Positions 1 to 64,000 of a DNA stretch of 64,000 nucleotides are shown here, piece after piece. The DNA is taken from NCBI RefSeq assembly GCF_900105925.1, contig NZ_LT629791.1, positions 5,178,001 through 5,242,000 of the forward strand, written 5' to 3'. The first letter of the stretch is position 1, and every line of letters starts with the position of its first letter. The DNA is from Jiangella alkaliphila. GTDB lineage: Bacteria; Actinomycetota; Actinomycetes; Jiangellales; Jiangellaceae. Below the pieces are notes generated by a model. That model searched no databases. It was not told the origin of the DNA and worked only from the letters and a program-made list of their open reading frames with translations. Made by a program: the position numbers and the translations under genes.

Positions 1-184
1 CCTCGGGAGTCGGCCAGACGTCAACCACTACGTCGCCAGCGACCGGCACCCCATCTCGAACTAGTCGCACTTTCAACGAATTCGGTGTCGCGGTACTCTC
101 TGCGTCCGCACTGGCTTCGGTTGGAGATGCGGGCAGAATGCCTGCTAGCATGATCACAAGCGCACCTGCAACGATGGCTTTCAT
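1..184 (-). CDS. Secreted protein, C-terminus outside window
   Basis: This is the 5' part of a gene running off the left edge, 61 codons visible. The start MKAIVAGALVIMLAGILPAS looks like a Sec signal peptide with a probable cleavage region near PTEASADAES, followed by a mature part containing LKVRLVRDGVPVAGDVVVDVW, which resembles the opening strands of an Ig-like or carboxypeptidase-regulatory fold; that fold is a guess. A purine-rich ribosome site (GAGGGGG) lies about eight bases before the ATG at 184. No function can be given. It may be cargo of the element or lie beyond it. Confidence 0.6.
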   Translation of the reverse strand, partial: MKAIVAGALVIMLAGILPASPTEASADAESTATPNSLKVRLVRDGVPVAGDVVVDVWPTPE

Positions 185-555
185 AAGATTGCCCCCTCGC
201 CCCGCACGAATAGATAGCGACAATCCGCCATGTAGGCGTATGTCGCCTTATTAGCTAGCCCTGATACTAGCGGAAGGCAGGCAGAAGCGAATGTGACGTG
301 CGTCACATGCCGGAGCGCGCTGGCATGCAGGAACGTGGCAATGCTCAGCGTCGATGCGGCTGGCCCCAGCGTGCCCGGCCGTCGTCGACGGTGTTGCGCT
401 GTCAGTGGGCTATGCACGACAAATTGGCACAATGGATCGTGTGAGGCACATGTTGTGTGGGAGTCCCGGTTCGCCACCCGGTCCTTGTGCGAATGGAGTA
501 CCGGCGAGCGTGAGGGCGCGACGCGCGACGGCCCCCAACGTGCTGGGCTAAGGAC
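185..555. other. Intergenic region, no gene seen
   Basis: About 370 bases between the secreted protein and the flavoprotein. Overlapping reading frames here have no family features. The only structure I see is the CRP-like palindrome at 291-308. The composition is noticeably less GC-rich around 200-300 than in the chromosomal part, as expected for a promoter and for transferred DNA. Confidence 0.5.
291..308. promoter_or_regulatory. CRP-like palindrome
   Basis: ATGTGACGTGCGTCACAT is a perfect 18-base palindrome and contains TGTGA-N6-TCACA, the classical CRP/FNR-superfamily site. It is 107 to 124 bases upstream of the ATG of the secreted protein read leftward, and far from the other flanking gene, whose 3' end faces it. 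Binding by a CRP-type regulator is an inference from the motif. Confidence 0.5.
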
Positions 556-1125
556 TTACCAGGAATCCCGCACTCTTCGAGTCTCCTCGTCTATGGCGTT
601 CCGTATCTTGCTCCATGGCAGCTGGCGCCCCGGCATGCTGCGCGGCGCATGCAGTGGCCAGACGTCATCGCCTACCACAAGGCGGACTCCGACGCTGCCC
701 AGTGTGTTCATGTATCCGTGCCACGCTGGGTGCGCCGCGTGCGCGGCGTTGATTCGAGGGAAGACGACGATCGGCGGTGCCCTGTTGCCTATCGCCTCGC
801 TCACGCCCGTGAGCGCGTGGTTATCGGCTATGCCGAGGGCGAGCTTGGCCACAGTGTTCGCAGTCGCAGGAACAACCGCATAGCAGTCCACCTGCGGATG
901 CGGACTCGCCTCGCTAGGCAAGCGGCCTCGATCGCGCACAGGCTGGCCCGTGGTGTCCTCGATCCTGTCGAACTCCCCCGATGCTCGTAGCCAGGTTGCC
1001 GCTGTCGGTGTGACGGTGACGGCGACGGTCCAGCCGTCGCGCTGCATGGGTTCGATCAGCTCGGTCCGGAGGTCTTCGATGCCGCCGGCAGCGCAGGCGA
1101 TGAGTCCGAGGACGGGGCCGGTCAT
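556..1125 (-). CDS. Flavoprotein (PPC-decarboxylase-like)
   Basis: A 189-residue protein of the flavoprotein family related to phosphopantothenoylcysteine decarboxylase (CoaC/Dfp, EpiD). The N-terminal GLIACAAGGI resembles the first beta strand and loop of that Rossmann-like fold. The segment VPATANTVAKLALGIADN around residues 86-103 is the family's flavin-contacting PATANT motif, followed by an active-site-like VVFPRINAAHAAHPAWHGYMNTL stretch in place of the usual P-x-M-N-x-x-M. Its ATG overlaps the stop of the XRE regulator by four bases, so the two are translationally coupled. It is too short and in the wrong context to be the coenzyme A biosynthesis enzyme. Pairing of such flavoproteins with HTH proteins is common in actinobacterial elements, but the substrate is unknown. 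Confidence 0.75.
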   Translation of the reverse strand: MTGPVLGLIACAAGGIEDLRTELIEPMQRDGWTVAVTVTPTAATWLRASGEFDRIEDTTGQPVRDRGRLPSEASPHPQVDCYAVVPATANTVAKLALGIADNHALTGVSEAIGNRAPPIVVFPRINAAHAAHPAWHGYMNTLGSVGVRLVVGDDVWPLHAPRSMPGRQLPWSKIRNAIDEETRRVRDSW

Positions 1126-2336
1126 ACGGCTCGGCAGCGTTCAGCGAGCTGAATGACGACGGACTGACGGCCGCCCATGGTGACGGGCGATCGTCGGTAG
1201 ATGGCGCGCACGGTCTCGCGGACGGCCGGGTTGTGGCGAACGAACTGCGGTGCCTGCTGCTCGGCCATCAGCAAGGCGTCGACGGCTTCCTCGTCCTGGG
1301 CAAGGTGGCTGTAGGCACGGGCCACGTCGATGCGATGACAGACCTGCCGCTCGATGGGAAGCGGGCTCGGGTCGATCCGCGGGCCGTGCTCGGCCACGTA
1401 GGCGACGTCACCGAGGTCCAAGGCTGTCGAAACGCGATGCACGTGGACGTTGGTCGGACCAAACGCGGTCTGCCAGTGGTTCGCGTCGTGGCCAAGCCGC
1501 GCCGCTGCCTCGGTTGCTCGGTCGAGGAGGTCCGTTGTTGTCGCGCGGTCCTGCCGTCGGGCAGCAGCCACAGCCATGCGTAAGTCGAGCATGCCGAGCA
1601 GACTGAGCGCTTCGGGCTCGCCGGCCCGGACCGTGCTCATCAGCCAGCTGCGGGCAGCGTCTCCGACTTGAAGGGCGTCGTCGTAGCGACCGACCGACAG
1701 GAGCGCGTGAGTACCGGCGCGCGCGGCAGAGGCGAGGGCGAGCGGGTCCTCGGACTGGCCCGCTGCGCTCATCGCTCGCTCGGCCGCGATCCAGGCGAGG
1801 TCGACCTCACCAATCTTGCTCAGCGTCGTGGCCGCCAGGTGGTGCACTCTGGCAGACACCCGCCAACCGGCCCGCGTCCCCTCCGCTTCGAGCGCCTGAG
1901 CCGACGCCAGCAGCTGAGGCAGGACGGCGACGGTGCGGCCGAGGCCGCCGTTCTGGTAGTCGTCCCAAGCGGTCACCGTCAGCCGCTCGGTGTGCGTGAC
2001 GTCGATCTGCGCGATGGCGGTCTGGTTGAACAGCAACTGTGAGAGCCGGCGTGGGCTCATCAGCGCATCGCGGATGGCAGGCACGTCGTCGCTTTCACGA
2101 TCATCCTCGACGAGGACCGGTTGGCCGATAAGGTCGGCCAGGGTGACGCGCAGGGCACGCGCCAGCTCGGCCAGGATGTCGAGTCGCCGGATCTCGCGCT
2201 CACCGCGCTCGATCTTGCTGAGCCAATCCTCGGAGCGGCCCACGAGGTTCGCGAGCACGGATTGGGTCAGGCCGCGCCGCACTCGGTAGAACGCGATGCG
2301 TTCTCCGATGCTGAGGGTGTCCCCTGCTCCACGCAT
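1122..2336 (-). CDS. XRE-family HTH regulator with TPR-like C-terminus
   Basis: A 404-residue regulator. An XRE/Cro HTH spans about residues 8-65 (IGERIAFYRVRRGLTQSVLA, then SEDWLSKIERGEREI). The remaining 330 residues are Ala/Leu-rich helix pairs typical of TPR-like sensor domains, for example ALASAARAGTHALLSVGRYD. This build is seen in actinobacterial regulators that bind peptides or act with a downstream partner. It sits first in a two-gene unit with the flavoprotein. A 19-base palindrome at 2371-2389, about 35 bases before the ATG, is a likely autoregulatory operator. The ligand and targets are unknown. Confidence 0.8.
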   Translation of the reverse strand: MRGAGDTLSIGERIAFYRVRRGLTQSVLANLVGRSEDWLSKIERGEREIRRLDILAELARALRVTLADLIGQPVLVEDDRESDDVPAIRDALMSPRRLSQLLFNQTAIAQIDVTHTERLTVTAWDDYQNGGLGRTVAVLPQLLASAQALEAEGTRAGWRVSARVHHLAATTLSKIGEVDLAWIAAERAMSAAGQSEDPLALASAARAGTHALLSVGRYDDALQVGDAARSWLMSTVRAGEPEALSLLGMLDLRMAVAAARRQDRATTTDLLDRATEAAARLGHDANHWQTAFGPTNVHVHRVSTALDLGDVAYVAEHGPRIDPSPLPIERQVCHRIDVARAYSHLAQDEEAVDALLMAEQQAPQFVRHNPAVRETVRAIYRRSPVTMGGRQSVVIQLAERCRAV

Positions 2337-2370
2337 GGTGTCAACGATAGGTCAGCAGGTCAGTCATGTA

Positions 2371-2389
2371 CCCGGACAGTTTGTCCGGG
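2371..2389. promoter_or_regulatory. Palindrome upstream of the XRE gene
   Basis: CCCGGACAGTTTGTCCGGG has perfect 8-base arms around a 3-base centre. It lies 35 to 53 bases before the XRE start codon, where an operator would cover the promoter. Binding by the XRE protein is an inference. Confidence 0.55.
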
Positions 2390-2412
2390 CGTCCACTTGC
2401 GGGGCGGGTTCT

Positions 2413-2439
2413 GCTGGTGGTGTGACAGCCCCCACCAGC
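2413..2439 (-). terminator. Hairpin downstream of the GntR gene
   Basis: GCTGGTGG at 2413-2420 pairs with CCACCAGC at 2432-2439 (8-base stem, 11-base loop), 24 bases after the GntR stop read leftward. No T-run follows, as usual in GC-rich actinobacteria. It separates the GntR gene from the XRE promoter. Confidence 0.4.
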
Positions 2440-2462
2440 GAACGAAGCACGCCTGCCCATGG

Positions 2463-2792
2463 TCACTCGCGGCCGGCCGTGAGGTCGTCGACCCGTTCAG
2501 TCAGGGTCCGCACGGCGTCCTCAAGGCGATCAAGCCGGGCCTGGGTGTCGCCGGGTCGACGAGCCGCAGCGCTCACGTCGTCGGCGACGAACACGCCCTT
2601 GCCCTGGCGGCCGACGATCAGCCCATCTCCGCGCAACTCGTTGAGCGCGTCCCGCACGACGGTGCTGGACACGCCATGCTGCGCGCGCAGCTGGGTCATC
2701 GACGGCAGCTGGCTTCCAGGCGACAGCTCCCCCGAGGCAATCCGCGCGCGCAGCTCATCCGCGAGTTGCCGGAACGCGGGTGCGCTCGACAT
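2463..2792 (-). CDS. GntR-family transcriptional regulator of the element
   Basis: A small GntR protein, 109 residues from the chosen start. A winged HTH fills residues 5-70 (FRQLADELRARIASGELSPG, then GVSSTVVRDALNELRGDGLI), followed by a short coiled-coil-like tail LDRLEDAVRTLTERVDDL and no effector domain. This resembles the KorSA-type repressors of pSAM2-like elements. I chose the ATG at 2792 because GGAGG precedes it by six bases; frames extending to 2861 have no ribosome site. It is divergent from the element's accessory operon, and a perfect 20-base palindrome sits between them. It probably represses its own promoter and the operon; that role is inferred. Confidence 0.8.
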   Translation of the reverse strand: MSSAPAFRQLADELRARIASGELSPGSQLPSMTQLRAQHGVSSTVVRDALNELRGDGLIVGRQGKGVFVADDVSAAARRPGDTQARLDRLEDAVRTLTERVDDLTAGRE

Positions 2793-2824
2793 CGACATCC
2801 TCCGTGTCATCCGGACCTGTTGCC

Positions 2825-2835
2825 GCACTATGTGC
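2825..2835. promoter_or_regulatory. Half-copy of the GntR operator
   Basis: GCACTATGTGC repeats nine bases (GCACTATGT) of the full operator at 2882-2901 and lies 33 bases upstream of the GntR start, suggesting a second, weaker binding site. Confidence 0.45.
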
Positions 2836-2881
2836 AGCCGGTCTGAACACCTTAAGGCCATAACCTACAAGCCATCTTGAC

Positions 2882-2901
2882 GCACTATGTCGACATAGTG
2901 C
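2882..2901. promoter_or_regulatory. Perfect 20-bp palindromic operator
   Basis: GCACTATGTCGACATAGTGC is a perfect inverted repeat in the divergent region between the GntR gene and the rightward operon starting at 2972. A TTGACG hexamer at 2877-2882 abuts it and could be a -35 element of the rightward promoter. Its length and symmetry fit a GntR dimer site. Confidence 0.7.
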
Positions 2902-2971
2902 ACTCTGAAGACGTCCCGCACGCCTCCGAGTGCGGGATCGGGGAGAGTCCCCGGCTACGAAAGGAGAGGTC

Positions 2972-3376
2972 ATGGCGACCTATGCAGTGGACAGCAATCG
3001 GCAGATGATGACGGCGACCGGCGTGGTCAACTCGGTGCACGAGTGGGAGGACACCCCGGACGGGCGTCGGCAGTCCGAGCGCCAGGCGCTCGACGAGGAA
3101 ACACGGATGCCCTTGTGGGCGGTCGAGGTCAACTACCGGACGATGTCCTTCGACAGGGAACTGACGGCTCGCGCACTGGTGACGGTGCCGGCACCGTCGA
3201 AGCCGGAGATCGCGGACTACTCCCCGATCGAGTTCGGCGACCTGATGGCGTCGCCGCGGGCGACGAAGGCCGGCCAGCTGGTCGAGGCGTGGCGGGCCGG
3301 CGGGATCGCGTCGCACACGCCGCCGCGCAAGGACGCCGGCAAGACCACCTCCGGCAGCGGCGACAAGGCGGCCTGA
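2972..3376 (+). CDS. Conserved-looking element protein of unknown function
   Basis: A 134-residue acidic soluble protein I do not recognise. The start MATYAVDSNRQMM is set by a good ribosome site (AAGGAGAGG) just before the ATG. The middle (VVNSVHEWEDTPDGRRQSER, then LWAVEVNYRT) reads like beta strands, and the last 30 residues are a Lys/Gly/Ser-rich flexible tail. No signal peptide or membrane segment. It opens the rightward operon controlled from the GntR operator and is followed after two bases by the next gene. The strand-rich body followed by a disordered tail recalls single-strand-binding proteins, but this is only a resemblance. Confidence 0.6.
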   Translation: MATYAVDSNRQMMTATGVVNSVHEWEDTPDGRRQSERQALDEETRMPLWAVEVNYRTMSFDRELTARALVTVPAPSKPEIADYSPIEFGDLMASPRATKAGQLVEAWRAGGIASHTPPRKDAGKTTSGSGDKAA

Positions 3377-3378
3377 CC

Positions 3379-3903
3379 ATGACCGTCATCGAGATCCCCA
3401 CCGACGCCTACCTCGCCGCTGACTGGCTCGCCGCCCGGCATCCGTGGGTTCGCCAGCTGGTCGAACGGATCGCCGGCCCGGTCGACCGGCGTGAGGACTG
3501 GCTCGACGTGCTCACCCAGGCCGTCAACGACAGCGACGGCGACGGTGCCGCGTGGGTGGAGTACGAGCGCCGGCATCCGGCACCGGCAGAGGACGCGGCG
3601 TTCTGGGAGTGGCACGCGCAGGGTCCGCAGCCCGCACCGCCCGTCCGAGCGTTCGGCGTCATGTCCGGCGGTGAGAAGAGGCTGATCCGCCTGGTCGCCA
3701 CCCTCGGCGGTCGCTTGGGGTGGTCACCGCTGGACGTGTCGTTCGACCAGCGCGGCGCCGCCGTGCTCGCGGACTGGCTCGCGATCGTGCACGCCCAACT
3801 CCCCGCCTCGATGTATCCGGCGGCCAGCGATGACGCGCTGATCGTGCGGCTGGCCGCAGTGAACGACGCGACGAACGGCGAGGTTCGCGCCGTCTCGCGA
3901 TGA
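3379..3903 (+). CDS. Hypothetical protein of the element
   Basis: 174 residues, not recognised. The ATG follows the previous stop by two bases, so the pair is co-translated. The sequence is helical and Trp/Ala-rich (DWLAARHPWVRQLVERIAG, AAFWEWHAQGPQPAPP), with no membrane segment and no clear catalytic motif. The C-terminal third, with LIRLVATLGGRLGWSPLDVS and VLADWLAIVHAQL, suggests a compact alpha-helical domain. Confidence 0.6.
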   Translation: MTVIEIPTDAYLAADWLAARHPWVRQLVERIAGPVDRREDWLDVLTQAVNDSDGDGAAWVEYERRHPAPAEDAAFWEWHAQGPQPAPPVRAFGVMSGGEKRLIRLVATLGGRLGWSPLDVSFDQRGAAVLADWLAIVHAQLPASMYPAASDDALIVRLAAVNDATNGEVRAVSR

Positions 3904-3907
3904 GACC

Positions 3908-3953
3908 CCACCGGGGACGGGTCAAGGCCTAGGAAACCGCCCATCCCCGGTGG
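3908..3953 (+). terminator. Hairpin between element genes
   Basis: CCACCGGGGA at 3908-3917 pairs with TCCCCGGTGG at 3944-3953 (10-base stem, 26-base loop) just after the previous stop. It may end or attenuate transcription before the mini-gene group. Confidence 0.45.
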
Positions 3954-3987
3954 CCCCAATCAACACCCCCGAATGGAGGGGATCGGT

Positions 3988-4152
3988 GTGTCCAACCCTA
4001 CGACCTGGCGACGCCCACTCGCTGCCCTTGGCGTCATCCTCGCGCAGCTGCTGACCGTGGCCGTCCTCATGGTTGGCGCCGACGAGGTCAGCGCCGAACG
4101 GTCCGACATGGTCCGCGACGCCTCGGTGACTCGTTGTGGTGATCGCTCGTGA
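3988..4152 (+). CDS. Mini single-pass membrane protein
   Basis: 54 residues starting at GTG 3988, chosen because GGAGGGG lies six bases upstream; an ATG at 3973 overlaps that ribosome site. The only feature is one hydrophobic helix at about residues 11-31 (LAALGVILAQLLTVAVLMVG), followed by a short acidic tail. Its stop overlaps the next GTG start by four bases. Small helix proteins next to TraB are common in actinobacterial conjugative elements (spread-type proteins); assignment to that group is a guess. Confidence 0.5.
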   Translation: MSNPTTWRRPLAALGVILAQLLTVAVLMVGADEVSAERSDMVRDASVTRCGDRS

Positions 4153-4343
4153 ACGGGCAGCCGGTCTTGTTCGGCGTGCTGCCATTCCGCACCGGCGAAG
4201 CCGCGTACTCGTTCCCGTGTCCGTCATGCGGCCGAACCGACTCGGCCCGGCCCGACACCGTCTGTGACGCCTGCCCCCCTGCTGCGCCGCCGGCCAAGCG
4301 CAAGATCGCGACCCGGCGTCGACCCGGTAAGGCGACGACCTGA
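4149..4343 (+). CDS. Small zinc-ribbon-like protein
   Basis: 64 residues from a GTG start overlapping the previous stop (GTGA). It contains CPSCGR and, 13 residues on, CDAC, a spacing suitable for a four-cysteine zinc ribbon, and ends in a basic tail (KRKIATRRRPGKA) that could contact nucleic acid. It is stacked between two other mini-genes by overlapping codons. Function unknown. Confidence 0.5.
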   Translation: MNGQPVLFGVLPFRTGEAAYSFPCPSCGRTDSARPDTVCDACPPAAPPAKRKIATRRRPGKATT

Positions 4344-4501
4344 TGTCCGCACTCGTGAGGTGCTCTGGTTGTGGCCGCTCGGTGGCCGCCGTTCAGGCGT
4401 GGTTCCACCCGGGCACCGGTGACACCGTCTGCGACCTCTGCCATGCCGCCGCCCACTTGCGGCACGCGGCCCTGACAGCTTCCCAAGGACTGATTCGATG
4501 A
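4343..4501 (+). CDS. Small CxxC protein upstream of the translocase
   Basis: 52 residues beginning MSALVRCSGCGRSVAAVQAW. The cysteine pairs CSGC and CDLC could bind one zinc ion. The ATG shares a base with the previous stop (TGATG), and its own stop overlaps the translocase start (ATGA), so its translation should feed into the translocase. Overlap on both sides argues that it is real in spite of its size. Function unknown. Confidence 0.5.
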   Translation: MSALVRCSGCGRSVAAVQAWFHPGTGDTVCDLCHAAAHLRHAALTASQGLIR

Positions 4502-5975
4502 CGCCCCGACCCGTGCTGACCGCGAAGAACGTCAAGATCCTCGCGACGTTCGTGCAGAACCTGTTCGATCACGACTCGCTGATCCGGCGGCTGCTGCGCG
4601 GATTGGGCTGGGTGACGCTGACGCCGCTGATGCTGCTGCGCAAGCTCCCCCTGGTGTTCGCCGCCGGCTGCGTCCTGTTGCTCGCCTACTCGGTGCTCGG
4701 CGGCGGTGGCCTGGTCCTGCTGTTCGTACTCCCGCCGGTCGGTTGGGTGGTGTGGCGGCTCGCGCACCCCGAGTCTGCGGAGCGGGTCGCCGCGCTGGTG
4801 CGGGGACGGTGGCGGTACCGGCGCATCTACCGCAAGCACTGGCCCACCGTCGCCGCCGGGTGCGGCCTCGCCGTGGCTGGTCCATTCGGCCGCCTGGTCG
4901 CGCCCGAGCTGGTGCGGGTGATCGGCCACCCCGCAGCCGATGCCGTGGTGGTGCGCCTGTTCGCCGGCCAGTCGCCCGCCGACTATGCCGACCGCGCCGA
5001 CGCTCTGGCGCACGCGTTCGGCGCCACGCAGGTCCGGGTCCGGTCCGACCAGCCCGGCACGGTGACGTTGCTGTTCAGTACCGGCGACATGCTCACCGAC
5101 CCGATCCCGGCGATGACGCTGGACGCAACGGACGTGGAGTTCGAGGCGCTACCGGTCGGGTTCACCGAGGACGCCAGCCCGTATCGGCTGCGGCTGCTCT
5201 ACAGCCACGTGCTGACGGCCGGCGCGACCGGGTCCGGGAAGGGCTCCGCGCTGTGGTCGACCGTGCGTGCCCTCGCGCCTGCCGTCCCGTCCGGTGTCGT
5301 CGAGCTGTGGGTGCCGACCCGAAGGGTGGCATCGAGCTGGCCATGGGCCGGGCGCTGTTCTCCCGGTTCACCGCCGACGACGAGCCCGGCGACATGGTCC
5401 AGCTGGTCGTCGAGGCCGCCGACCTGGTCCGGGCACGCTCGAAGCAGCTGCGGGGCCACAGCCGCAAACACACCCCCACGCCCGATGAGCCGTTCGTCGT
5501 GCTGATCATCGACGAGCTGGCCTACCTGACGGAGTACCAGGACGACACCAAGCTCAAGCACCAGTTCAACAAGGCCCTCAAGGTCGTCCTATCTCAGGGT
5601 CGCGCCGCCGGCGTCTCGGTGCTCGCGTTCGTCTAGGATCCCCGCAAGTCCGTGGTCGATGCCCGCAACCTGTTCCCCACCAAGGTCGCGCTCAGGTTGG
5701 ACACCGCGTCCGAGGTCGAGATGGTGCTGGGCAAGGACGCCTGGGAACGTGGCGCACGCGCTGAGTCGATTCCCGAGGCTCTGCCCGGCACGGGTTACGT
5801 GCTCGTCGACGGCGACCCCACCCCGGTCCGGATCCGGTTCACGTGGGTCACCGACGACGACATCCGCGCCATGGCCCGCGACTACCCGGCCGCGCCGCCG
5901 GCACCGCCGCGTCACGGGTTCACCGTCGTCACCGACACCGACAAGGGCGACGACGACACGGGAGCGGTCGCATGA
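4498..5975 (+). pseudogene. traB: FtsK/TraB-like DNA translocase, broken twice
   Basis: Homologue of the AICE FtsK/SpoIIIE-type translocase that moves double-stranded DNA during conjugation. The first part has two N-terminal hydrophobic segments (residues about 40-85) and a Walker A motif GATGSGKGS. Frame is lost at about 5313: one missing base would give WVLDPKGGIEL, as expected for the family. In the new frame the Walker B region VLIIDELAYL follows, then VLAFV-stop-DPRKS, where TAG at 5634-5636 replaces the expected CAG. Downstream the same frame runs on to 5975 and overlaps the rep start (ATGA). Two separate lesions make a sequencing error unlikely as the full explanation. The protein is probably not made, so the element is likely unable to transfer itself. 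Confidence 0.85.
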
Positions 5976-7396
5976 GCACGCGCGAGCTCGGACATACGGA
6001 GCTGCTGTTCCAGCTGGCGTCGCTGTCGCACTCCCGCGCCGCACAGCAGGCCCGCGGCTGCGTCAACCCGATCAGGCTCACCGGCTCCTCGACCACCATC
6101 CATGCCGCGACGGGTGAGGTCGTGCGCAGCTACTCCTCGAACGACGAACCGGATGGGCACACCTACGTGCGCTGCGGCAACCGCCGCGCCGCCGTCTGCC
6201 CGTCCTGCTCGCGGGAGTACAAGGGCGACGCGTGGCAGCTGCTGTCCTGCGGGCTGGCCGGCGGCAAGACCGTCCCGGAGACGGTGGCCGAGCATCCGGC
6301 GACGTTCGCCACCTTCACCGCGCCGTCGTTCGGGGCCGTGCACCGCCACACCCGGCCCACCAACGGCCGCACCGCGCCGTGCCGGGCCAGGCGGGACAGA
6401 CCGCGCTGCCCGCACAGCCGGCCGCTGTCATGTGTGCGGCGGCATGACGCCGATGACCCGCAGGTAGGGCAGCCGCTGTGCTTCGAGTGCTACGACTACA
6501 CCGCGCACGCCGCGTGGCAGTGGTGGGCGCCGCAGCTGTGGCGCTACTTCACCATGGCGCTGCGCCGCCGCCTCGCCCGCGCTGTCGGCCTGTCGATGAA
6601 GGCGTTCACGAAGGCGGTCAAGGTCTCCTACACGAAGGTGACCGAGTTCCAGGCCCGTGGCGTCGTGCACTTCCACGTCGTCATCCGCCTCGACGGCCCC
6701 GACGGCCCGGCCACGCCGCCGCAGCTGGGCCTCTCGGTGACGGACCTCGAGGACGCGGTACGGCACGCCGCCGCCCAGGCGCACAAGGACGTGCCGATCA
6801 TCGGCGGGCAGACGCTACGGCTGCGGTGGGGGAAGCAGCTCGACCTGCGCACCATCACCCCCGGCGCCGGGCGCGACAACTCCGACGGGCCAGCACATCC
6901 GCACCAGGTCGCCGCCTACCTCGCGAAGTACTTGACGAAGTCGACCGAGGACTTCGGGCTGCCCGTCGCCGGTAAGCTCTACAGCGCCGGTCACGCGGCC
7001 AAACGCGGCGCGACCCCGCACGCCGTCCGGCTCATCAAGGCGGCACAGCAGTTGGTTCCCGTCGACGAGGACTACGCCCGGCTCAGGGACCGCTACGCCA
7101 CCCTCGGCTACCGCGGCCACCCCATCACCAAGAGCCGCGCCTACAGCGTGACCTTCGGCGCACTCCGCTCCGCCCGCCGGCACTGGCGACAGAAGCGCGC
7201 CCAACTCCCCGCCGACGCCGACGTACGAGACGTCCTCGACCTCGACCAGGAGGCGGCCGACGACACCACCACGCTCATCGTCGTCGGCGACTGGCACTAC
7301 GCCGGACGCGGCTACCTCGACACCGCAGCCGCCGCCAACGCCACCCGCTCAGCCAACCTCGCCCGCATCCGCCGCGCCGACGGCGTCGCCAGCTGA
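5972..7396 (+). CDS. Replication initiator, RepSA-like (HUH)
   Basis: 474 residues, the rolling-circle initiator family of pSAM2 and other AICEs. The start ATG at 5972 overlaps the end of the translocase frame. CPSCSREY near residue 74 and CFECYDY are cysteine pairs typical of the family. The GVVHFHVVIRLDG segment holds the metal-binding HUH motif (HFH), and AAYLAKYLTKS carries the likely catalytic tyrosines. The whole length looks intact, unlike the translocase. In this family the protein nicks the double-strand origin, which often lies in or near the gene; I could not pick out a nick site. Confidence 0.88.
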   Translation: MSTRELGHTELLFQLASLSHSRAAQQARGCVNPIRLTGSSTTIHAATGEVVRSYSSNDEPDGHTYVRCGNRRAAVCPSCSREYKGDAWQLLSCGLAGGKTVPETVAEHPATFATFTAPSFGAVHRHTRPTNGRTAPCRARRDRPRCPHSRPLSCVRRHDADDPQVGQPLCFECYDYTAHAAWQWWAPQLWRYFTMALRRRLARAVGLSMKAFTKAVKVSYTKVTEFQARGVVHFHVVIRLDGPDGPATPPQLGLSVTDLEDAVRHAAAQAHKDVPIIGGQTLRLRWGKQLDLRTITPGAGRDNSDGPAHPHQVAAYLAKYLTKSTEDFGLPVAGKLYSAGHAAKRGATPHAVRLIKAAQQLVPVDEDYARLRDRYATLGYRGHPITKSRAYSVTFGALRSARRHWRQKRAQLPADADVRDVLDLDQEAADDTTTLIVVGDWHYAGRGYLDTAAAANATRSANLARIRRADGVAS

Positions 7397-7423
7397 TCGG
7401 ACCGAAGTGCAGGGAGAACGACC

Positions 7424-7624
7424 ATGACCAGACAGAACCTTGGCCGGCTGTTGACTACCGAGGAAACGGCCGCACGACTTCGCGTGGACCCGTCCACCGT
7501 CCGCCGCTGGCGTCTCGACGGTGTCGGCCCGCCCTACCTCAAGAAGGGCAGCATCCACCGCTACCCGGCAAACGAGCTGGAAGCCTGGATCGCCGAGAGC
7601 CTGAGAGGCCGGCTGGCGTCATGA
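7424..7624 (+). CDS. xis: Excisionase, MerR-type HTH
   Basis: 66 residues. It is a helix-turn-helix_17 excisionase: LLTTEETAARLRVDPSTVRRWRLDGVGPPYLK, then IHRYPANELEAWI. It assists the integrase in excision by bending the attachment site. A purine-rich site (AGGGAGAA) precedes the ATG. Its stop overlaps the integrase start (ATGA), the usual xis-int arrangement in these elements. Confidence 0.88.
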   Translation: MTRQNLGRLLTTEETAARLRVDPSTVRRWRLDGVGPPYLKKGSIHRYPANELEAWIAESLRGRLAS

Positions 7625-8862
7625 GCAAGGTCGAGAAACGGCCGCCCGTCGGCGTGGAACTAACTGTCGACATCGAGGAGGTCCAGTTGAAGCGCGGCGG
7701 TGTCTCCTTCTGGGCACGGGTTCGCTGGACAGATCCGGTAACGAGTCGCCGTGATGGCGTCAAACGGGCTCATCCGACAATCGATGCGGCCAACGCCTGG
7801 GTCGACCGGATGACACGGGCTGCGTCGACGGGCCTGGATCCTGGTCAGACGCTGGCTGAGTACGTCGCGACCATCGGTGCTCGGTGGGCTCGACAGATCG
7901 ACAAGACCTCGACGTTAGGCGTGTACTCGGCGGGTCTGCGGCTGCGCGTGATCCCGACCCTCGGGCATCTGCCGGTGAACATGATCACGGCCGGGCTGAT
8001 CGACCGCGTGATCGATGACTGGGAGGACAAGGGCATCGGCGGCTCGACCATCAAGAACACCATCGCTTCCCTGGTCCTGGTGCTCAACGAGGCCAAGCGT
8101 GACGAGTTGATCGATCGCAACCCGGCCGACGATCGCGCTCGCCGTACTGCTGTCGGCCGTCGCACCGGCGACGATGAGGAGGAAGCGCCGAACCCGCGTG
8201 ACTTCGCGCTGCCCGATGTCGCCGCGCTTGACGAACTGGTGGCGGAAGTAGCCAAGGCAGGCCGGCATCAGTGCTGGGGCGACATGGTGACGATCCTGGC
8301 CACGACGGCGATGCGGATCAGTGAGGCGTCCGGTCTGGAAGCACGCTACGTCGACTTGTCGAACGGGGTCATCAAAGTCGAGTGGCAGCTCTACCCAGGC
8401 GAGGGTGGGCTGGTTCGCAAGCGTACGAAGGGCCGTCGTCGTCGAGCGGTGCCGATCATCGAGCCGTTGGTGCCGACGCTGGAGCGTCTGATGGCGGGTC
8501 GGAAGCCTGATGATCGGTTGCTGCGTGGTCCGCGCGGGGGCGTGATCACGACGGCGACACTGCGCGATGCAACTCGTTGGGACGAGCTGGTGACGCGCCT
8601 TGGTCACCCGACGTTGGTCCGTCATGGTCTGCGGCATACAGCGTTGACGTGGATGGCTGACGCCGGCGTCTCGCTCGACGTTCTGCAGAAGGTCGCCGGG
8701 CACCAGTCCCCCGACGTGACGTCGCGCTACCTTCACCCCGACTTGGCCGCGTTAAAGGCCGCCGGCGAGTCGTTCTCGTCCTGGTGGTCCGGATCTGGTC
8801 CGTCGCGGCCTCAGCTGAAGATCATCAGAGGAGGTGATGCGACAAGCGAAAACCCCCGCTGA
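7621..8862 (+). CDS. int: Tyrosine site-specific integrase
   Basis: 413 residues. An N-terminal arm- and core-binding part covers about residues 20-170 (TLAEYVATIGARWARQIDKT). The catalytic domain follows, with the first arginine in TTAMRISEASGLEARY, HGLRHTALTWM holding H-x-x-R, then GHQSPDVTSRYLHP with the second histidine and the nucleophilic tyrosine. All key residues are present. It integrates the element into the tRNA-Pro gene whose 3' end lies just downstream. Its last codons overlap a terminator-like hairpin serving the oppositely oriented tRNA. Confidence 0.93.
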   Translation: MSKVEKRPPVGVELTVDIEEVQLKRGGVSFWARVRWTDPVTSRRDGVKRAHPTIDAANAWVDRMTRAASTGLDPGQTLAEYVATIGARWARQIDKTSTLGVYSAGLRLRVIPTLGHLPVNMITAGLIDRVIDDWEDKGIGGSTIKNTIASLVLVLNEAKRDELIDRNPADDRARRTAVGRRTGDDEEEAPNPRDFALPDVAALDELVAEVAKAGRHQCWGDMVTILATTAMRISEASGLEARYVDLSNGVIKVEWQLYPGEGGLVRKRTKGRRRRAVPIIEPLVPTLERLMAGRKPDDRLLRGPRGGVITTATLRDATRWDELVTRLGHPTLVRHGLRHTALTWMADAGVSLDVLQKVAGHQSPDVTSRYLHPDLAALKAAGESFSSWWSGSGPSRPQLKIIRGGDATSENPR

Positions 8863-8878
8863 CCTGTGTCAACGAGGG
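8849..8878 (-). terminator. Terminator of tRNA-Pro
   Basis: Read leftward, CCCTCG (8873-8878) can pair with CGGGGG (8853-8858), followed by TTTT (8849-8852), a Rho-independent terminator just after the tRNA. It overlaps the integrase 3' end, so this terminator seems to be supplied by the element. Confidence 0.6.
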
Positions 8879-8886
8879 TGATGGAT

Positions 8887-8963
8887 TGGTCGGGCTGACA
8901 GGATTTGAACCTGCGACCCCCTGACCCCCAGTCAGGTGCGCTACCAAGCTGCGCCACAGCCCG
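8887..8963 (-). tRNA. tRNA-Pro (anticodon GGG)
   Basis: The reverse strand folds as a complete cloverleaf: acceptor CGGGCTG pairing with CAGCCCG, D-arm GCGC/GCGC, anticodon stem CCTGA/TCAGG with loop CTGGGGG (anticodon GGG), T-arm GCAGG-TTCAAAT-CCTGT, and discriminator A. CCA is encoded at 8887-8889. The 3' end faces the integrase, marking it as the attachment target of the element. Confidence 0.97.
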
Positions 8964-9038
8964 TGGCTGCCCCATCCACGAGCGCGGCGGAGCGATGAAC
9001 AGTGTACCGCCTCCGCGGCACCGCTCCGGACACCGGCC

Positions 9039-9085
9039 GAAGGGGTGACTTGAGCGCCAACAGTTGGCGCTCAAGTCACCCCTTC
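9039..9085. terminator. Perfect 23-bp inverted repeat
   Basis: The arms 9039-9061 and 9063-9085 are exact reverse complements around one base (A at 9062), beginning GAAGGGGTGACTTGAG. It lies at the 3' side of the small leftward ORF 9124-9258 and outside the element, behind the tRNA 5' end. It could form a terminator hairpin or a cruciform, or be a repeat element. Confidence 0.6.
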
Positions 9086-9123
9086 AGCACGAGAAGGGCC
9101 GACCAGACCCGCGGCCAAATCGC

Positions 9124-9258
9124 TCAGGGACGAGGCCGGCGGCTGTCGTAGTCGGAGCGGTAGAGCTGGGCCCGCACGTCCCCGTGCTGCACCGCCCAGA
9201 TCTCGGCCGCCAAGACCGCCGCCAGGACCAACACCGCCACGACCACCACGACACCCAT
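9124..9258 (-). CDS. 44-residue membrane micro-protein
   Basis: A small ORF starting MGVVVVVVAVLVLAAVLAAE, that is one hydrophobic helix, then IWAVQHGDVRAQLYRSDYDS and an Arg/Pro tail. Third codon positions are almost all G or C, as in real genes here. It is divergent from the MocR regulator gene and is followed by the perfect hairpin 9039-9085. The ribosome site is weak (GGTGGG). Not recognised; might be a small membrane regulator or leader. Confidence 0.45.
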   Translation of the reverse strand: MGVVVVVAVLVLAAVLAAEIWAVQHGDVRAQLYRSDYDSRRPRP

Positions 9259-9313
9259 GATCAACCCACCGCCCAACCAACAAGACCAATATTCCAACAC
9301 CTCCCACCAAACA

Positions 9314-9360
9314 CCAGTCCACTCTTCTCAACAAGATGCCAATTGTGAAAGACTGGACTG
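9314..9360. promoter_or_regulatory. Inverted repeats before the MocR gene
   Basis: CAGTCCA at 9315-9321 is repeated inverted as TGGACTG at 9354-9360, directly before the ATG, and ACTGGACTG contains a short direct repeat ACTG-ACTG. MocR regulators usually bind repeats in their own divergent promoter region, so this is a plausible site. The stretch is unusually AT-rich. Confidence 0.35.
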
Positions 9361-10788
9361 ATGAACGGCGCGAGACTCGGACCGAAGGACCTGCGGACGC
9401 TGCTCGGCGAGTGGGAGACCGACGGGCAGAGCGCCTATCACGCGCTGGCCGACCGCATCCGGCTGCTGATCATCGACGGGCGGATACCGACGCGGACGCG
9501 GCTGCCGGCCGAGCGGGAGCTGGCGGACGAGCTCGAACGCAGCCGGACGACCATCGTGTCGGCGTATCGGGAGCTGAAGGACACCGGCCACCTGGTCAGC
9601 CAGCGCGGCTCCGGCAGCGTCGCCGCGTTGCCGCACGCGCACGAGCGGCCCGGCCCGCTACCTCAGCCGGCCGTCGTCGACTTCTCGAGGGCGGCGCCGG
9701 CGGCGATCGGCGGGCTGGAGACGGTGATCCAGCGGGCCACCGCGGACCTCTCGCAGGTGCTGAGCAAGAGCGGCTTCGACCTCATCGGCAGCCTCCCGCT
9801 GCGCGAGCGGATCGCCGACCACTACTCCAGGCGCGGGCTGCCGACGCACCCCGGCCAGGTGATGATCACGCTGGGGGCGCAGCACGCGATCGCGCTGCTC
9901 GGGCGGACGTTGGTGCGGCGGGCCGACCGGGTGCTGGTCGAGTCGCCGACGTACCCGCACGCGCTGGACGCGTTCCGGATGAACGGCGGGCGGCTGGTCA
10001 CCGTGCCGGTCACCGCCGGCGGGTGGGACGGGGAACGGTTGCGCGACGCGTTCGAACGGGCCCGGCCGGCGCTGGCCTACCTCATCCCCGACTTCCAGAA
10101 CCCGACCGGCGCGTCGATGCCCCCGCGGGAAAGGGACGACGTCATCCGCGACGCGCGCCGCGCGGGCACCGTCCTGGTCATCGACGAGACGACGGCCGAC
10201 CTGGACATCGACCGCGGCTGGACGGACGTGCCGTTCGCCGCGCGGGCGGACGGCCACCGCACCGTCACCATCGGCTCTCTCGGCAAGAGCGTGTGGGGCG
10301 GCCTGCGCATCGGCTGGATCAGGGCCGACGACGACGTCATCGGCGCGCTGCACGCGGCGCGGGCGGCCGGCGACCTCGGGACGCCTGAGTTGGAGCAGTT
10401 GGTCGCGGCCGAGGTCTTCGACGACTACGACGCGCTGGTGCAGCGGCGGACGGCGCAGCTGCGGCACCACCGCGACGTGCTGGTGCGGGAGCTGAACGAG
10501 CGGCTGCCGCACTGGGACGTGCCGGTGCCGGACGGCGGCGCGTCGCTGTGGGTGGGTCTCGGCGCGCCGATCAGCTCCGCACTCGCGCTGTTCGGCCTGA
10601 CCAGGGGCGTCAGCATCATCGCCGGCCCGAAGTTCGGTATCGACGGGGCGTTCGAGCGGTTCGTCCGTCTCCCGTTCACCGGCCGCGTGGACGAGCTCAC
10701 GCGCGGCGTCCACCTGCTGGAGGACACCGCGCGCTCGCTGCCTGCGCTCCCGGCCGGACGCACACCGCACCTGGCCGAGGTCGTCTGA
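9361..10788 (+). CDS. MocR/PdxR-type regulator (GntR-aminotransferase fusion)
   Basis: 475 residues. A GntR winged HTH covers residues 20-90 (YHALADRIRLLIIDGRIPTR, then TTIVSAYRELKDTGHLVSQR), joined to a fold-type I aminotransferase domain. PLP-site features include PDFQNPTGASMPPRER, VIDETTADL and the likely PLP lysine in TIGSLGKSVWGGLRIGWIR. Such proteins sense PLP or an amino compound and control nearby transport or metabolic genes. It is divergent from a 44-residue membrane ORF and convergent with an ABC exporter operon. Target genes cannot be named from sequence. Confidence 0.85.
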   Translation: MNGARLGPKDLRTLLGEWETDGQSAYHALADRIRLLIIDGRIPTRTRLPAERELADELERSRTTIVSAYRELKDTGHLVSQRGSGSVAALPHAHERPGPLPQPAVVDFSRAAPAAIGGLETVIQRATADLSQVLSKSGFDLIGSLPLRERIADHYSRRGLPTHPGQVMITLGAQHAIALLGRTLVRRADRVLVESPTYPHALDAFRMNGGRLVTVPVTAGGWDGERLRDAFERARPALAYLIPDFQNPTGASMPPRERDDVIRDARRAGTVLVIDETTADLDIDRGWTDVPFAARADGHRTVTIGSLGKSVWGGLRIGWIRADDDVIGALHAARAAGDLGTPELEQLVAAEVFDDYDALVQRRTAQLRHHRDVLVRELNERLPHWDVPVPDGGASLWVGLGAPISSALALFGLTRGVSIIAGPKFGIDGAFERFVRLPFTGRVDELTRGVHLLEDTARSLPALPAGRTPHLAEVV

Positions 10789-10792
10789 GCAC

Positions 10793-11524
10793 TCACTCCC
10801 AGCGGAACACCCGCGCGGCGATGCCGCCGGCGACCACCGTCATGACCGCCAGCGCGATCAGGTTCGTCCCGTCGGGCCAGGCGCCGTTCCACGCGTCCTG
10901 CAGCGCCTCCATGCCCGCACCCAGCGGCGACACGTCGCGGACCGGCCGCGCCCAGGACGGCATCAGGTCGCCCGGCGTCCAGACGCCGGCGAAGAACATG
11001 CTCGGGAAGAACAGCAGCATGCCGATCGACGTCGCCGCCTTGCCGGTCGGCGCCAGCGCCGCGACCAGCAGGCCGACGGCGAACAGCGCCGTCGCCGTCA
11101 GCACGAACGCGACGAGGAAGCCGCCGACGTTCGACGGGGTGCCCAGGTCGAAGGCGAGCGCCCCGAGCAGCACGACCATGACCGCCGCCGCCAGCAGCGC
11201 CGCCAGGTTGACCAGCAGCTGCGCGGCCAGGACGTTCCCGGGGTGGACCGGCGTCACGGACATCCGGCGCAGGATCCCCTTCTCGCGGTAGGTCGCGAGC
11301 ACCGTCGGCAGGACGCTGAGGCCGAGCAGCGCCGCCGATAGCGCCAGCGCCATGACCGGCAGGAACGCCTCGGTGATGCCGACCTCGGGGTCGTCCTCCC
11401 CTAGCCCGATCGAGCCGAACACGACCATCAGGCCGATCGGCAGCGCGAACGTCATGATGGCGGACGTCGTGTCGCGGAGGAACAGCTTGGACTCGACCGT
11501 GGTGATCTTGGTCAGGGTGGACAT
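10793..11524 (-). CDS. ABC-2 type transporter permease
   Basis: 243 residues with about six membrane helices (for example TFALPIGLMVVFGSIGL, ALALSAALLGLSVLPTVLA, GMLLFFPSMFFAGVW) and the cytoplasmic YREKGILRRMSVTPVHP loop typical of DrrB-like permeases. It follows its ATPase by 30 bases and is the last gene of the five-gene operon starting with the GntR gene. Such pairs export drugs, lipids or peptides; the substrate is unknown. Confidence 0.85.
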   Translation of the reverse strand: MSTLTKITTVESKLFLRDTTSAIMTFALPIGLMVVFGSIGLGEDDPEVGITEAFLPVMALALSAALLGLSVLPTVLATYREKGILRRMSVTPVHPGNVLAAQLLVNLAALLAAAVMVVLLGALAFDLGTPSNVGGFLVAFVLTATALFAVGLLVAALAPTGKAATSIGMLLFFPSMFFAGVWTPGDLMPSWARPVRDVSPLGAGMEALQDAWNGAWPDGTNLIALAVMTVVAGGIAARVFRWE

Positions 11525-11554
11525 GGAAGTCTCCTCTCTGGTCGCGGGACGGCG

Positions 11555-12475
<921 letters not shown>

Positions 12476-12517
12476 GGTGTGCCGTCCTTCCGGAGCTCAG
12501 GGGCGAGGGGTGAGAGG

Positions 12518-13255
12518 TCAGGACTTCTGCGGCCGGAGGTCGATGGTGCGGACGAACCGCTGCATGCCCGCGAGGGTGAGGGCGACGACGGCGAGCGCGG
12601 CCGGCACGCCGGCGGCGGTGGGCAGCGGCTCGATGTTCAGGGCGTCGAGGGCGCTGCCGGCCCAGCCGACGGCCATGATCGCCTCGACGGCGAGCAGCGG
12701 GAGCAGCAGCAGCGGGAGGGCCAGCGTCGGGCCGAGCCAGCCCCACTTGTAGTACGCCGAGCCGATCAGCCAGCCGGCGGCCACGTTGGCGGCGACGATG
12801 ATCCACACCTCGGGGAGGATGATCCAGAACTGGTAGCCCTGGTCGAACAGGTGCGGTGTCGTGAACTCCGGCACCTGGTCGACCAGCCGGTACAGGCCGT
12901 ACTCGATGAGGTAGCCGACGGCCTCGAGCAGCGCCATGAGCCCGGACAGCGCGAGGACGACGCCCGCGCCGGCCCAGCCGAAGCTGCGCCGCGTCACGCC
13001 GGAGGCGATGGCCACCGGCAGGTAGGCCGCGGTGATCATGATGCCCATCGAGAGCGGGAAGTACCGCGTCGCGTACTGGGAGTTCTCCCAGATGCTCTCG
13101 CTGGTGCCGCCGGTGGCGAAGCTGACGATCACGCCGATGACCAGGAAGATCACCGCGACGGTCGCGACGAACCACGCGATGCTCAGCGAGAAGCCGGTCG
13201 AGAGGTCCAGGAACGATGCCCGCGCACGGCGGTACGTGAGGGCGGCGGCGCTCAT
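12518..13255 (-). CDS. Membrane permease subunit of an ABC system
   Basis: 245 residues from MSAAALTYRRARASF, whose ATG overlaps the stop of the ATPase gene (ATGA). Six hydrophobic helices are visible, including FSLSIAWFVATVAVIFLVIG, MGIMITAAYLPVAIASG and ALPLLLLPLLAVEAIMAVG. The composition and position after GntR and ATPase genes match the YtrA-YtrB-permease plan, where the transporter responds to envelope stress. The substrate is unknown. Confidence 0.75.
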   Translation of the reverse strand: MSAAALTYRRARASFLDLSTGFSLSIAWFVATVAVIFLVIGVIVSFATGGTSESIWENSQYATRYFPLSMGIMITAAYLPVAIASGVTRRSFGWAGAGVVLALSGLMALLEAVGYLIEYGLYRLVDQVPEFTTPHLFDQGYQFWIILPEVWIIVAANVAAGWLIGSAYYKWGWLGPTLALPLLLLPLLAVEAIMAVGWAGSALDALNIEPLPTAAGVPAALAVVALTLAGMQRFVRTIDLRPQKS

Positions 13256-14130
13256 GCCTGGTTTCCCTTCGTGAGGTGGACGAACAGGTCCTGCAGGGCG
13301 ACCGGCGACAGCTCCAGGCCCCAGTCCGCGGCGACGGCGCGCGCGTCGGGGTCGATGTCGCCGTAGACGGTGACGGACTTCGTGCCGCCGAGGCGCTGCT
13401 CGCCGAGGATCGTCATGCCGGTGGTGAAGTCGTCGACGGCCGTGGCCGGGCCGACGACGGCGGCGCCGCGCAGACGCAGCGACTCGGTGTCGTCGTGGGC
13501 GACCAACCGGCCGCCGTCGATGATGACGACCTGCTCGAACAGCCGCGCGACCTCCTCGATGAGGTGCGTCGACAGGATGATCGTGCGCGGGTTCTCCATG
13601 TAGTCCTCGAGCAGGACGTCGTAGAACGCGTACCGCGACGGTGCGTCCATGCCGAGGTAGGACTCGTCGAGCATGGTCAGCGGCGCGCGTGAGGCCAGCC
13701 CGACGGTGATGCCGAGGGCCGACTTCTGGCCGCGCGACAGCTTGGCGACGCCGCGGTTCGCCGGCACCTGGAACAGGTCGAGCAGCCGCTGGGCGAGCTC
13801 GTCGTCCCAGTTCGGGCGGAACCGGCGCGAGCGGCGCAGGATCCCCTTGACGCTGTCGCCGTCGATGACGATGTCGCCGCTCTCGCGGATCAGGCAGATG
13901 TCCTGGGTGAGCCGCTCGTTCTCGAACGGGCTCTCGCCGTCGACGAGGATGGTCCCCTCGGCGACCCGGCGGTACGCCGCGATCAGCGACAGCAGCGTGG
14001 TCTTGCCCGACCCGTTGCGGCCGAGCAGCCCGTAGATCTTGCCGCCCTCGAGCTTCAGCGTGAGGTCGTCGATCGCCGTGACGCCCGGGTAGCGGACGGT
14101 CAGGTTCTGGATGTCGATGCCGAACGTCAT
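13252..14130 (-). CDS. ABC ATP-binding protein with altered Q-loop
   Basis: 292 residues. Walker A GRNGSGKTTL, signature LSRGQKSALG, Walker B LTMLDESYLGMD and H-loop ILSTHLIEE are present. Where a Q-loop glutamine is expected the sequence reads ICLIRESGDIV, without glutamine, which would weaken coupling to a normal permease. It belongs to the group encoded directly behind YtrA-like GntR genes. Both neighbours overlap by four bases. Confidence 0.82.
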   Translation of the reverse strand: MTFGIDIQNLTVRYPGVTAIDDLTLKLEGGKIYGLLGRNGSGKTTLLSLIAAYRRVAEGTILVDGESPFENERLTQDICLIRESGDIVIDGDSVKGILRRSRRFRPNWDDELAQRLLDLFQVPANRGVAKLSRGQKSALGITVGLASRAPLTMLDESYLGMDAPSRYAFYDVLLEDYMENPRTIILSTHLIEEVARLFEQVVIIDGGRLVAHDDTESLRLRGAAVVGPATAVDDFTTGMTILGEQRLGGTKSVTVYGDIDPDARAVAADWGLELSPVALQDLFVHLTKGNQA

Positions 14131-14495
14131 GCCGACTCACGACCCTTCAGCGACTGGATGCGGGCGACGACGTCGTCGAGCGGGATGCCGATGACCCGGG
14201 CCTCGGCGACCATCGGCTCGACGACCGCGGCGAAGAACCGCTCGCGACGCTGGGCCAGCAGCGCGTCGCGGGCGTCGGGGCTGACGAACATGCCGATGCC
14301 CCGCCGCTTGTAGAGGACGCCCTCGTCCACCAGCTGCTGGAACCCCTTGGCGGCGGTCGCCGGGTTGATGCGGTAGTACGCGGCGTACTGGTTGGTGGAC
14401 ATCACCTGCTCGTCAGCTCCCAACTCTCCGCTGAGGATGTCGTTCTTGATGGCTTCCGCGATCTGGTGGTAGATCGGGCTCCGGTCGTCGAACAT
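14127..14495 (-). CDS. GntR-family regulator, YtrA type
   Basis: 122 residues from MFDDRSPIYHQIAEAIKNDI, with GAGGGGGTGCGC before the ATG. The winged HTH (STNQYAAYYRINPATAAKGF, then GVLYKRRGIGMFV) is followed by a short helical dimerisation tail, as in YtrA regulators. It heads the operon of two ATPases and two permeases and probably represses it. TTGACTAATGAACC at 14526-14539 lies in the promoter zone. Confidence 0.85.
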   Translation of the reverse strand: MFDDRSPIYHQIAEAIKNDILSGELGADEQVMSTNQYAAYYRINPATAAKGFQQLVDEGVLYKRRGIGMFVSPDARDALLAQRRERFFAAVVEPMVAEARVIGIPLDDVVARIQSLKGRESA

Positions 14496-14575
14496 GCGCA
14501 CCCCCTCGGTTCTTAGGTTCTTTACTTGACTAATGAACCGTAACACCGCAGAACCAACGAACGCAAGCAGTAGTC

Positions 14576-14809
14576 TTGTCACTTCACCAGCCGGCCACTC
14601 CCCTGCGGGCCGGCCTCCCGGCGCTGACGAAGACCCCCGGGGGGCTCCAGCGGGCCGGCCTGGTGACGACGTCGAAGCAGGGCCGGCAGCGGTACTGCGC
14701 GCTGACGGCCGCGCCGATGCGCGACGCCGCCGCCTGGCTCGCGGAGTACGGCGCCTACTGGGACGAGCGGCTCGACGCCCTGACGGACTATCTGAAGGAG
14801 AACCCGTGA
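14576..14809 (+). pseudogene. 5'-truncated ArsR-family regulator remnant
   Basis: The frame reads LRAGLPALTKTPGGLQRAGLVTTSKQGRQRYCAL, then a C-terminal helix AAWLAEYGAYWDERLDAL. This matches in register the recognition helix and wing of ArsR regulators (usual form SLPAVSKHLKVLERAGLV), but the first 40 or so residues, with helices 1 to 3, are missing and no start codon with a ribosome site is seen. The recognition helix is also mutated (KTPGG for KHLKV). The stop overlaps the following SRPBCC start, the classical ArsR-SRPBCC pair. I read it as a decayed gene. Confidence 0.6.
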
Positions 14810-15228
14810 TGACGCCCCTGACGCTGCAGCTCAAGCGGCACGTGCCGGCCGGCCGCGAGCGCGTGTGGCAGGCCTGGACCGACCCCGCCGAATTGGCCCG
14901 CTGGTACTGGCCGGCCTCGTTCGCGACGGAGTGCAGCGTCGACCTGCGCGTCGGCGGCCGTTTCCGCATCGCGTCAGCCTCTGCCGGCATGGCCGTCAGC
15001 GGCGAGTTCGCCGCCGTCGAGCCGCCCGGCCGGCTCGTCCACACGTGGCAGTGGGACGGCGAGGACCTGGAGACGCTGGTGACGGTGGAGTTCCTGGCCC
15101 GCGCCGACGGCGGCACGGACGTCGTCGTCACCCACGAGCGGTTCACCGACGCCGGCGACAGCGCCAACCACGCGCAGGGCTGGCACGACTGCCTCGCCCG
15201 GCTGATCGCCTACGACTTCTCCGCCTGA
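14809..15228 (+). CDS. SRPBCC (AHSA1-like) family protein
   Basis: 139 residues. LKRHVPAGRERVWQAWTDPAELARWYWP and VDLRVGGRFRI are the typical opening of the START/Bet v1-like AHSA1 domain, with HTWQWDG and VTHERF further on. These small proteins bind hydrophobic ligands in a cavity and commonly sit behind ArsR genes. The preceding ArsR gene is degenerate, so control of this gene may be lost. ATG shares one base with the previous stop. Confidence 0.8.
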   Translation: MTPLTLQLKRHVPAGRERVWQAWTDPAELARWYWPASFATECSVDLRVGGRFRIASASAGMAVSGEFAAVEPPGRLVHTWQWDGEDLETLVTVEFLARADGGTDVVVTHERFTDAGDSANHAQGWHDCLARLIAYDFSA

Positions 15229-15242
15229 CCGCCCCAGGCGAT

Positions 15243-15314
15243 GTTGATCTTGGAGTAACCGCGGTATTCATCGGACATTTCGGGCCGGAACTCCGCAGCT
15301 ACTCCAAGATCAAC
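15243..15314. repeat. Inverted repeat, TTGATCTTGGAG family
   Basis: GTTGATCTTGGAGTA at 15243-15257 is repeated inverted at 15300-15314, around a 42-base centre, between the convergent SRPBCC and def genes. It probably serves as a two-way terminator. The same core occurs at 52589 and, slightly changed, at 41880. Confidence 0.6.
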
Positions 15315-15329
15315 GTGGAGAGGCTGGGG

Positions 15330-15875
15330 TCAGATGGCGCTGCCGAAGGTGGCGTGCGGGGACTCCTTGATGACCGGGGCCCGCTCGCCAGCCCAGTCGG
15401 CCTCGCGGATGACCTTCATCGCCGCCTTGCGGGACTCGCGGTCGAGCTTGTCGATGAAGAGGATGCCGTCGAGGTGATCGGTCTCGTGCTGGATGGCCCG
15501 GGCCAGCCGCTCCGACCCCTCGATGGCGACCGGCTCGCCGTACATGTCGAAGCCGTGCGCGACGACGCGCAGGGCGCGGCGGCAGTCGTACTCGAGGCCG
15601 GGCAGCGAGAGACAGCCCTCGGGGCCGAACTGCTCCTCCTCGGACAGCTCCAGCGACGGGTTGATCAGGTGACCGACGACGTCGTCGATGTCGTAGGTGA
15701 AGACGCGGAGCGAGACGCCGATCTGCGGAGCGGCCAGGCCGGCGCCGGGCGCGGCCTGCATGGTGTCGACGAGGTCGGTGACGAGCTGCTGCAGCTCACG
15801 GTCGAAGTCGACCACTGGTTCGGCCTTGGTGCGCAGCACCGGGTCGCCGAACAGCCGGATCGGTCGGACGGCCAT
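15330..15875 (-). CDS. def: Peptide deformylase
   Basis: 181 residues. It removes the formyl group from nascent protein N-termini. The three family motifs are all present: GAGLAAPQIG (about 43-52), EGCLSLPG (87-94, with the metal-binding cysteine) and QHETDHLDG (131-139, metal-binding histidines and catalytic glutamate). It lies four bases after the HAD gene, at the end of the suf transcription unit. Confidence 0.95.
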   Translation of the reverse strand: MAVRPIRLFGDPVLRTKAEPVVDFDRELQQLVTDLVDTMQAAPGAGLAAPQIGVSLRVFTYDIDDVVGHLINPSLELSEEEQFGPEGCLSLPGLEYDCRRALRVVAHGFDMYGEPVAIEGSERLARAIQHETDHLDGILFIDKLDRESRKAAMKVIREADWAGERAPVIKESPHATFGSAI

Positions 15876-15878
15876 CTC

Positions 15879-16526
15879 TTACTCCTCGGACGGACGATCA
15901 GGTGACGGATCAGCCGGCACCAGGCCCAGCTGCGACAGCTCGTCGCGCAGCCGGTCCGGGCCGGTGAAGTGCAGGCTGGTCATGCCCAGCTCGGCGGCGG
16001 CGTCGACGTTGCGCGCGCTGTCGTCGATGTAGACGGTCGACGACGCGTCGAGGGCGTAGCGGTCCAGCAGCAACCGGAAGATCCGATGGTCGGGCTTGAC
16101 CAGACGCTCCGTGCCGGACACCACGATGCCCTCGAACCAGGACAGCCACTCGAACCGCTCGACGGCCAGCGGGAACTTCTCCGCCGACCAGTTGGTCAGC
16201 GCGTAGAGGCCGACCTCGCCGCCGTCGCGCAGCTCGCGCAGCAGCTCGACGCTGTCGTCGATGGGCCCGCCGATGGTCTCGATCCAGCGGGTGTCGTACG
16301 CCTCGATCAGCTCGGCGTGCTCGGGGTGCTCCGCCGAGAGGGTGGCGACGGCGTCGGCCCAGGTGCGCCCGGCGTCCTGCTCGGCGTTCCACGACGGCGT
16401 CGCGACGTCGGACAGGAACCGCTCCACGTCGGCGTCGGACGGCAGCAGCGTGCGGTAGAGGTAGCGCGGGTCCCAGTCGACCAGCACTCCCCCGAGGTCG
16501 AAGACGACGGTCTGCGGTGCGCTCAT
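15879..16526 (-). CDS. HAD-family hydrolase
   Basis: 215 residues. Motif I FDLGGVLVDWD, motif II ALTNWSAEKFP, the lysine of motif III in ERLVKPDHRIF and motif IV VYIDDSARNVD mark a Class I HAD phosphatase or dehalogenase with a helical cap. The ATG overlaps the stop of the sufT-like gene (ATGA), so it is co-translated with the suf operon. Substrate unknown; metabolite repair is a reasonable guess. Confidence 0.85.
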   Translation of the reverse strand: MSAPQTVVFDLGGVLVDWDPRYLYRTLLPSDADVERFLSDVATPSWNAEQDAGRTWADAVATLSAEHPEHAELIEAYDTRWIETIGGPIDDSVELLRELRDGGEVGLYALTNWSAEKFPLAVERFEWLSWFEGIVVSGTERLVKPDHRIFRLLLDRYALDASSTVYIDDSARNVDAAAELGMTSLHFTGPDRLRDELSQLGLVPADPSPDRPSEE

Positions 16527-16840
16527 ACGTTGAAACCGAGCGCGCGCAGCTGCTCCCGCCCCTCGTCGGTGATCTTGTCCGGGCCCCACGGCGGCATCCA
16601 CACCCAGTTGATGCGCAGCTCCGCGACCAGCCCGTCGGTGGCCGCGTTGGCCTGCTCCTCGATGAGGTCGGTGAGCGGGCAGGCGGCGCTGGTGAGCGTC
16701 ATGTCGACGGTGGCGACGTTCTGCTCGTCGACGGTGACGCCGTAGATCAGGCCGAGGTCGACGACGTTGATGCCCAGCTCGGGGTCGACGACGTCGCGGA
16801 GGGCCTCCCTGAGGTCCTCGAGGTCGACGGTGGTGGTCAT
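16523..16840 (-). CDS. sufT: SufT-like MIP18/DUF59 protein
   Basis: 105 residues. LREALRDVVDPELGINVVDLGLIYGV is the MIP18 (DUF59) signature, and LTSAACPLTDLI carries the conserved cysteine. In suf operons this protein helps maturation of iron-sulfur proteins downstream of the scaffold. The start lies within the end of the sufU gene (4-base overlap). The symbol follows common usage for this context. Confidence 0.88.
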   Translation of the reverse strand: MTTTVDLEDLREALRDVVDPELGINVVDLGLIYGVTVDEQNVATVDMTLTSAACPLTDLIEEQANAATDGLVAELRINWVWMPPWGPDKITDEGREQLRALGFNV

Positions 16841-17298
16841 CGGGTCTCCTCCTCGATAGGCCCGGCACCGGAGAGGGCGCGGGCGGTCGCGTCCTTGAAC
16901 GCCATCCAGCTCAGCAGCGCGCACTTGACCCGGGCGGGGTACTTGGCGACGCCGGCGAAGGCGATGCCGTCGCCGAGCACGTCCTCGTCCGGCTCGACGC
17001 GGCCGCGGCCCTGCATGAGCTCGGTGAACACCCGCTCGGTCGCGAACGCGTCGTCGACGGTGGAGCCGGTGAGCAGCTCGTGCAGGACGCTCGCCGACGC
17101 CTGGCTGATCGAGCAGCCCTGGCCGTCGTACGAGACGTCGGTGATCTTCTCGCCGTCGAGCGCGACCCGGACGGTGATCTCGTCGCCGCACGTGGGGTTG
17201 ACGTGGTGCGCCTCGCCGCCGAACGGCTCGCGCAGCCCGCGCCCGTGCGGGTGCTTGTAGTGGTCCAGGATGATCTCCTGGTACAGGCTGTCGCTCAC
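16837..17298 (-). CDS. sufU: Iron-sulfur scaffold/sulfur acceptor SufU
   Basis: 153 residues from GTG 17298, which overlaps the sufS stop. LYQEIILDHYKHPHGRG, VNPTCGDEI, YDGQGCSISQASAS and VKCALLSW contain the three conserved cysteines plus aspartate that bind zinc in SufU. In Gram-positive bacteria it accepts sulfur from SufS and passes it to SufBCD. Confidence 0.93.
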   Translation of the reverse strand: MSDSLYQEIILDHYKHPHGRGLREPFGGEAHHVNPTCGDEITVRVALDGEKITDVSYDGQGCSISQASASVLHELLTGSTVDDAFATERVFTELMQGRGRVEPDEDVLGDGIAFAGVAKYPARVKCALLSWMAFKDATARALSGAGPIEEETR

Positions 17299-18560
17299 CC
17301 GAAGAACCTCTTCACCTGCTGGAGACCGCCGGCGAGCGCGTCGATCTCGTCGAACGTCGTGTACAGGTAGAACGACGCCCGGGTGGTCGCGGGTATTCCG
17401 TACCGGACGCAGACCGGCCGGGCGCAGTGGTGCCCGACGCGCACCGCGACGCCCTGTTCGTCGAGGAGCTGGCCGACGTCGTGCGGGTGGACGCCGTCGA
17501 CGACGAACGAGACGGTTCCGCCGCGGCTCTGCGTCGAGTTCGGGCCGATGATGCGGACGTCGTCGATGGCGTTGAGCTGCTCCAGCGCGTACGCCGTCAG
17601 CGCCTGCTCGTGCTCGTGGATGCGGTCGAGGCCGATGCCGGTGAGGTAGTCGACCGCCGCGCCCAGGCCGATGGCCTGCGCGATCGGCGGCGTGCCGGCC
17701 TCGAACTTGTGCGGGATGCCGGCGAACGTCGAGTCGGTCATCTCGACGGTCTCGATCATCTCGCCGCCGCCGAGGAACGGCGGCAGCGCGTCGAGCACGT
17801 CGCGGCGGCCCCACAGCACGCCGATGCCGGTCGGGCCGACCATCTTGTGGCCGGTGAACGCGAGCAGGTCGACGCCCAGCTCGTTGACGTCGATGGGCTG
17901 GTGCGGCACCGACTGCGAGCCGTCCAGCAGCACCAGCGCGCCGACCTCGCGGGCGCGGGCGACGACGGTGGCGACGTCGTTGACGGTGCCCAGGCTGTTC
18001 GACTGGTGCACCAGCGAGACGATCTTCGTCCGCTCGTTGATCAGCTCGCCGATGGTCGAGAGGTCCAGCCGGCCGTCGTCGGTGAGCCCGAACCAGCGGA
18101 ACGCCGCGCCCGTCCGCTTGGCGGCCAGCTGCCACGGCACGATGTTGGAGTGGTGCTCCATCTCGGTGACGACGATCTCGTCGCCGGGCCCCAGGCGGTA
18201 CCGGGGGTCGTCGGCCAGGCCGCTGGCCAGCGTGTGCGCGACCAGATTGAGCGCCTCGGAGGCGTTCTTGGTGAAGATGATCTCGTCGCGGCTGGGCGCC
18301 TTGATCAGCGCGGCCAGCTTGTCGCGGGCGCCCTCGTAGGCCGCCGTCGACTCCTCGCCGAGCTGGTGCACCGCACGCGCCACGTTGGCGTTGTGCTGCG
18401 TGTAGTGCTCGGCGAGGGCGTCGAGGACGGCCGTCGGCTTCTGCGAGGTGTTCGCGGAGTCGAGGTAGACCAGCGGGTGGTCACCGGCGAGCCGCCGTTC
18501 GAGGATCGGGAAGTCCTTGCGGACCCGATCCACGTCCAGCGGGCTGTGCGGTGCGCTCAC
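17295..18560 (-). CDS. sufS: Cysteine desulfurase SufS
   Basis: 421 residues, fold-type I PLP enzyme that releases sulfur from cysteine. VYLDSANTSQKP near the N-terminus, TEMEHHSNIVPW, DGSQSVPHQPIDV and the PLP lysine in FTGHKMVGPTGIGVLWG are seen. The persulfide-carrying cysteine is in VRVGHHCARPVC. It sits 35 bases after sufC and feeds SufU. Confidence 0.94.
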   Translation of the reverse strand: MSAPHSPLDVDRVRKDFPILERRLAGDHPLVYLDSANTSQKPTAVLDALAEHYTQHNANVARAVHQLGEESTAAYEGARDKLAALIKAPSRDEIIFTKNASEALNLVAHTLASGLADDPRYRLGPGDEIVVTEMEHHSNIVPWQLAAKRTGAAFRWFGLTDDGRLDLSTIGELINERTKIVSLVHQSNSLGTVNDVATVVARAREVGALVLLDGSQSVPHQPIDVNELGVDLLAFTGHKMVGPTGIGVLWGRRDVLDALPPFLGGGEMIETVEMTDSTFAGIPHKFEAGTPPIAQAIGLGAAVDYLTGIGLDRIHEHEQALTAYALEQLNAIDDVRIIGPNSTQSRGGTVSFVVDGVHPHDVGQLLDEQGVAVRVGHHCARPVCVRYGIPATTRASFYLYTTFDEIDALAGGLQQVKRFFG

Positions 18561-18595
18561 GATGGCTCCTCTGTGGTCGCGCGGTCGAGCGGGGG

Positions 18596-19354
18596 TCAGG
18601 CCGGGGTGCCGACGTAGTCGACGTAGCCCTTCTCCTCCAGCTTCTCCGCCAGCTCCGAGCCGCCCTCCTCGGCGATGCGGCCGGCGACGAAGACGTGCAC
18701 GAAGTCGGGCTTGATGTAGCGCAGGATGCGCGTGTAGTGCGTGATCAGCAGGACGCCCTTGTCGCCCGACGCCGAGAAGCGGTTGACGCCGTCGGACACG
18801 ACCCGCAGCGCGTCGATGTCGAGGCCGGAGTCGGTCTCGTCGAGCACGGCGAAGGTCGGCTTCAACAGCTCCAGCTGCAGGATCTCGTGCCGCTTCTTCT
18901 CACCGCCGGAGAAGCCGGTGTTGAGGTCGCGCTCGGCGAAGTCGTCGGAGATGGCCAGCTGGTCCATGGCCTGCTTGACGTCCTTCACCCAGGTGCGCAG
19001 CTTCGGCGCCTCGCCGTCGACGGCGGTCTTGGCGGTGCGCAGGAAGTTCGACACCGACACGCCCGGCACCTCGACCGGGTACTGCATGGCCAGGAACAGG
19101 CCCGCGCGAGCCCGCGCGTCGACCGTCATGGCCAGCACGTCCTCGCCGTCGAGCAGCACCTCGCCGCTGGTGACGGTGTACTTCGGGTGCCCGGCCAGGG
19201 AGTACGCCAGGGTCGACTTGCCGGAGCCGTTCGGGCCCATGATGGCGTGCGTCTCGCCGCTGCGGACGGTGAGGTCGACGCCGCGCAGGATCTCCTTGGG
19301 GCCGGCCTCGGTCTCGACCGAGACGTGCAGGTCGCGGATCTCCAGGGTGCTCAT
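18596..19354 (-). CDS. sufC: FeS assembly ATPase SufC
   Basis: 252 residues. An ABC-type ATPase without membrane partner: Walker A MGPNGSGKSTL, signature FSGGEKKRHEIL, Walker B FAVLDETDSGLDID and H-loop LLITHYTRIL. It works with SufB and SufD to build clusters. The GEKKRHEI signature is diagnostic of SufC. Confidence 0.95.
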   Translation of the reverse strand: MSTLEIRDLHVSVETEAGPKEILRGVDLTVRSGETHAIMGPNGSGKSTLAYSLAGHPKYTVTSGEVLLDGEDVLAMTVDARARAGLFLAMQYPVEVPGVSVSNFLRTAKTAVDGEAPKLRTWVKDVKQAMDQLAISDDFAERDLNTGFSGGEKKRHEILQLELLKPTFAVLDETDSGLDIDALRVVSDGVNRFSASGDKGVLLITHYTRILRYIKPDFVHVFVAGRIAEEGGSELAEKLEEKGYVDYVGTPA

Positions 19355-19383
19355 TCTCGATGCCTCTCGGGTGTTCTCGGTGG

Positions 19384-20601
19384 TCAGTGCGTCGTCGACG
19401 TGGCGGCCGGCAGGCCCTCGCCCAGCGCCAGTTCGCGCTCGACGGTGGCGCTCAGCCGCTCGGCGATCTCCGGTACGCCGATCTTGTTGATCAGCTCGGT
19501 GAAGAAGCCGCGCACGACCAGCCGGCGGGCCTCGTCGGCCGGGATGCCCCGGGCCATCAGGTAGAACAGCTGCTCGTCGTCGAACCGGCCGGTGGCGCTG
19601 GCGTGTCCGGCGCCCACGATCTCGCCGGTCTCGATCTCGAGGTTCGGGACGGAGTCGGCGCGGGCGCCGTCGGTGAGCACCAGGTTGCGGTTGAGCTCGT
19701 AGGTGCTGATGCCCTCGGCCGCGGGCCGGATGAGCACGTTGCCGATCCACACCGTGTGCGCCTTCTTGCCCTGCAGCGCGCCCTTGTAGAGCACGTTGCT
19801 GCGGCAGTTGGGCTGGTTGTGGTCGACGAACAGGCGCTTCTCGAGGTGCTGGCCGCTGTCGGCGAAGTACAGGCCGAGCAGTTCGGCGTCGCCGCCGGGG
19901 GCCGCGTAGTCGAGGGTGACCGACGTACGCACGAGATCGCCGCCGAAGCTGACGACGGCGTGCTTGACGACGGCGTCGCGGCCCACGCTGACGTGGTGGT
20001 GCGACAGGTGGACGGAGTCGTCGGCCCAGTCCTGCAGGCTGACCACGGTGAGCCGGGCGCCGTCGTGGGTGACGATCTCGACGTTCTCAACAAATGCAGC
20101 CGAAGCCTCATATTCGAGGACGACGACGGACTGGCTGAACCGCTCGGCCGTGATGACGACGTGGCCGGCGGCCGCCTTCTCCGCACTCAGGCCGCGCAGG
20201 CGGACGATCGTCGGCTTCTCGGCGACGACGTCTGCCGGGACGGTGATGGCCAGCACCTTGTCGGCCTCGGCCCAGGCGCGGGCGCTCGCGCGGTCGTTCG
20301 GCACGTAGCCGGACGAGCCGCGCCGCGGGTCCGTCGCCTCGACCGTCTCGACGACCACCTGGGGGTCGGCGTCGACGCTGACCTCGTAGTCGTGGCCGTC
20401 GAGCGGGGCGTCGTCGTGCAGGCCGCGCAGCCGCGCCATGGGCGTGAAGCGCCACTCCTCTTCGCGCCCGCGCGGCACCACGTGCGCGTCGACGTCGAAC
20501 GACGCGACGGTGTCGAAGGCGCTGCCGCCGTGGTCGGGCGCGCCCGCGCCGTGCGAGTGCTCGGTGAGGCCGTGCTGGGCCTGAGCGGTGTCCGTGCTCA
20601 T
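19384..20601 (-). CDS. sufD: FeS assembly protein SufD
   Basis: 405 residues. The right-handed beta-helix core (VSVGRDAVVKHAVVSFGG, GLYFADSGQHLEKRLFVDHNQPN) and the C-terminal SASATGRFDDEQLFYLMARGI-type helices match SufD. It pairs with SufB and binds SufC. Gap to sufC is 29 bases. Confidence 0.93.
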   Translation of the reverse strand: MSTDTAQAQHGLTEHSHGAGAPDHGGSAFDTVASFDVDAHVVPRGREEEWRFTPMARLRGLHDDAPLDGHDYEVSVDADPQVVVETVEATDPRRGSSGYVPNDRASARAWAEADKVLAITVPADVVAEKPTIVRLRGLSAEKAAAGHVVITAERFSQSVVVLEYEASAAFVENVEIVTHDGARLTVVSLQDWADDSVHLSHHHVSVGRDAVVKHAVVSFGGDLVRTSVTLDYAAPGGDAELLGLYFADSGQHLEKRLFVDHNQPNCRSNVLYKGALQGKKAHTVWIGNVLIRPAAEGISTYELNRNLVLTDGARADSVPNLEIETGEIVGAGHASATGRFDDEQLFYLMARGIPADEARRLVVRGFFTELINKIGVPEIAERLSATVERELALGEGLPAATSTTH

Positions 20602-20650
20602 CTGCTCTCTCTCGTGGGTGGTCGGTCCGCGGGTGGTCGGGGCGGTGGCG

Positions 20651-22063
20651 TCAGCCGACCGCGCCCTCCATCTGCAGCTCGATCAGCCGGTTCAGCTCCA
20701 GCGCGTACTCCATGGGCAGCTCGCGCGCGATGGGCTCGATGAAGCCGCGGACGATCATCGCCATGGCCTCCTCCTCGGTCAGGCCCCGGCTCATCAGATA
20801 GAAGAGCTGGTCCTCGCTGACCTTGGAGACGGTGGCCTCGTGGCCCATGGAGACGTCGTCGTTGCGGATGTCGACGTACGGGTAGGTGTCCGACCGCGAG
20901 ATGGTGTCGACCAGCAGCGCGTCGCAGCGCACCGTGCTGGCGCTGTGACTGGCGCGCGGCATGACCTGCACCAGGCCGCGGTAGGACGTCCGGCCGCCGC
21001 CGCGGGCGACCGACTTCGACACGATGGAGCTCGACGTGTTCGGCGCGAGGTGCACCATCTTCGACCCGGAGTCCTGGTGCTGGCCCTCGCCGGCGAACGC
21101 CAGCGACAGCGTCTCGCCCTTGGCGTGCTCGCCCATCAGGTAGATGGCCGGGTACTTCATGGTGATCTTCGAGCCGATGTTGCCGTCGATCCACTCCATG
21201 GTGGCGCCCTCGGCGGCCGTGGCGCGCTTCGTCACCAGGTTGTACACGTTGTTCGACCAGTTCTGGATGGTCGTGTAGCGGACCCGGGCGCCCTTCTTCA
21301 CCACGATCTCGACGACCGCGCTGTGCAGCGAGTCGGACGTGTAGATGGGGGCCGTGCAGCCCTCGACGTAGTGGACGTAGGAGTCCTCGTCGGCGATGAT
21401 CAGCGTCCGCTCGAACTGGCCCATGTTCTCGGTGTTGATGCGGAAGTAGGCCTGCAGCGGGATCTCGACGTGGACGCCCTTCGGCACGTAGATGAAGCTG
21501 CCGCCGGACCACACCGCCGTGTTCAGCGCGGAGAACTTGTTGTCGCCGGCCGGGATGACCGAGGCGAAGTACTCCTTGAACAGCTCGGGGTGCTCCTTGA
21601 GGCCGGTGTCGGTGTCGAGGAAGATGACGCCCTGCTCCTCGAGGTCCTCGCGGATCTTGTGGTAGACGACCTCGGACTCGTACTGCGCCGCGACGCCGGC
21701 GACGAGGCGCTGCTTCTCGGCCTCGGGGATGCCGAGCCGGTCGTAGGTGTTCTTGATGTCGTCGGGCAGCTCGTCCCACGACGCCGCCTGCTTCTCCGTC
21801 GACCGGACGAAGTACTTGATGTTGTCGAAGTCGATGGTCGACAGGTCGGCGCCCCATGTGGGGACCGGCTTCTTGTCGTACAGGCGCAGCGCCTTGAGCC
21901 GCGTCTCGAGCATCCACTCGGGCTCGTTCTTGAGCGCGGAGATCTCGCGGACCACGTTCTCGTTCAGCCCGCGCTTGGCGGCGGCGCCGGCCTTGTCGCT
22001 GTCGGCCCAGCCGTATTCGTAACGACCCAGGCCCTCGAGCTCGGGGTGAGCGGTGGTGGTCAT
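20651..22063 (-). CDS. sufB: FeS assembly scaffold SufB
   Basis: 470 residues, slightly longer than SufD with strong family features: [41 protein letters not shown] with the conserved cysteine, and [20 protein letters not shown] near the C-terminus. It is the scaffold of the SufBC2D complex on which clusters form. Its ATG overlaps the sufR stop by four bases. Confidence 0.95.
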
Positions 22064-22842
22064 ATCTGGGAGATCCTCTCCGTCTTTCCTGTGGATTCCG
22101 TGGCGCTGCTTTCCGTGGCGTTGCCGCCCCGGGGGATGTGCGTCGTGCAGACCCCTTCGCCATGCGCGATGGTGGCGATGCGCTGGACGTGGGTGTCGAG
22201 CAGCCGGGCGAACGCCTCAGTCTCGGCCTCGCACAACTGCGGGAACTGCTCGGCGACGTGCGCCACCGGGCAGTGGTGCTGGCACAACTGCTCGCCGGTG
22301 ACCGGCGAGGCCTGGGCCGACGCGGCGTACCCGTCGGCGCTGAGGGCGTCGGCGAGCGCGGCCGCGCGCTGCTCCGGAGGTACCGCTTCGATGATAGGCC
22401 GGTACCGCTCCTCGAGGTCGGCGATACGCCGACGAGCGAACTCGGCAACGAGGTGCTCTCCCCCGGTCTCGGCGAGGAACCTCAGCGCGCCGACCGCGAG
22501 GTCGTCGTAGGCCTGCTCGAACGCGTCGCGACCGGCGTTCGTCAGCACGAAGACCTTGGCCGGGCGGCCGCGGCCGCGGTGGCCGTAGACTCGCTCTTCG
22601 CGGGACTCGATGACGCCGTCGCCCAGCAGGGTGTCGAGGTGGCGCCGCACGGCCGCCGGGGTCAGGCCCAGGCGCTCGCCCAGCGCCGCCGCCGTCGACG
22701 GGCCGTTCTCGAGGATGGAACGGGCGACCCGTTCGCGGGTGCGCGCGTGCGCATCCTGGACGCCGGGCTCCTCGCCCGGTGCCCGTGTGGCGTCGCGCAC
22801 GTATTTCACAACACCATCGTGCTCTTTTTCATGGCCGGTCAC
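22060..22842 (-). CDS. sufR: SufR-type FeS-sensing repressor
   Basis: 260 residues from GTG 22842, preceded by ACGAGGAGG; another GTG at 22809 is possible. The winged HTH ([20 protein letters not shown], then [20 protein letters not shown]) and basic hinge [12 protein letters not shown] are followed by a sensing domain with a cysteine cluster C-HH-C-x12-C ([13 protein letters not shown]...LCEAE), likely iron-sulfur ligands. SufR proteins repress the suf operon when clusters are plentiful. It is the first gene of the operon. An iron box in its promoter suggests a second control by an IdeR-like protein. Confidence 0.9.
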
Positions 22843-22868
22843 AACCTCCTCGTCGTGCGATGCATCAC

Positions 22869-22887
22869 GCAGGTCAGCCTTACCTTT
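22869..22887. promoter_or_regulatory. IdeR/DtxR-like iron box
   Basis: GCAGGTCAGCCTTACCTTT holds the core AGGTNAGNCTNACCT without a mismatch, the known consensus centre of IdeR/DtxR sites. It is centred 36 bases upstream of the sufR start and about 70 bases upstream of the divergent ABC gene. Read leftward it overlaps a possible -10 (TAAGGC), fitting repression when iron is ample. Confidence 0.7.
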
Positions 22888-22948
22888 GTCGTGAGGGCCG
22901 CCCTGACCGGGCCGTGATCGTCCAGCGTGGCCGTGCGACACTCGCGTG

Positions 22949-23914
22949 ATGAGCGCAGCGCCGGCCGTCGAGATCACCTCTCTGGTCAAGCGCTACGACG
23001 CCGTCACCGCCGTCGACGGGCTCTCGCTGCGGGTCGCAGCCGGCACGATCACCGCCGTCCTCGGCCCGAACGGCGCCGGCAAGACGACGACGCTGGAGGT
23101 CTGCGAGGGCTTCCGCCGCCCCGACGCCGGCACCGTGCGCGTGCTGGGCCTCGATCCCTGGCGCGACGGTGCCGAGCTGCGGCCGCGGGTGGGCGTCATG
23201 CTGCAGGAGGGCGCCGGCTTCTACCCGGGCGCGCGGCCGGAGGAGCTGCTGACGCACCTGGCGCGGCTGCACGCCACGCCGCTGGATGTGCCGATGCTGA
23301 TGGTGCGGCTGGGGCTGGACAGGCTGGGCGGGAAAGATCGCGAGGGCCGGCGCGGCCGGGGCGGGACGCCGCTGCGGCGGCTGTCCGGTGGCGAGCGGCA
23401 GCGGGTCGCACTGGCGGCGGCGCTGGTCGGGCGGCCGGAGCTGGTGTTCCTCGACGAGCCGACCGCCGGCCTGGACCCCCAGGGCCGCCGCGACACCTGG
23501 CAGCTGCTGGACGAGCTGCGGGCCGCCGGGGTCACCGTCGTGCTGACGACGCACCTCATCGACGAGGCCGAGCGGCTCGCCGACCACGTCGTCATCATCG
23601 ACGCCGGGCGGGTGCTGACCGAGGGGACGCCGCAGGAGCTGATCAGCGGCGTCTCCGACGACGTCATCCGCTTCGGCGGACCGCCCCGCCTGGACGTCGG
23701 GTCGCTGCTGGCGGCGCTGCCCGACAACGCCGTGGTGCGCGAGGTCGCGCCGGGCAGCTACGAGGTCACGGCGACCGTGGACCCGCGGCTCCTGGCGACG
23801 CTGACGTCCTGGTGCGCGGCGAACGACATCCTGGCCGAGGGCCTGCAGGTCGGGCACCGGTCGCTGGAGGACGTGTACCTCGAGCTGATCGGGGCCGGAA
23901 GGACCGCGCCGTGA
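22949..23914 (+). CDS. ABC transporter ATP-binding protein
   Basis: 321 residues. Walker A GPNGAGKTTT, Q-loop GVMLQEGAGFYPG, signature RRLSGGERQRVALA, Walker B LVFLDEPTAGLDP and H-loop VLTTHLIDEAERL. The segment between Q-loop and signature is Arg/Gly-rich (GKDREGRRGRGG). It is divergent from the suf operon and overlaps its permease by GTGA. In many actinobacteria this exporter pair sits between suf and the heme A synthase gene; its substrate is unknown. The start could also be GTG 22946. Confidence 0.88.
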   Translation: MSAAPAVEITSLVKRYDAVTAVDGLSLRVAAGTITAVLGPNGAGKTTTLEVCEGFRRPDAGTVRVLGLDPWRDGAELRPRVGVMLQEGAGFYPGARPEELLTHLARLHATPLDVPMLMVRLGLDRLGGKDREGRRGRGGTPLRRLSGGERQRVALAAALVGRPELVFLDEPTAGLDPQGRRDTWQLLDELRAAGVTVVLTTHLIDEAERLADHVVIIDAGRVLTEGTPQELISGVSDDVIRFGGPPRLDVGSLLAALPDNAVVREVAPGSYEVTATVDPRLLATLTSWCAANDILAEGLQVGHRSLEDVYLELIGAGRTAP

Positions 23915-24738
23915 CCGGAACGCCGTCCGCCGGCCAGCCGCCGGACTCGCCGTCCGACGACGCGGCGTCCGCGCGGCCGTCCCTGTTCACTCCGGCCCCC
24001 AGGGCTGCGCCGGTCGGCCGGATGCTGCTGGCGCAGACGCGGTTCGAGATCCGGCTGCTGCTGCGCAACGGCGAGCAGCTCCTCCTGACCGCCGCGATCC
24101 CGGTCGTCCTGTTGTGGCTGCTGACGGCCGCCCCGGTGTTCGACACCGGCTCCTACGAGCGGGTCGACTTCCTCGTGCCCGGGATCCTGGCGCTGTGCGT
24201 GATGTCGACCGCGTTCACGTCGCTGGCGATCGCGACCGGGTACGAGCGCCGCTACGGCGCGCTGAAACGCCTGGCCGCGTCGCCGCTCCCCCGCTGGACG
24301 TTGCTGCTGGCCAAGGCGCTGACGGTGCTGGTGGTCGAGGCCCTGCAGGTCGTGGTGGTCTGCGGACTCGGGCTGGCCCTGGGCTGGCGACCGTCGGGAT
24401 CGCCGCTGGCCGTGGTCGTGCTGCTGGTCGCCGGCACCCTGGCGTTCGCCGGACTGGGCCTGCTGATGGCCGGCACCCTCCGCGCCGAGGCGACGCTGGC
24501 GGCGGCCAACCTCGTCTATCTGTTGCTACTGGTCCTGGGTGGCGTGGTGATCCCGCTGTCCGGCTTCCCGTCCGGCGTGCGGACGGTCCTCGAGCTGACG
24601 CCGACGGGCGCGCTGGCGGATGGGCTGCGCTCCGTCCTGGCCGATGGGGCCGGCCTGCCGTGGGCGCCGGTCGCCGTTCTCGCGGTCTGGGCCGTGGCCG
24701 GCCTCGCCGCGGCGGCCCGCTGGTTCCGCTGGGAGTGA
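23911..24738 (+). CDS. ABC-2 type permease
   Basis: 275 residues from a GTG overlapping the ATPase stop. After a Pro/Ser-rich cytoplasmic leader of about 40 residues there are six helices, for example LLLTAAIPVVLLWLLTA, FLVPGILALCVMSTAFTSLA, VLVVEALQVVVVCGLGLAL, ending AARWFRWE, the usual C-terminus of this family. The YERRYGALKRLAASPL loop is the coupling region. Confidence 0.87.
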   Translation: MTGTPSAGQPPDSPSDDAASARPSLFTPAPRAAPVGRMLLAQTRFEIRLLLRNGEQLLLTAAIPVVLLWLLTAAPVFDTGSYERVDFLVPGILALCVMSTAFTSLAIATGYERRYGALKRLAASPLPRWTLLLAKALTVLVVEALQVVVVCGLGLALGWRPSGSPLAVVVLLVAGTLAFAGLGLLMAGTLRAEATLAAANLVYLLLLVLGGVVIPLSGFPSGVRTVLELTPTGALADGLRSVLADGAGLPWAPVAVLAVWAVAGLAAAARWFRWE

Positions 24739-25058
24739 CCGCGTCCGTCGCCGGTGCCGCGGTGACGGGTGGATCGGTGGCGTCCCAGCGCCACCAGACC
24801 GCCCGCCATCGATCTGGTCGGCGGGCATGCACCGAGATGGTTGCCGGCGGGCTTGTCGTTGCGGATAGCCAGGCGCTCGGACGACGTGAGTTTGCTGCGA
24901 GCACCGTGTGAGTTCACGGTCGTCAGAGCCACAGCGGTCTCACCCCACTGCGCCACTGCTCTCACACCTTTGCGCCCACGATTCGTCTGGCCGGCTCGGC
25001 CGCTCACCCACACACCCAGCATCCTGAACCCCAGAGAACAAGATCCGTCAGAACCGCT
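24739..25058. other. Intergenic region with hairpins, no gene
   Basis: About 320 bases between convergent genes. Two short hairpins are visible: GGTGGCG-TCCCAG-CGCCACC at about 24776-24795 and GCCCGCC paired with GGCGGGC at about 24801-24826, a plausible terminator for the ABC pair. The rest is less GC-rich and contains no ORF with gene-like codon use. Confidence 0.5.
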
Positions 25059-26675
25059 CTAGCCCTCCAGAGCCGCCGGTGTGCGGTCGGGCGGCGGCAG
25101 CGCGTCGGTGACGAGGAACGGGGCGAGCAGGCCGGGGACCGCCTCGGCGCCGAACTCGAGGACCTCGTGCTCGTCGGCGTCGATGACGGAGTACTGACGG
25201 GCGCCGGCCGCCGTCGTGGCCGTGAGGGTCATGAGGCCGGCCCGGCGCTGGAACACCGACTGGCTCACCCGCCAGCCGATGATGCCCTGCCGCTGCAGGT
25301 ACACCGTCGCGCGGCGGACGCTCCCCTTGCGGGCCACGAGGTACGCGTCGTCGAGGTCGTGGCCGAGCGAGCGGTAGGCGTCGTGGGCCAGCACGACCAG
25401 CGCGACGCACAGGGCGGCGGCGAGCACCGTCAGCACGACCGCCCAGAAGGTGCGCACCGGCGAGCCGAACGACAGCCAGGCGATGACCGCCGCCAGCACG
25501 ACGTCGGCGGCCAATGCCCAGCGCAGCCGCCGGGTCCGCGCCGCCGCGGGGTGCGGCCGCAACCGGCCGCCGGGGCGGATGCCGGCGACCGCGGCCGCGA
25601 CCGACGCCGCCACCGTCATCGGCGCCGCCGGCAGCAGCGTCGACGCCTCGGACTTCGCGTCGGTGCGTAGGCCCGTCGTGACGACGTCGACGCGGGCGGC
25701 GCCGGCGGAGCGGACGCCGAGCGGCTCGACGATCTCGACGCCGCGGACGCGCTGCTCCTCGATGCTGACCGACCTGGTGGTCAGCAGGCCGCGCCGCACC
25801 CGGAGCGTCCCGCCGGGCTCGCGCTCGAGGCGGTAGTTCCACCACGACTCGAGGGTGAGTGCCAGGATCGCGACCATGCCGGCCAGCACGAACGCGGCGG
25901 CGAACAGCAGCAGCGTCTGCGTGGCGCCGAGGCGTTCGACGGCGTCGCGGGTGAAGTCGACCGGCAGGCTCTCGCGGCCGAACCAGTCGAACACCTGGAA
26001 CAACCCGCCGACGGCGACGCCGGCCAGCGCGAACGTCCAGAACGAGAGCGGCGCGAACCGCAGCCAGGCGGGGTCCCAGCGGGCCAGCACCCGCACCCCC
26101 GGATCGGCGCCGTCGCCGGAGGCCACCGGACGGTCGAGCAGGAGCGCCCGCAGCCGCTCGCCCTCGTCGCGGCCCACGGGATCGAGTACCAGCGTCTGCT
26201 TCGGCTGTCCCGGACCGCCGGCCTCGACGGCCTCGCCGGTGCCGATGCTGACCTTCACCAGCCCGAACGCCCGCTGGACCGGGTCGGCGGAGAGGTCGAC
26301 GGTGCGGATGCGCTCGCGGGCGAGCGAGCGTTTCGTGGTGAAGATCAGGCCCTTGTGCAGCTCCATGCGCTTCGGCGTGACCCGGTATCGGCTGTGCCGC
26401 CACCGGACGTAGTCGGCGACGGCCGACCCGGCGACCAGCAGGACGATCCCCGGGACGACGAACGCGAGGGCGATGCCGTACGACGTGCCGGAGCCGATGC
26501 CCAGCGTCGTGGGCACGGCGCCGGCCACCGCGAGGCCGAGGACCCAGATGGCGGTGACCTTGACCGTGTCGCGATGCAGCGCCAGCCAGGCCGGCCCCTC
26601 GTCAGCGGTGTGGGCAGGGGCGGCGGCGGGAGCGGCGCCGGGGGCGGGTGTGGAGGCGGCGCCGGAGTCGCTCAC
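25059..26675 (-). CDS. Bacterial-PH (YdbT-like) membrane protein
   Basis: 538 residues from GTG 26675, overlapping the preceding gene. A Pro/Ala-rich leader is followed by helix pairs (VTAIWVLGLAVAGAVPTTLG, ALAFVVPGIVLLVAGSAVA) and then repeated bPH_2 (DUF304) domains, each with the SRYRVTPKRMELHKGL or RLEREPGGTLRVRRGLL pattern and IRTVDL/VRGVEIVEP strands. Three PH-like units can be traced (about 70-180, 260-370, 420-520). This is the YdbT plan; its partner YdbS-like protein is encoded just upstream. They act at the membrane in an unknown role, linked to envelope stress in Bacillus. Confidence 0.85.
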   Translation of the reverse strand: MSDSGAASTPAPGAAPAAAPAHTADEGPAWLALHRDTVKVTAIWVLGLAVAGAVPTTLGIGSGTSYGIALAFVVPGIVLLVAGSAVADYVRWRHSRYRVTPKRMELHKGLIFTTKRSLARERIRTVDLSADPVQRAFGLVKVSIGTGEAVEAGGPGQPKQTLVLDPVGRDEGERLRALLLDRPVASGDGADPGVRVLARWDPAWLRFAPLSFWTFALAGVAVGGLFQVFDWFGRESLPVDFTRDAVERLGATQTLLLFAAAFVLAGMVAILALTLESWWNYRLEREPGGTLRVRRGLLTTRSVSIEEQRVRGVEIVEPLGVRSAGAARVDVVTTGLRTDAKSEASTLLPAAPMTVAASVAAAVAGIRPGGRLRPHPAAARTRRLRWALAADVVLAAVIAWLSFGSPVRTFWAVVLTVLAAALCVALVVLAHDAYRSLGHDLDDAYLVARKGSVRRATVYLQRQGIIGWRVSQSVFQRRAGLMTLTATTAAGARQYSVIDADEHEVLEFGAEAVPGLLAPFLVTDALPPPDRTPAALEG

Positions 26676-27166
26676 GTGGCGTCTCCCGGCGTGTCGTGGG
26701 TGATGCGGGTGAGCTCCTCGGCGAGATCGGCGGCCTGCTCGTGGTCGAGGCCCTCGATCTTCACCGCCCCCGCGGAGGACGCCGTCGTCACCGTCACCGT
26801 CGACAGGCCGAAGGCGCGCTGCAGCGGCCCTCGCGCGGTGTCGACGGTCTGGATGCGCGACATCGGCGCCACCCGCCAGACCTGCCACAGCACTCCGCCG
26901 CGGGTGTAGACGGCCTGGTCGGTGACCTCCCAGCGATGGATGCGGAACCACCAGGGCGGCAGCAGCACGACCGCCAGCAGCCCGAGGACCACGACCACCG
27001 CCGCCGGGACTAGGAACCACGGCCGAGCCGGCGCGATGAGCAGGCCGAGGATCAGCAGGGGCACCACCACGATGGCGGTCAGCACCCCCAGCTGGGCCCG
27101 CCACCAGCCCTGCACGCGCTGGTCCAGCCAGTTCCTGGGCGGTCGCAGCCGAGTGCCGCCGCTCAT
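26672..27166 (-). CDS. Bacterial-PH (YdbS-like) membrane protein
   Basis: 164 residues from MSGGTRLRPPRNWLDQRVQG. Two helices (LTAIVVVPLLILGLLIAP and WFLVPAAVVVVLGLLAVVLL) precede a single bPH_2 domain: WEVTDQAVYTRGGVLWQVWRVAPMSRIQTVDTARGPLQRAFGLSTV. It is translationally coupled (GTGA) to the larger YdbT-like gene. Fits the two-component YdbS/YdbT membrane assembly. Confidence 0.87.
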   Translation of the reverse strand: MSGGTRLRPPRNWLDQRVQGWWRAQLGVLTAIVVVPLLILGLLIAPARPWFLVPAAVVVVLGLLAVVLLPPWWFRIHRWEVTDQAVYTRGGVLWQVWRVAPMSRIQTVDTARGPLQRAFGLSTVTVTTASSAGAVKIEGLDHEQAADLAEELTRITHDTPGDAT

Positions 27167-27907
27167 GTCCGTTGCCTCCCGCAGATCGTCGCAGCGAACG
27201 GGACCGGCGCCGGAGCCCGCCGGTGTGCCCACGGCGGCTCTCGCGGCGATCAGGACCGGCCCGCAGTCGCACGTTATCCGAGCCGTCACGCCGAGGCGAC
27301 CGAAGTGGGGCGAACCATGCCGTCGCGGCGGCCTGCGCGCGGGCGGCGGGCGCCGGCCAGCGGCCACCAGGCTCCGGGCCGCGTGCGCCGGGCCGGCCGA
27401 ACTCGCCGGGACCGGGGCACCGGCACGGGGCGGGCCGGGCGCGTTCACGCTCGACCAGCCCGGCGACGGCGGCGGGCCGCTCACCCGCCACGACCCGCTC
27501 CCCCGCGCCAGCCCGCTCCCCTGTGGCGGGCCGGCGATCGTCGGGACCCGCCGCCCGGACGGCACCCGCCACGACGATGGCGGCGGCCAGCACGACCGCG
27601 GCCAGCACCACGGCGAGCACCGCGGCGGCCGCCGTCAGAGCGCGGGAACGAACGGATCGAGGGGTCATGACCCGGACGCTAAACCCGGATCCGGCCCGTT
27701 CGGCGGTTTCCGCGTTTGCCCGAATGACCAGGACGTTTGCCCGAATCAGGGCTAACCGCCGCGCCGCCGGCGGACCCCGTCGGGCTAATCACCGGGCTAA
27801 CGCCGGCGTCGAACGGGCAAACCGCAGACCCTTAACAGAACGCCTGCAGTGAGGCAGCGGACGCCGGACCCGGAGATCGACGTCGGGCGCCGGGTCCCTA
27901 CCATGTC
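27167..27907. other. Long region with an unclear signal-peptide ORF
   Basis: About 740 bases. A leftward frame from ATG 27668 begins with a convincing export signal (RALTAAAAVLAVVLAAVVLA, then AAAIVVAGAVRAAG), then becomes Arg/Pro/Gly-rich with no family character, and its frame runs without stop under the YdbS-like gene, so no clear 3' end exists. It might be a decayed or frameshifted secreted-protein gene. Between 27669 and 27907 a 12-base word GTTTGCCCGAAT occurs twice, 22 bases apart (27710 and 27732), and GGACCCGG (27866-27873) pairs with CCGGGTCC (27890-27897) just before ctaA. Confidence 0.35.
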
Positions 27908-28879
27908 GTGGTGACCGCGACCCTCCCGACGACTCCGGCTCCGGCGCCCGGCCGGGCCGCCCGGCTCGTGCGGCGGCTCCCGCTGCCGTCGGAGGCGACG
28001 CTGCGCAAGCTCGCCGTCGCCTCGCTGGTCACGCAGGCCGGCATCATCGTGACCGGCGGCGCAGTACGGCTCACCGACTCCGGGCTCGGCTGCCCCGACT
28101 GGCCGCACTGCACCGAGGGCTCGGTCACCGCGACCCGCGAGATGGGGATGCACGGCGCCATCGAGTTCGGCAACCGGCTGCTCACGTTCGTGGTCGGCGC
28201 GGTCGCGCTCCTCATGCTGGTCGCCGTCCTGCGCACGCTGACCTCCAACCGGCCGCGCCGCGACCTCGTCGCGCTGTCGGCCGTGCTGCTGGGCGTCGTG
28301 CCGGCCCAGGCGGTCATCGGCGGCATCACCGTCTGGACCGACCTGAACCCGTGGGTCGTCATGTTCCACTTCCTGGTGTCGGCGGCACTGGTCGGTGTCG
28401 CGACGGTACTGGTCAGACGGACGCAGCGGCCGCTGGGAGCGGTGCCGGAGCGCGTCGGGCTGCCCTGGCTGGAGCGGCTCGGCCTGCTCACCCTGGTGGT
28501 CACCGCGATCGCCGTGTACCTGGGCACCGTCGTCACCGGCAGCGGGCCGCACGCCGGCGACCCGGACTCCAAGCGCACCGGCCTGGACGTGGCCGTCGTG
28601 ACACAGGTGCACGCCGACTCGGTCCTGGTGCTCATCGGCATCTCGATCGGGCTCTACTTCGCCGCCCGGACGGTCGGCTCCCCCGGCCGGGCGGCCGCCA
28701 CTGCCGCCGTCCTGCTCGGCGTCGAACTCGGGCAGGGGCTCATCGGGCTGGTGCAGTACCGGCTCGAGCTGCCGGAACTGCTGGTCGGGCTGCACATGCT
28801 CGGCGCGGCGCTGATGGTGATGGCGGCGACGGACGCCTGGTACGCCACGCGCTGGCTGCCCTCGCGCCGAGCGGCCTGA
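27908..28879 (+). CDS. ctaA: Heme A synthase
   Basis: 323 residues (GTG 27908 or 27911). COX15/CtaA family, eight membrane helices. LVTQAGIIVTGGAVRLTDSGLGCPDWPHC and HGAIEFGNRLLTFVVG carry the first helix, the cysteine and heme-ligand histidine; VMFHFLVSAALVG, VTQVHADSVLVLIG and LLVGLHMLGAALM hold the other conserved histidines. It oxidises heme O to heme A for cytochrome aa3. The heme O synthase gene is 3 kb away on the other strand. Confidence 0.92.
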   Translation: MVTATLPTTPAPAPGRAARLVRRLPLPSEATLRKLAVASLVTQAGIIVTGGAVRLTDSGLGCPDWPHCTEGSVTATREMGMHGAIEFGNRLLTFVVGAVALLMLVAVLRTLTSNRPRRDLVALSAVLLGVVPAQAVIGGITVWTDLNPWVVMFHFLVSAALVGVATVLVRRTQRPLGAVPERVGLPWLERLGLLTLVVTAIAVYLGTVVTGSGPHAGDPDSKRTGLDVAVVTQVHADSVLVLIGISIGLYFAARTVGSPGRAAATAAVLLGVELGQGLIGLVQYRLELPELLVGLHMLGAALMVMAATDAWYATRWLPSRRAA

Positions 28880-28975
28880 CCCGCCGCCGGCCGGTCGGAC
28901 GGCCCTGCCGTTTGCCGAACCCACGGCCGGGTACCCCTCAGGCGAATCCTGCTGATAGAGGAGGTGTGACCCGAT

Positions 28976-29224
28976 ATGAGTATCGGCCTTGGAGTCTTCC
29001 TGATGGCGGCGGGCCTGATCCTGGCCCTCGGCGTCCGTGACCGGCTGTCCGACTTCGACCTCAGCGTCATCGGCTGGGTGCTGACCGGTGTCGGCGCCCT
29101 GGCCATCGTGGTGTCGATGATGGTCGCGTCGATGCGGACGCGTCGCACGCGCAGCACGGAGTACGTCGAGCGCCCGCGCACCCGCGAGTACGTCGAGCGT
29201 CGCGACGACGTCGACCCGCTCTAG
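28976..29224 (+). CDS. Small membrane protein, DUF6458-like
   Basis: 82 residues preceded by GAGGAGGTG. SIGLGVFLMAAGLILALGV and FDLSVIGWVLTGVGALAIVVSMM are two membrane helices with the short VRDRLSDFD loop, followed by a charged tail with a twice-repeated TREYVER/TEYVER word. This matches a small actinobacterial family of unknown function (DUF6458). The stop overlaps the 3' end of the convergent gene by four bases. Confidence 0.78.
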   Translation: MSIGLGVFLMAAGLILALGVRDRLSDFDLSVIGWVLTGVGALAIVVSMMVASMRTRRTRSTEYVERPRTREYVERRDDVDPL

Positions 29225-30087
29225 GCCACGACCTCGCCGGCCGCCAGCCGGCGGATCGCCGCGCCCGTCCCGAGCTCGGGGCGGGCGTCGGCGTGTTCGA
29301 GGTAGTACCGCAGCGCGTGGTGGACCAGCGCCGGATCGGCGCCGAGCCGCTCCGCCGGGATCGCCGCGGCCACGTTCGCCGACGCCGTCGCGGCCAACCG
29401 GCCCAGCGCCGCGGACCGCCGGCCGCTCAGCCGGGCCGCCACGCCCACCGGCTCGCGGGTCTCGACCGTCAGCCAGTTCTGCACCGGGCGCAGCACCGCG
29501 CCCACGCCGTAGCGGATCGACGTCGAGCCGATCCGCGCGATCTGCTCCCAGGTCAGCACGACGGGCTCGCCGCCGAGCCCGATGACGACGTGCGACGGCG
29601 TCAGGTCCAGCCCGAGCCGCTTCCGCGACGCCAGCAGCCCGACCACGCCGCCGAGCAGCAGCACCGACCCGATGACCAGCAGTACGACGAATCCGACCAG
29701 CGACGACCAGTCGCCGCGCACGATCGCGATGACGAACGCCGCGAGCCCGAGCACGGTGATCGCCAGCCCCAGGACCGCCAGCGCCAGGCTCACCAGCGGC
29801 GATGTCGGCCGGACGCGGACACGCACGCCCGTCTGCCGGACGCCGCCGACCTCGACCGGCACCTCCTCGACGGCGTACCCGCGGCGACGGGGCCGGCTGC
29901 CGGCGGCGATGGGCGCCAGCACCAGCAGCACCACGCCGATCGTCGCCGCGCCGACCCACTGACCGGCCACGGCGGCGACCACGGCCGCCGGTATCAGGAG
30001 GGCTGCGAGCAGCGCGAAGACGACGACGCCGAGCCAGCCACCGAGGGGCGGACGGCGCCACTCCGGCGGCCACGGCAGCGGTGTCAC
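29221..30087 (-). CDS. Four-helix membrane protein with PH-like part
   Basis: 288 residues from GTG 30087 (VTPLPWPPEWRRPP). Two helices (WLGVVVFALLAALLIPAAVV, GAATIGVVLLVLAPIAAG), then a short soluble part, then two more (LALAVLGLAITVLGLAAFVI, LVGFVVLLVIGSVLLLGGVV). The C-terminal half has strands LDLTPSHVVIGLGGEPVVLTWEQI-like, as in membrane proteins with PH-type domains, and ends in a helical segment. No family name can be given with confidence. The start codon has only a weak ribosome site. Confidence 0.65.
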   Translation of the reverse strand: MTPLPWPPEWRRPPLGGWLGVVVFALLAALLIPAAVVAAVAGQWVGAATIGVVLLVLAPIAAGSRPRRRGYAVEEVPVEVGGVRQTGVRVRVRPTSPLVSLALAVLGLAITVLGLAAFVIAIVRGDWSSLVGFVVLLVIGSVLLLGGVVGLLASRKRLGLDLTPSHVVIGLGGEPVVLTWEQIARIGSTSIRYGVGAVLRPVQNWLTVETREPVGVAARLSGRRSAALGRLAATASANVAAAIPAERLGADPALVHHALRYYLEHADARPELGTGAAIRRLAAGEVVA

Positions 30088-30207
30088 GGCGACGATGCTC
30101 TCACACCACCCACGGTCGGCGGAGCAGGGACGACGCCGGGTCGCGCGAGCCCGGCGTCGCGCGCGGCGGCCCGGCCCGGTCCGGTCCGGACGGCACTGCG
30201 GGCCAGT

Positions 30208-30333
30208 GGAGCTCTGCCATCCGAACCGACTGCAGATCACGATCGCGCGCGATGGAGCTCTGCCATCCGAACCGACCGCAGACCACCATCGCGCGCGATA
30301 GAGCTCTGCCATCGGATGCGACGGCAGAGCTCC
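30208..30333. repeat. 46-bp tandem repeat ending in a hairpin
   Basis: A 46-base unit beginning GGAGCTCTGCCATCCGAACC occurs at 30208-30253 and 30254-30299 with three differences, and a third, shorter copy starts at 30300. The third copy carries GAGCTCTGCC (30301-30310) matched inverted by GGCAGAGCTC (30323-30332). Each full copy ends in ATCGCGCGCGAT, itself a palindrome. The array fills the gap between two leftward genes (30088-30439), which otherwise holds no gene. Confidence 0.75.
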
Positions 30334-30439
30334 AGCGCCGAAACCGGGGGTCCGGACGGCCCCACGCGGCCACGCAGCCGCACACCCACAGCCGCGCACC
30401 CACGCAGCCGTAGCCGCGCCCAACCGGCATCGCCGCTGC

Positions 30440-31387
30440 TCAGGAGTCGGCGGCTGCCGTGAGCGCGTGGGCGAACCACTCCATCATGGCGACGCTGCCG
30501 GAGCTCACCTGGTCGGTGGGCCAGCCGTTGATGATCCCGACCAGCTCCCAGTAGCGCTCGACCCGGCGGTCGGAGAACAACGCGATCTGCTCGCCCAGCT
30601 CGCGGCGGAAGCCGGCACCGTCGTCGACGCCGCGGGCGTGGGCGAAGCGGGGCGCCAGCTGGTCGACGACCAGGCGGCCCTCCGTGGACGCGGGCGCGAC
30701 GCCGGCCGTCAGCAGCGGCGTCACCAGTTCGGTCACGGCCTCGTACAGCGCGACCTCGGCGGGCGACGGCCCCGACGACGAACCAGAACCCGCCTCGGCC
30801 ATCTGGCGCACCCGCGCCTGATAGGACGGGTCCTGCACCAGCTCCGCCAGCTCGACCCAGGCCTCCACCTGGTCGGGCGTGGGATCGTCCGGCAGGTCGA
30901 CGCTGACCGAACGCATCCGGTCGGCGAACGCCGGGTCGGTGTCCAGCCCTTCGAAGGCCGACGACCAGTAGTCGTCGATGATCTGCTGCCGCTCGGCGGC
31001 GGACAGGTGGGCCAGGCGGTTCATGAGATCCAGCTCCTCGTGGTCGTCGATCCCCAGCGCGGCCACCGCCCGCAGCACCGAACGCCGGGTCCGGAGCAGC
31101 CGGATCTGCGCGTCCAGCGCGGCCGCGTGCGCCGTCGCCATGTCAGACAGCGTCAGCGACCGGTCGAGGACCTGCCGGACGGTCGCGAGGTCGATGCCGA
31201 GCTCGCGGAGCGTACGGACGAGATCCAGCCGGGCCAGCGCGACGGCGTCGTAGCGGCGGTAGCCCGCCGGGGATCGGTCGGTCGGCGGCACCAGCCCGAT
31301 GTCGGCGTAGTACCTGATCGTCTTCACCGGGAGTCCGGTGTGCCGGGCCAGGTCGCCGATGCTCAGGAAGGCGTCGTCGTCGTTCAC
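30440..31387 (-). CDS. MerR-family regulator, TipA/BltR-like
   Basis: 315 residues from GTG 31387. The MerR HTH is plain: FLSIGDLARHTGLPVKTIRYYADIGLVPP, then GYRRYDAVALARLDLVRTLRELGIDL, and a coiled coil RLLRTRRSVLRAVAALG. The C-terminal 180 residues are helical (YWSSAFEGLDTDPAFADRM, VDQLAPRFAHARG, MMEWFAHAL) and probably bind a ligand. A 17-base palindrome sits between a TTGACT and a -10 position, and the predicted transcript would begin at or next to the GTG, so the mRNA may be leaderless; I chose this start over GTG 31396 for that reason. Confidence 0.82.
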   Translation of the reverse strand: MNDDDAFLSIGDLARHTGLPVKTIRYYADIGLVPPTDRSPAGYRRYDAVALARLDLVRTLRELGIDLATVRQVLDRSLTLSDMATAHAAALDAQIRLLRTRRSVLRAVAALGIDDHEELDLMNRLAHLSAAERQQIIDDYWSSAFEGLDTDPAFADRMRSVSVDLPDDPTPDQVEAWVELAELVQDPSYQARVRQMAEAGSGSSSGPSPAEVALYEAVTELVTPLLTAGVAPASTEGRLVVDQLAPRFAHARGVDDGAGFRRELGEQIALFSDRRVERYWELVGIINGWPTDQVSSGSVAMMEWFAHALTAAADS

Positions 31388-31403
31388 GAGAACCACCGTG
31401 CTG

Positions 31404-31420
31404 TCTCCAGCGGCTGGAGA
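31404..31420 (-). promoter_or_regulatory. MerR-type operator and promoter
   Basis: TCTCCAGCGGCTGGAGA is a perfect 17-base inverted repeat. Read leftward, TTGACT (31425-31420) precedes it and a 19-base spacer separates it from the -10 position (31400-31395), the long spacer typical of MerR-controlled promoters. The -35 overlaps the ctaB stop codon. The gap between ctaB and the MerR gene is only 34 bases, so the site should serve the MerR gene itself. Confidence 0.7.
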
Positions 31421-31421
31421 G

Positions 31422-32375
31422 TCAACCCAGGATCAGGACATCCGCCATCACCGCGACGAACACCACGGTCAGGTAGGTGATGGAGCCGTGGAACAGCCGC
31501 ATGGCGGTCAGCCCGGCGCCGTCGGGCATGCGCCGCGCGCGGCCGTACAGCCGATGCGCCTCGACGAGGAACCAGACGCCAGTGAGCGCGGACGCCAGCC
31601 CGAAGATCCACCCGAGCGACGCGACCGGCCACAGGACGAACGTCGTGGCGACCATGGCCCACGAGTACAGGAGGATCTGCAGCGCCACCGTCCGCGCCGG
31701 CGCCACGACCGGCAGCATCGGCACGCCGGCCCGCGCGTAGTCGTCGCGGTAGCGCATGGCCAGCGGCCAGTAGTGCGGCGGCGTCCAGAAGAAGACGACG
31801 AGGAACAGCAAGACGGGCGGCCAGTCCAGCGACCCGGTGACGGCGGCCCAGCCGATCAGGGTCGGCACGCAGCCGGCCACGCCGCCCCACACGATGTTCT
31901 GCGACGTCCGCCGCTTGAGCAGCATGGTGTAAACGAGGACGTAGAACAGGTTGGCCGCGATGGTCAGCGCCGCGGCCAGCGCGTTGACCCACACCAGCAT
32001 GATCGCGACCGACGCGGCCAGGAGAACGGACGCGAACGCGAACGCCGGGTACGGCCCGACCACGGCGGTGGCCAGCGGCCGGCGCCGGGTGCGGTGCATG
32101 ACGGCGTCGATGTCGCGCTCGAGCACCTGGTTGAACGCGTGCGCGCTACCGCCGGCCAGCGTGCCGGCGATCAGCGTGGCGAGCACCAGCCCCAGCGACG
32201 GCAGCCCGCGCTCGGCCAGCACCATGGCCGGCAGCGTCGTGATGAGCAGCAGCTCGACGACGCGCAGTTTCATCAGCGCCAGGTAGACGCCGACGACGGC
32301 GGTCAGCCGCCCCAGCCGCGTGGTCGGCTTCGGCCCACGCCGGGTCGCCGCGGGACTCGGCTCGACGGACGTCAA
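31422..32375 (-). CDS. ctaB: Protoheme IX farnesyltransferase (heme O synthase)
   Basis: 317 residues, UbiA-family prenyltransferase with about nine helices. The first Asp-rich motif is NQVLERDIDAVMHRTRRRPLA and the second is in FWTPPHYWPLAMRYRDDYARAGVPMLPVV. It attaches farnesyl to heme b, providing heme O for the CtaA enzyme. Its promoter must lie in the 32376-32584 gap shared with tkt. Confidence 0.93.
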   Translation of the reverse strand: MTSVEPSPAATRRGPKPTTRLGRLTAVVGVYLALMKLRVVELLLITTLPAMVLAERGLPSLGLVLATLIAGTLAGGSAHAFNQVLERDIDAVMHRTRRRPLATAVVGPYPAFAFASVLLAASVAIMLVWVNALAAALTIAANLFYVLVYTMLLKRRTSQNIVWGGVAGCVPTLIGWAAVTGSLDWPPVLLFLVVFFWTPPHYWPLAMRYRDDYARAGVPMLPVVAPARTVALQILLYSWAMVATTFVLWPVASLGWIFGLASALTGVWFLVEAHRLYGRARRMPDGAGLTAMRLFHGSITYLTVVFVAVMADVLILG

Positions 32376-32584
32376 CGTTCACCTTCGTGTGGTCGAAGAG
32401 ACAGGCGGGAGTGGGAACATCCGCCAGCATGGCCTGTTGAGTCTAACGGTGCGCCCAATCCGCCGAGCGGCCGGGCACACGTGCGGGTGACGTCGATACG
32501 CTCGACCGTGGAACGGCCGTCTCGCCGACGGCGCCATGAGCAGAGACGTAGGGATTCCATCCGCCTGAGAGGAACGTCACGCCG

Positions 32585-34690
32585 GTGAACACGACACCCG
32601 ACAACAGCGCAGACTTCGAGTGGACGGAGCTCGACGACCGGGCGGTCGACACCGTGCGGCTGCTGGCCATGGACGCCGTCGAGAAGGTCGGCAACGGCCA
32701 CCCGGGCACGGCCATGAGCCTGGCCCCGGTCGCCTACACCCTCTACCAGCGGGTGCTCCGCCACGACCCGTCCGACCAGCACTGGCTCGGCCGCGACCGG
32801 TTCGTCCTGTCGGCCGGCCACAGCAGCCTGACGCAGTACATCCAGCTGTACCTGTCCGGCTACAACGTGACGCTGGACGACCTCGGCGCGTTCCGCACCT
32901 GGGGCTCGGCGACGCCGGGGCACCCGGAGTACCGGCACACCGACGGCGTCGAGGTCACGACCGGCCCGCTCGGGTCCGGGTTCGGGTCGGCGGTCGGCCT
33001 GGCGTTCGCGCAGCGCCGGGTGCGCGGCCTGCTCGACCCCGACGCGCTGCCGGGCGAGAGCGTCTTCGACCACCACGTCTTCGTCATCGCCTCCGACGGC
33101 GACCTCGAGGAGGGCGTGTCGAGCGAGGCCAGCTCGCTGGCGGGCACGCAGGAGCTGGGCAACCTCGTCGTGCTGTGGGACGACAACCACATCTCGATCG
33201 AGGACGACACCAACATCGCCTTCACCGAGGACACCGTCGCCCGCTACGAGGCGTACGGCTGGCACACCCAGGTCGTCGACTTCACCGCCGGCGGCGAGTA
33301 CCACGAGAACCCGCAGGCGATCTTCGAGGCGCTGCAGCACGCGAAGGCCGTCACCGACCGCCCGTCGTTCATCGCCGTCCGGACGATCATCGGCTGGCCC
33401 GCGCCGAACAAGCAGAACACCGGCGCCATCCACGGCTCCGCGCTGGGCGCCGACGAGGTCGCCGCCACCAAGCAGGTGCTGGGCGCCGACCCGGAGAAGA
33501 CGTTCGACGTCGCCGACGGCGTGCTGGCGCACGCGCGCGAGGTCGGCGCCCGCGGCAAGGCCGCGCGCGAGGAGTGGGACGGGCGCTACGCCGCCTGGCG
33601 CACCGCGAACCCCGAGCGGGCCGCCCTGCTCGACCGCCTGAGCAACCGCGAGCTGCCGGAAGGCTGGACCGACACCCTGCCGGTCTTCGAGCCGTCGGAG
33701 AAGGGCATCGCCACGCGCGCCGCGTCGGGCAAGGTCATCAACGCCGTCGCGCCGGTACTGCCCGAGCTGTGGGGCGGCTCGGCCGACCTCGCCGGCTCCA
33801 ACAACACGACCATCGATGGCGAGCCGAGCTTCCTGCCCGAGAAGCGCTCGTCGAAGATGTTCCCGGGCGACCCGTACGGCCGCACGCTGCACTTCGGCGT
33901 CCGCGAGTTCGCGTCGGGCCTGATCGTCAACGGCATCGCCCTCAACGGCCTGACCCGCCCCTACGCCGCGACGTTCCTGGTGTTCAGCGACTACCAGCGG
34001 GCCGCGGTCCGGCTGGCGGCCATCCAGCAGCTGCCGGTGACGTTCGTCTGGACGCACGACTCCATCGGCCTCGGCGAGGACGGCCCGACGCACCAGCCGG
34101 TCGAGCACCTGTCGGCGCTGCGGGCCATCCCGGGCCTGGACGTCGTCCGCCCGGCCGACGCGAACGAGACGGCCGTCGCCTGGCGCACCATCCTGGAGCG
34201 GCAGCACCCGGCCGGCCTGGCGCTGACCCGTCAGAACGTCCCGACCTTCGACCGCAGCGTCTACGGCTCGGCCGAGGGCACGGCGCGCGGCGGGTACGTG
34301 TTCGCCGAGGCCGCCACAGACAACGGCAGTGGGGCGCCTCAAGTGATCTTGATCGGCACCGGCTCCGAGCTGCAGCTGGCGGTCGAGGCACGCGAGGCGC
34401 TGCAGGCCGACGGCGTGGCCACCCGCGTGGTCTCCATGCCCTCGCAGGAGTGGTTCGAGGAGCAGGACGCCGAGTACCGCGAGTCGGTGCTGCCAGTCGC
34501 CGTCAAGGCGCGGGTCTCCGTCGAGGCCGGCGTGGCGATGAGCTGGTACCGCTACCTCGGCGACGCCGGCCGCGCCGTCAGCCTCGAGCACTTCGGCGCG
34601 TCGGCCGACTACAAGACCCTGTACCGCGAGTTCGGCATCACGGTGGACGCCGTGGTGGCCGCGGCCCGTGACTCCATCTCGAACGCCTGA
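32585..34690 (+). CDS. tkt: Transketolase
   Basis: 701 residues from GTG 32585. VGNGHPGTAMSLAP, the thiamine-diphosphate motif SDGDLEEGVSSEASSLAG...WDDNHIS, the PYR-domain THDSIGLGEDGPTHQPVEHLSALRAIPG and a C-terminal AGVAMSWYRYLGD domain are all present and the length is normal. It interconverts sugar phosphates of the pentose phosphate pathway and opens the operon tkt-tal-pgi-zwf-opcA-pgl. Confidence 0.95.
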   Translation: MNTTPDNSADFEWTELDDRAVDTVRLLAMDAVEKVGNGHPGTAMSLAPVAYTLYQRVLRHDPSDQHWLGRDRFVLSAGHSSLTQYIQLYLSGYNVTLDDLGAFRTWGSATPGHPEYRHTDGVEVTTGPLGSGFGSAVGLAFAQRRVRGLLDPDALPGESVFDHHVFVIASDGDLEEGVSSEASSLAGTQELGNLVVLWDDNHISIEDDTNIAFTEDTVARYEAYGWHTQVVDFTAGGEYHENPQAIFEALQHAKAVTDRPSFIAVRTIIGWPAPNKQNTGAIHGSALGADEVAATKQVLGADPEKTFDVADGVLAHAREVGARGKAAREEWDGRYAAWRTANPERAALLDRLSNRELPEGWTDTLPVFEPSEKGIATRAASGKVINAVAPVLPELWGGSADLAGSNNTTIDGEPSFLPEKRSSKMFPGDPYGRTLHFGVREFASGLIVNGIALNGLTRPYAATFLVFSDYQRAAVRLAAIQQLPVTFVWTHDSIGLGEDGPTHQPVEHLSALRAIPGLDVVRPADANETAVAWRTILERQHPAGLALTRQNVPTFDRSVYGSAEGTARGGYVFAEAATDNGSGAPQVILIGTGSELQLAVEAREALQADGVATRVVSMPSQEWFEEQDAEYRESVLPVAVKARVSVEAGVAMSWYRYLGDAGRAVSLEHFGASADYKTLYREFGITVDAVVAAARDSISNA

Positions 34691-34699
34691 GGAGACACC

Positions 34700-35809
34700 A
34701 TGTCCACCGATCCACTCGCCCAGCTCTCCGCCGAGGGCGTCGCCATCTGGCTCGACGACCTCTCCCGCGACCGTCTGACCACCGGCAACCTGCAGTCGCT
34801 GATCGACGACAAGCACGTCGTCGGCGTCACCACGAACCCGTCGATCGCCCAGGCCGCCATCACCAAGAGCAGCCAGTACGACGACGACCTGCGCCGCCAC
34901 GCCGCACAGGGCTCCGACGCCGACGCGGCCGTGCGCGACCTCATGACCGACGACGTCCGCGCCGCCGCCGACCTGTTCACCCCGGTCCACCAGCGCACCA
35001 GCAACGGCGACGGCCGCATCTCCATCGAGGTCGACCCGCGGCTGGCGCACGACACCGACGGCACCATCGCCCAGGCCCGCGACCTGTGGACCGAGGTCGA
35101 CCGGCCGAACATCTACATCAAGATCCCCGCGACGAAGGCCGGGCTGCCGGCCATCACCGCCACCATCGCCGCGGGAATCAGCGTCAACGTCACGCTGATC
35201 TTCTCCATCGACCGCTACCGTGAGGTCATGGACGCCTACCAGGCGGGACTCGAGCAGCGGGTCGCCGCCGGTGAGTCGCTCGACGGCATCGCCTCGGTCG
35301 CGTCCTTCTTCGTGAGCCGGGTCGACAGCGAGATCGACAAGCGGCTCGAGGCCATCGGCTCCGACGAGGCGCTGGCGCTGCGCGGGCGGTCCGCCGTCGC
35401 CAACGCGCGGCTCGCCTACGCCGCCTACGAGGACGTCGTCGCCGCCGGCCGCTGGCAGCGGCTCGAGGCGGCCGGCGCGAAGCGGCAGCGGCCGCTGTGG
35501 GCGTCGACGTCGACGAAGAACCCCGACTACCCCGACACCATGTACGTCACCGACCTGGTCGCGCCCGACACCGTCAACACGATGCCCGAGGCGACCATCG
35601 AGGCCGTGGCCGACCACGGCGACATCACCGGCGACACCATCCGCCCCAACCGCGAGAACGCGTGGAACGCGCTGGCCGCGGTCCGCGCCGCCGGCGTCGA
35701 CCTCGACGACGTCAGCGAGGTGCTCGAGCGCGAGGGCCTGGAGAAGTTCGAGACGAGCTGGAACGACCTGCTCGAGTCCGTCAACGCCAAGCTGGAGGCC
35801 GCCAAGTGA
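34700..35809 (+). CDS. tal: Transaldolase
   Basis: 369 residues, the long actinobacterial form. [16 protein letters not shown] near the start, the Schiff-base lysine in [16 protein letters not shown], then [18 protein letters not shown] and [20 protein letters not shown]. Nine bases separate it from tkt, with GAGGAGAC as ribosome site. Its stop overlaps the pgi GTG. Confidence 0.95.
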
Positions 35810-37398
35810 CCGCTCTGACCGTCACGACGTACGGCGTCGACACGGACGCCGTCGTCGACGGCCTGGTCGGCGAGAAGGTCGCGTCGCGCATCGCGGCGAA
35901 GGACGCCACGCTGTGGGGCCCGGAGGCCGAGCCCGAGGCGTCCATCCGGCTCGGCTGGACCGACCTGCACGAGACGTCGCGGCCGCTGCTGGCCGAGATC
36001 GAGGCGCTGTCGGCGCAGTTGCGGTCCGAGGGCCTCGACCGCATCGTGCTGGCCGGCATGGGCGGCTCGTCGCTGGCGCCCGAGGTCATCACCCGGACGG
36101 CCGGCGTCGAGCTGACCGTCCTCGACACCACCGACCCGGGCGCGGTCCGGCGGGCGCTGGCCGACCGGCTGGACCGCACCGTGATCGTCGTGTCCAGCAA
36201 GTCCGGCTCGACCGTCGAGACCGACAGCCAGCGGCGGGTGTTCGCGGCCGCGTTCGAGGCGGCCGGCATCGACGCGGCCGGCCGCATCGTCGCCGTCACC
36301 GACCCCGGTTCCGGGCTGGCCGAGCTGGCCGGGTCCGGCGGCTACCGCAAGGTCTTCCTCGCCGACCCGAACGTCGGCGGCCGCTACTCCGCGCTGACCG
36401 CGTTCGGCATGGTCCCGAGCGGGCTGGCCGGCGCCGACATCGCCGCCCTGCTGGACGAGGCGGCCGCGGCCGCCGACCGGCTGGCCGGCGATCTCCCCGA
36501 CAACCCGGCGCTGCGGCTGGGCGCCGCGCTGGCCGGCGGCAAGGTCGACGGCCGCGACAAGGTCGCCATCGCCGACGCCGGCTCCGGCATCGTCGGCCTG
36601 GCCGACTGGGCGGAGCAGCTGATCGCTGAGTCCACCGGCAAGCTGGGCACCGGCATCCTGCCGATCGCCAGCGGCAGCGTCGACGACCCCGAGGTCGCCC
36701 ACCCCGCCGCCGACGTCCTCCCGGCCATCGTGGGCGCGCCCGCCCAGCCGCCCGCCAAGGGCGTCGTCGTCGCCGGTGAGCTGGGCGCGCAGTTCCTGCT
36801 CTGGGAGTACGCGACGGCCGTCGCCGGGAAGCTGCTGGGCATCAACCCGTTCGACCAGCCCGACGTCGAGAGCGCGAAGAAGGCCGCCCGCGGCCTGCTC
36901 GACGCCACCCCCGAGCCCGAGGCGCCGGCGTTCACCGACGGCGTCGTCGAGGTCCGCGGCTCGGCCGGGCTGCTGGACGGCGTCGACTCCCTCGCCGGCG
37001 CGGTCGACGCGCTGCTCGGGCGGCTGGCGCCGGACGGCTATCTCGCCGTCATGGCCTACCTCGACCGCGAGGGGCCCGACGCCGGGCTGGCGGACGTCCG
37101 CGTCCCGCTGGAGCGGCGCACCGAGCGGCCGGTGACGTTCGGCTGGGGCCCGCGCTTCCTCCACTCCACCGGCCAGTACCACAAGGGCGGGCCGGCGCAG
37201 GGCGTGTACCTGCAGGTCACCGGCGCGCCGGCCGAGGACCTGGAGATCCCCGACCGGCCGTTCACGTTCGGGCAGCTGATCTCCGCGCAGGCGGCCGGCG
37301 ACGCCCAGGTGCTGGCCGACCACGACCGTCCGGTGCTCCGGCTGCACCTGACCGACCGCACGGCAGGCATCGAGACCCTGAGGGGCATCCTGAGGTGA
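35806..37398 (+). CDS. pgi: Glucose-6-phosphate isomerase, actinobacterial type
   Basis: 530 residues from GTG 35806 overlapping the tal stop (GTGA). It has two SIS domains: [15 protein letters not shown] and [15 protein letters not shown] in the first and [32 protein letters not shown] in the second, with [18 protein letters not shown]. The gene order tal-pgi is frequent in actinobacteria, some of which fuse the two; here they are separate but coupled. Confidence 0.9.
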
Positions 37399-38924
37399 AC
37401 TACCAGAACCCGCTGCGCGACAAACGCGACAAGCGGCTGCCACGCATCGCCGGTCCGTCCGGCCTGGTGATCTTCGGGGTCACCGGCGACCTCGCGCGCA
37501 AGAAGCTGATGCCCGCGGTGTACGACCTCGCCAACCGCGGCCTGCTGCCGCCCGGCTTCTCGCTGGTCGGCTTCGCCCGGCGCGACTGGGCCACGCAGGA
37601 CTTCGGCAAGATCGTCCACGACGCCGTCAAGCAGCACGCGCGCACTCCGTTCCGCGAGTCAACCTGGCGGCAGCTCGCGCAGGGGTTCCGGTTCGTGCCG
37701 GGCGACTTCTCCGACGACGACGCCTTCGACCGGCTGGCCGAGACCGTCCACGAGCTCGACCGCGAGCAGGGCACGGGCGGCAACTTCGCGTTCTACCTGT
37801 CCATCCCGCCGTCGTCCTTCGACATCGTCAGCAAGCAGCTGGATCGCTCCGGGCTGGCGCACCCGGACGGCGCCGAGCAGTGGCGGCGGGTGATCATCGA
37901 GAAGCCGTTCGGCCACGACCTCGAGAGCGCCCGGCAGCTCAACGCGACGGTCGAGAGCATCTTCCCGCCCGACTCGATCTTCCGCATCGACCACTACCTG
38001 GGCAAGGAGACGGTCCAGAACATCCTGGCGCTGCGCTTCGCCAACCAGCTGTTCGAGCCGACCTGGAATGCCCACTACGTCGACCACGTGCAGATCACGA
38101 TGGCCGAGGACATCGGCATCGAGGGCCGGGCCGGCTACTACGACGGCATCGGCGCCGCGCGCGACGTCATCCAGAACCACCTGCTGCAGCTGCTGGCGCT
38201 GGTGGCCATGGAGGAGCCGGTGTCGTTCAACGCGTCGGACCTGCGGGCGGAGAAGGAGAAGGTGCTCTCCGCGGTGCGGCTGCCCGAGGACCTCTCCGAG
38301 TACACCGCGCGCGGACAGTACGCCGCGGGCTGGGCCGGCGGGCAGAAGGTGAAGGGCTTCCTCGACGAGGACGGCATCCCGGCGAGCTCCACGACGGAGA
38401 CCTTCGCCGCCGTCCGCCTCGACATCGACACCCGCCGATGGGCCGGCGTGCCGTTCTACCTGCGCACCGGCAAGCGGCTGGGGCGCCGCGTCACCGAGGT
38501 GGCGATCGTGTTCAAGCGCGCGCCGCATCTGCCGTTCGAATCCACCGCCACCGAGGAGCTGGGCCAGAACGCGCTGGTCATCCGGGTACAGCCGGACGAG
38601 GGCACGACGATCCGGTTCGGGTCGAAGGTGCCCGGCACGGCCATGGAGGTCCGCGACGTCACCATGGACTTCGGCTACGGCGGCTCGTTCACCGAGGAGA
38701 GCCCCGAGGCCTACGAGCGGCTCATCCTCGACGTCCTGCTGGGCGACCCGCCGCTGTTCCCGCGGCACGAAGAGGTGGAGCTGTCCTGGCAGATCCTCGA
38801 CCCGATCGAGGAGTTCTGGGCCGAGACCGCCGGCCAGCCGCAGCAGTACCCGCCCGGCGGCTGGGGTCCCGAGTCCGCCGACGCGATGCTGGCCCGCGAC
38901 GGCCGCACCTGGAGGCGTCCATGA
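37395..38924 (+). CDS. zwf: Glucose-6-phosphate dehydrogenase
   Basis: 509 residues from GTG 37395, overlapping the pgi stop. The nucleotide-binding IFGVTGDLARKKLMPA, the substrate-binding RIDHYLGKETVQNILALRFAN (active-site histidine and lysine) and FYLRTGKRLGRRVTEVAI are intact. First enzyme of the oxidative pentose phosphate branch; OpcA encoded next is its partner. Confidence 0.96.
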   Translation: MNYQNPLRDKRDKRLPRIAGPSGLVIFGVTGDLARKKLMPAVYDLANRGLLPPGFSLVGFARRDWATQDFGKIVHDAVKQHARTPFRESTWRQLAQGFRFVPGDFSDDDAFDRLAETVHELDREQGTGGNFAFYLSIPPSSFDIVSKQLDRSGLAHPDGAEQWRRVIIEKPFGHDLESARQLNATVESIFPPDSIFRIDHYLGKETVQNILALRFANQLFEPTWNAHYVDHVQITMAEDIGIEGRAGYYDGIGAARDVIQNHLLQLLALVAMEEPVSFNASDLRAEKEKVLSAVRLPEDLSEYTARGQYAAGWAGGQKVKGFLDEDGIPASSTTETFAAVRLDIDTRRWAGVPFYLRTGKRLGRRVTEVAIVFKRAPHLPFESTATEELGQNALVIRVQPDEGTTIRFGSKVPGTAMEVRDVTMDFGYGGSFTEESPEAYERLILDVLLGDPPLFPRHEEVELSWQILDPIEEFWAETAGQPQQYPPGGWGPESADAMLARDGRTWRRP

Positions 38925-39877
38925 TCATCGACATCCCGTCGACCACCGCCGGCGCTGTCGGCAAGCGCCTGGTCGACCTGCGCGAGAAGCACGGCGCGGT
39001 CGCGCTGGGCCGCGTCCTCACGCTGGTCATCGTCTCTGAGGAGGCCGACGCCGAGGACGCCATCGAGTCGGCGAACCAGGCCAGCCACGAGCACCCCTGC
39101 CGCATCATTGCGGTCATCAAGGGCACGTCGCGCGGGTCGGCCCGGCTCGACGCGCAGATCCGGGTCGGCGGCGACGCCGGCGCCAGCGAGGTGGTCGTGC
39201 TGCGGCTGTTCGGGCCGCTGACCGGGCACGCCGAGTCCGTCATCGTCCCGCTGCTGCTGCCGGACAACCCGGTGGTCGTCTGGTGGCCGGCCGAGTCGCC
39301 CGCGGTGCCCGCCGACGACCCCGTCGGCCGGCTGGCGCAGCGGCGCATCACCGACGCCGCGGCGTGCAAGCGGCCGAGCGCCGCCCTGCAGGAACGGGCC
39401 GAGAGCTACCAGCCGGGCGACACCGACCTCGCGTGGACCCGGCTGACGCTGTGGCGAGCGCTGCTGGCCGCGGCCCTGGACCAGCCGCCGCACGAGGAGA
39501 TCACGGCCGCGCGGGTGGTGGGCGGGCCGGACAACCCGAGTGCCGACCTGCTGGCCGGGTGGCTGGCGCACACGCTGCGGGTGCCGGTGACGCGGACCAA
39601 GGCGACCGGCGTCGCCGGCCTGTTCAGCGTCCGGCTGGACCGTCCGTCCGGTGCCATCGGCATCGAGCGGCCCGACGACGAGGTGGCGACGCTGACCGTC
39701 CCCGGCCGCGCCGACCGCCGCGTCGCACTCCCCCGTCGAAACGCCGGCGAGTCGCTGGCCGAGGAGCTGCGCCGGCTCGACCCCGACGACATCTACGGCG
39801 AGGTCATCCAGGAAGGGCTGGGCGAGCTGCACGAGACCGGCAAGATCACCCGGACCAAGGCGAAGGTCAAGCGATGA
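38921..39877 (+). CDS. opcA: OpcA, G6PDH assembly protein
   Basis: 318 residues beginning MIIDIPSTTAGAVGKRLVDL. ALGRVLTLVIV, HPCRIIAVIKG and LLLPDNPVVVWWPAESP are hallmarks of OpcA, which activates or assembles glucose-6-phosphate dehydrogenase in cyanobacteria and actinobacteria. It overlaps zwf (ATGA) and pgl (ATGA). Confidence 0.93.
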   Translation: MIIDIPSTTAGAVGKRLVDLREKHGAVALGRVLTLVIVSEEADAEDAIESANQASHEHPCRIIAVIKGTSRGSARLDAQIRVGGDAGASEVVVLRLFGPLTGHAESVIVPLLLPDNPVVVWWPAESPAVPADDPVGRLAQRRITDAAACKRPSAALQERAESYQPGDTDLAWTRLTLWRALLAAALDQPPHEEITAARVVGGPDNPSADLLAGWLAHTLRVPVTRTKATGVAGLFSVRLDRPSGAIGIERPDDEVATLTVPGRADRRVALPRRNAGESLAEELRRLDPDDIYGEVIQEGLGELHETGKITRTKAKVKR

Positions 39878-40647
39878 CCACACCGACGATCGTCATCCAC
39901 CGCGACGCCGACGTGCTGGTGCAGGCGGTGGCGGCCCGGCTGATCACCCGCCTGGTCGACGCCCAGGCCGCCCACGGCGACGCGTCGGTCGTCCTCACCG
40001 GCGGGACGGCGGGCATCGCGACGCTGCGCGCGGTGGCGGCGTCGCCGGCGCGGTCGGCGGTCGACTGGTCCGCGCTGTCGGTCTGGTGGGGCGACGAGCG
40101 GTTCCTGCCGTCCGGCGACCCGGACCGCAACGAGACCCAGGCGCGGGCGGCGCTGCTGGACCACGTGCCGGTCGACCCGGCGCGGGTGTTCGCGATGCCG
40201 CCGTCGTCCGGCGACCTGACGCCGGAGGACGCGGCGGCGCGCTACGCCGACGTGCTGGCGGCCGAGACGAACAAGCGGCTGCACTCAGGGGCGCCCGCGT
40301 TCGACGTCCTGCTGCTCGGCGTCGGCCCCGACGGCCACGTCGCCTCGCTGTTCCCCGAGCACCCCGCCCTGCACGACGACCGCACCGTCGTCGGCGTGCG
40401 CGGTGCGCCCAAGCCGCCGCCCGAGCGCGTCAGCCTGAGCATGCCGGTCATCCGCTCCGCCGACGAGGTCTGGCTGGTCGTCGCCGGTGCCGACAAGGCG
40501 CAGGCGGTCCGGCTGGCGCTCGGCGGCTCCGGGCCGGTGCAGATCCCGGCGGCCGGCGCCCAGGGCAGCCGGGCCACGCGGTGGCTGCTCGACCGTGCCG
40601 CGGCGGCCGAGCTGCCGGCCGGTCTGGATCGGCTCGCGTCGCCCTGA
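39874..40647 (+). CDS. pgl: 6-Phosphogluconolactonase
   Basis: 257 residues, NagB-like fold. VVLTGGTAGIATL, SVWWGDERFLPSGDPDRNE and DVLLLGVGPDGHVASLFPEHPAL are the conserved segments, with active-site His in GPDGHVASLFP. Last gene of the pathway operon. Confidence 0.94.
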   Translation: MTTPTIVIHRDADVLVQAVAARLITRLVDAQAAHGDASVVLTGGTAGIATLRAVAASPARSAVDWSALSVWWGDERFLPSGDPDRNETQARAALLDHVPVDPARVFAMPPSSGDLTPEDAAARYADVLAAETNKRLHSGAPAFDVLLLGVGPDGHVASLFPEHPALHDDRTVVGVRGAPKPPPERVSLSMPVIRSADEVWLVVAGADKAQAVRLALGGSGPVQIPAAGAQGSRATRWLLDRAAAAELPAGLDRLASP

Positions 40648-40709
40648 TCGCCGCGGATACATCGGGACAGATGTGACGAAGCGGGGAAGGCTTGCCTATC
40701 CTTCCCCAC

Positions 40710-40886
40710 ATGGCGTCGATGAAGGCGAAGAAGAAGTGCTGCCGCGACCGGCCGCGCTGCAAGGCGTGCCCGGTCGTGCTCAAGCGGCTGTCCGACGCCG
40801 GGCTGCTGGAGCGCGAGGGCAAGCGGCGCTACTCGTTCGACGCCAAGCCGCCGAAGGCCGCTGTGGCGCAGGCCCGGGCGGCCTGA
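40710..40886 (+). CDS. Small Cys/Lys-rich conserved protein
   Basis: 58 residues, MASMKAKKKCCRDRPRCKAC then PVVLKRLSDAGLLEREGKRRYSFDAKPP. The cluster CC-x5-C-x2-C may bind metal. Small proteins of this pattern are widespread in actinobacteria, often after pgl, but have no known role. No ribosome site precedes the ATG, and TATCCT lies about 9 bases upstream (40696-40701), so a leaderless transcript is possible. The second ATG at 40719 is an alternative start. Confidence 0.7.
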   Translation: MASMKAKKKCCRDRPRCKACPVVLKRLSDAGLLEREGKRRYSFDAKPPKAAVAQARAA

Positions 40887-40893
40887 CCGGCGG

Positions 40894-41811
40894 TCAGCGG
40901 TCCGGCGGCAAGGGCTCTGGGCGGGCGCCGCGGGTGGCGCCCGCCGACGCGATCACCACGCAGATCACCGCGATCCACTGCGACCAGCTCAGCGACTCCT
41001 GCAGCACGATGAGGCCGATGAGCGCGGCCATCGCCGGTTCGAGGCTCATCAGGATGCCGAACACCCGCGGCGGGATCTTGCGCAGTGCCTCCAGGTCCAC
41101 CGTGTACGGGACGACGGACGACAACAGCGCCACGCCCAGCCCCGCGATCAGCACCCAGGGCTGGATCAGCGCCGTTCCGCTGTCCGCCACGCCGATGGGC
41201 ACTGCCACCACCGCCGCGACGGCCATGCCCAGCGCCAGGCCGTTGCCCTCCGTGGTGTGACGGCCCAGCGCGGCGCCGACCAGGATGTACAGGCCCCAGA
41301 ACGCGCCCGCGGCGAGGGCGAACAGCATGCCGACGGGGTCGAGGTCGCCGCGTCCCTCCATCAGCAGGACCACTCCGCCCGCGGCGAGCACGGCCCAGAA
41401 CGCGTCCAGCCAGCGCCTCGACCCGGCCAGCGCCACCGCCAGCGGCCCGAGGAACTCGATGGTCACCGCGATCCCCAGCGGCAGCCGGTCAAGGGCCAGG
41501 TAGAAGCACAGGTTCATCAGGCCGAGGATCACGCCGTAGCTGAGCACCACGGTCCAGGTGCGACGGTTCAACCGCACCGACGGCCGCCACAGCAGCATCA
41601 ACACCGCCGCCGCGAAGAACAGCCGCAACGCGACCGTCCCGAAGCTGCCCACCTCGTCGAACAGGCCCTTGGCCAACGCCGAGCCCAGCTGGACGCTGAC
41701 GATGCCGAGCATGACCAGCGCCGGCGGCGGGATCGCGTCGAGGGTGCGTCCGGCCACCGCGGTCAAGGAGTACCGGGAGGACGGGCCGGGTTCGGTCCCG
41801 CCGGTGTTCAT
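40894..41811 (-). CDS. EamA/RhtA-type permease
   Basis: 305 residues with about ten helices in two EamA halves: VMLGIVSVQLGSALAKGLFD to GVVLLMEGRG and GMLFALAAGAFWGLYILVG to LSWSQWIAVICVVIASAGA. LPLGIAVTIEFLGPLAVAL and VLSSVVPYTVDLEALRKIPPRVFGILMSLEPAMAALIGL match RhtA-like exporters of amino acids. Substrate is uncertain. Confidence 0.88.
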   Translation of the reverse strand: MNTGGTEPGPSSRYSLTAVAGRTLDAIPPPALVMLGIVSVQLGSALAKGLFDEVGSFGTVALRLFFAAAVLMLLWRPSVRLNRRTWTVVLSYGVILGLMNLCFYLALDRLPLGIAVTIEFLGPLAVALAGSRRWLDAFWAVLAAGGVVLLMEGRGDLDPVGMLFALAAGAFWGLYILVGAALGRHTTEGNGLALGMAVAAVVAVPIGVADSGTALIQPWVLIAGLGVALLSSVVPYTVDLEALRKIPPRVFGILMSLEPAMAALIGLIVLQESLSWSQWIAVICVVIASAGATRGARPEPLPPDR

Positions 41812-41863
41812 GGTGGCATCGCGTGGAGTATCGACGATCAGACGCCCCGCGTCACGCGAATTC

Positions 41864-41954
41864 CCGCCCCCTCGCCGCGTTGATCATGGAGAAGGTCGGG
41901 TCCCAAGGCGATCCAGAGCCGACCTTCTCCATGATCAACGCGGCGAGGGGGCGG
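41864..41954. repeat. Perfect 36-bp inverted repeat, TTGATCATGGAG family
   Basis: Arms 41864-41899 and 41919-41954 are exact reverse complements around 19 bases. The core GTTGATCATGGAGAAGG is at 41879-41895. It covers the last six codons and stop of the DinB-ankyrin gene, so that protein's C-terminus is encoded by one arm. Likely terminator, but longer and more perfect than needed. Confidence 0.75.
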
Positions 41955-42825
41955 ACGAGCGGAGGTGGGCGGCCACGTCGGGGTGCTCGAAGAAGTCGGC
42001 CCAGCCGGCGGCGTCGAGGTGGAAGCGGTCGTCCTTCAACGCGACGTCGGCACCGTGCGCGACCAGCAGCTTCACCACGTCCAGTTCGCCGGCGCCGGCG
42101 GCGTAGTGCACCGCCCCGTCCACCGGAGCACCGGCCGTCACCAGCGCCCGCACGACATCCCAATGGTGCAGGCCGGCCGCCTCGGCGACCAGCGTCGGCC
42201 GCACGTCAGCACCCGACGCGCCCGCCAGCGCCGTCGCATCGCCGCGCAGGGCCGCTGCCACGACCGGGTCGCGCTGGTCCGCGTACGCCCGGTACAGGTC
42301 GCGCAGCAGGCAGATCTCGGCGCCGTGCGCCATCACCTCGCGGTTCACGTGCAGCACGAGCCTGGCCATCGAGTCCTCGGCGTACGGCCCGCCGCGCGGC
42401 CCGAGCGGCCGCAGCATCGCCTCGTCGTCCAACCCCGCGACCCCCGACCGCCACAGCGCGTAGGCCGAGTCCAGCAGCTCCAGCGCCCCCTCGGCCGTCC
42501 CGGGCAGGGCCGACGGCCAGTGCCGGGCGTCGTACATGTCCGCGTCGGCGGCGGCCGGGTCGAAGAACGCCCGCGCCCGTTTGCCGAGCACGTCCCGCCC
42601 GACGTGCATCGCCCGCCAGGCGATCGTCGTGACGGGCGGGAGCGGCGGCTCGGGCCGGACGGACTCCAGCTCCAGCGCTGCGTACGGGCCGGTCGGACGC
42701 AGGCTCCACGCCCCGTCGACCGGCTCCCACCGGTATTCGTCGTCGGTCAGGCCGGCCAGCCGCGGCCGGAAGTGGACGGTCCAGTAGAACTCGAGCTGGT
42801 CGAGCAGGTCGGTACTCCACGTCAT
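41935..42825 (-). CDS. DinB-like/ankyrin fusion protein
   Basis: 296 residues from MTWSTDLLDQLEFYWTVHFR. The first 185 residues match the DinB/DUF664 helical-bundle family (RWEPVDGAWSLRP, TTIAWRAMHVGRDVLGKRAR, VLHVNREVMAHGAEICLLRD, with metal-type histidines). The remaining part is two ankyrin-like repeats (GLHHWDVVRALVTAGAPVDG, AGELDVVKLLVAHGADVALKD). This fusion occurs in some actinobacteria and has no known function. It is divergent from a YafY-type regulator. The last residues SSAPSPR come from a repeat arm. Confidence 0.82.
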   Translation of the reverse strand: MTWSTDLLDQLEFYWTVHFRPRLAGLTDDEYRWEPVDGAWSLRPTGPYAALELESVRPEPPLPPVTTIAWRAMHVGRDVLGKRARAFFDPAAADADMYDARHWPSALPGTAEGALELLDSAYALWRSGVAGLDDEAMLRPLGPRGGPYAEDSMARLVLHVNREVMAHGAEICLLRDLYRAYADQRDPVVAAALRGDATALAGASGADVRPTLVAEAAGLHHWDVVRALVTAGAPVDGAVHYAAGAGELDVVKLLVAHGADVALKDDRFHLDAAGWADFFEHPDVAAHLRSSAPSPR

Positions 42826-42850
42826 GTCGTCCACCGTAGAACCCAAATAG

Positions 42851-42863
42851 GACACCGTCTGTC
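42851..42863. promoter_or_regulatory. Inverted repeat in the DinB/YafY divergent promoter
   Basis: GACACCGTCTGTC (GACA-N5-TGTC) lies in the 51-base gap between the two divergent genes, 13 bases before the YafY ATG. Regulators of this family are known to control neighbouring DinB-like genes; binding here is inferred. Confidence 0.45.
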
Positions 42864-42876
42864 ATATAAAGGAGAG

Positions 42877-43821
42877 ATGCGCGCCGAACGCCTCGTCCAG
42901 ATCATCCTGCTGCTGCAGACACACGGCCGGCTGACGGCGGGCGAGCTGGCCCGGCGCCTGGAGGTGTCGGCGCGGACGGTGCAGCGCGACCTCGACGCGC
43001 TCAGCGCGGCCGGCTTCCCGGTGTACGCCGACCGCGGCCGGGCCGGCGGGTGGTCGCTGGCGGCGGACTACCGCACCCGGCTGACCGGCCTCTCCCCCGC
43101 CGAGACCGCCGCGCTGTTCGTCGCGTCGACGGCGCACGTGCTGGCCGACCTGGGCCTGGACGCGGCGGCGGGTACGGCCGAGGCGAAGCTGCTGGCGACG
43201 GTGCCGGCGCACGCCCGGCGGCACGCCGACCTCGCCCGCGAGCGGGTGCTGGTCGACCACGCCGACTGGATGGAGACGCGCGAGCCGTCGCCGTGGCTGC
43301 CGGTGCTGCAGCGGGCGGTCTGGGACGACACCCGCGTCCACCTCACCTACGGCAGCGCGCCGCACGCCGTCGCCGTCGAGCCGCTCGGGCTGGTGGCGAA
43401 GAAGCGGTCCTGGTACCTCGTCGCCCGCAAGGCGACCGGCGAGTTCCGCACCTACCGGGTCGACCGCATCGTCCACGCCGACGGCACGGACGAGCGGTTC
43501 GAGCGGCCGGACGCCTTCGACCTCACCGAGCACTGGCGGCACCACAGCGACCGCTACTTCGCCGAGCTGCGCCGCTACCCCGTCAGGCTGCGAGTCCGGG
43601 GCTACGCCGCCACCCGCCTGCGCTGGGCCCGCAACGCCGTCATCGACGCGCAGACGGCACCGGACGACGACGGCTGGGCCAACGTGAGCATGACGTTCGA
43701 GTCGGCCTACGAGACCCGCGTCTACCTGCTGGGTCTGGCCGGCGACGTGGTCGTGCTGGAACCGGCCGACCTCCGCGACGACATGCGCCGCGCGGCAACG
43801 GAGTTCCTGGCGCAGAACTAG
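42877..43821 (+). CDS. YafY/PafC-like HTH-WYL regulator
   Basis: 314 residues, ATG preceded by AAAGGAGAG. The HTH_11 at residues 1-55 (RLVQIILLLQTHGRLTAGEL, then VSARTVQRDLDALSAAGFPV) is followed by the WYL domain (VHLTYGSAPHAVAVEPLGLV, then KKRSWYLVARKATGEFRTYRVDRI) and a WCX tail. WYL domains sense nucleic acids or other ligands. It probably controls itself and the divergent DinB-ankyrin gene. Confidence 0.9.
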   Translation: MRAERLVQIILLLQTHGRLTAGELARRLEVSARTVQRDLDALSAAGFPVYADRGRAGGWSLAADYRTRLTGLSPAETAALFVASTAHVLADLGLDAAAGTAEAKLLATVPAHARRHADLARERVLVDHADWMETREPSPWLPVLQRAVWDDTRVHLTYGSAPHAVAVEPLGLVAKKRSWYLVARKATGEFRTYRVDRIVHADGTDERFERPDAFDLTEHWRHHSDRYFAELRRYPVRLRVRGYAATRLRWARNAVIDAQTAPDDDGWANVSMTFESAYETRVYLLGLAGDVVVLEPADLRDDMRRAATEFLAQN

Positions 43822-43856
43822 CGCGAGTCAGGATCGGGGCTCTGCGGTTCGTTCCA

Positions 43857-43906
43857 TGATCATCAACCTTCCACGTCGTGATAGCAGCCAAGAAGGTTGA
43901 TGATCA
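43857..43906. terminator. Inverted repeat between convergent genes
   Basis: TGATCATCAACCTTC at 43857-43871 is repeated inverted at 43892-43906 with a 20-base loop, between the YafY gene and the kinase-like gene. It covers the stop codon of the latter and can act in both directions. Its core differs from the TTGATC-TGGAG group. Confidence 0.6.
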
Positions 43907-44737
43907 CGGCGGGGTGGCCAGCTCGTCGAGGGCGCGATGGCCGCGCTTGACCACCCCTGGAACGACATCGTGGCGCCCGTGACGGATGGGGATCTCGAGC
44001 ATGTGGAGGATCTGTGTCGCTGCGAGCACCGCCGCCCCCTCCCAGCCGACCAGGTCGAGGATTCTCGTCCACAGCCGCCTTCGGACATCGTCCAGCAGCG
44101 GATCCTGGAAGGTGTACCACACGAGGGTGGTGAGATCGGTCGCCCGCGTGCCGCTACCTGCGTTCCCGATATCCACGACCGCCACCACTGCTCCGTCACG
44201 GACCAGGACATTGCTGGGGGTTGAGAGATCGGCATGGACCATGTCAGGTGCCTCTCGTGGTGGTGGGACATCCTGCCCGGCGACAGCCGATTCCTGACCG
44301 GTGGCGACCCGCCAGGCGTACGACCAGTGGTCGTAGGGCTCGGAGGCTTGGCCAGCCTGGAGTTCGATGATCTCCATCAGCTGCTCAACGAGGGACGGGG
44401 TCAGCTCTGGCGCGGGAGCCGCGTCAACGAAGTCCATCAGATGCCATACATGAGCGGCTGTGGCCCCCACTCCGAGCCAGGCCGGGGTGGGATAGCCGCG
44501 CCCACGCATGTGCTCGACCACTCTCTGGGCTCGCAACGTCTCGTCCAGGTGGTTGGGGTGTGCCCGGGGCACTGCTTTGAGAACTGCATCTGCCCTTCCG
44601 GCCAACTGGACGCGCAGGGCACCCCCATTGACGCCTCCGGGTAGGCGACTGAGAAGAGTGACCTCTGCCCCGGCCACGCTGGCCACGTCGTCCAGGACCT
44701 CGGCCGGCAGCTCTTCGGGATGGGTCCCCTGGTTCAT
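43904..44737 (-). CDS. APH-like phosphotransferase
   Basis: 277 residues. The catalytic loop MVHADLSTPSNVLVRDGAVVAVVDIGNAG has the H-x-D-L-S-x-x-N and D-x-G pattern of aminoglycoside and choline kinases; DAVLKAVPRAHP carries the ATP lysine. The true substrate is unknown. Base composition is less GC-rich at third codon positions than its neighbours, hinting at later acquisition. Confidence 0.8.
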   Translation of the reverse strand: MNQGTHPEELPAEVLDDVASVAGAEVTLLSRLPGGVNGGALRVQLAGRADAVLKAVPRAHPNHLDETLRAQRVVEHMRGRGYPTPAWLGVGATAAHVWHLMDFVDAAPAPELTPSLVEQLMEIIELQAGQASEPYDHWSYAWRVATGQESAVAGQDVPPPREAPDMVHADLSTPSNVLVRDGAVVAVVDIGNAGSGTRATDLTTLVWYTFQDPLLDDVRRRLWTRILDLVGWEGAAVLAATQILHMLEIPIRHGRHDVVPGVVKRGHRALDELATPP

Positions 44738-44766
44738 CGGCTCGTGGCCGCAACAGCAGACGTGCC

Positions 44767-45108
44767 CTAGAGCGAGCGGCGCTTGCGCAGCGCCTGCAAC
44801 GCCTCTTCGAGGATGGCCGCGCCGTCCTCGTCGCTGCGCCGCTCCTTCACGTACGCGAGGTGCGTCTTGTACGGCTCGGTGCGCGGCGCGGCCGGCGGGT
44901 GCTCGGGGTCCTGGCTGGCCGGGAGCCCGCAGCGGATGCAGTCCCAGGACTCGGGGATGACCGCCTCGGCGGCGAAGCTGGGCGAGCTCTCGTGCCCGTG
45001 CTCGCAGTAGTACGTCACCCGGCGGCGTGGCGCGGAATCGCCGCGTTCTGCCTCACCCATGGGACCGGCGCCCACCCGGCTGCCACGGATCGCGTTGCCT
45101 CCGACCAC
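44767..45108 (-). CDS. rbpA: RNA polymerase-binding protein RbpA
   Basis: 113 residues from GTG 45108, seven bases after AGGAGG. MVGGNAIRGSRVGAGPMGEA is the N-terminal sigma/RNAP-binding tail; YYCEHGHESSPSFAAEAVIPESWDCIRCGLPA is the core with its cysteines; the C-terminal helix is the sigma-interaction domain. An essential actinobacterial activator of RNA polymerase with sigma A type factors. Confidence 0.95.
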   Translation of the reverse strand: MVGGNAIRGSRVGAGPMGEAERGDSAPRRRVTYYCEHGHESSPSFAAEAVIPESWDCIRCGLPASQDPEHPPAAPRTEPYKTHLAYVKERRSDEDGAAILEEALQALRKRRSL

Positions 45109-45129
45109 GGTGCGTCCTCCTGAGAGTTG

Positions 45130-45360
45130 CTAGCTGGCGTTCAGCAGGCCGAGCGCGACGATGGCGGCGGCCCAGACGAGAGCCAGCGCGATCGTCAGAC
45201 GGTCGAGGTTGCGCTCGGCCACCGAGGAGCCGCCCACCGAGGACGACACGCCTCCGCCGAACATGTCGGACAGGCCGCCACCCTTGCCCTTGTGCATGAG
45301 CACCAGCAGGATCAGCAACGCGCTGGTGATGACCAGCAGGATCGAGAATGCCAGTTCCAC
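45130..45360 (-). CDS. secG: Preprotein translocase subunit SecG
   Basis: 76 residues from GTG 45360 (AAAGGACGAAGG upstream). Two helices (FSILLVITSALLILLVLMH, LALVWAAAIVALGLL) enclose the KGKGGGLSDMFGGG loop, diagnostic for SecG. Separated from tpiA by 231 bases with a strong hairpin, so it likely has its own promoter. Confidence 0.92.
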   Translation of the reverse strand: MELAFSILLVITSALLILLVLMHKGKGGGLSDMFGGGVSSSVGGSSVAERNLDRLTIALALVWAAAIVALGLLNAS

Positions 45361-45535
45361 GGTGGTGTGCCTTCGTCCTTTCGGATCGGCGAGCCGGCAG
45401 AGCGCCGATCGCACGCTCCAAGACTACGCGTTCGCGCCCGACGTGCCGAATGGTACCTCGTGCACGCTCTCCCTTTGCCTCGTGGGTCTCACCGCCGCCG
45501 GGACCTCGCCGGTGGGCGTTGGGCTGGGACAATCA

Positions 45536-45579
45536 TGTCCCCGCCCCCGGCGGGTCGAACGCGCCGGGTGACGGGGACA
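45536..45579 (-). terminator. Terminator after gap-pgk-tpiA
   Basis: TGTCCCCG at 45536-45543 pairs with CGGGGACA at 45572-45579, and CCCGGCG pairs with CGCCGGG inside it, giving a long GC stem 13 bases after the tpiA stop read leftward. Confidence 0.65.
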
Positions 45580-45591
45580 CGGAGCCGCAGC

Positions 45592-46377
45592 TCAGGGGTT
45601 GCGGTGGTACCGGGCGATCAGTGCGAACTCGTCGGCGTTGATGCTCGCGCCGCCGACCAGCGCGCCGTCGACGTCGGGCTGCTCCATGATCGGCTTGACG
45701 TTCGACGCCTTGACGGAGCCGCCGTACAGCACCCGGACCTTCGCCGCGACGTCGGCGCCGTACAGCTTCGCCAGCCGCTCGCGGATGGCCGCGGCCAGCT
45801 CCTGGGCGTCGTCGGGCGTGGCCACCTCGCCGGTGCCGATGGCCCAGACCGGCTCGTACGCGACGACGATGCTGGCCGCCTGCTCGGCGCCCAGACCGTC
45901 GAGCGCGCCGTCGAGCTGCGCGAGCGTGTGCTCGACGTGCCGGTTCTCCTGCCGGACCTCGAGCGGCTCGCCGACGCACAGGATCGGCGTGAGGCCGTGC
46001 TTGTACGCCGCCTTGATCTTCGCCGCGACCAGCTCGTCGGTCTCGGCGTGGTACTGGCGCCGCTCGGAGTGGCCGACGACGACGTACGTGCAGCCCAGCT
46101 TCGCCAGCATGGCCCCGGAGATGTCGCCGGTGTAGGCGCCGGAGTCTTGCGGGGAGAGGTCCTGCCCGCCGTAGGCGAGGTTGTAGCGGTCGGCGTCGAT
46201 CAGCGTCTGCACCGACCGCAGATCGGTGAACGGCGGCAGCACCGCCACCTCGACCTTCTCGAGGTCGTCGTCGTTGAGTGAGAAGGCGAGCTTCTGCACC
46301 AGCGCGATGGCCTCGAGGTGGGTGAGGTTCATCTTCCAGTTGCCGGCCATCAGCGGCCGGCGGGTGGTCGTCGCCAT
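45592..46377 (-). CDS. tpiA: Triosephosphate isomerase
   Basis: 261 residues. [14 protein letters not shown] with catalytic lysine, [16 protein letters not shown] with catalytic histidine, [17 protein letters not shown] with catalytic glutamate, and [12 protein letters not shown] are all present. The ATG shares a base with the pgk stop (TGATG). Confidence 0.96.
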
Positions 46378-47567
46378 CAGGACTCCAGGACGGTCAGGCC
46401 GGGCAGAACCTTGCCCTCGAGCAGCTCCAGCGAGGCTCCGCCGCCGGTCGAGATGTGCGTGAACGCGCCTTCGTCGAGACCGAGCTGACGCACGGCGGCC
46501 GCGGAGTCGCCGCCGCCGACGACGCTGGTGCCCTGGACCTCGGAAACGGCGATGGCGACCTGCTTGGTGCCCTCGGCGAACGGCGCCAGCTCGAACACGC
46601 CCATCGGGCCGTTCCAGACCACCGTCTTGGCGTCGGCCAGCTTGCCGCGGAACAGCTCGATGGTGGCCGGGCCGATGTCGAGGCCCTTCTGGTCGGCCGG
46701 GATGGCCGACGCCGGCACCACCGACGTCGCCGCGTCGGCACTGATGTCGGCCGCGACGACGACGTCGACCGGCAACACCAGTTCGACGCCCCGCTCGCCC
46801 GCGCGGTCGAGGTAGCCCCGCACGGTGTCGAGCTGGTCCTCCTCGAGCAGCGAGCCGCCGACCTCGTAGCCCTGGGCCTTGAGGAACGTGAAGGCCATGC
46901 CGCCGCCGATGAGCAGGCGGTCGACCTTCTCGAGCAGGTTGTCGATGACGCCCAGCTTGTCGGACACCTTCGAGCCGCCGAGCACGACGACGTACGGGCG
47001 CGCGGGGTCGTCGAGGACCTTCGCGAACGCCTGCACCTCGGCCTTCACCAGCAGGCCGGCCGCGTGCGGCAGCACCTCGGCGAGGTCGTAGACGCTGGCC
47101 TGCTTGCGGTGGACGACGCCGAAGCCGTCGGACACGAAGACGTCGCCCAGCTCGGCCAGCTCGGCCGCGAAGGCCGCCCGCTCGGCATCGTCCTTGCTGG
47201 TCTCGCGCGCGTCGAAGCGCAGGTTCTCGAGCAGCGCGACGTCGCCGTCGGCCAGCGCGGCTACCGTCTTGCGCGCGCTCTCACCGACGGTGTCGGCGGC
47301 GAACGCGACGTCGGCGCCGAGCAGCTCGGACAGCCGCTTGGCCACCGGCGCGAGCGAGTACTTCGCCTCGGGCGCGCCCTTCGGCCGGCCCAGGTGCGCC
47401 ATGACGACGACACGGGCGCCGGCCGAGGCCAGCTGCTGGATGGTCGGCACCGACGCCCGCACACGGCCGTCGTCGGTGATGGTCTCGGCATCGAGCGGCA
47501 CGTTGAGGTCGGAGCGCAGGAGGACCCGCTGACCGCGCAGGTCCCCCAGCTCGTCGATTCCCCTCAT
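46377..47567 (-). CDS. pgk: Phosphoglycerate kinase
   Basis: 396 residues from [92 protein letters not shown] and [10 protein letters not shown] are the family blocks. It generates ATP from 1,3-bisphosphoglycerate. Two bases separate it from gap. Confidence 0.96.
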
Positions 47568-47569
47568 CC

Positions 47570-48682
<1,113 letters not shown>

Positions 48683-48769
48683 TCATCCGCATGGTAGTAC
48701 CGTGCTCGTCCCCCGGAGCGGCACCCGCTACCATCGGCCCGACCACGTCGCCGGGAGGGGGATCCACGG

Positions 48770-49252
48770 GTGACCATCTATCTCGTCCTGGGCGTCGCGG
48801 GGCTGGCGTTCCTGCTGGTGTCGCTGCTCGCCGGTGAGTTCCTGGACGGCGTCCTGCACCTCGGCGACTGGTTCTCCAGTGCCGCCGTGGCCGCGTTCGT
48901 GTCGGCGTTCGGCTTCTGCGCCTCGCTGGCCGAGTCCGCCGACCTGGGCACGCCGGCGACGCTCGGGCTCGGCGCGGTAGCCGGGGCGCTGGTCGCGGCG
49001 CTCACCGTGTGGCTGACGCGGACGCTCAAGGACGGCGCCACCGACCAGACGCCGCGCACCGGCGACATCATCGGGTTCGACGGCGTCGTGGTCTCGACCA
49101 TCCCGGAGGCGGGCTTCGGGGTGGTCAACATCAGTGTCGGCGGTCATCTCACCCGCCTGAACGCCCGCGCCGTCGAGACGATCGAGAGCGGGGCCGCGGT
49201 CACGGTCGTCGGAGTGCTGTCACCCACCGCCGTGTCCGTCGCCCGCCTGTAG
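48770..49252 (+). CDS. NfeD-like membrane protein
   Basis: 160 residues from GTG 48770. Three helices (IYLVLGVAGLAFLLVSLLAG, WFSSAAVAAFVSAFGFCASL, LGLGAVAGALVAALTVWLT) precede a C-terminal OB-fold-like NfeD domain with GDIIGFDGVVVSTIPEAGFG. NfeD proteins accompany flotillins in membrane microdomains, and a flotillin gene follows after 28 bases. Confidence 0.85.
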   Translation: MTIYLVLGVAGLAFLLVSLLAGEFLDGVLHLGDWFSSAAVAAFVSAFGFCASLAESADLGTPATLGLGAVAGALVAALTVWLTRTLKDGATDQTPRTGDIIGFDGVVVSTIPEAGFGVVNISVGGHLTRLNARAVETIESGAAVTVVGVLSPTAVSVARL

Positions 49253-49280
49253 CGGGCCCCGTCAACGGGGAGTTCCACGC

Positions 49281-50819
49281 ATGAACGAAACGACCATCAC
49301 CGTCATCGGCCTCGTCGTCCTCCTGGTCCTGATCGTCCTGCTGATCACCAGCCGGTACAAGGTGGCCGGGCCCAACGAGGCCTACATCGTCACCGGCCGG
49401 CGCGGCAAGGCGGTGCGCAACGTCGAGACCGGCATCATCTCCACCGACCTGTCCGGGCAGCGGGTCGTGATGGGCGGCGGCACGTTCGTCATCCCGTTCG
49501 TCCAGAAGCTGCACATCCTCGACCTCTCCAGCCGCCGGCTGTCGGTGCAGATCCGCGGCGCCGTGTCGGGCCAGGGCGTCAAGCTCAACGTCGAGGGCGT
49601 CGCCATCGTGAAGGTCGGCGGCAACGAGGACCAGATCCGGGCCTCCGCGCAGCGCTTCCTCACCCAGCAGGAAGAGGTCGAGACGTTCACGCAGGAGGTC
49701 CTGGCCGGCGCGCTGCGCTCCATCGTCGGCGGCCTCAGCGTCGAGCAGATCATCCGCGACCGCGCCGCGTTCGCCCAGCGCGTCGCCGACGAGTCGGAGA
49801 ACTCGCTCACCGGGCAGGGCCTGGTCCTCGACACGTTCCAGATCCAGGACATCACCGACGACGGCAGCTACCTGTCCGACCTGGGCCGGCCCGAGGCCGC
49901 CCGCATCGGGCAGGAGGCGGCCATCGCCGAGGCCAACGCCCGGCAGGCCGCCGAGCAGGCCCGCATCCTGGCCGAGGAGGAGATCGCCGTCTCTCAGCGC
50001 GGGCTGGCGCTACGGCAGGCCGAGATCCTGGCCGAGACCGACGCTGCGTCGGCACGGGCGGCCGCCGCCGGGCCGCTGGCCCAGGCCGACCAGGACCAGG
50101 CGATCCTCGCCGAGCAGGAGAAGGTCGCCGTCCGCCAGGCGGCGCTGACCGAACGGCAGCTCGACACCCAGGTGCGCAAGCCCGCCGACGCCGCGCGGTA
50201 CCGCGTCGAGCAGGAGGCCGAGGCCAAGCGGAACTCCGACATCGCCGAGGCCGAGGCGCGCAAGGCCGCCGCCATCGCCGCCGCGGAGGGCCGCGCCGAG
50301 GAGGCCCGGCTGGTCGGTGAGTCGGAGAAGGCGCGGCGCGCGGCGCTGGCCGAGGCCGAGGCCATCGAGGGCGCCAAGCGCGGTGAGGCCGAGAAGGCGC
50401 GCCGGGTCGCCGAGGCCGACGCGGTCCGCGCCGAGGGCGACGCCGAGGCGTCGTCGATCCTCGCCCGCGGCCACGCCGAGGCGGAGGCCATGGACAAGCG
50501 CGCCGAGGCGTTCGCCCACTACAACGAGGCCGCGGTGCTGCAGATGCTGATCGAGGTGCTGCCGAGCATCGCCCGCGAGGTGTCGGCGCCGATCAGCGCG
50601 ATCGACAAGCTGACAGTGGTGTCGACCGACGGCGTCGGCTCGCTGCCGCGGCAGGTCACCGACAACGTCGTCCAGACCATCGAGATGCTGAAGAACGCGA
50701 CCGGCCTCGACCTCGACCAGCTGATCAAGAGCGCCGCGTCGGGCGCGGTCGGCCGGCTCGGCGGGCCTGCGTCCGACGGTGCAGCGCCTCCGGACGGCGT
50801 GACCGTGACGCAGCCCTGA
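49281..50819 (+). CDS. Flotillin-family (SPFH) protein
   Basis: 512 residues. One N-terminal helix (TVIGLVVLLVLIVLLIT) anchors an SPFH/PHB domain (YKVAGPNEAYIVTGRRGKAV, FVIPFVQKLHILDLSSRRLS, VSGQGVKLNVEGVAIVKVGG), followed by a long Ala/Glu-rich coiled coil (about 200-410) and a C-terminal oligomerisation part. It organises membrane microdomains, here with the NfeD-like partner. Confidence 0.93.
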   Translation: MNETTITVIGLVVLLVLIVLLITSRYKVAGPNEAYIVTGRRGKAVRNVETGIISTDLSGQRVVMGGGTFVIPFVQKLHILDLSSRRLSVQIRGAVSGQGVKLNVEGVAIVKVGGNEDQIRASAQRFLTQQEEVETFTQEVLAGALRSIVGGLSVEQIIRDRAAFAQRVADESENSLTGQGLVLDTFQIQDITDDGSYLSDLGRPEAARIGQEAAIAEANARQAAEQARILAEEEIAVSQRGLALRQAEILAETDAASARAAAAGPLAQADQDQAILAEQEKVAVRQAALTERQLDTQVRKPADAARYRVEQEAEAKRNSDIAEAEARKAAAIAAAEGRAEEARLVGESEKARRAALAEAEAIEGAKRGEAEKARRVAEADAVRAEGDAEASSILARGHAEAEAMDKRAEAFAHYNEAAVLQMLIEVLPSIAREVSAPISAIDKLTVVSTDGVGSLPRQVTDNVVQTIEMLKNATGLDLDQLIKSAASGAVGRLGGPASDGAAPPDGVTVTQP

Positions 50820-50825
50820 CCGGGC

Positions 50826-51518
50826 TCACCACCAGGCGATCGCCGTCGTCGTCCCCGGCCTGACCTCGGTCAGGCCGCCGTCACGGACGACGACGGCGGC
50901 GCCGGCCAGCGCCGTGGCCCAATCCGAGTCCGTCGGGGCGAGGACGGTGACCGGGCAGCCGGCGGCGGCCCAGTCGTCGCGGCGGGCGGACGGCATCGCG
51001 TGCCAGGCGAGCTGGGCGGCGTGCCCGGCCTGGGCGGCCGCCTTGCCCGCCGTCATCGTCACTGCCGGGTTCGTGACGACGGTGATCGCGGCGGGCTGGT
51101 CGTCGTACTCGCCGTCCGGCGTCGCCTCGTCCGCATCGTCCGCCGCCTCCGTGCCGCCGACCTGCAGCTTGCGCACGTCGTCCGGGACGGCGTCGGCCGG
51201 GCCGGGCAGCAGCGCCCGCACGCCGGCGCCGTCGTGCTCGACACCGACGCCGGGCAGGTCCTGGACGCGCCGCCAGCCGATGCCGCGGGCGCGGCGGACC
51301 ACCTTGCGGATCCAGCCGTCCTCGTAGTGACGGATCGCGGCGGCCCACTCGGGGTCGGCGCCGTCGGCGTAGCACGCGTCGACCAGCCGGCCGACCGCCG
51401 TCGCGACCGCCTCCAGCAGCGCCTTCCGGGTGGGCGGGTCGCCCTCGGGCGAGCCGGGCCGGGGCAGGTGGACGACGATCTGCATCGCCCACCCGCCGTC
51501 GGGGGCGGGCTCGCTCAC
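50826..51518 (-). CDS. Pth2-like peptidyl-tRNA hydrolase
   Basis: 230 residues from GTG 51518, overlapping the whiA stop (GTGA). The C-terminal domain [23 protein letters not shown] is the Pth2 signature with the catalytic lysine and histidine region, followed by [10 protein letters not shown] and TAIAWW. The N-terminal 100 residues ([23 protein letters not shown]) form an extra part not present in classical Pth2. Pth2 frees tRNA from stalled peptidyl-tRNA. Coupling with the whiA gene is unusual. Confidence 0.82.
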
Positions 51519-52495
51519 GGGGCGAGCATGTCCGGGGTGAGGTTCGCCTCGGTGTCGGGGATGCCGTCGTCGGCGGCCTTGCGGTCGGCCATGGCGAGCA
51601 GCCGGCGGATGCGGCCGGCCACGGCGTCCTTGGTCATCGGCGGGTCGGACAGCTGGCCCAGCTCTTCGAGGCTGGCCTGCTTGTTCTCCAGCCGCAGCAG
51701 GCCGGCCTTCTGCAGGTGCTCGGGGACGTCCTCGCCGAGGATCTCCAGCGCCCGCTCGACCCGCGCCCCCGCGGCGACGGCAGCCCGCGCGGACCGGCGC
51801 AGGTTGGCGTCGTCGAAGTTGGCCAGCCGGTTCGCCGTGGCCCGGACCTCGCGGCGCATGCGCCGTTCCTCCCAGGCCAGCACGCTGTCGTGGGCGCCCA
51901 GTCGGGTCAGCAGCGCGCCGATGGCGTCGCCGTCGCGCACCACCACGCGGTCGGTGCCCCGGACGTCGCGCGCCTTGGCCGAGATCGCCAGCCGCCGCGC
52001 CGCGCCGACCAGCGCTAGCGCCGCCTCGGGCCCCGGGCAGGTGACCTCGAGCGCGGAGCTGCGCCCCGGCTCGGTCAGCGACCCGTGCGCGAGGAACGCG
52101 CCCCGCCACGCCGCCTCGGCGTCGTGGTCGGCGCCGTTCACCACCTGCGGCGGCAGCCCGCGGACCGGCCGCCCGCTGCCGTCGATCAACCCCGTCTGGC
52201 GCGCCAGCCGTTCACCGTCGCGCACGACGCGCACCATGTAACGGCTCCCCTTGCGCAACCCACCGGCCGCGACCATCGCGAGGTCGCTGTCGTGGCCGAA
52301 CACCTCCGCTATGTCACGTCGCAGCCTGCGGGCCGCGACCCCCGTATCCAACTCGGCCTCGATGACGATCTTCCCACTGACGATGTGCAGGCCGCCGGCA
52401 AAGCGCAGCAGCGACGACACCTCAGCCTTGCGGCAGCACGTCCTTGTCACCTCGAGGCGAGCCAGCTCGTCCTTCACGGATGCTGTCATCGCCAT
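51515..52495 (-). CDS. whiA: Sporulation regulator WhiA
   Basis: 326 residues from [20 protein letters not shown]. The N-terminal LAGLIDADG-like domain ([35 protein letters not shown]) and a C-terminal HTH ([32 protein letters not shown]) define WhiA, which controls cell division and sporulation genes in actinobacteria. It follows yvcK after the repeat at 52589. Confidence 0.95.
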
Positions 52496-52588
52496 GCCGT
52501 GATCCTGCCACACCGGAGGGTCCGTCCGGTCGCGGTCGCTGCATGCCGGACGACGGCTCCCCGAACGGCCACCCCTCGACCCTCCCCA

Positions 52589-52664
52589 AAGTTGATCTTG
52601 GAGTTCTTCGGCAATTGCCGGGCGATTTGTCCCATAGATGGCCGGGCAACTCCAAGATCAACTT
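52589..52664. repeat. Inverted repeat, TTGATCTTGGAG family
   Basis: AAGTTGATCTTGGAGTT at 52589-52605 is repeated inverted at 52648-52664. Twelve of its bases in the core equal the copy at 15243. It stands just after the yvcK stop read leftward and 94 bases before whiA, and contains an inner CGGCAATTGCCG palindrome. It could end yvcK transcription and so uncouple whiA. Confidence 0.65.
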
Positions 52665-52708
52665 GGGCTGGGCGGACGGGCTGGGCGGACGGGCGGGGAG
52701 GCGGCGGG

Positions 52709-53725
52709 TCAGCGCCAGGGGCCGATGCGGCCGCTGCCGAGCGTCCGGGCGTAGGCGCGGCCCAGCCGGACGGGGTCGTGCTGGGCGGTGCCGTCGCGGT
52801 CGGCGACGTCGGCGACGACCAGCTCGGCGCCCATCTCGCCGGCGATGCGGCGCAGCAGTTTCTCGTCCGGGCAGGAGCGCCGCTCGGCGATGACGAGGTC
52901 CAGCCGCAGGTCCGGCGCGTACGCCCCGAGCACCTCGAGGTGCATCTCCGGGGTGAAGCCGGTGGTCTCGCCGCCCTCCTCGGACAGGTTGAGCGTGACG
53001 GCCCGCCGCGCGGACGTCGTCACCAGGGCGTCGCGGATCTCGGGGACCAGCAGGTGCGGCACGACGCTGCTGAACCAGGAGCCGGGGCCGAGCACCACCC
53101 AGTCGGCGTCGGCGATGGCCTCCAGCGCCTCGGGGCAGGCCGGCGGGTTCTCCGGGACCAGCCCGACCGCGACGATGTCGCCCTCGGTCGTCGCCACCTC
53201 GTGCTGGCCGGTGACGGTGAAGATCTCGCGCGGCGCGCCGGGCTCCGCGGCCGGCACGCCGACCAGCGCCTCGATGGTCAGCGGGACCAGTGCCATCGGC
53301 AGCACGCGGCCCTGGGCGCCGAGCAGCCGGCCGACCCAGTCCAGGCCCTCGACGTGGCCGCCGAGCAGCTCCCACAGCGCGACGATGAGCAGGTTGCCGG
53401 CCGCGTGGTTGTGCAGCTCTCCCCCACTGAGGAACCGGTGCTGCAGCACCCGCGCCCAGGTGCGGCCCCAGTCGTCGTCACCGCAGAGCGCGGCCAGCGC
53501 CATGCGCAGGTCGCCGGGCGGCAGCACGCCCAGCTCCTCGCGCAGCCGCCCGCTGGAGCCGCCGTCGTCGGCCACGGTGACGACGGCGGTCAGCCGCCCG
53601 GCCATGCGGCGCAGGGCCGACAGCGACGCCGCCAGACCGTGCCCGCCGCCGAGGGCGACCACCTTCGGGCCGGCGAGCCGGCCGCGGGCGACGTCGCCCG
53701 TCGTGCTGGTGAGTGTTCCCGTCAT
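52709..53725 (-). CDS. yvcK: YvcK/CofD-like protein (GlmR)
   Basis: 338 residues. VVALGGGHGLAASLSALRR is the UDP-sugar-binding P-loop, and VTVADDGGSSGRLREELGVLPPGDLR and HNHAAGNLLIVALWE match YvcK/GlmR, which controls carbon flow to the cell wall precursor pool. ATG overlaps the rapZ stop (ATGA). Confidence 0.94.
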   Translation of the reverse strand: MTGTLTSTTGDVARGRLAGPKVVALGGGHGLAASLSALRRMAGRLTAVVTVADDGGSSGRLREELGVLPPGDLRMALAALCGDDDWGRTWARVLQHRFLSGGELHNHAAGNLLIVALWELLGGHVEGLDWVGRLLGAQGRVLPMALVPLTIEALVGVPAAEPGAPREIFTVTGQHEVATTEGDIVAVGLVPENPPACPEALEAIADADWVVLGPGSWFSSVVPHLLVPEIRDALVTTSARRAVTLNLSEEGGETTGFTPEMHLEVLGAYAPDLRLDLVIAERRSCPDEKLLRRIAGEMGAELVVADVADRDGTAQHDPVRLGRAYARTLGSGRIGPWR

Positions 53726-54609
53726 TCCCGTCCGAGATCGCGATGGACCACGAGGGTCTCGATGCCCTGTTTGCGCAGCCGCTGCGCGAGCTCTTCGCTC
53801 ATCGCGACGCTGCGGTGCTTGCCGCCGGTGCAGCCGATGCCGATGGTGACGAACCGCTTGCCCTCGTGCAGGTACCCGGGCGCCACCATGGCGACCAGCT
53901 CGCTGTAGTGCTCGAGGAAGTCCTCGGCACCCGGCTGGGTCAGCACGTAGTCGCTGACCTCGGCGTCCGTGCCGTTCTGCGGCCGCAGGTGCGGCACCCA
54001 GTGCGGGTTCGGCAGGAAGCGCATGTCGGCGACCATGTCGGCGTCCACCGGCAGACCGTACTTGAATCCGAACGAGATGACGATGGCCCGCAGCCCGGTG
54101 ATCTCGGGCGCCGAGAACGCCGACCGGACCCGGCCGGCCAGCTCGTGCGGGTTGAGCAGCGAGGTGTCGATGACGACGTCGGCGGCGACCCGCAGCGACG
54201 CCAGCTCTTCGCGCTCGCGCTCGATCGCCTCGAGGATGCGGCCGCCGCCCTGCAGCGGGTGCGGCCGCCGCGCGGACTCGAACCGGCGGACGAGGGCTTC
54301 GTCGCCGGCCTCGATGAACAGCACGGTCGGGCGGTAGCCCTGCTCGGTGAGGCGGTCGAGTGCGCCGCGCAGCTCGCCGAAGAACACGCCGCCGCGGACG
54401 TCGGCGACGACGGCGACGCGGCGGAGGTCGGTGCGCTGGGTGACGGTGGTGACGAGGTCCATCAGCAACGACGGCGGCAGGTTGTCGACGACGAACCAGC
54501 CGATGTCGTCGAGAGCAGCCGTCGCCGCCGTCTTCCCGGCACCGGACATGCCGGTGACCAGGAGCAGGTCGAGCTTCTCCGAGGCCTCCGGACGGCCCTG
54601 GTCGGTCAT
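53722..54609 (-). CDS. rapZ: RapZ-like nucleotide-binding protein
   Basis: 295 residues. Walker A LLVTGMSGAGKTAAT, VDNLPPSLL, VRGGVFFGELRGAL and the C-terminal FVTIGIGCTGGKHRSVAMSEELAQRL are typical. In Gram-negatives RapZ binds a small RNA; in actinobacteria it goes with yvcK and whiA and its ligand is not settled. Confidence 0.95.
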   Translation of the reverse strand: MTDQGRPEASEKLDLLLVTGMSGAGKTAATAALDDIGWFVVDNLPPSLLMDLVTTVTQRTDLRRVAVVADVRGGVFFGELRGALDRLTEQGYRPTVLFIEAGDEALVRRFESARRPHPLQGGGRILEAIEREREELASLRVAADVVIDTSLLNPHELAGRVRSAFSAPEITGLRAIVISFGFKYGLPVDADMVADMRFLPNPHWVPHLRPQNGTDAEVSDYVLTQPGAEDFLEHYSELVAMVAPGYLHEGKRFVTIGIGCTGGKHRSVAMSEELAQRLRKQGIETLVVHRDLGRE

Positions 54610-54694
54610 GGTGCGATCCCCTTGTGCGGTGTAGGGCGTGGCTGTTTAGCTGTTGTCGGGGCGCGTCCGGCGAGCGACCCGTGGCCATCGCTGG

Positions 54695-56707
54695 TCACGG
54701 ATCGAGGATCTCGCCGGTTGCGGTGTTCACGGCCGGGACGGCCGGGCGCTCCGCCAGCGCGTCGACCACCGCCTGCGCCGTCGCAGGACCGAAGCCGGGG
54801 ACCTCCGCGATCTGCTCCATGGTCGCAGCTCGGAGCCGTTTCAGCGAGCCGAACTCTTTCATGAGCGCCTTGCGCCGCGCCGGGCCGAGGCCGGGCACGC
54901 CGTCGAGCAGGCTGTCGACCATGGAGGTGGAGCGGCGCTGCCGGTGGAACGTGATGGCGAACCGGTGCGCTTCGTCGCGGACCCGCTGCAGCAGATAGAG
55001 GCCCTCGCTGGTGCGCGGCAGGATGATCGGGTGGTCGGAGTCGGGCGGCCACACCTCCTCCAGGCGCTTGGCCAGTCCGACGACCGGGATGTCGCTGACG
55101 CCGGCCTCGTCCATGGCCTGCCGGGCCGCGTTGACCTGCGGCTGGCCGCCGTCGACGACCACCAGGCCGGGAGCGTAGGCGAACTTGCGCGGCCGGCCGG
55201 TCTCGGGGTCGATGCCGGGGCGCAGCTCCGGCGCGGCGATGCCGGCCTCGGCGGTCTCGGTGCCGTCGGCCGCGGCCTCGTCCTGGTCGGCCTGGTGGGA
55301 CTCGCGCAGCCGGCGGAACCGGCGGATCAGCACCTCACGGATGGACGCGACGTCGTCGGTGCCGCCCTGCTCGCCGCGGACGGTGAACTTGCGGTACTCG
55401 CTCTTGCGCGGCAGGCCGTCCTCGAACACCACCATGGACGCGACCACCTCGGTGCCGGCCAGGTTGGAGATGTCGTAGCACTCGATGCGCAGCGGCGGCT
55501 CGTCCAGCTCGAGCGCCTCCTGGACCTCCTGGAGCGCCCGGCTGCGGGTGGTGAGGTCGCTGGCCCGCTTCGTCTTGTGCAGGTTGAGCGACTGCTTGGC
55601 GTTGGCGGCGACGGTTTGCAGCAGCGCCCGCTTGTCGCCGCGCTGCGGCACCCGGATGTCGACCCGGCCGCCGCGCAACTCCGTCAGCAGCTCGGTCAGC
55701 GCGGCCGCCTCACCGGCGTCGGCGGGCAGCGCCGGCACCAGCACCTCGCGCGGCACCGCCACCTCGCCGTCCAGCTCGCCGTAGAGCTGCAGCAGGAACC
55801 GCTCGACCAACTCGCCGGCGGGGACGTCGTCGGACTTGTCGGCGACCCAGCCGCGCTGCCCGCGGACCCGTCCGCCGCGCACGTAGAACACCTGGACGGC
55901 GACCTCGAGCGCGTCCTCGGCCAGTGCGACGACGTCGGCGTCGGTGCCGTCGCCGAGCACGACGGCGTTGGCCTCCATGGCGCGGTCGAGTGCGGCGATG
56001 TCGTCGCGCAGCCGGGCGGCCCGCTCGAAGTCGAGTTCCGCCGCGGCGCCCTTCATCTCCTTCTCCAGCCGCCGGATGTAGCCCGCCGTCTTGCCCTCGA
56101 GGAACGCGACGAGGTCGTCGGCGATGTCGCGGTGCTCGTCGGCGTCGACCCGGCCGACGCACGGCGCGGAGCACTTGCCGATGTAGCCGAGCAGGCACGG
56201 CCGGCCGATCTGCTTCGACCGGTTGAACACCCCTTTGGAGCAGCTGCGCACCGGGAACACCCGCAGCAGCTGGTCGAGCGACTCGCGGATGGCCCACGCG
56301 TGGGCGTACGGGCCGAAGTAGCGGACGCCGCGCTTCTTCGCCCCGCGCATGACCATGGCCCGCGGGAACTCCTCGTTCAGCGTGACCGCGAGGTACGGAT
56401 AGGACTTGTCGTCGCGGTAGCGGACGTTGAACCGCGGGTCGAACTCCTTGATCCAGGAGTACTCCAGCTGCAGCGCCTCGACCTCGGTGCGCACGACCGT
56501 CCACTCGACCTTGGCCGCGGTGGTGACCATGGCGAACGTGCGCGGGTGCAGGGCGGAGAGGTCCTGGAAGTACGACGACAGCCGCGACCGCAGGCTCTTG
56601 GCCTTGCCGACGTAGATGACGCGGCCCCTGGCGTCGCTGAAGCGGTAGACCCCGGGCTCCACCGGGATCGACCCCGGGGCCGGACGGTACGTCGTCGGAT
56701 CGGCCAC
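54695..56707 (-). CDS. uvrC: Excinuclease ABC subunit C
   Basis: 670 residues from GTG 56707 ([20 protein letters not shown]). GIY-YIG nuclease domain at 15-95 ([20 protein letters not shown]), UVR domain ([20 protein letters not shown]), RNase-H-like endonuclease ([19 protein letters not shown]) and C-terminal helix-hairpin-helix pair ([16 protein letters not shown], then [13 protein letters not shown]). It makes both incisions in nucleotide excision repair with UvrA and UvrB. Normal length. It heads the unit running to yvcK or whiA. Confidence 0.96.
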
Positions 56708-56919
56708 GACTGACAGCCTATGACCTCGCACCGACAGCGATGGCACCGCGGCGTTCGCCGTCGGCGTGACCGGGCGGCCGCCCGGCATTGTGCCGCGATG
56801 TGCCGACAATTCTCACACCTCCCTCGGCCGAACAGCCGGAACAAATCGGAATCGCACCGACCCATTAGCCGCCCGCAACTAGGTTCGGGAGAAATTCGAG
56901 ACAGGGCGGGAGGCATGGA

Positions 56920-57750
56920 ATGCCCACATCTGTGCGAACAGAGAATTTCGTCGACCAACTCGGCGATTCGTTCAGCCGGCTCGGCTCCGACATCGGCGAC
57001 TTCGTGCCGCGCCTCTTGGTCGCGCTGCTACTGCTGCTGGTCGGGCACTGGGTCGCCAAACTGATCCGGCGGCTGCTCACAACCGGCCTGGAAAAAGTCG
57101 GCGCCGGACGGCTGACCGAGGCGGCGGGCATCGAGAACACCTTGCGCCAGGCCGGCACGAATGGCGTGGCATTGATCGGTCAGGTGGCCTATTTCCTGAT
57201 CTTCGTCATCTTCGTGCAGATCGCCGCCGAGGTGTTGCAGATCGACGAGCTCACGTCGATGCTGAATCGCCTGATCGCGTATCTGCCGTTGGTGGCCGTC
57301 GCGCTTCTGGTGTTGTTCGTGGCCGCCGCGATCGCGAACTGGGCGGCGAATGTCGTCCGGCCGTTCGCGGACAGCCGGAACATGAGCTGGGTCAGCAGCG
57401 CCGTGCGCATCGGCGTGCTGGTGGTCGGCGTCCTGGCGGCGTTCGACACGCTGGACTTCGCGCCGTCGGTGACGTCGAAGATCGAGAACACGCTGCTGCA
57501 GTACCTGCCGCTGGCGATCCTGGCCGCCGGCACCATCGCGTTCGGCGTGGGCGGCATCAACACCGCCCGCGAGTGGTGGCGCAAGCTGTCGCCGTCGAAC
57601 TTCGACTCGCCGATGGGTCAGGCCGCCACGGCGCCGTCCTACGACGCACCGTCGTACGGCGCGCCGTCGGACCAGCCGGCCGACCCGCCGGGTCCGTCGC
57701 TGTTCGGCGACGAGGAGCCGCCGCCCACGGAGCCGCGTCCGGGCACCTGA
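56920..57750 (+). CDS. MscS-related transmembrane channel-like protein
   Basis: 276 residues; GGAGG lies six bases before the ATG at 56920. Four or five helices (LLVALLLLLVGHWVAKLI, GVALIGQVAYFLIFVIFVQI, LPLVAVALLVLFVAAAIANW, VRIGVLVVGVLAAF, LPLAILAAGTIAFGVGGI) correspond to the TM-helix repeat family found in mechanosensitive channels, but the beta-domain of MscS is absent. The last 50 residues are Pro/Ser/Tyr-rich and disordered. Likely a small conductance or membrane-tension protein; not proven. A dip in GC content in the upstream 200 bases marks its promoter. Confidence 0.8.
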   Translation: MPTSVRTENFVDQLGDSFSRLGSDIGDFVPRLLVALLLLLVGHWVAKLIRRLLTTGLEKVGAGRLTEAAGIENTLRQAGTNGVALIGQVAYFLIFVIFVQIAAEVLQIDELTSMLNRLIAYLPLVAVALLVLFVAAAIANWAANVVRPFADSRNMSWVSSAVRIGVLVVGVLAAFDTLDFAPSVTSKIENTLLQYLPLAILAAGTIAFGVGGINTAREWWRKLSPSNFDSPMGQAATAPSYDAPSYGAPSDQPADPPGPSLFGDEEPPPTEPRPGT

Positions 57751-57765
57751 CGCCGCCCCACTGAC

Positions 57766-57814
57766 GCCGCACCCGGCCGCCTGGTTCACCCCGTTCGCAC
57801 CGGCCGGGTGCGGC
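57766..57814. terminator. Bidirectional hairpin between convergent genes
   Basis: GCCGCACCCGGCCG at 57766-57779 is perfectly repeated inverted at 57801-57814, a 14-base stem. It follows the channel gene by 16 bases and faces the 3' end of the Rieske gene. Confidence 0.65.
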
Positions 57815-57893
57815 CCCGTCAGCCACCCGGGATCGGCCTCGGCCCGGCCGACCACGGGCAGCCTTGGCCGGCCGGGCTCGAACACCCGGTGAC

Positions 57894-57934
57894 GCACCCG
57901 GTCGCCGCCCCTCACGCGGGCTGCGACCGGGTGC
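57894..57934. terminator. Second hairpin between convergent genes
   Basis: GCACCCGGTCGC at 57894-57905 is perfectly repeated inverted at 57923-57934, immediately after the Rieske gene stop read leftward. It shares the GCACCCGG word with the first hairpin, so the two could have arisen by duplication. Confidence 0.65.
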
Positions 57935-57943
57935 CGTCCTGCG

Positions 57944-58552
57944 TCAGCCGGCCAGGATCTGGTCGCCGTCGACGACGATCGCGACCGGCGGCAGCGGCTG
58001 CTCGGCCGGGCCGCGTGCGACCGAGCCGTCGGCGACGTTGTACTGGCTGCCGTGGCAGTCGCAGGTGATCAGGCCGTCGGCGACCGTGGTGACCGCGCAG
58101 CCCTGATGCGTGCAGGTGGCGCTGAAGGCGACGAACGTGCCCGCCGCGGGCTGGGTCACCACGACCCCGGCGCTGTCGTTGATGAACCCGCTGCCCACCG
58201 GCACGTCGGCGGTGGTGGCGATCGCCTCGCCGGCCGGCTCCTCCTCCGCGGGCGTCGTCGCCTCCGGCGCCGGCTCGGCCGGTGTGGTGGCCTCGCTGGA
58301 CGGAGGCTCGGCGCTGGGCTCGGTGGTCGCGGACGGCGCGCCGCCGGTGCTCGGCTCGTCGTCGCCCCCGCCGCAGGCGGCCAGCAGGCCCGCGACGCCG
58401 ACGGCGCCCATGCCCATCAAGGCGGTGCGGCGGCCGATGCAGCGGCCACAGCCGGCGTGGTCACTGCCGGTGTGGTCGCCGCGGTGGTCGCCATCGGCCT
58501 GGTGGCCGTCCGCCTCGCGGGTCAGGGTGGTTGCCGTGTGGTGCTGCTCCAT
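57944..58552 (-). CDS. Rieske 2Fe-2S protein, Tat-exported lipoprotein
   Basis: 202 residues. An N-terminal His/Asp-rich leader with a CGRC pair is followed by the twin-arginine signal GRRTALMGMGAVGVAGLLAAC, whose cysteine is a lipobox. A Thr/Glu/Pro-rich linker of about 50 residues leads to a Rieske domain with CTHQGC and CDCHGSQY cluster ligands. It is probably a cell-surface electron carrier; partner unknown. The leader's metal-binding look is unusual. Confidence 0.88.
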   Translation of the reverse strand: MEQHHTATTLTREADGHQADGDHRGDHTGSDHAGCGRCIGRRTALMGMGAVGVAGLLAACGGGDDEPSTGGAPSATTEPSAEPPSSEATTPAEPAPEATTPAEEEPAGEAIATTADVPVGSGFINDSAGVVVTQPAAGTFVAFSATCTHQGCAVTTVADGLITCDCHGSQYNVADGSVARGPAEQPLPPVAIVVDGDQILAG

Positions 58553-58732
58553 CGATGGCCTCTCCGTGTCGGCTGCGTCAACGCGGCCGGCGCGCGACGA
58601 TCGCCGCCGGCTCGCACAGTCTCAACGACCGTGACCCGCCGATGGCTCCGGCCGCCGCCGTCCTTTTTCTTGTACGTACCAGTGACCGGAACGGATTGCG
58701 CGCGCAACGAAGTGGTGGGGTCAGCGCCCCCC

Positions 58733-61597
<2,865 letters not shown>

Positions 61598-61748
61598 GGG
61601 ACCCCGTGGACTCCGGTATCGGTGGTGGTGTGGCGGACAGACGTACGGTTCGTTGCATCGTAGGGGGCGGGTCCGACAAGGTCTGCCGGACGAACGACCC
61701 GGGACGCCCAACCCAGTCGCCGCGACGGCCGATGACGACTAGGTTCGA

Positions 61749-62504
61749 ATGGTGCCCACCGTGAACGCCGAACCGATGTCCTCTGATTCCGGTGACGTGC
61801 CCGCCGCCGGGCCGGTGACCGCCGCGACCGAGCGCCTCATCGCGACGGCCGCCACGCTGGACGACGCTGACCTGGCCGCGTCCAGTCTATGTCCCGGCTG
61901 GACCCGCGCCCACGTGCTCACGCATGTGGCCCGCAATGCCGACGGGCTGTCCAACCTGCTGGCCTGGGCGCGCACCGGGCGCGAGAACCCGATGTACCCG
62001 AGCACCGAGGCGCGCAACGCCGACATCGAGGCCGGCGCCGGCCGTCCCGCCGCCGAGATCGTCGACGACCTGCGGGTTTCCGCCGACCGCTTCGTCCGCG
62101 CCGTCATGGAGATGCCCGACGACGGCTGGGAGCGGCAGGTGCGCCGCGGCCCGGCCGCCACCGGCGACCCGCTGCCCGGGCGGCGGGTGCTGTGGCTGCG
62201 GCTGCGCGAGCTCGAGATCCACCACGTCGACCTCTCGACCGGCTACTCCCCCGCCGACTGGCCGCCCGCGTTCGTCCGCCGCGCGCTCGACGAGACGGTG
62301 CGCGCGTTCGGCCGCCGCGACGACGTCCCCGCCCTCACGCTCGAGATCGACGGCGCCGGCGTCGAGCACCTGGGCGCCGAGGCGCCCGTCACGGTCGGCG
62401 GCGAGCCGGCCGAGCTGCTGAGCTGGCTGACCGGCCGGTCCGGCGGCGACGGCCTGCGGGTCGAGCCGGCCGGCCGGCTGCCGGCGCTGCCGTCCTGGCT
62501 GTGA
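61749..62504 (+). CDS. Maleylpyruvate isomerase-family (MDMPI) protein
   Basis: 251 residues. The N-terminal helical bundle (LIATAATLDDADLAASSLCP, WTRAHVLTHVARNADGLSNL, LWLRLRELEIHHVDLSTGYS) belongs to the MDMPI/DinB-like thiol-S-transferase fold with its metal-binding His residues; the C-terminal MDMPI_C domain follows. Members are mycothiol-dependent isomerases or unknown transferases. The start may be ATG 61776. It overlaps the next gene by GTGA, so the two probably act together. Confidence 0.82.
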   Translation: MVPTVNAEPMSSDSGDVPAAGPVTAATERLIATAATLDDADLAASSLCPGWTRAHVLTHVARNADGLSNLLAWARTGRENPMYPSTEARNADIEAGAGRPAAEIVDDLRVSADRFVRAVMEMPDDGWERQVRRGPAATGDPLPGRRVLWLRLRELEIHHVDLSTGYSPADWPPAFVRRALDETVRAFGRRDDVPALTLEIDGAGVEHLGAEAPVTVGGEPAELLSWLTGRSGGDGLRVEPAGRLPALPSWL

Positions 62505-63160
62505 GCACGTACTCCGGCCACGTGACGCCCGGCGGCGTGCCGGACGTCCACGAGCTGGCCCGGCTGGTCGTCATGAAGGCGTCCGTCGGCGGAAGCTGGG
62601 ACAACAACGTCTACGTGCTGCGCGACCGCTTCAGCGGCGACGAGCTGCTGGTCGACGCCGCCGCCGAGCCGGCGCGGGTGCTGGCGCTGTGCGGCGAGGG
62701 CCCGCTGCGCTACGTCGTCACGACCCACCGCCACCCCGACCACTGGGGCGCCCTGGCCGAGGTGGCGGCCGCGACCGGTGCCGTGACGGTGGCGCACGCG
62801 GCCGACGCGCCGGCGATCCCGGTGCCGACGACGCTGGTGGCGGGCGACGGCGACCGGCTGGCGTTCGGCTCCGTTACCGTGGAGCTGATCCACCTGGCCG
62901 GCCACACGCCCGGCGGCCTCGCCGTCCTGTACGACGACCCGACCGGCCCGCCGCACCTCTGGACCGGCGACTCCCTGTTCCCCGGCGGCCTCGGCCGGAC
63001 GCGGTCGGCTGACGACTTCGCGTCCCTGCTGGACGATGTGGAGCGCAAGCTGTTCGACCGGCTGCCCGACGAGACCTGGGTCTACCCCGGCCACGGCGAC
63101 GACACCACCCTCGGCGCCGAGCGTCCTCAGCTGGCCGAGTGGCGTGATCGGGGCTGGTAG
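62501..63160 (+). CDS. Metallo-beta-lactamase-fold hydrolase
   Basis: 219 residues from GTG 62501. TTHRHPDHWGALAEVAAATG carries the HxHxDH-like motif (here H-x-H-x-D-H in HRHPDH), with HLAGHTPGG, TGDSLFPGGLG and YPGHGDDTTLG supplying the other metal ligands, as in glyoxalase-II-like enzymes. Coupled with an MDMPI-type, possibly mycothiol-dependent protein, it may hydrolyse a thioester formed by the first enzyme; this is an inference. Confidence 0.86.
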   Translation: MSTYSGHVTPGGVPDVHELARLVVMKASVGGSWDNNVYVLRDRFSGDELLVDAAAEPARVLALCGEGPLRYVVTTHRHPDHWGALAEVAAATGAVTVAHAADAPAIPVPTTLVAGDGDRLAFGSVTVELIHLAGHTPGGLAVLYDDPTGPPHLWTGDSLFPGGLGRTRSADDFASLLDDVERKLFDRLPDETWVYPGHGDDTTLGAERPQLAEWRDRGW

Positions 63161-63359
63161 TTCGGCCGGGACGTTTGCCGAGTTGGGCGTCCCCTGCTGC
63201 CCATTCTCTAAGCCTCGATCCGTGGAAGGGCTATCGGGTGATCTTCGCTCCTGACTGTTGATCTTGATCGGGGTCGTGGGCAGGGCTGGTCGGCTGGTCT
63301 GCCCAGCTCTTCCACGTGTCGGTGTCCGGTCGGGGCCCGGTGCGGGCGGTGGTCGACGG

Positions 63360-64000
63360 TCAGGCCGCCGCGGCGGGTGGCCCGGTGGCGAGCACGTGGT
63401 TCCAGAGGCGGGTCCACTGCTGGGCCCAGGGCCAGTGCGTGGGCAGGTGCAACACGCGGCGGCGTTGCGGGCGGGCCAGCCGGGCGGGCACGGTGACGAT
63501 CTGTCGGCGCAGTGTCGCGCCGCGCGCGACGGCATGCCGCGGACTGGTCAGGGTGCCGGCGGCGCGGAGCAGGTTGTGGGTCATCGCGGCGCAGGTCGCC
63601 CAGGCGGCGTTCGCGGCGAACCGGCCAGACGGCAGGTGGGCCAGCGGCCCGTCGATGAGGTCGGCGAACACGGTCTCGATGATCGCGTGCGCGCGGTGGG
63701 TGATGTCCGCGTCGGCGGTCGGTTCGGTGTTGTCGGTGAAGAACGGGTGGTGCCGCCAGACCGGGAACAGTTCATCGGTCTTGGCGCGGTCGCGGACCCG
63801 GCGCACGATCAGCCGGGCGGTGACCTGGTGCTTCTTGGCCTTGGAGCCGAACGCGGTGAACGGTACTTCGGCGACGTGGGCGTCGGAGATCAACTGCCCG
63901 GTGTCCGGGTCGACGACCGCGCCGGGGTAGTGCACCGGTGTCCACGCGTCGGCGGGGATGGTCGCGATCGCCCTGCTCACCGCACGGTTCTTGGTCAGCG
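63360..64000 (-). mobile_element. IS1380-family transposase, C-terminal part
   Basis: An ORF running off the right edge. The visible 213 residues include NRAVSRAIATIPADAWTPV, FGSKAKKHQVTARLIVRRVRD, DELFPVWRHHPFFTDN, HAIIETVFADLIDGPLAHLP, AANAAWATCAAMTHNLLRAAG and end ATGPPAAAA, all typical of the C-terminal end of actinobacterial IS1380 transposases. No stop within it. I could not find the terminal inverted repeat in 63161-63359, which is otherwise without genes. The rest is outside the window, so intactness cannot be judged. Confidence 0.85.

Follow-up and report, generated by a model that had tools for sequence, protein, structure and literature searches.

A closely analogous arrangement to the one studied here is the SiwR-dinS pair of M. 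smegmatis (MSMEG_1359 and MSMEG_1357-1356), in which a homodimeric WYL activator is encoded divergently from a DinB_2 gene and a DUF664 gene (PMC10693628). The SiwR operator is a 19-bp imperfect palindrome, the WYL domain binds single-stranded DNA (ssDNA), and genotoxic stress (H2O2, zeocin or mitomycin C) induces dinS (PMC10693628). Activation was reported to require the -26 region, as it does for PafBC, together with arginines of the WYL domain; deletion of siwR in M. smegmatis caused no growth phenotype, and why dinS stands outside the PafBC regulon was a question left by its authors (PMC10693628).

PafBC is a heterodimer that acts on about 150 genes through the non-palindromic motif TGTCRGTG and does not bind DNA without RNA polymerase (PMC11804915, PMC5656591). 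Its motifs have been written as tTGTCRgtg-8 nt-TannnT and as TGTCGG-N10-TAnnnT, both of which amount to 16 nt (PMC5656591, PMC8151990). In Caulobacter crescentus, the homodimeric WYL activator DriD has several target genes of the DNA damage response, and its sites lie at one distance from the -10 element, with a G at -14 that the authors call conserved (PMC12340889). The DriD authors have also stated that DriD and PafBC activate transcription differently. The known WYL regulators of phage defence are described as repressors (PMC10693628, PMC11804915).

Results

The DinB-ankyrin gene and its divergent WYL neighbour

The window, meaning the whole stretch of 64,000 nucleotides of Jiangella alkaliphila that was analysed, belongs to a 7.7-Mb genome in one contig. 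A first-pass annotation had described in it a DinB-ankyrin gene facing a WYL regulator across 51 bp that contain a GACA-N5-TGTC site, and the coordinates of both open reading frames and their Pfam domains bear this out. The dinB-ankyrin gene (41935..42825, minus strand; ATG at 42825, stop codon 41935-41937) encodes 296 aa, and the WYL gene (42877..43821, plus strand) encodes 314 aa with HTH_11 (residues 5-58), WYL (141-201) and WCX (233-309) domains; the gap between them spans 42826-42876. The surroundings include the housekeeping genes zwf, tpi, gap and uvrC. A palindromic hairpin at the 3' end of dinB-ankyrin (41864..41954), which includes the stop codon and belongs to a dispersed genomic family, is a possible terminator of the gene. 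A search of positions 41000-44000 against Rfam returned no match.

The N-terminal part of the protein is a DinB_2 four-helix domain (residues 1-182; 42280..42825, minus strand), identified by Pfam (residues 60-171, E 9.8e-14, 52.3 bits against a cut-off of 24.8), alignment, modelling and Foldseek. It is followed by an ankyrin part at about residues 186-292 (41950..42270, minus strand; PF00023, E 8e-7; PF12796, E 5e-6). The AlphaFold model of the whole chain has a mean pLDDT of 92.2, and its residues from about 184 to 295 match ankyrin and DARPin structures (Z 15.5 to 2jab_C over 105 residues, rmsd 2.0). Since matches of this kind filled the structure search with the whole chain, the DinB part was modelled (pLDDT 92.4) and searched alone. 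Its top Foldseek matches were the mycothiol-S-transferase structures 8fx9 and 8f5v of M. tuberculosis, with weak E values of 0.017 and 0.031 at a probability of 1.00; 8f5v scored Z 12.9, tied with other DinB-type structures, and the structural alignments with these two entries show no more than 15-17% sequence identity. The mycothiol-S-transferase profile PF04978 is missing from the Pfam matches listed to E 1, and a profile search of the DinB part against PDB sequences gave only YfiT (1rxq, E 0.29). Five residues, H18, H74, H159, E163 and H167, do not vary among 21 aligned sequences, that of the window included, one homologue with an internal stop having been left out; they are candidates for the three-histidine metal site of the superfamily. 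From its fold and regulation, the protein likely acts in detoxification linked to a low-molecular-weight thiol (mycothiol), or in damage repair, and the ankyrin tail probably binds a partner protein.

Distribution of the fusion and of the pairing

A survey of the family covered 22 genomes, of which 12 are from Jiangella, 5 from Phytoactinopolyspora and 5 from elsewhere in the family. The fusion is present in all 12 Jiangella genomes (in one of them split over two contigs) and in all 5 of Phytoactinopolyspora; it is absent from the other five, two of which are incomplete (75 and 81%) and one of which carries a DinB alone. The WYL gene is the divergent neighbour in 12/12 Jiangella and 4/5 Phytoactinopolyspora genomes. 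The single exception, P. limicola, keeps dinB-ankyrin with no adjacent WYL gene, and its genome holds no close relative of the regulator (best match E 5.8e-54, against 7e-124 or better in four congeners). The outer, TA-rich operator arms have also gone from its gap; to say that the operator was lost there would be too strong, given that GAC-N7-GTC and TGTC-N12-TAGCGT persist.

Outside the Jiangellaceae, the fusion is encoded in Micropruina, Tessaracoccus, Ancrocorticia, Isoptericola and Krasilnikoviella. In keeping with the rarity ascribed to it in the first-pass annotation, the fusion looks restricted: when scored by length, it is carried by 23 of 113 distinct DinB homologues, in seven genera of Actinomycetes, and the trait so scored needs three changes on the DinB tree. 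Conservation of the pairing, which the annotation had proposed as a check, holds within Jiangella and Phytoactinopolyspora (16/17) but not beyond: in other genera the upstream DNA of six DinB-ankyrin genes could be read, and none of the six adjoins a relative of the window WYL gene.

Loci with the SiwR layout, in which a WYL gene is followed by DinB_2 and then by MST/DUF664 or Glyoxalase_6 genes, were also recovered (assigned by Pfam in two loci and by eye in the rest), with palindromes such as TAGGACCGAAACTGTCCTA, of 19 bp. Orthology of the window WYL protein with SiwR had been expected at first and was rejected, since the WYL tree (88 proteins) places it outside the SiwR-type clade: the SiwR-type group has 34 rows (SH-aLRT 97) and the window group 51 rows (98). 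This tree comes from a quick search with no bootstrap and with long branches flagged, and its SiwR-type group was named from gene order and not from the M. smegmatis SiwR sequence. The DinB tree (113 proteins) likewise has a SiwR-type group of 58 rows (99), and the window DinB lies in a group of 37 rows (92) that also holds Glycomyces, Promicromonospora and the ankyrin-bearing genera. The window WYL protein has R33 and R37 (HTH) and R191 and R194 (WYL) where SiwR-type proteins carry arginines; the match to the essential SiwR residues (PMC10693628) is by pattern, made independently of the M. smegmatis sequence.

A conserved operator at a fixed distance from the -10 element

A bare GACA-N5-TGTC within 51 bp would not be surprising by chance. 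In the window, this core (42851-42863) sits inside a longer imperfect palindrome, ATATGACA-N5-TGTCCTAT (42847-42867), which reads ATATGACA-GACGG-TGTCCTAT on the minus strand, toward dinB. That the palindrome matters is indicated by its conservation across the Jiangellaceae gaps: ATATGACA, TGTC, TATT, the TAnnGT frame of the -10 and the C preceding this frame are invariant in 16/16 paired gaps, while the commonest base reaches 12-15 of the 16 in the spacer and 7-14 in the other columns past the palindrome. With up to three mismatches allowed, a search of the whole genome gave the gap site and two others with three mismatches each; no other operator has fewer than three, and the regulator therefore appears to be a dedicated one.

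The -10 hexamer TACGGT of dinB-ankyrin (42833..42838, minus strand) begins 16 nt downstream of TGTC, counted from its first T (42854), and 7 nt before the ATG, which would make the transcript leaderless. TGTC lies 29 nt from the start codon, a distance equal to that at uvrC (GTG at 56707), whose PafBC-type motif TGTCGGTG-N8-TAGGCT (56715..56736, minus strand) provides a yardstick within the window. On the opposite strand, a putative -10 of the WYL gene, CATATA (42863..42868, plus strand; CATATT in most of the relatives read), was placed by eye within the distal operator arm. Overlap with this arm leads us to predict that the WYL gene is autorepressed.

To compare promoters, 113 of 159 homologue loci were kept, each having a readable start and a sequence at residues 11-60 that differs from the others; L052 and L053 were dropped for want of a readable start. 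Among these, 51 distinct dinB homologues carry a GAC-N7-GTC palindrome 15-60 nt before the start, and the -10 element was scored as a nAnnnT hexamer at offsets 6 to 27. This hexamer starts 16 nt from the first base of the near half-site in 50/51 promoters, and in 29/30 after removal of sequences at least 75% alike; at any other offset it occurs in at most 6/51. The one promoter that does not fit is L210; its palindrome lies at -49 and is probably unrelated. The near half-site is CGTC or GGTC instead of TGTC in L124, L126, L175 and L210. The strict palindrome is found in 39 of 43 WYL-paired loci, one of which (L131) has it beyond -15 to -60 and hence falls outside the 51; the four that lack a strict GAC left arm (L018, L160, L179, L189) were not counted, and show TGTC-N12-nAnnnT by eye. 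The near half-site is 28-30 nt from the start codon in 49/51 promoters, which implies leaderless mRNAs. No -35 element stands out in 50 of these promoters, where the best matches to TTGACA comprise 1-3 of the 6 letters and average 2.36, as compared with 2.18 for random places. The register extends more weakly to the own promoters of other WYL genes: a good palindrome was found in 15/35, and 8 of these have a -10 at 16 nt (mean of shuffles 0.05).

PafBC-type sites and relatives with no adjacent WYL gene

In the Jiangella genome, 34 PafBC-type sites were found, compared with none for a reversed-pattern control. Thirty were taken as loci and 29 distinct ones were read; in 21 of these, TGTC is followed at 28-30 nt by a start codon that opens a frame of at least 60 codons. 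The uvrC site is among them, and the identity of UvrC was confirmed. A putative adjacent pafB-pafC pair, named by eye, also occurs in this genome. The dinB-ankyrin site itself agrees with TGTCRGTG in only 4/8 letters, within the palindrome, and is thus not a PafBC RecA-NDp site.

Twenty dinB relatives of the window group have no adjacent WYL gene. We scored as PafBC-like a site that keeps GTC, agrees with TGTCRGTG in at least 5/8 letters (a lax threshold) and has TAnnnT at 16 nt. Such a motif occupies the same promoter slot in 12/20 relatives (8/20 at 6/8 letters), and is perfect in two Promicromonospora genes (L042, L049) and one Glycomyces gene (L051). The relatives come from few lineages, mostly Glycomyces, and therefore do not represent 12 independent events. 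Other spacings from 9 to 27 nt gave nothing except two at 20, and shuffled sequences averaged 0.05, reaching at most 2 in 300. The motif is absent from the remaining eight even at 5/8 letters. Five of the six ankyrin-bearing relatives lack it, namely those of Tessaracoccus, Ancrocorticia, Isoptericola and Krasilnikoviella and Micropruina L029, the exception being Micropruina L039; ankyrin-bearing genes elsewhere are thus mostly devoid of a known damage promoter.

Comparison with DriD promoters

The window operator agrees with the 21-bp test operator of DriD, ATACGACA-N5-TGTCGTAT, at 14/16 arm positions (PMC12340889), and conforms to the DriD pattern ATACGAC-N7-GTCGTAT overlapping the -35 position. 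The DriD sites and -10 hexamers were placed on the printed promoters in this analysis and not by the paper. In two of the three cryo-EM promoters printed, the hexamers CAATCT and CAAGGT are found at the 16-nt distance and the base at -14 is G (PMC12340889). The didA site matches both strands equally (12/16), and the strand pointing to the gene was taken. The third promoter, bapE, is ambiguous: the best matches to the consensus reach 8/16 at four places, one of which was chosen for its fitting spacing, and its hexamer CAAGCC does not end in T.

Discussion

Our results indicate that the dinB-ankyrin gene and the WYL gene probably form a divergent two-gene module that responds to damage, in which a WYL homodimer activates a leaderless dinB-ankyrin mRNA. 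The homodimer would sit on ATATGACA-N5-TGTCNTAT, over the place of the missing -35 element, with one half-site at -26; ssDNA, or a similar damage ligand, would fill the WYL domains; and the ligand-filled regulator would help the housekeeping RNA polymerase to start transcription. Binding at the same site would cover the -10 of the WYL gene and thereby limit synthesis of the regulator. The product would be a four-helix protein of the DinB superfamily, to which mycothiol-S-transferases also belong, and its ankyrin tail would bind a partner. The gene pair, the operator and its conservation, the fixed register and the missing -35 are observed directly, while the homodimer, activation, the ssDNA ligand, autorepression, enzyme activity and the role of the ankyrin part are inferred. 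Activation as by SiwR, DriD and PafBC is proposed because the spacing from TGTC to the -10 is equal at their promoters. Given that the window WYL lies outside the SiwR-type clade, a SiwR-like mode of action is carried over by architecture and promoter, and not by orthology. Three reservations come from the known systems: DriD and PafBC activate differently, so that equal spacing need not mean one mechanism; the WYL regulators known from phage defence are repressors; and the absence of a growth phenotype without siwR suggests that the physiological importance of such a module may be small.

The signal might instead be a small molecule or an electrophile, as in thiol stress or exposure to an antibiotic, with a WYL ligand other than ssDNA and with DinB-ankyrin as a thiol-dependent detoxifying enzyme. 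The mycothiol-S-transferase match of the DinB domain fits this proposal, as do WYL paralogues of the same clade that face RidA-like, glyoxalase-like and alpha/beta-hydrolase-like genes (named by eye), but the damage motif of PafBC type in the same slot of 12/20 relatives argues against it, with the restriction that only 1/6 of those with ankyrin bear it. We regard a non-DNA signal as unlikely, yet deserving of serious weight. This proposal overlaps with the damage-responsive module that we prefer, and differs from it in the signal.

It is distinctly unlikely, in our opinion, that the WYL protein represses dinB-ankyrin by occupying the -35 region until a ligand releases it, as in defence islands. 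WYL repressors exist (PMC9122601, PMC9122588), their contrast with the activators has been pointed out (PMC10693628), and the operator does cover the -35 position. Against repression, dinB promoters with no -35 should be weak unaided, the 16-nt register equals that of known activators, and activation is also the mode of SiwR, its counterpart at a related dinB subfamily.

Adjacency with no regulation, in which the WYL protein has its targets at other loci and some other factor uses the palindrome, would agree with a pairing confined to two genera, but is very improbable, given that the palindrome recurs nowhere else in the genome with fewer than three mismatches and that the species devoid of the WYL gene, P. 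limicola, is also devoid of the outer TA-rich arms, albeit in a single event. A phage-defence function was dropped as extremely improbable: some WYL regulators do sit in defence islands (PMC9122601) and the window WYL matches the PADLOC WYL models (E 3.5e-46), which are general for the family, but dinB-ankyrin and the five surrounding proteins scanned gave no match to a PADLOC model at E 0.01 (0/6), the surroundings include housekeeping genes, and the locus is kept in two genera.

What the first-pass annotation called a small stress-response module thus stands in part. Position, operator and the close analogy with SiwR-dinS favour it, whereas pairing with a related WYL gene is absent from the six DinB-ankyrin genes read outside the family; the defence role that it also raised found no backing among the neighbouring proteins scanned.

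Because pairs of WYL and DinB genes are already described, as in SiwR-dinS, the idea is not as new as it first looked. The present analysis contributes the exact register across many promoters, a second WYL clade, the PafBC-like relatives and the match to DriD. The module itself is modest, and the fixed register common to several WYL activators is the more interesting result. A tentative reading, to which we give slightly less than even weight, is that the WYL activators PafBC, SiwR, DriD and that of Jiangella share a code of TGTC and 16 nt at leaderless promoters with no -35, and that this slot was frozen at dinB genes while the regulator was exchanged. As part of the same tentative reading, the regulator would be PafBC in Glycomyces, Promicromonospora and one of two Micropruina, a SiwR-type protein in many other actinomycetes, and a protein of another WYL clade in the Jiangellaceae. 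If true, this would bear on why dinS is outside the PafBC regulon, as members of a related dinB subfamily would be inside it. Several kinds of WYL regulator are then predicted to use one and the same half-site, set at a constant distance from the -10, and dinB genes to have moved between regulons via changes around the half-site. The DinB proteins of actinomycetes, which are abundant and little understood, would gain an expression logic linked to damage, and the binding partner of the ankyrin-tailed form could reveal what these proteins do. In the literature searched, neither the shared register nor the ankyrin fusion was found to be described; a 2021 paper on sigma adaptation by PafBC and that on the DriD crystal structure may remark on spacing.

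In comparison with known systems, the locus most resembles SiwR-dinS, with which it shares the HTH-WYL-WCX architecture, a divergent DinB_2 gene and a short gap whose palindrome lies between the -35 and -10 regions and reaches -26; at loci presumed to be relatives of SiwR-dinS, the core is likewise GAC-N7-GTC and the -10 likewise begins at 16 nt. It differs from the SiwR type in its operator arms (ATATGACA in the window, as against, for example, TTAGGACC) and in its DinB protein, which belongs to another subfamily, carries an ankyrin domain and has no DUF664 or glyoxalase partner downstream. PafBC has the same HTH-WYL-WCX architecture and the TGTC-N12-TAnnnT register, but is a pafB-pafC heterodimer, whereas the window has a single WYL gene with a palindrome. 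DriD also has its site over the -35, at an equal distance from the -10 in two of three promoters as placed here; unlike the window regulator, it belongs to a different phylum and has several targets. With the DinB-YfiT superfamily (8f5v, 8fx9, 1rxq), the window protein shares a four-helix bundle and conserved histidines, and it is set apart by its ankyrin extension, which the titles of those entries do not mention.

The 3' end of the dinB-ankyrin gene (41935-42825, minus strand) is overlapped by a palindromic element at 41864-41954, which is one copy of a family dispersed through the genome. In its usual form the element reads GTTGATCATGGAGAAGGTCGG-N19-CCGACCTTCTCCATGATCAAC, and its 13-base core has 107 exact arm matches genome-wide (53 forward and 54 reverse), against 0 for the control. 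Among the 100 of these 107 places that were listed, the arms are mostly paired at a distance of 48 nt, and some are single. In the 20 pairs that were read, the loop is variable in sequence and nearly constant in length, and the outer stem is not the same from copy to copy. An Rfam search at the window copy returned no match. A second inverted repeat, TGATCATCAACCTT ... AAGGTTGATGATCA, was spotted by eye at 43857-43906, directly past the WYL gene and before the convergent APH-type gene.

The Ancrocorticia populi DinB-ankyrin gene (L036:2992-3945) has a stop codon inside its reading frame, so that either the gene is disrupted or the sequence contains an error.

The Jiangella genome has 17 WYL-domain matches in total, and six of its WYL proteins (L058-L061, L065 and L068) fall within the SiwR-type group of the WYL tree. 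Across several genomes, loci L133-L153 hold regulators of the WYL family, the majority of which belong to the clade of the window protein in the same tree. Their divergent partners are diverse, and were named by eye as RidA-like, glyoxalase-like and alpha/beta-hydrolase-like; several of these WYL genes carry, in their own upstream DNA, a palindrome with a 5-base spacer and a -10 hexamer at 16 nt.

Within the window, a PafBC-type promoter motif lies upstream of uvrC (56715-56736, minus strand). The GTG start of uvrC is 29 nt downstream of the TGTC in this motif, and the transcript is probably leaderless.
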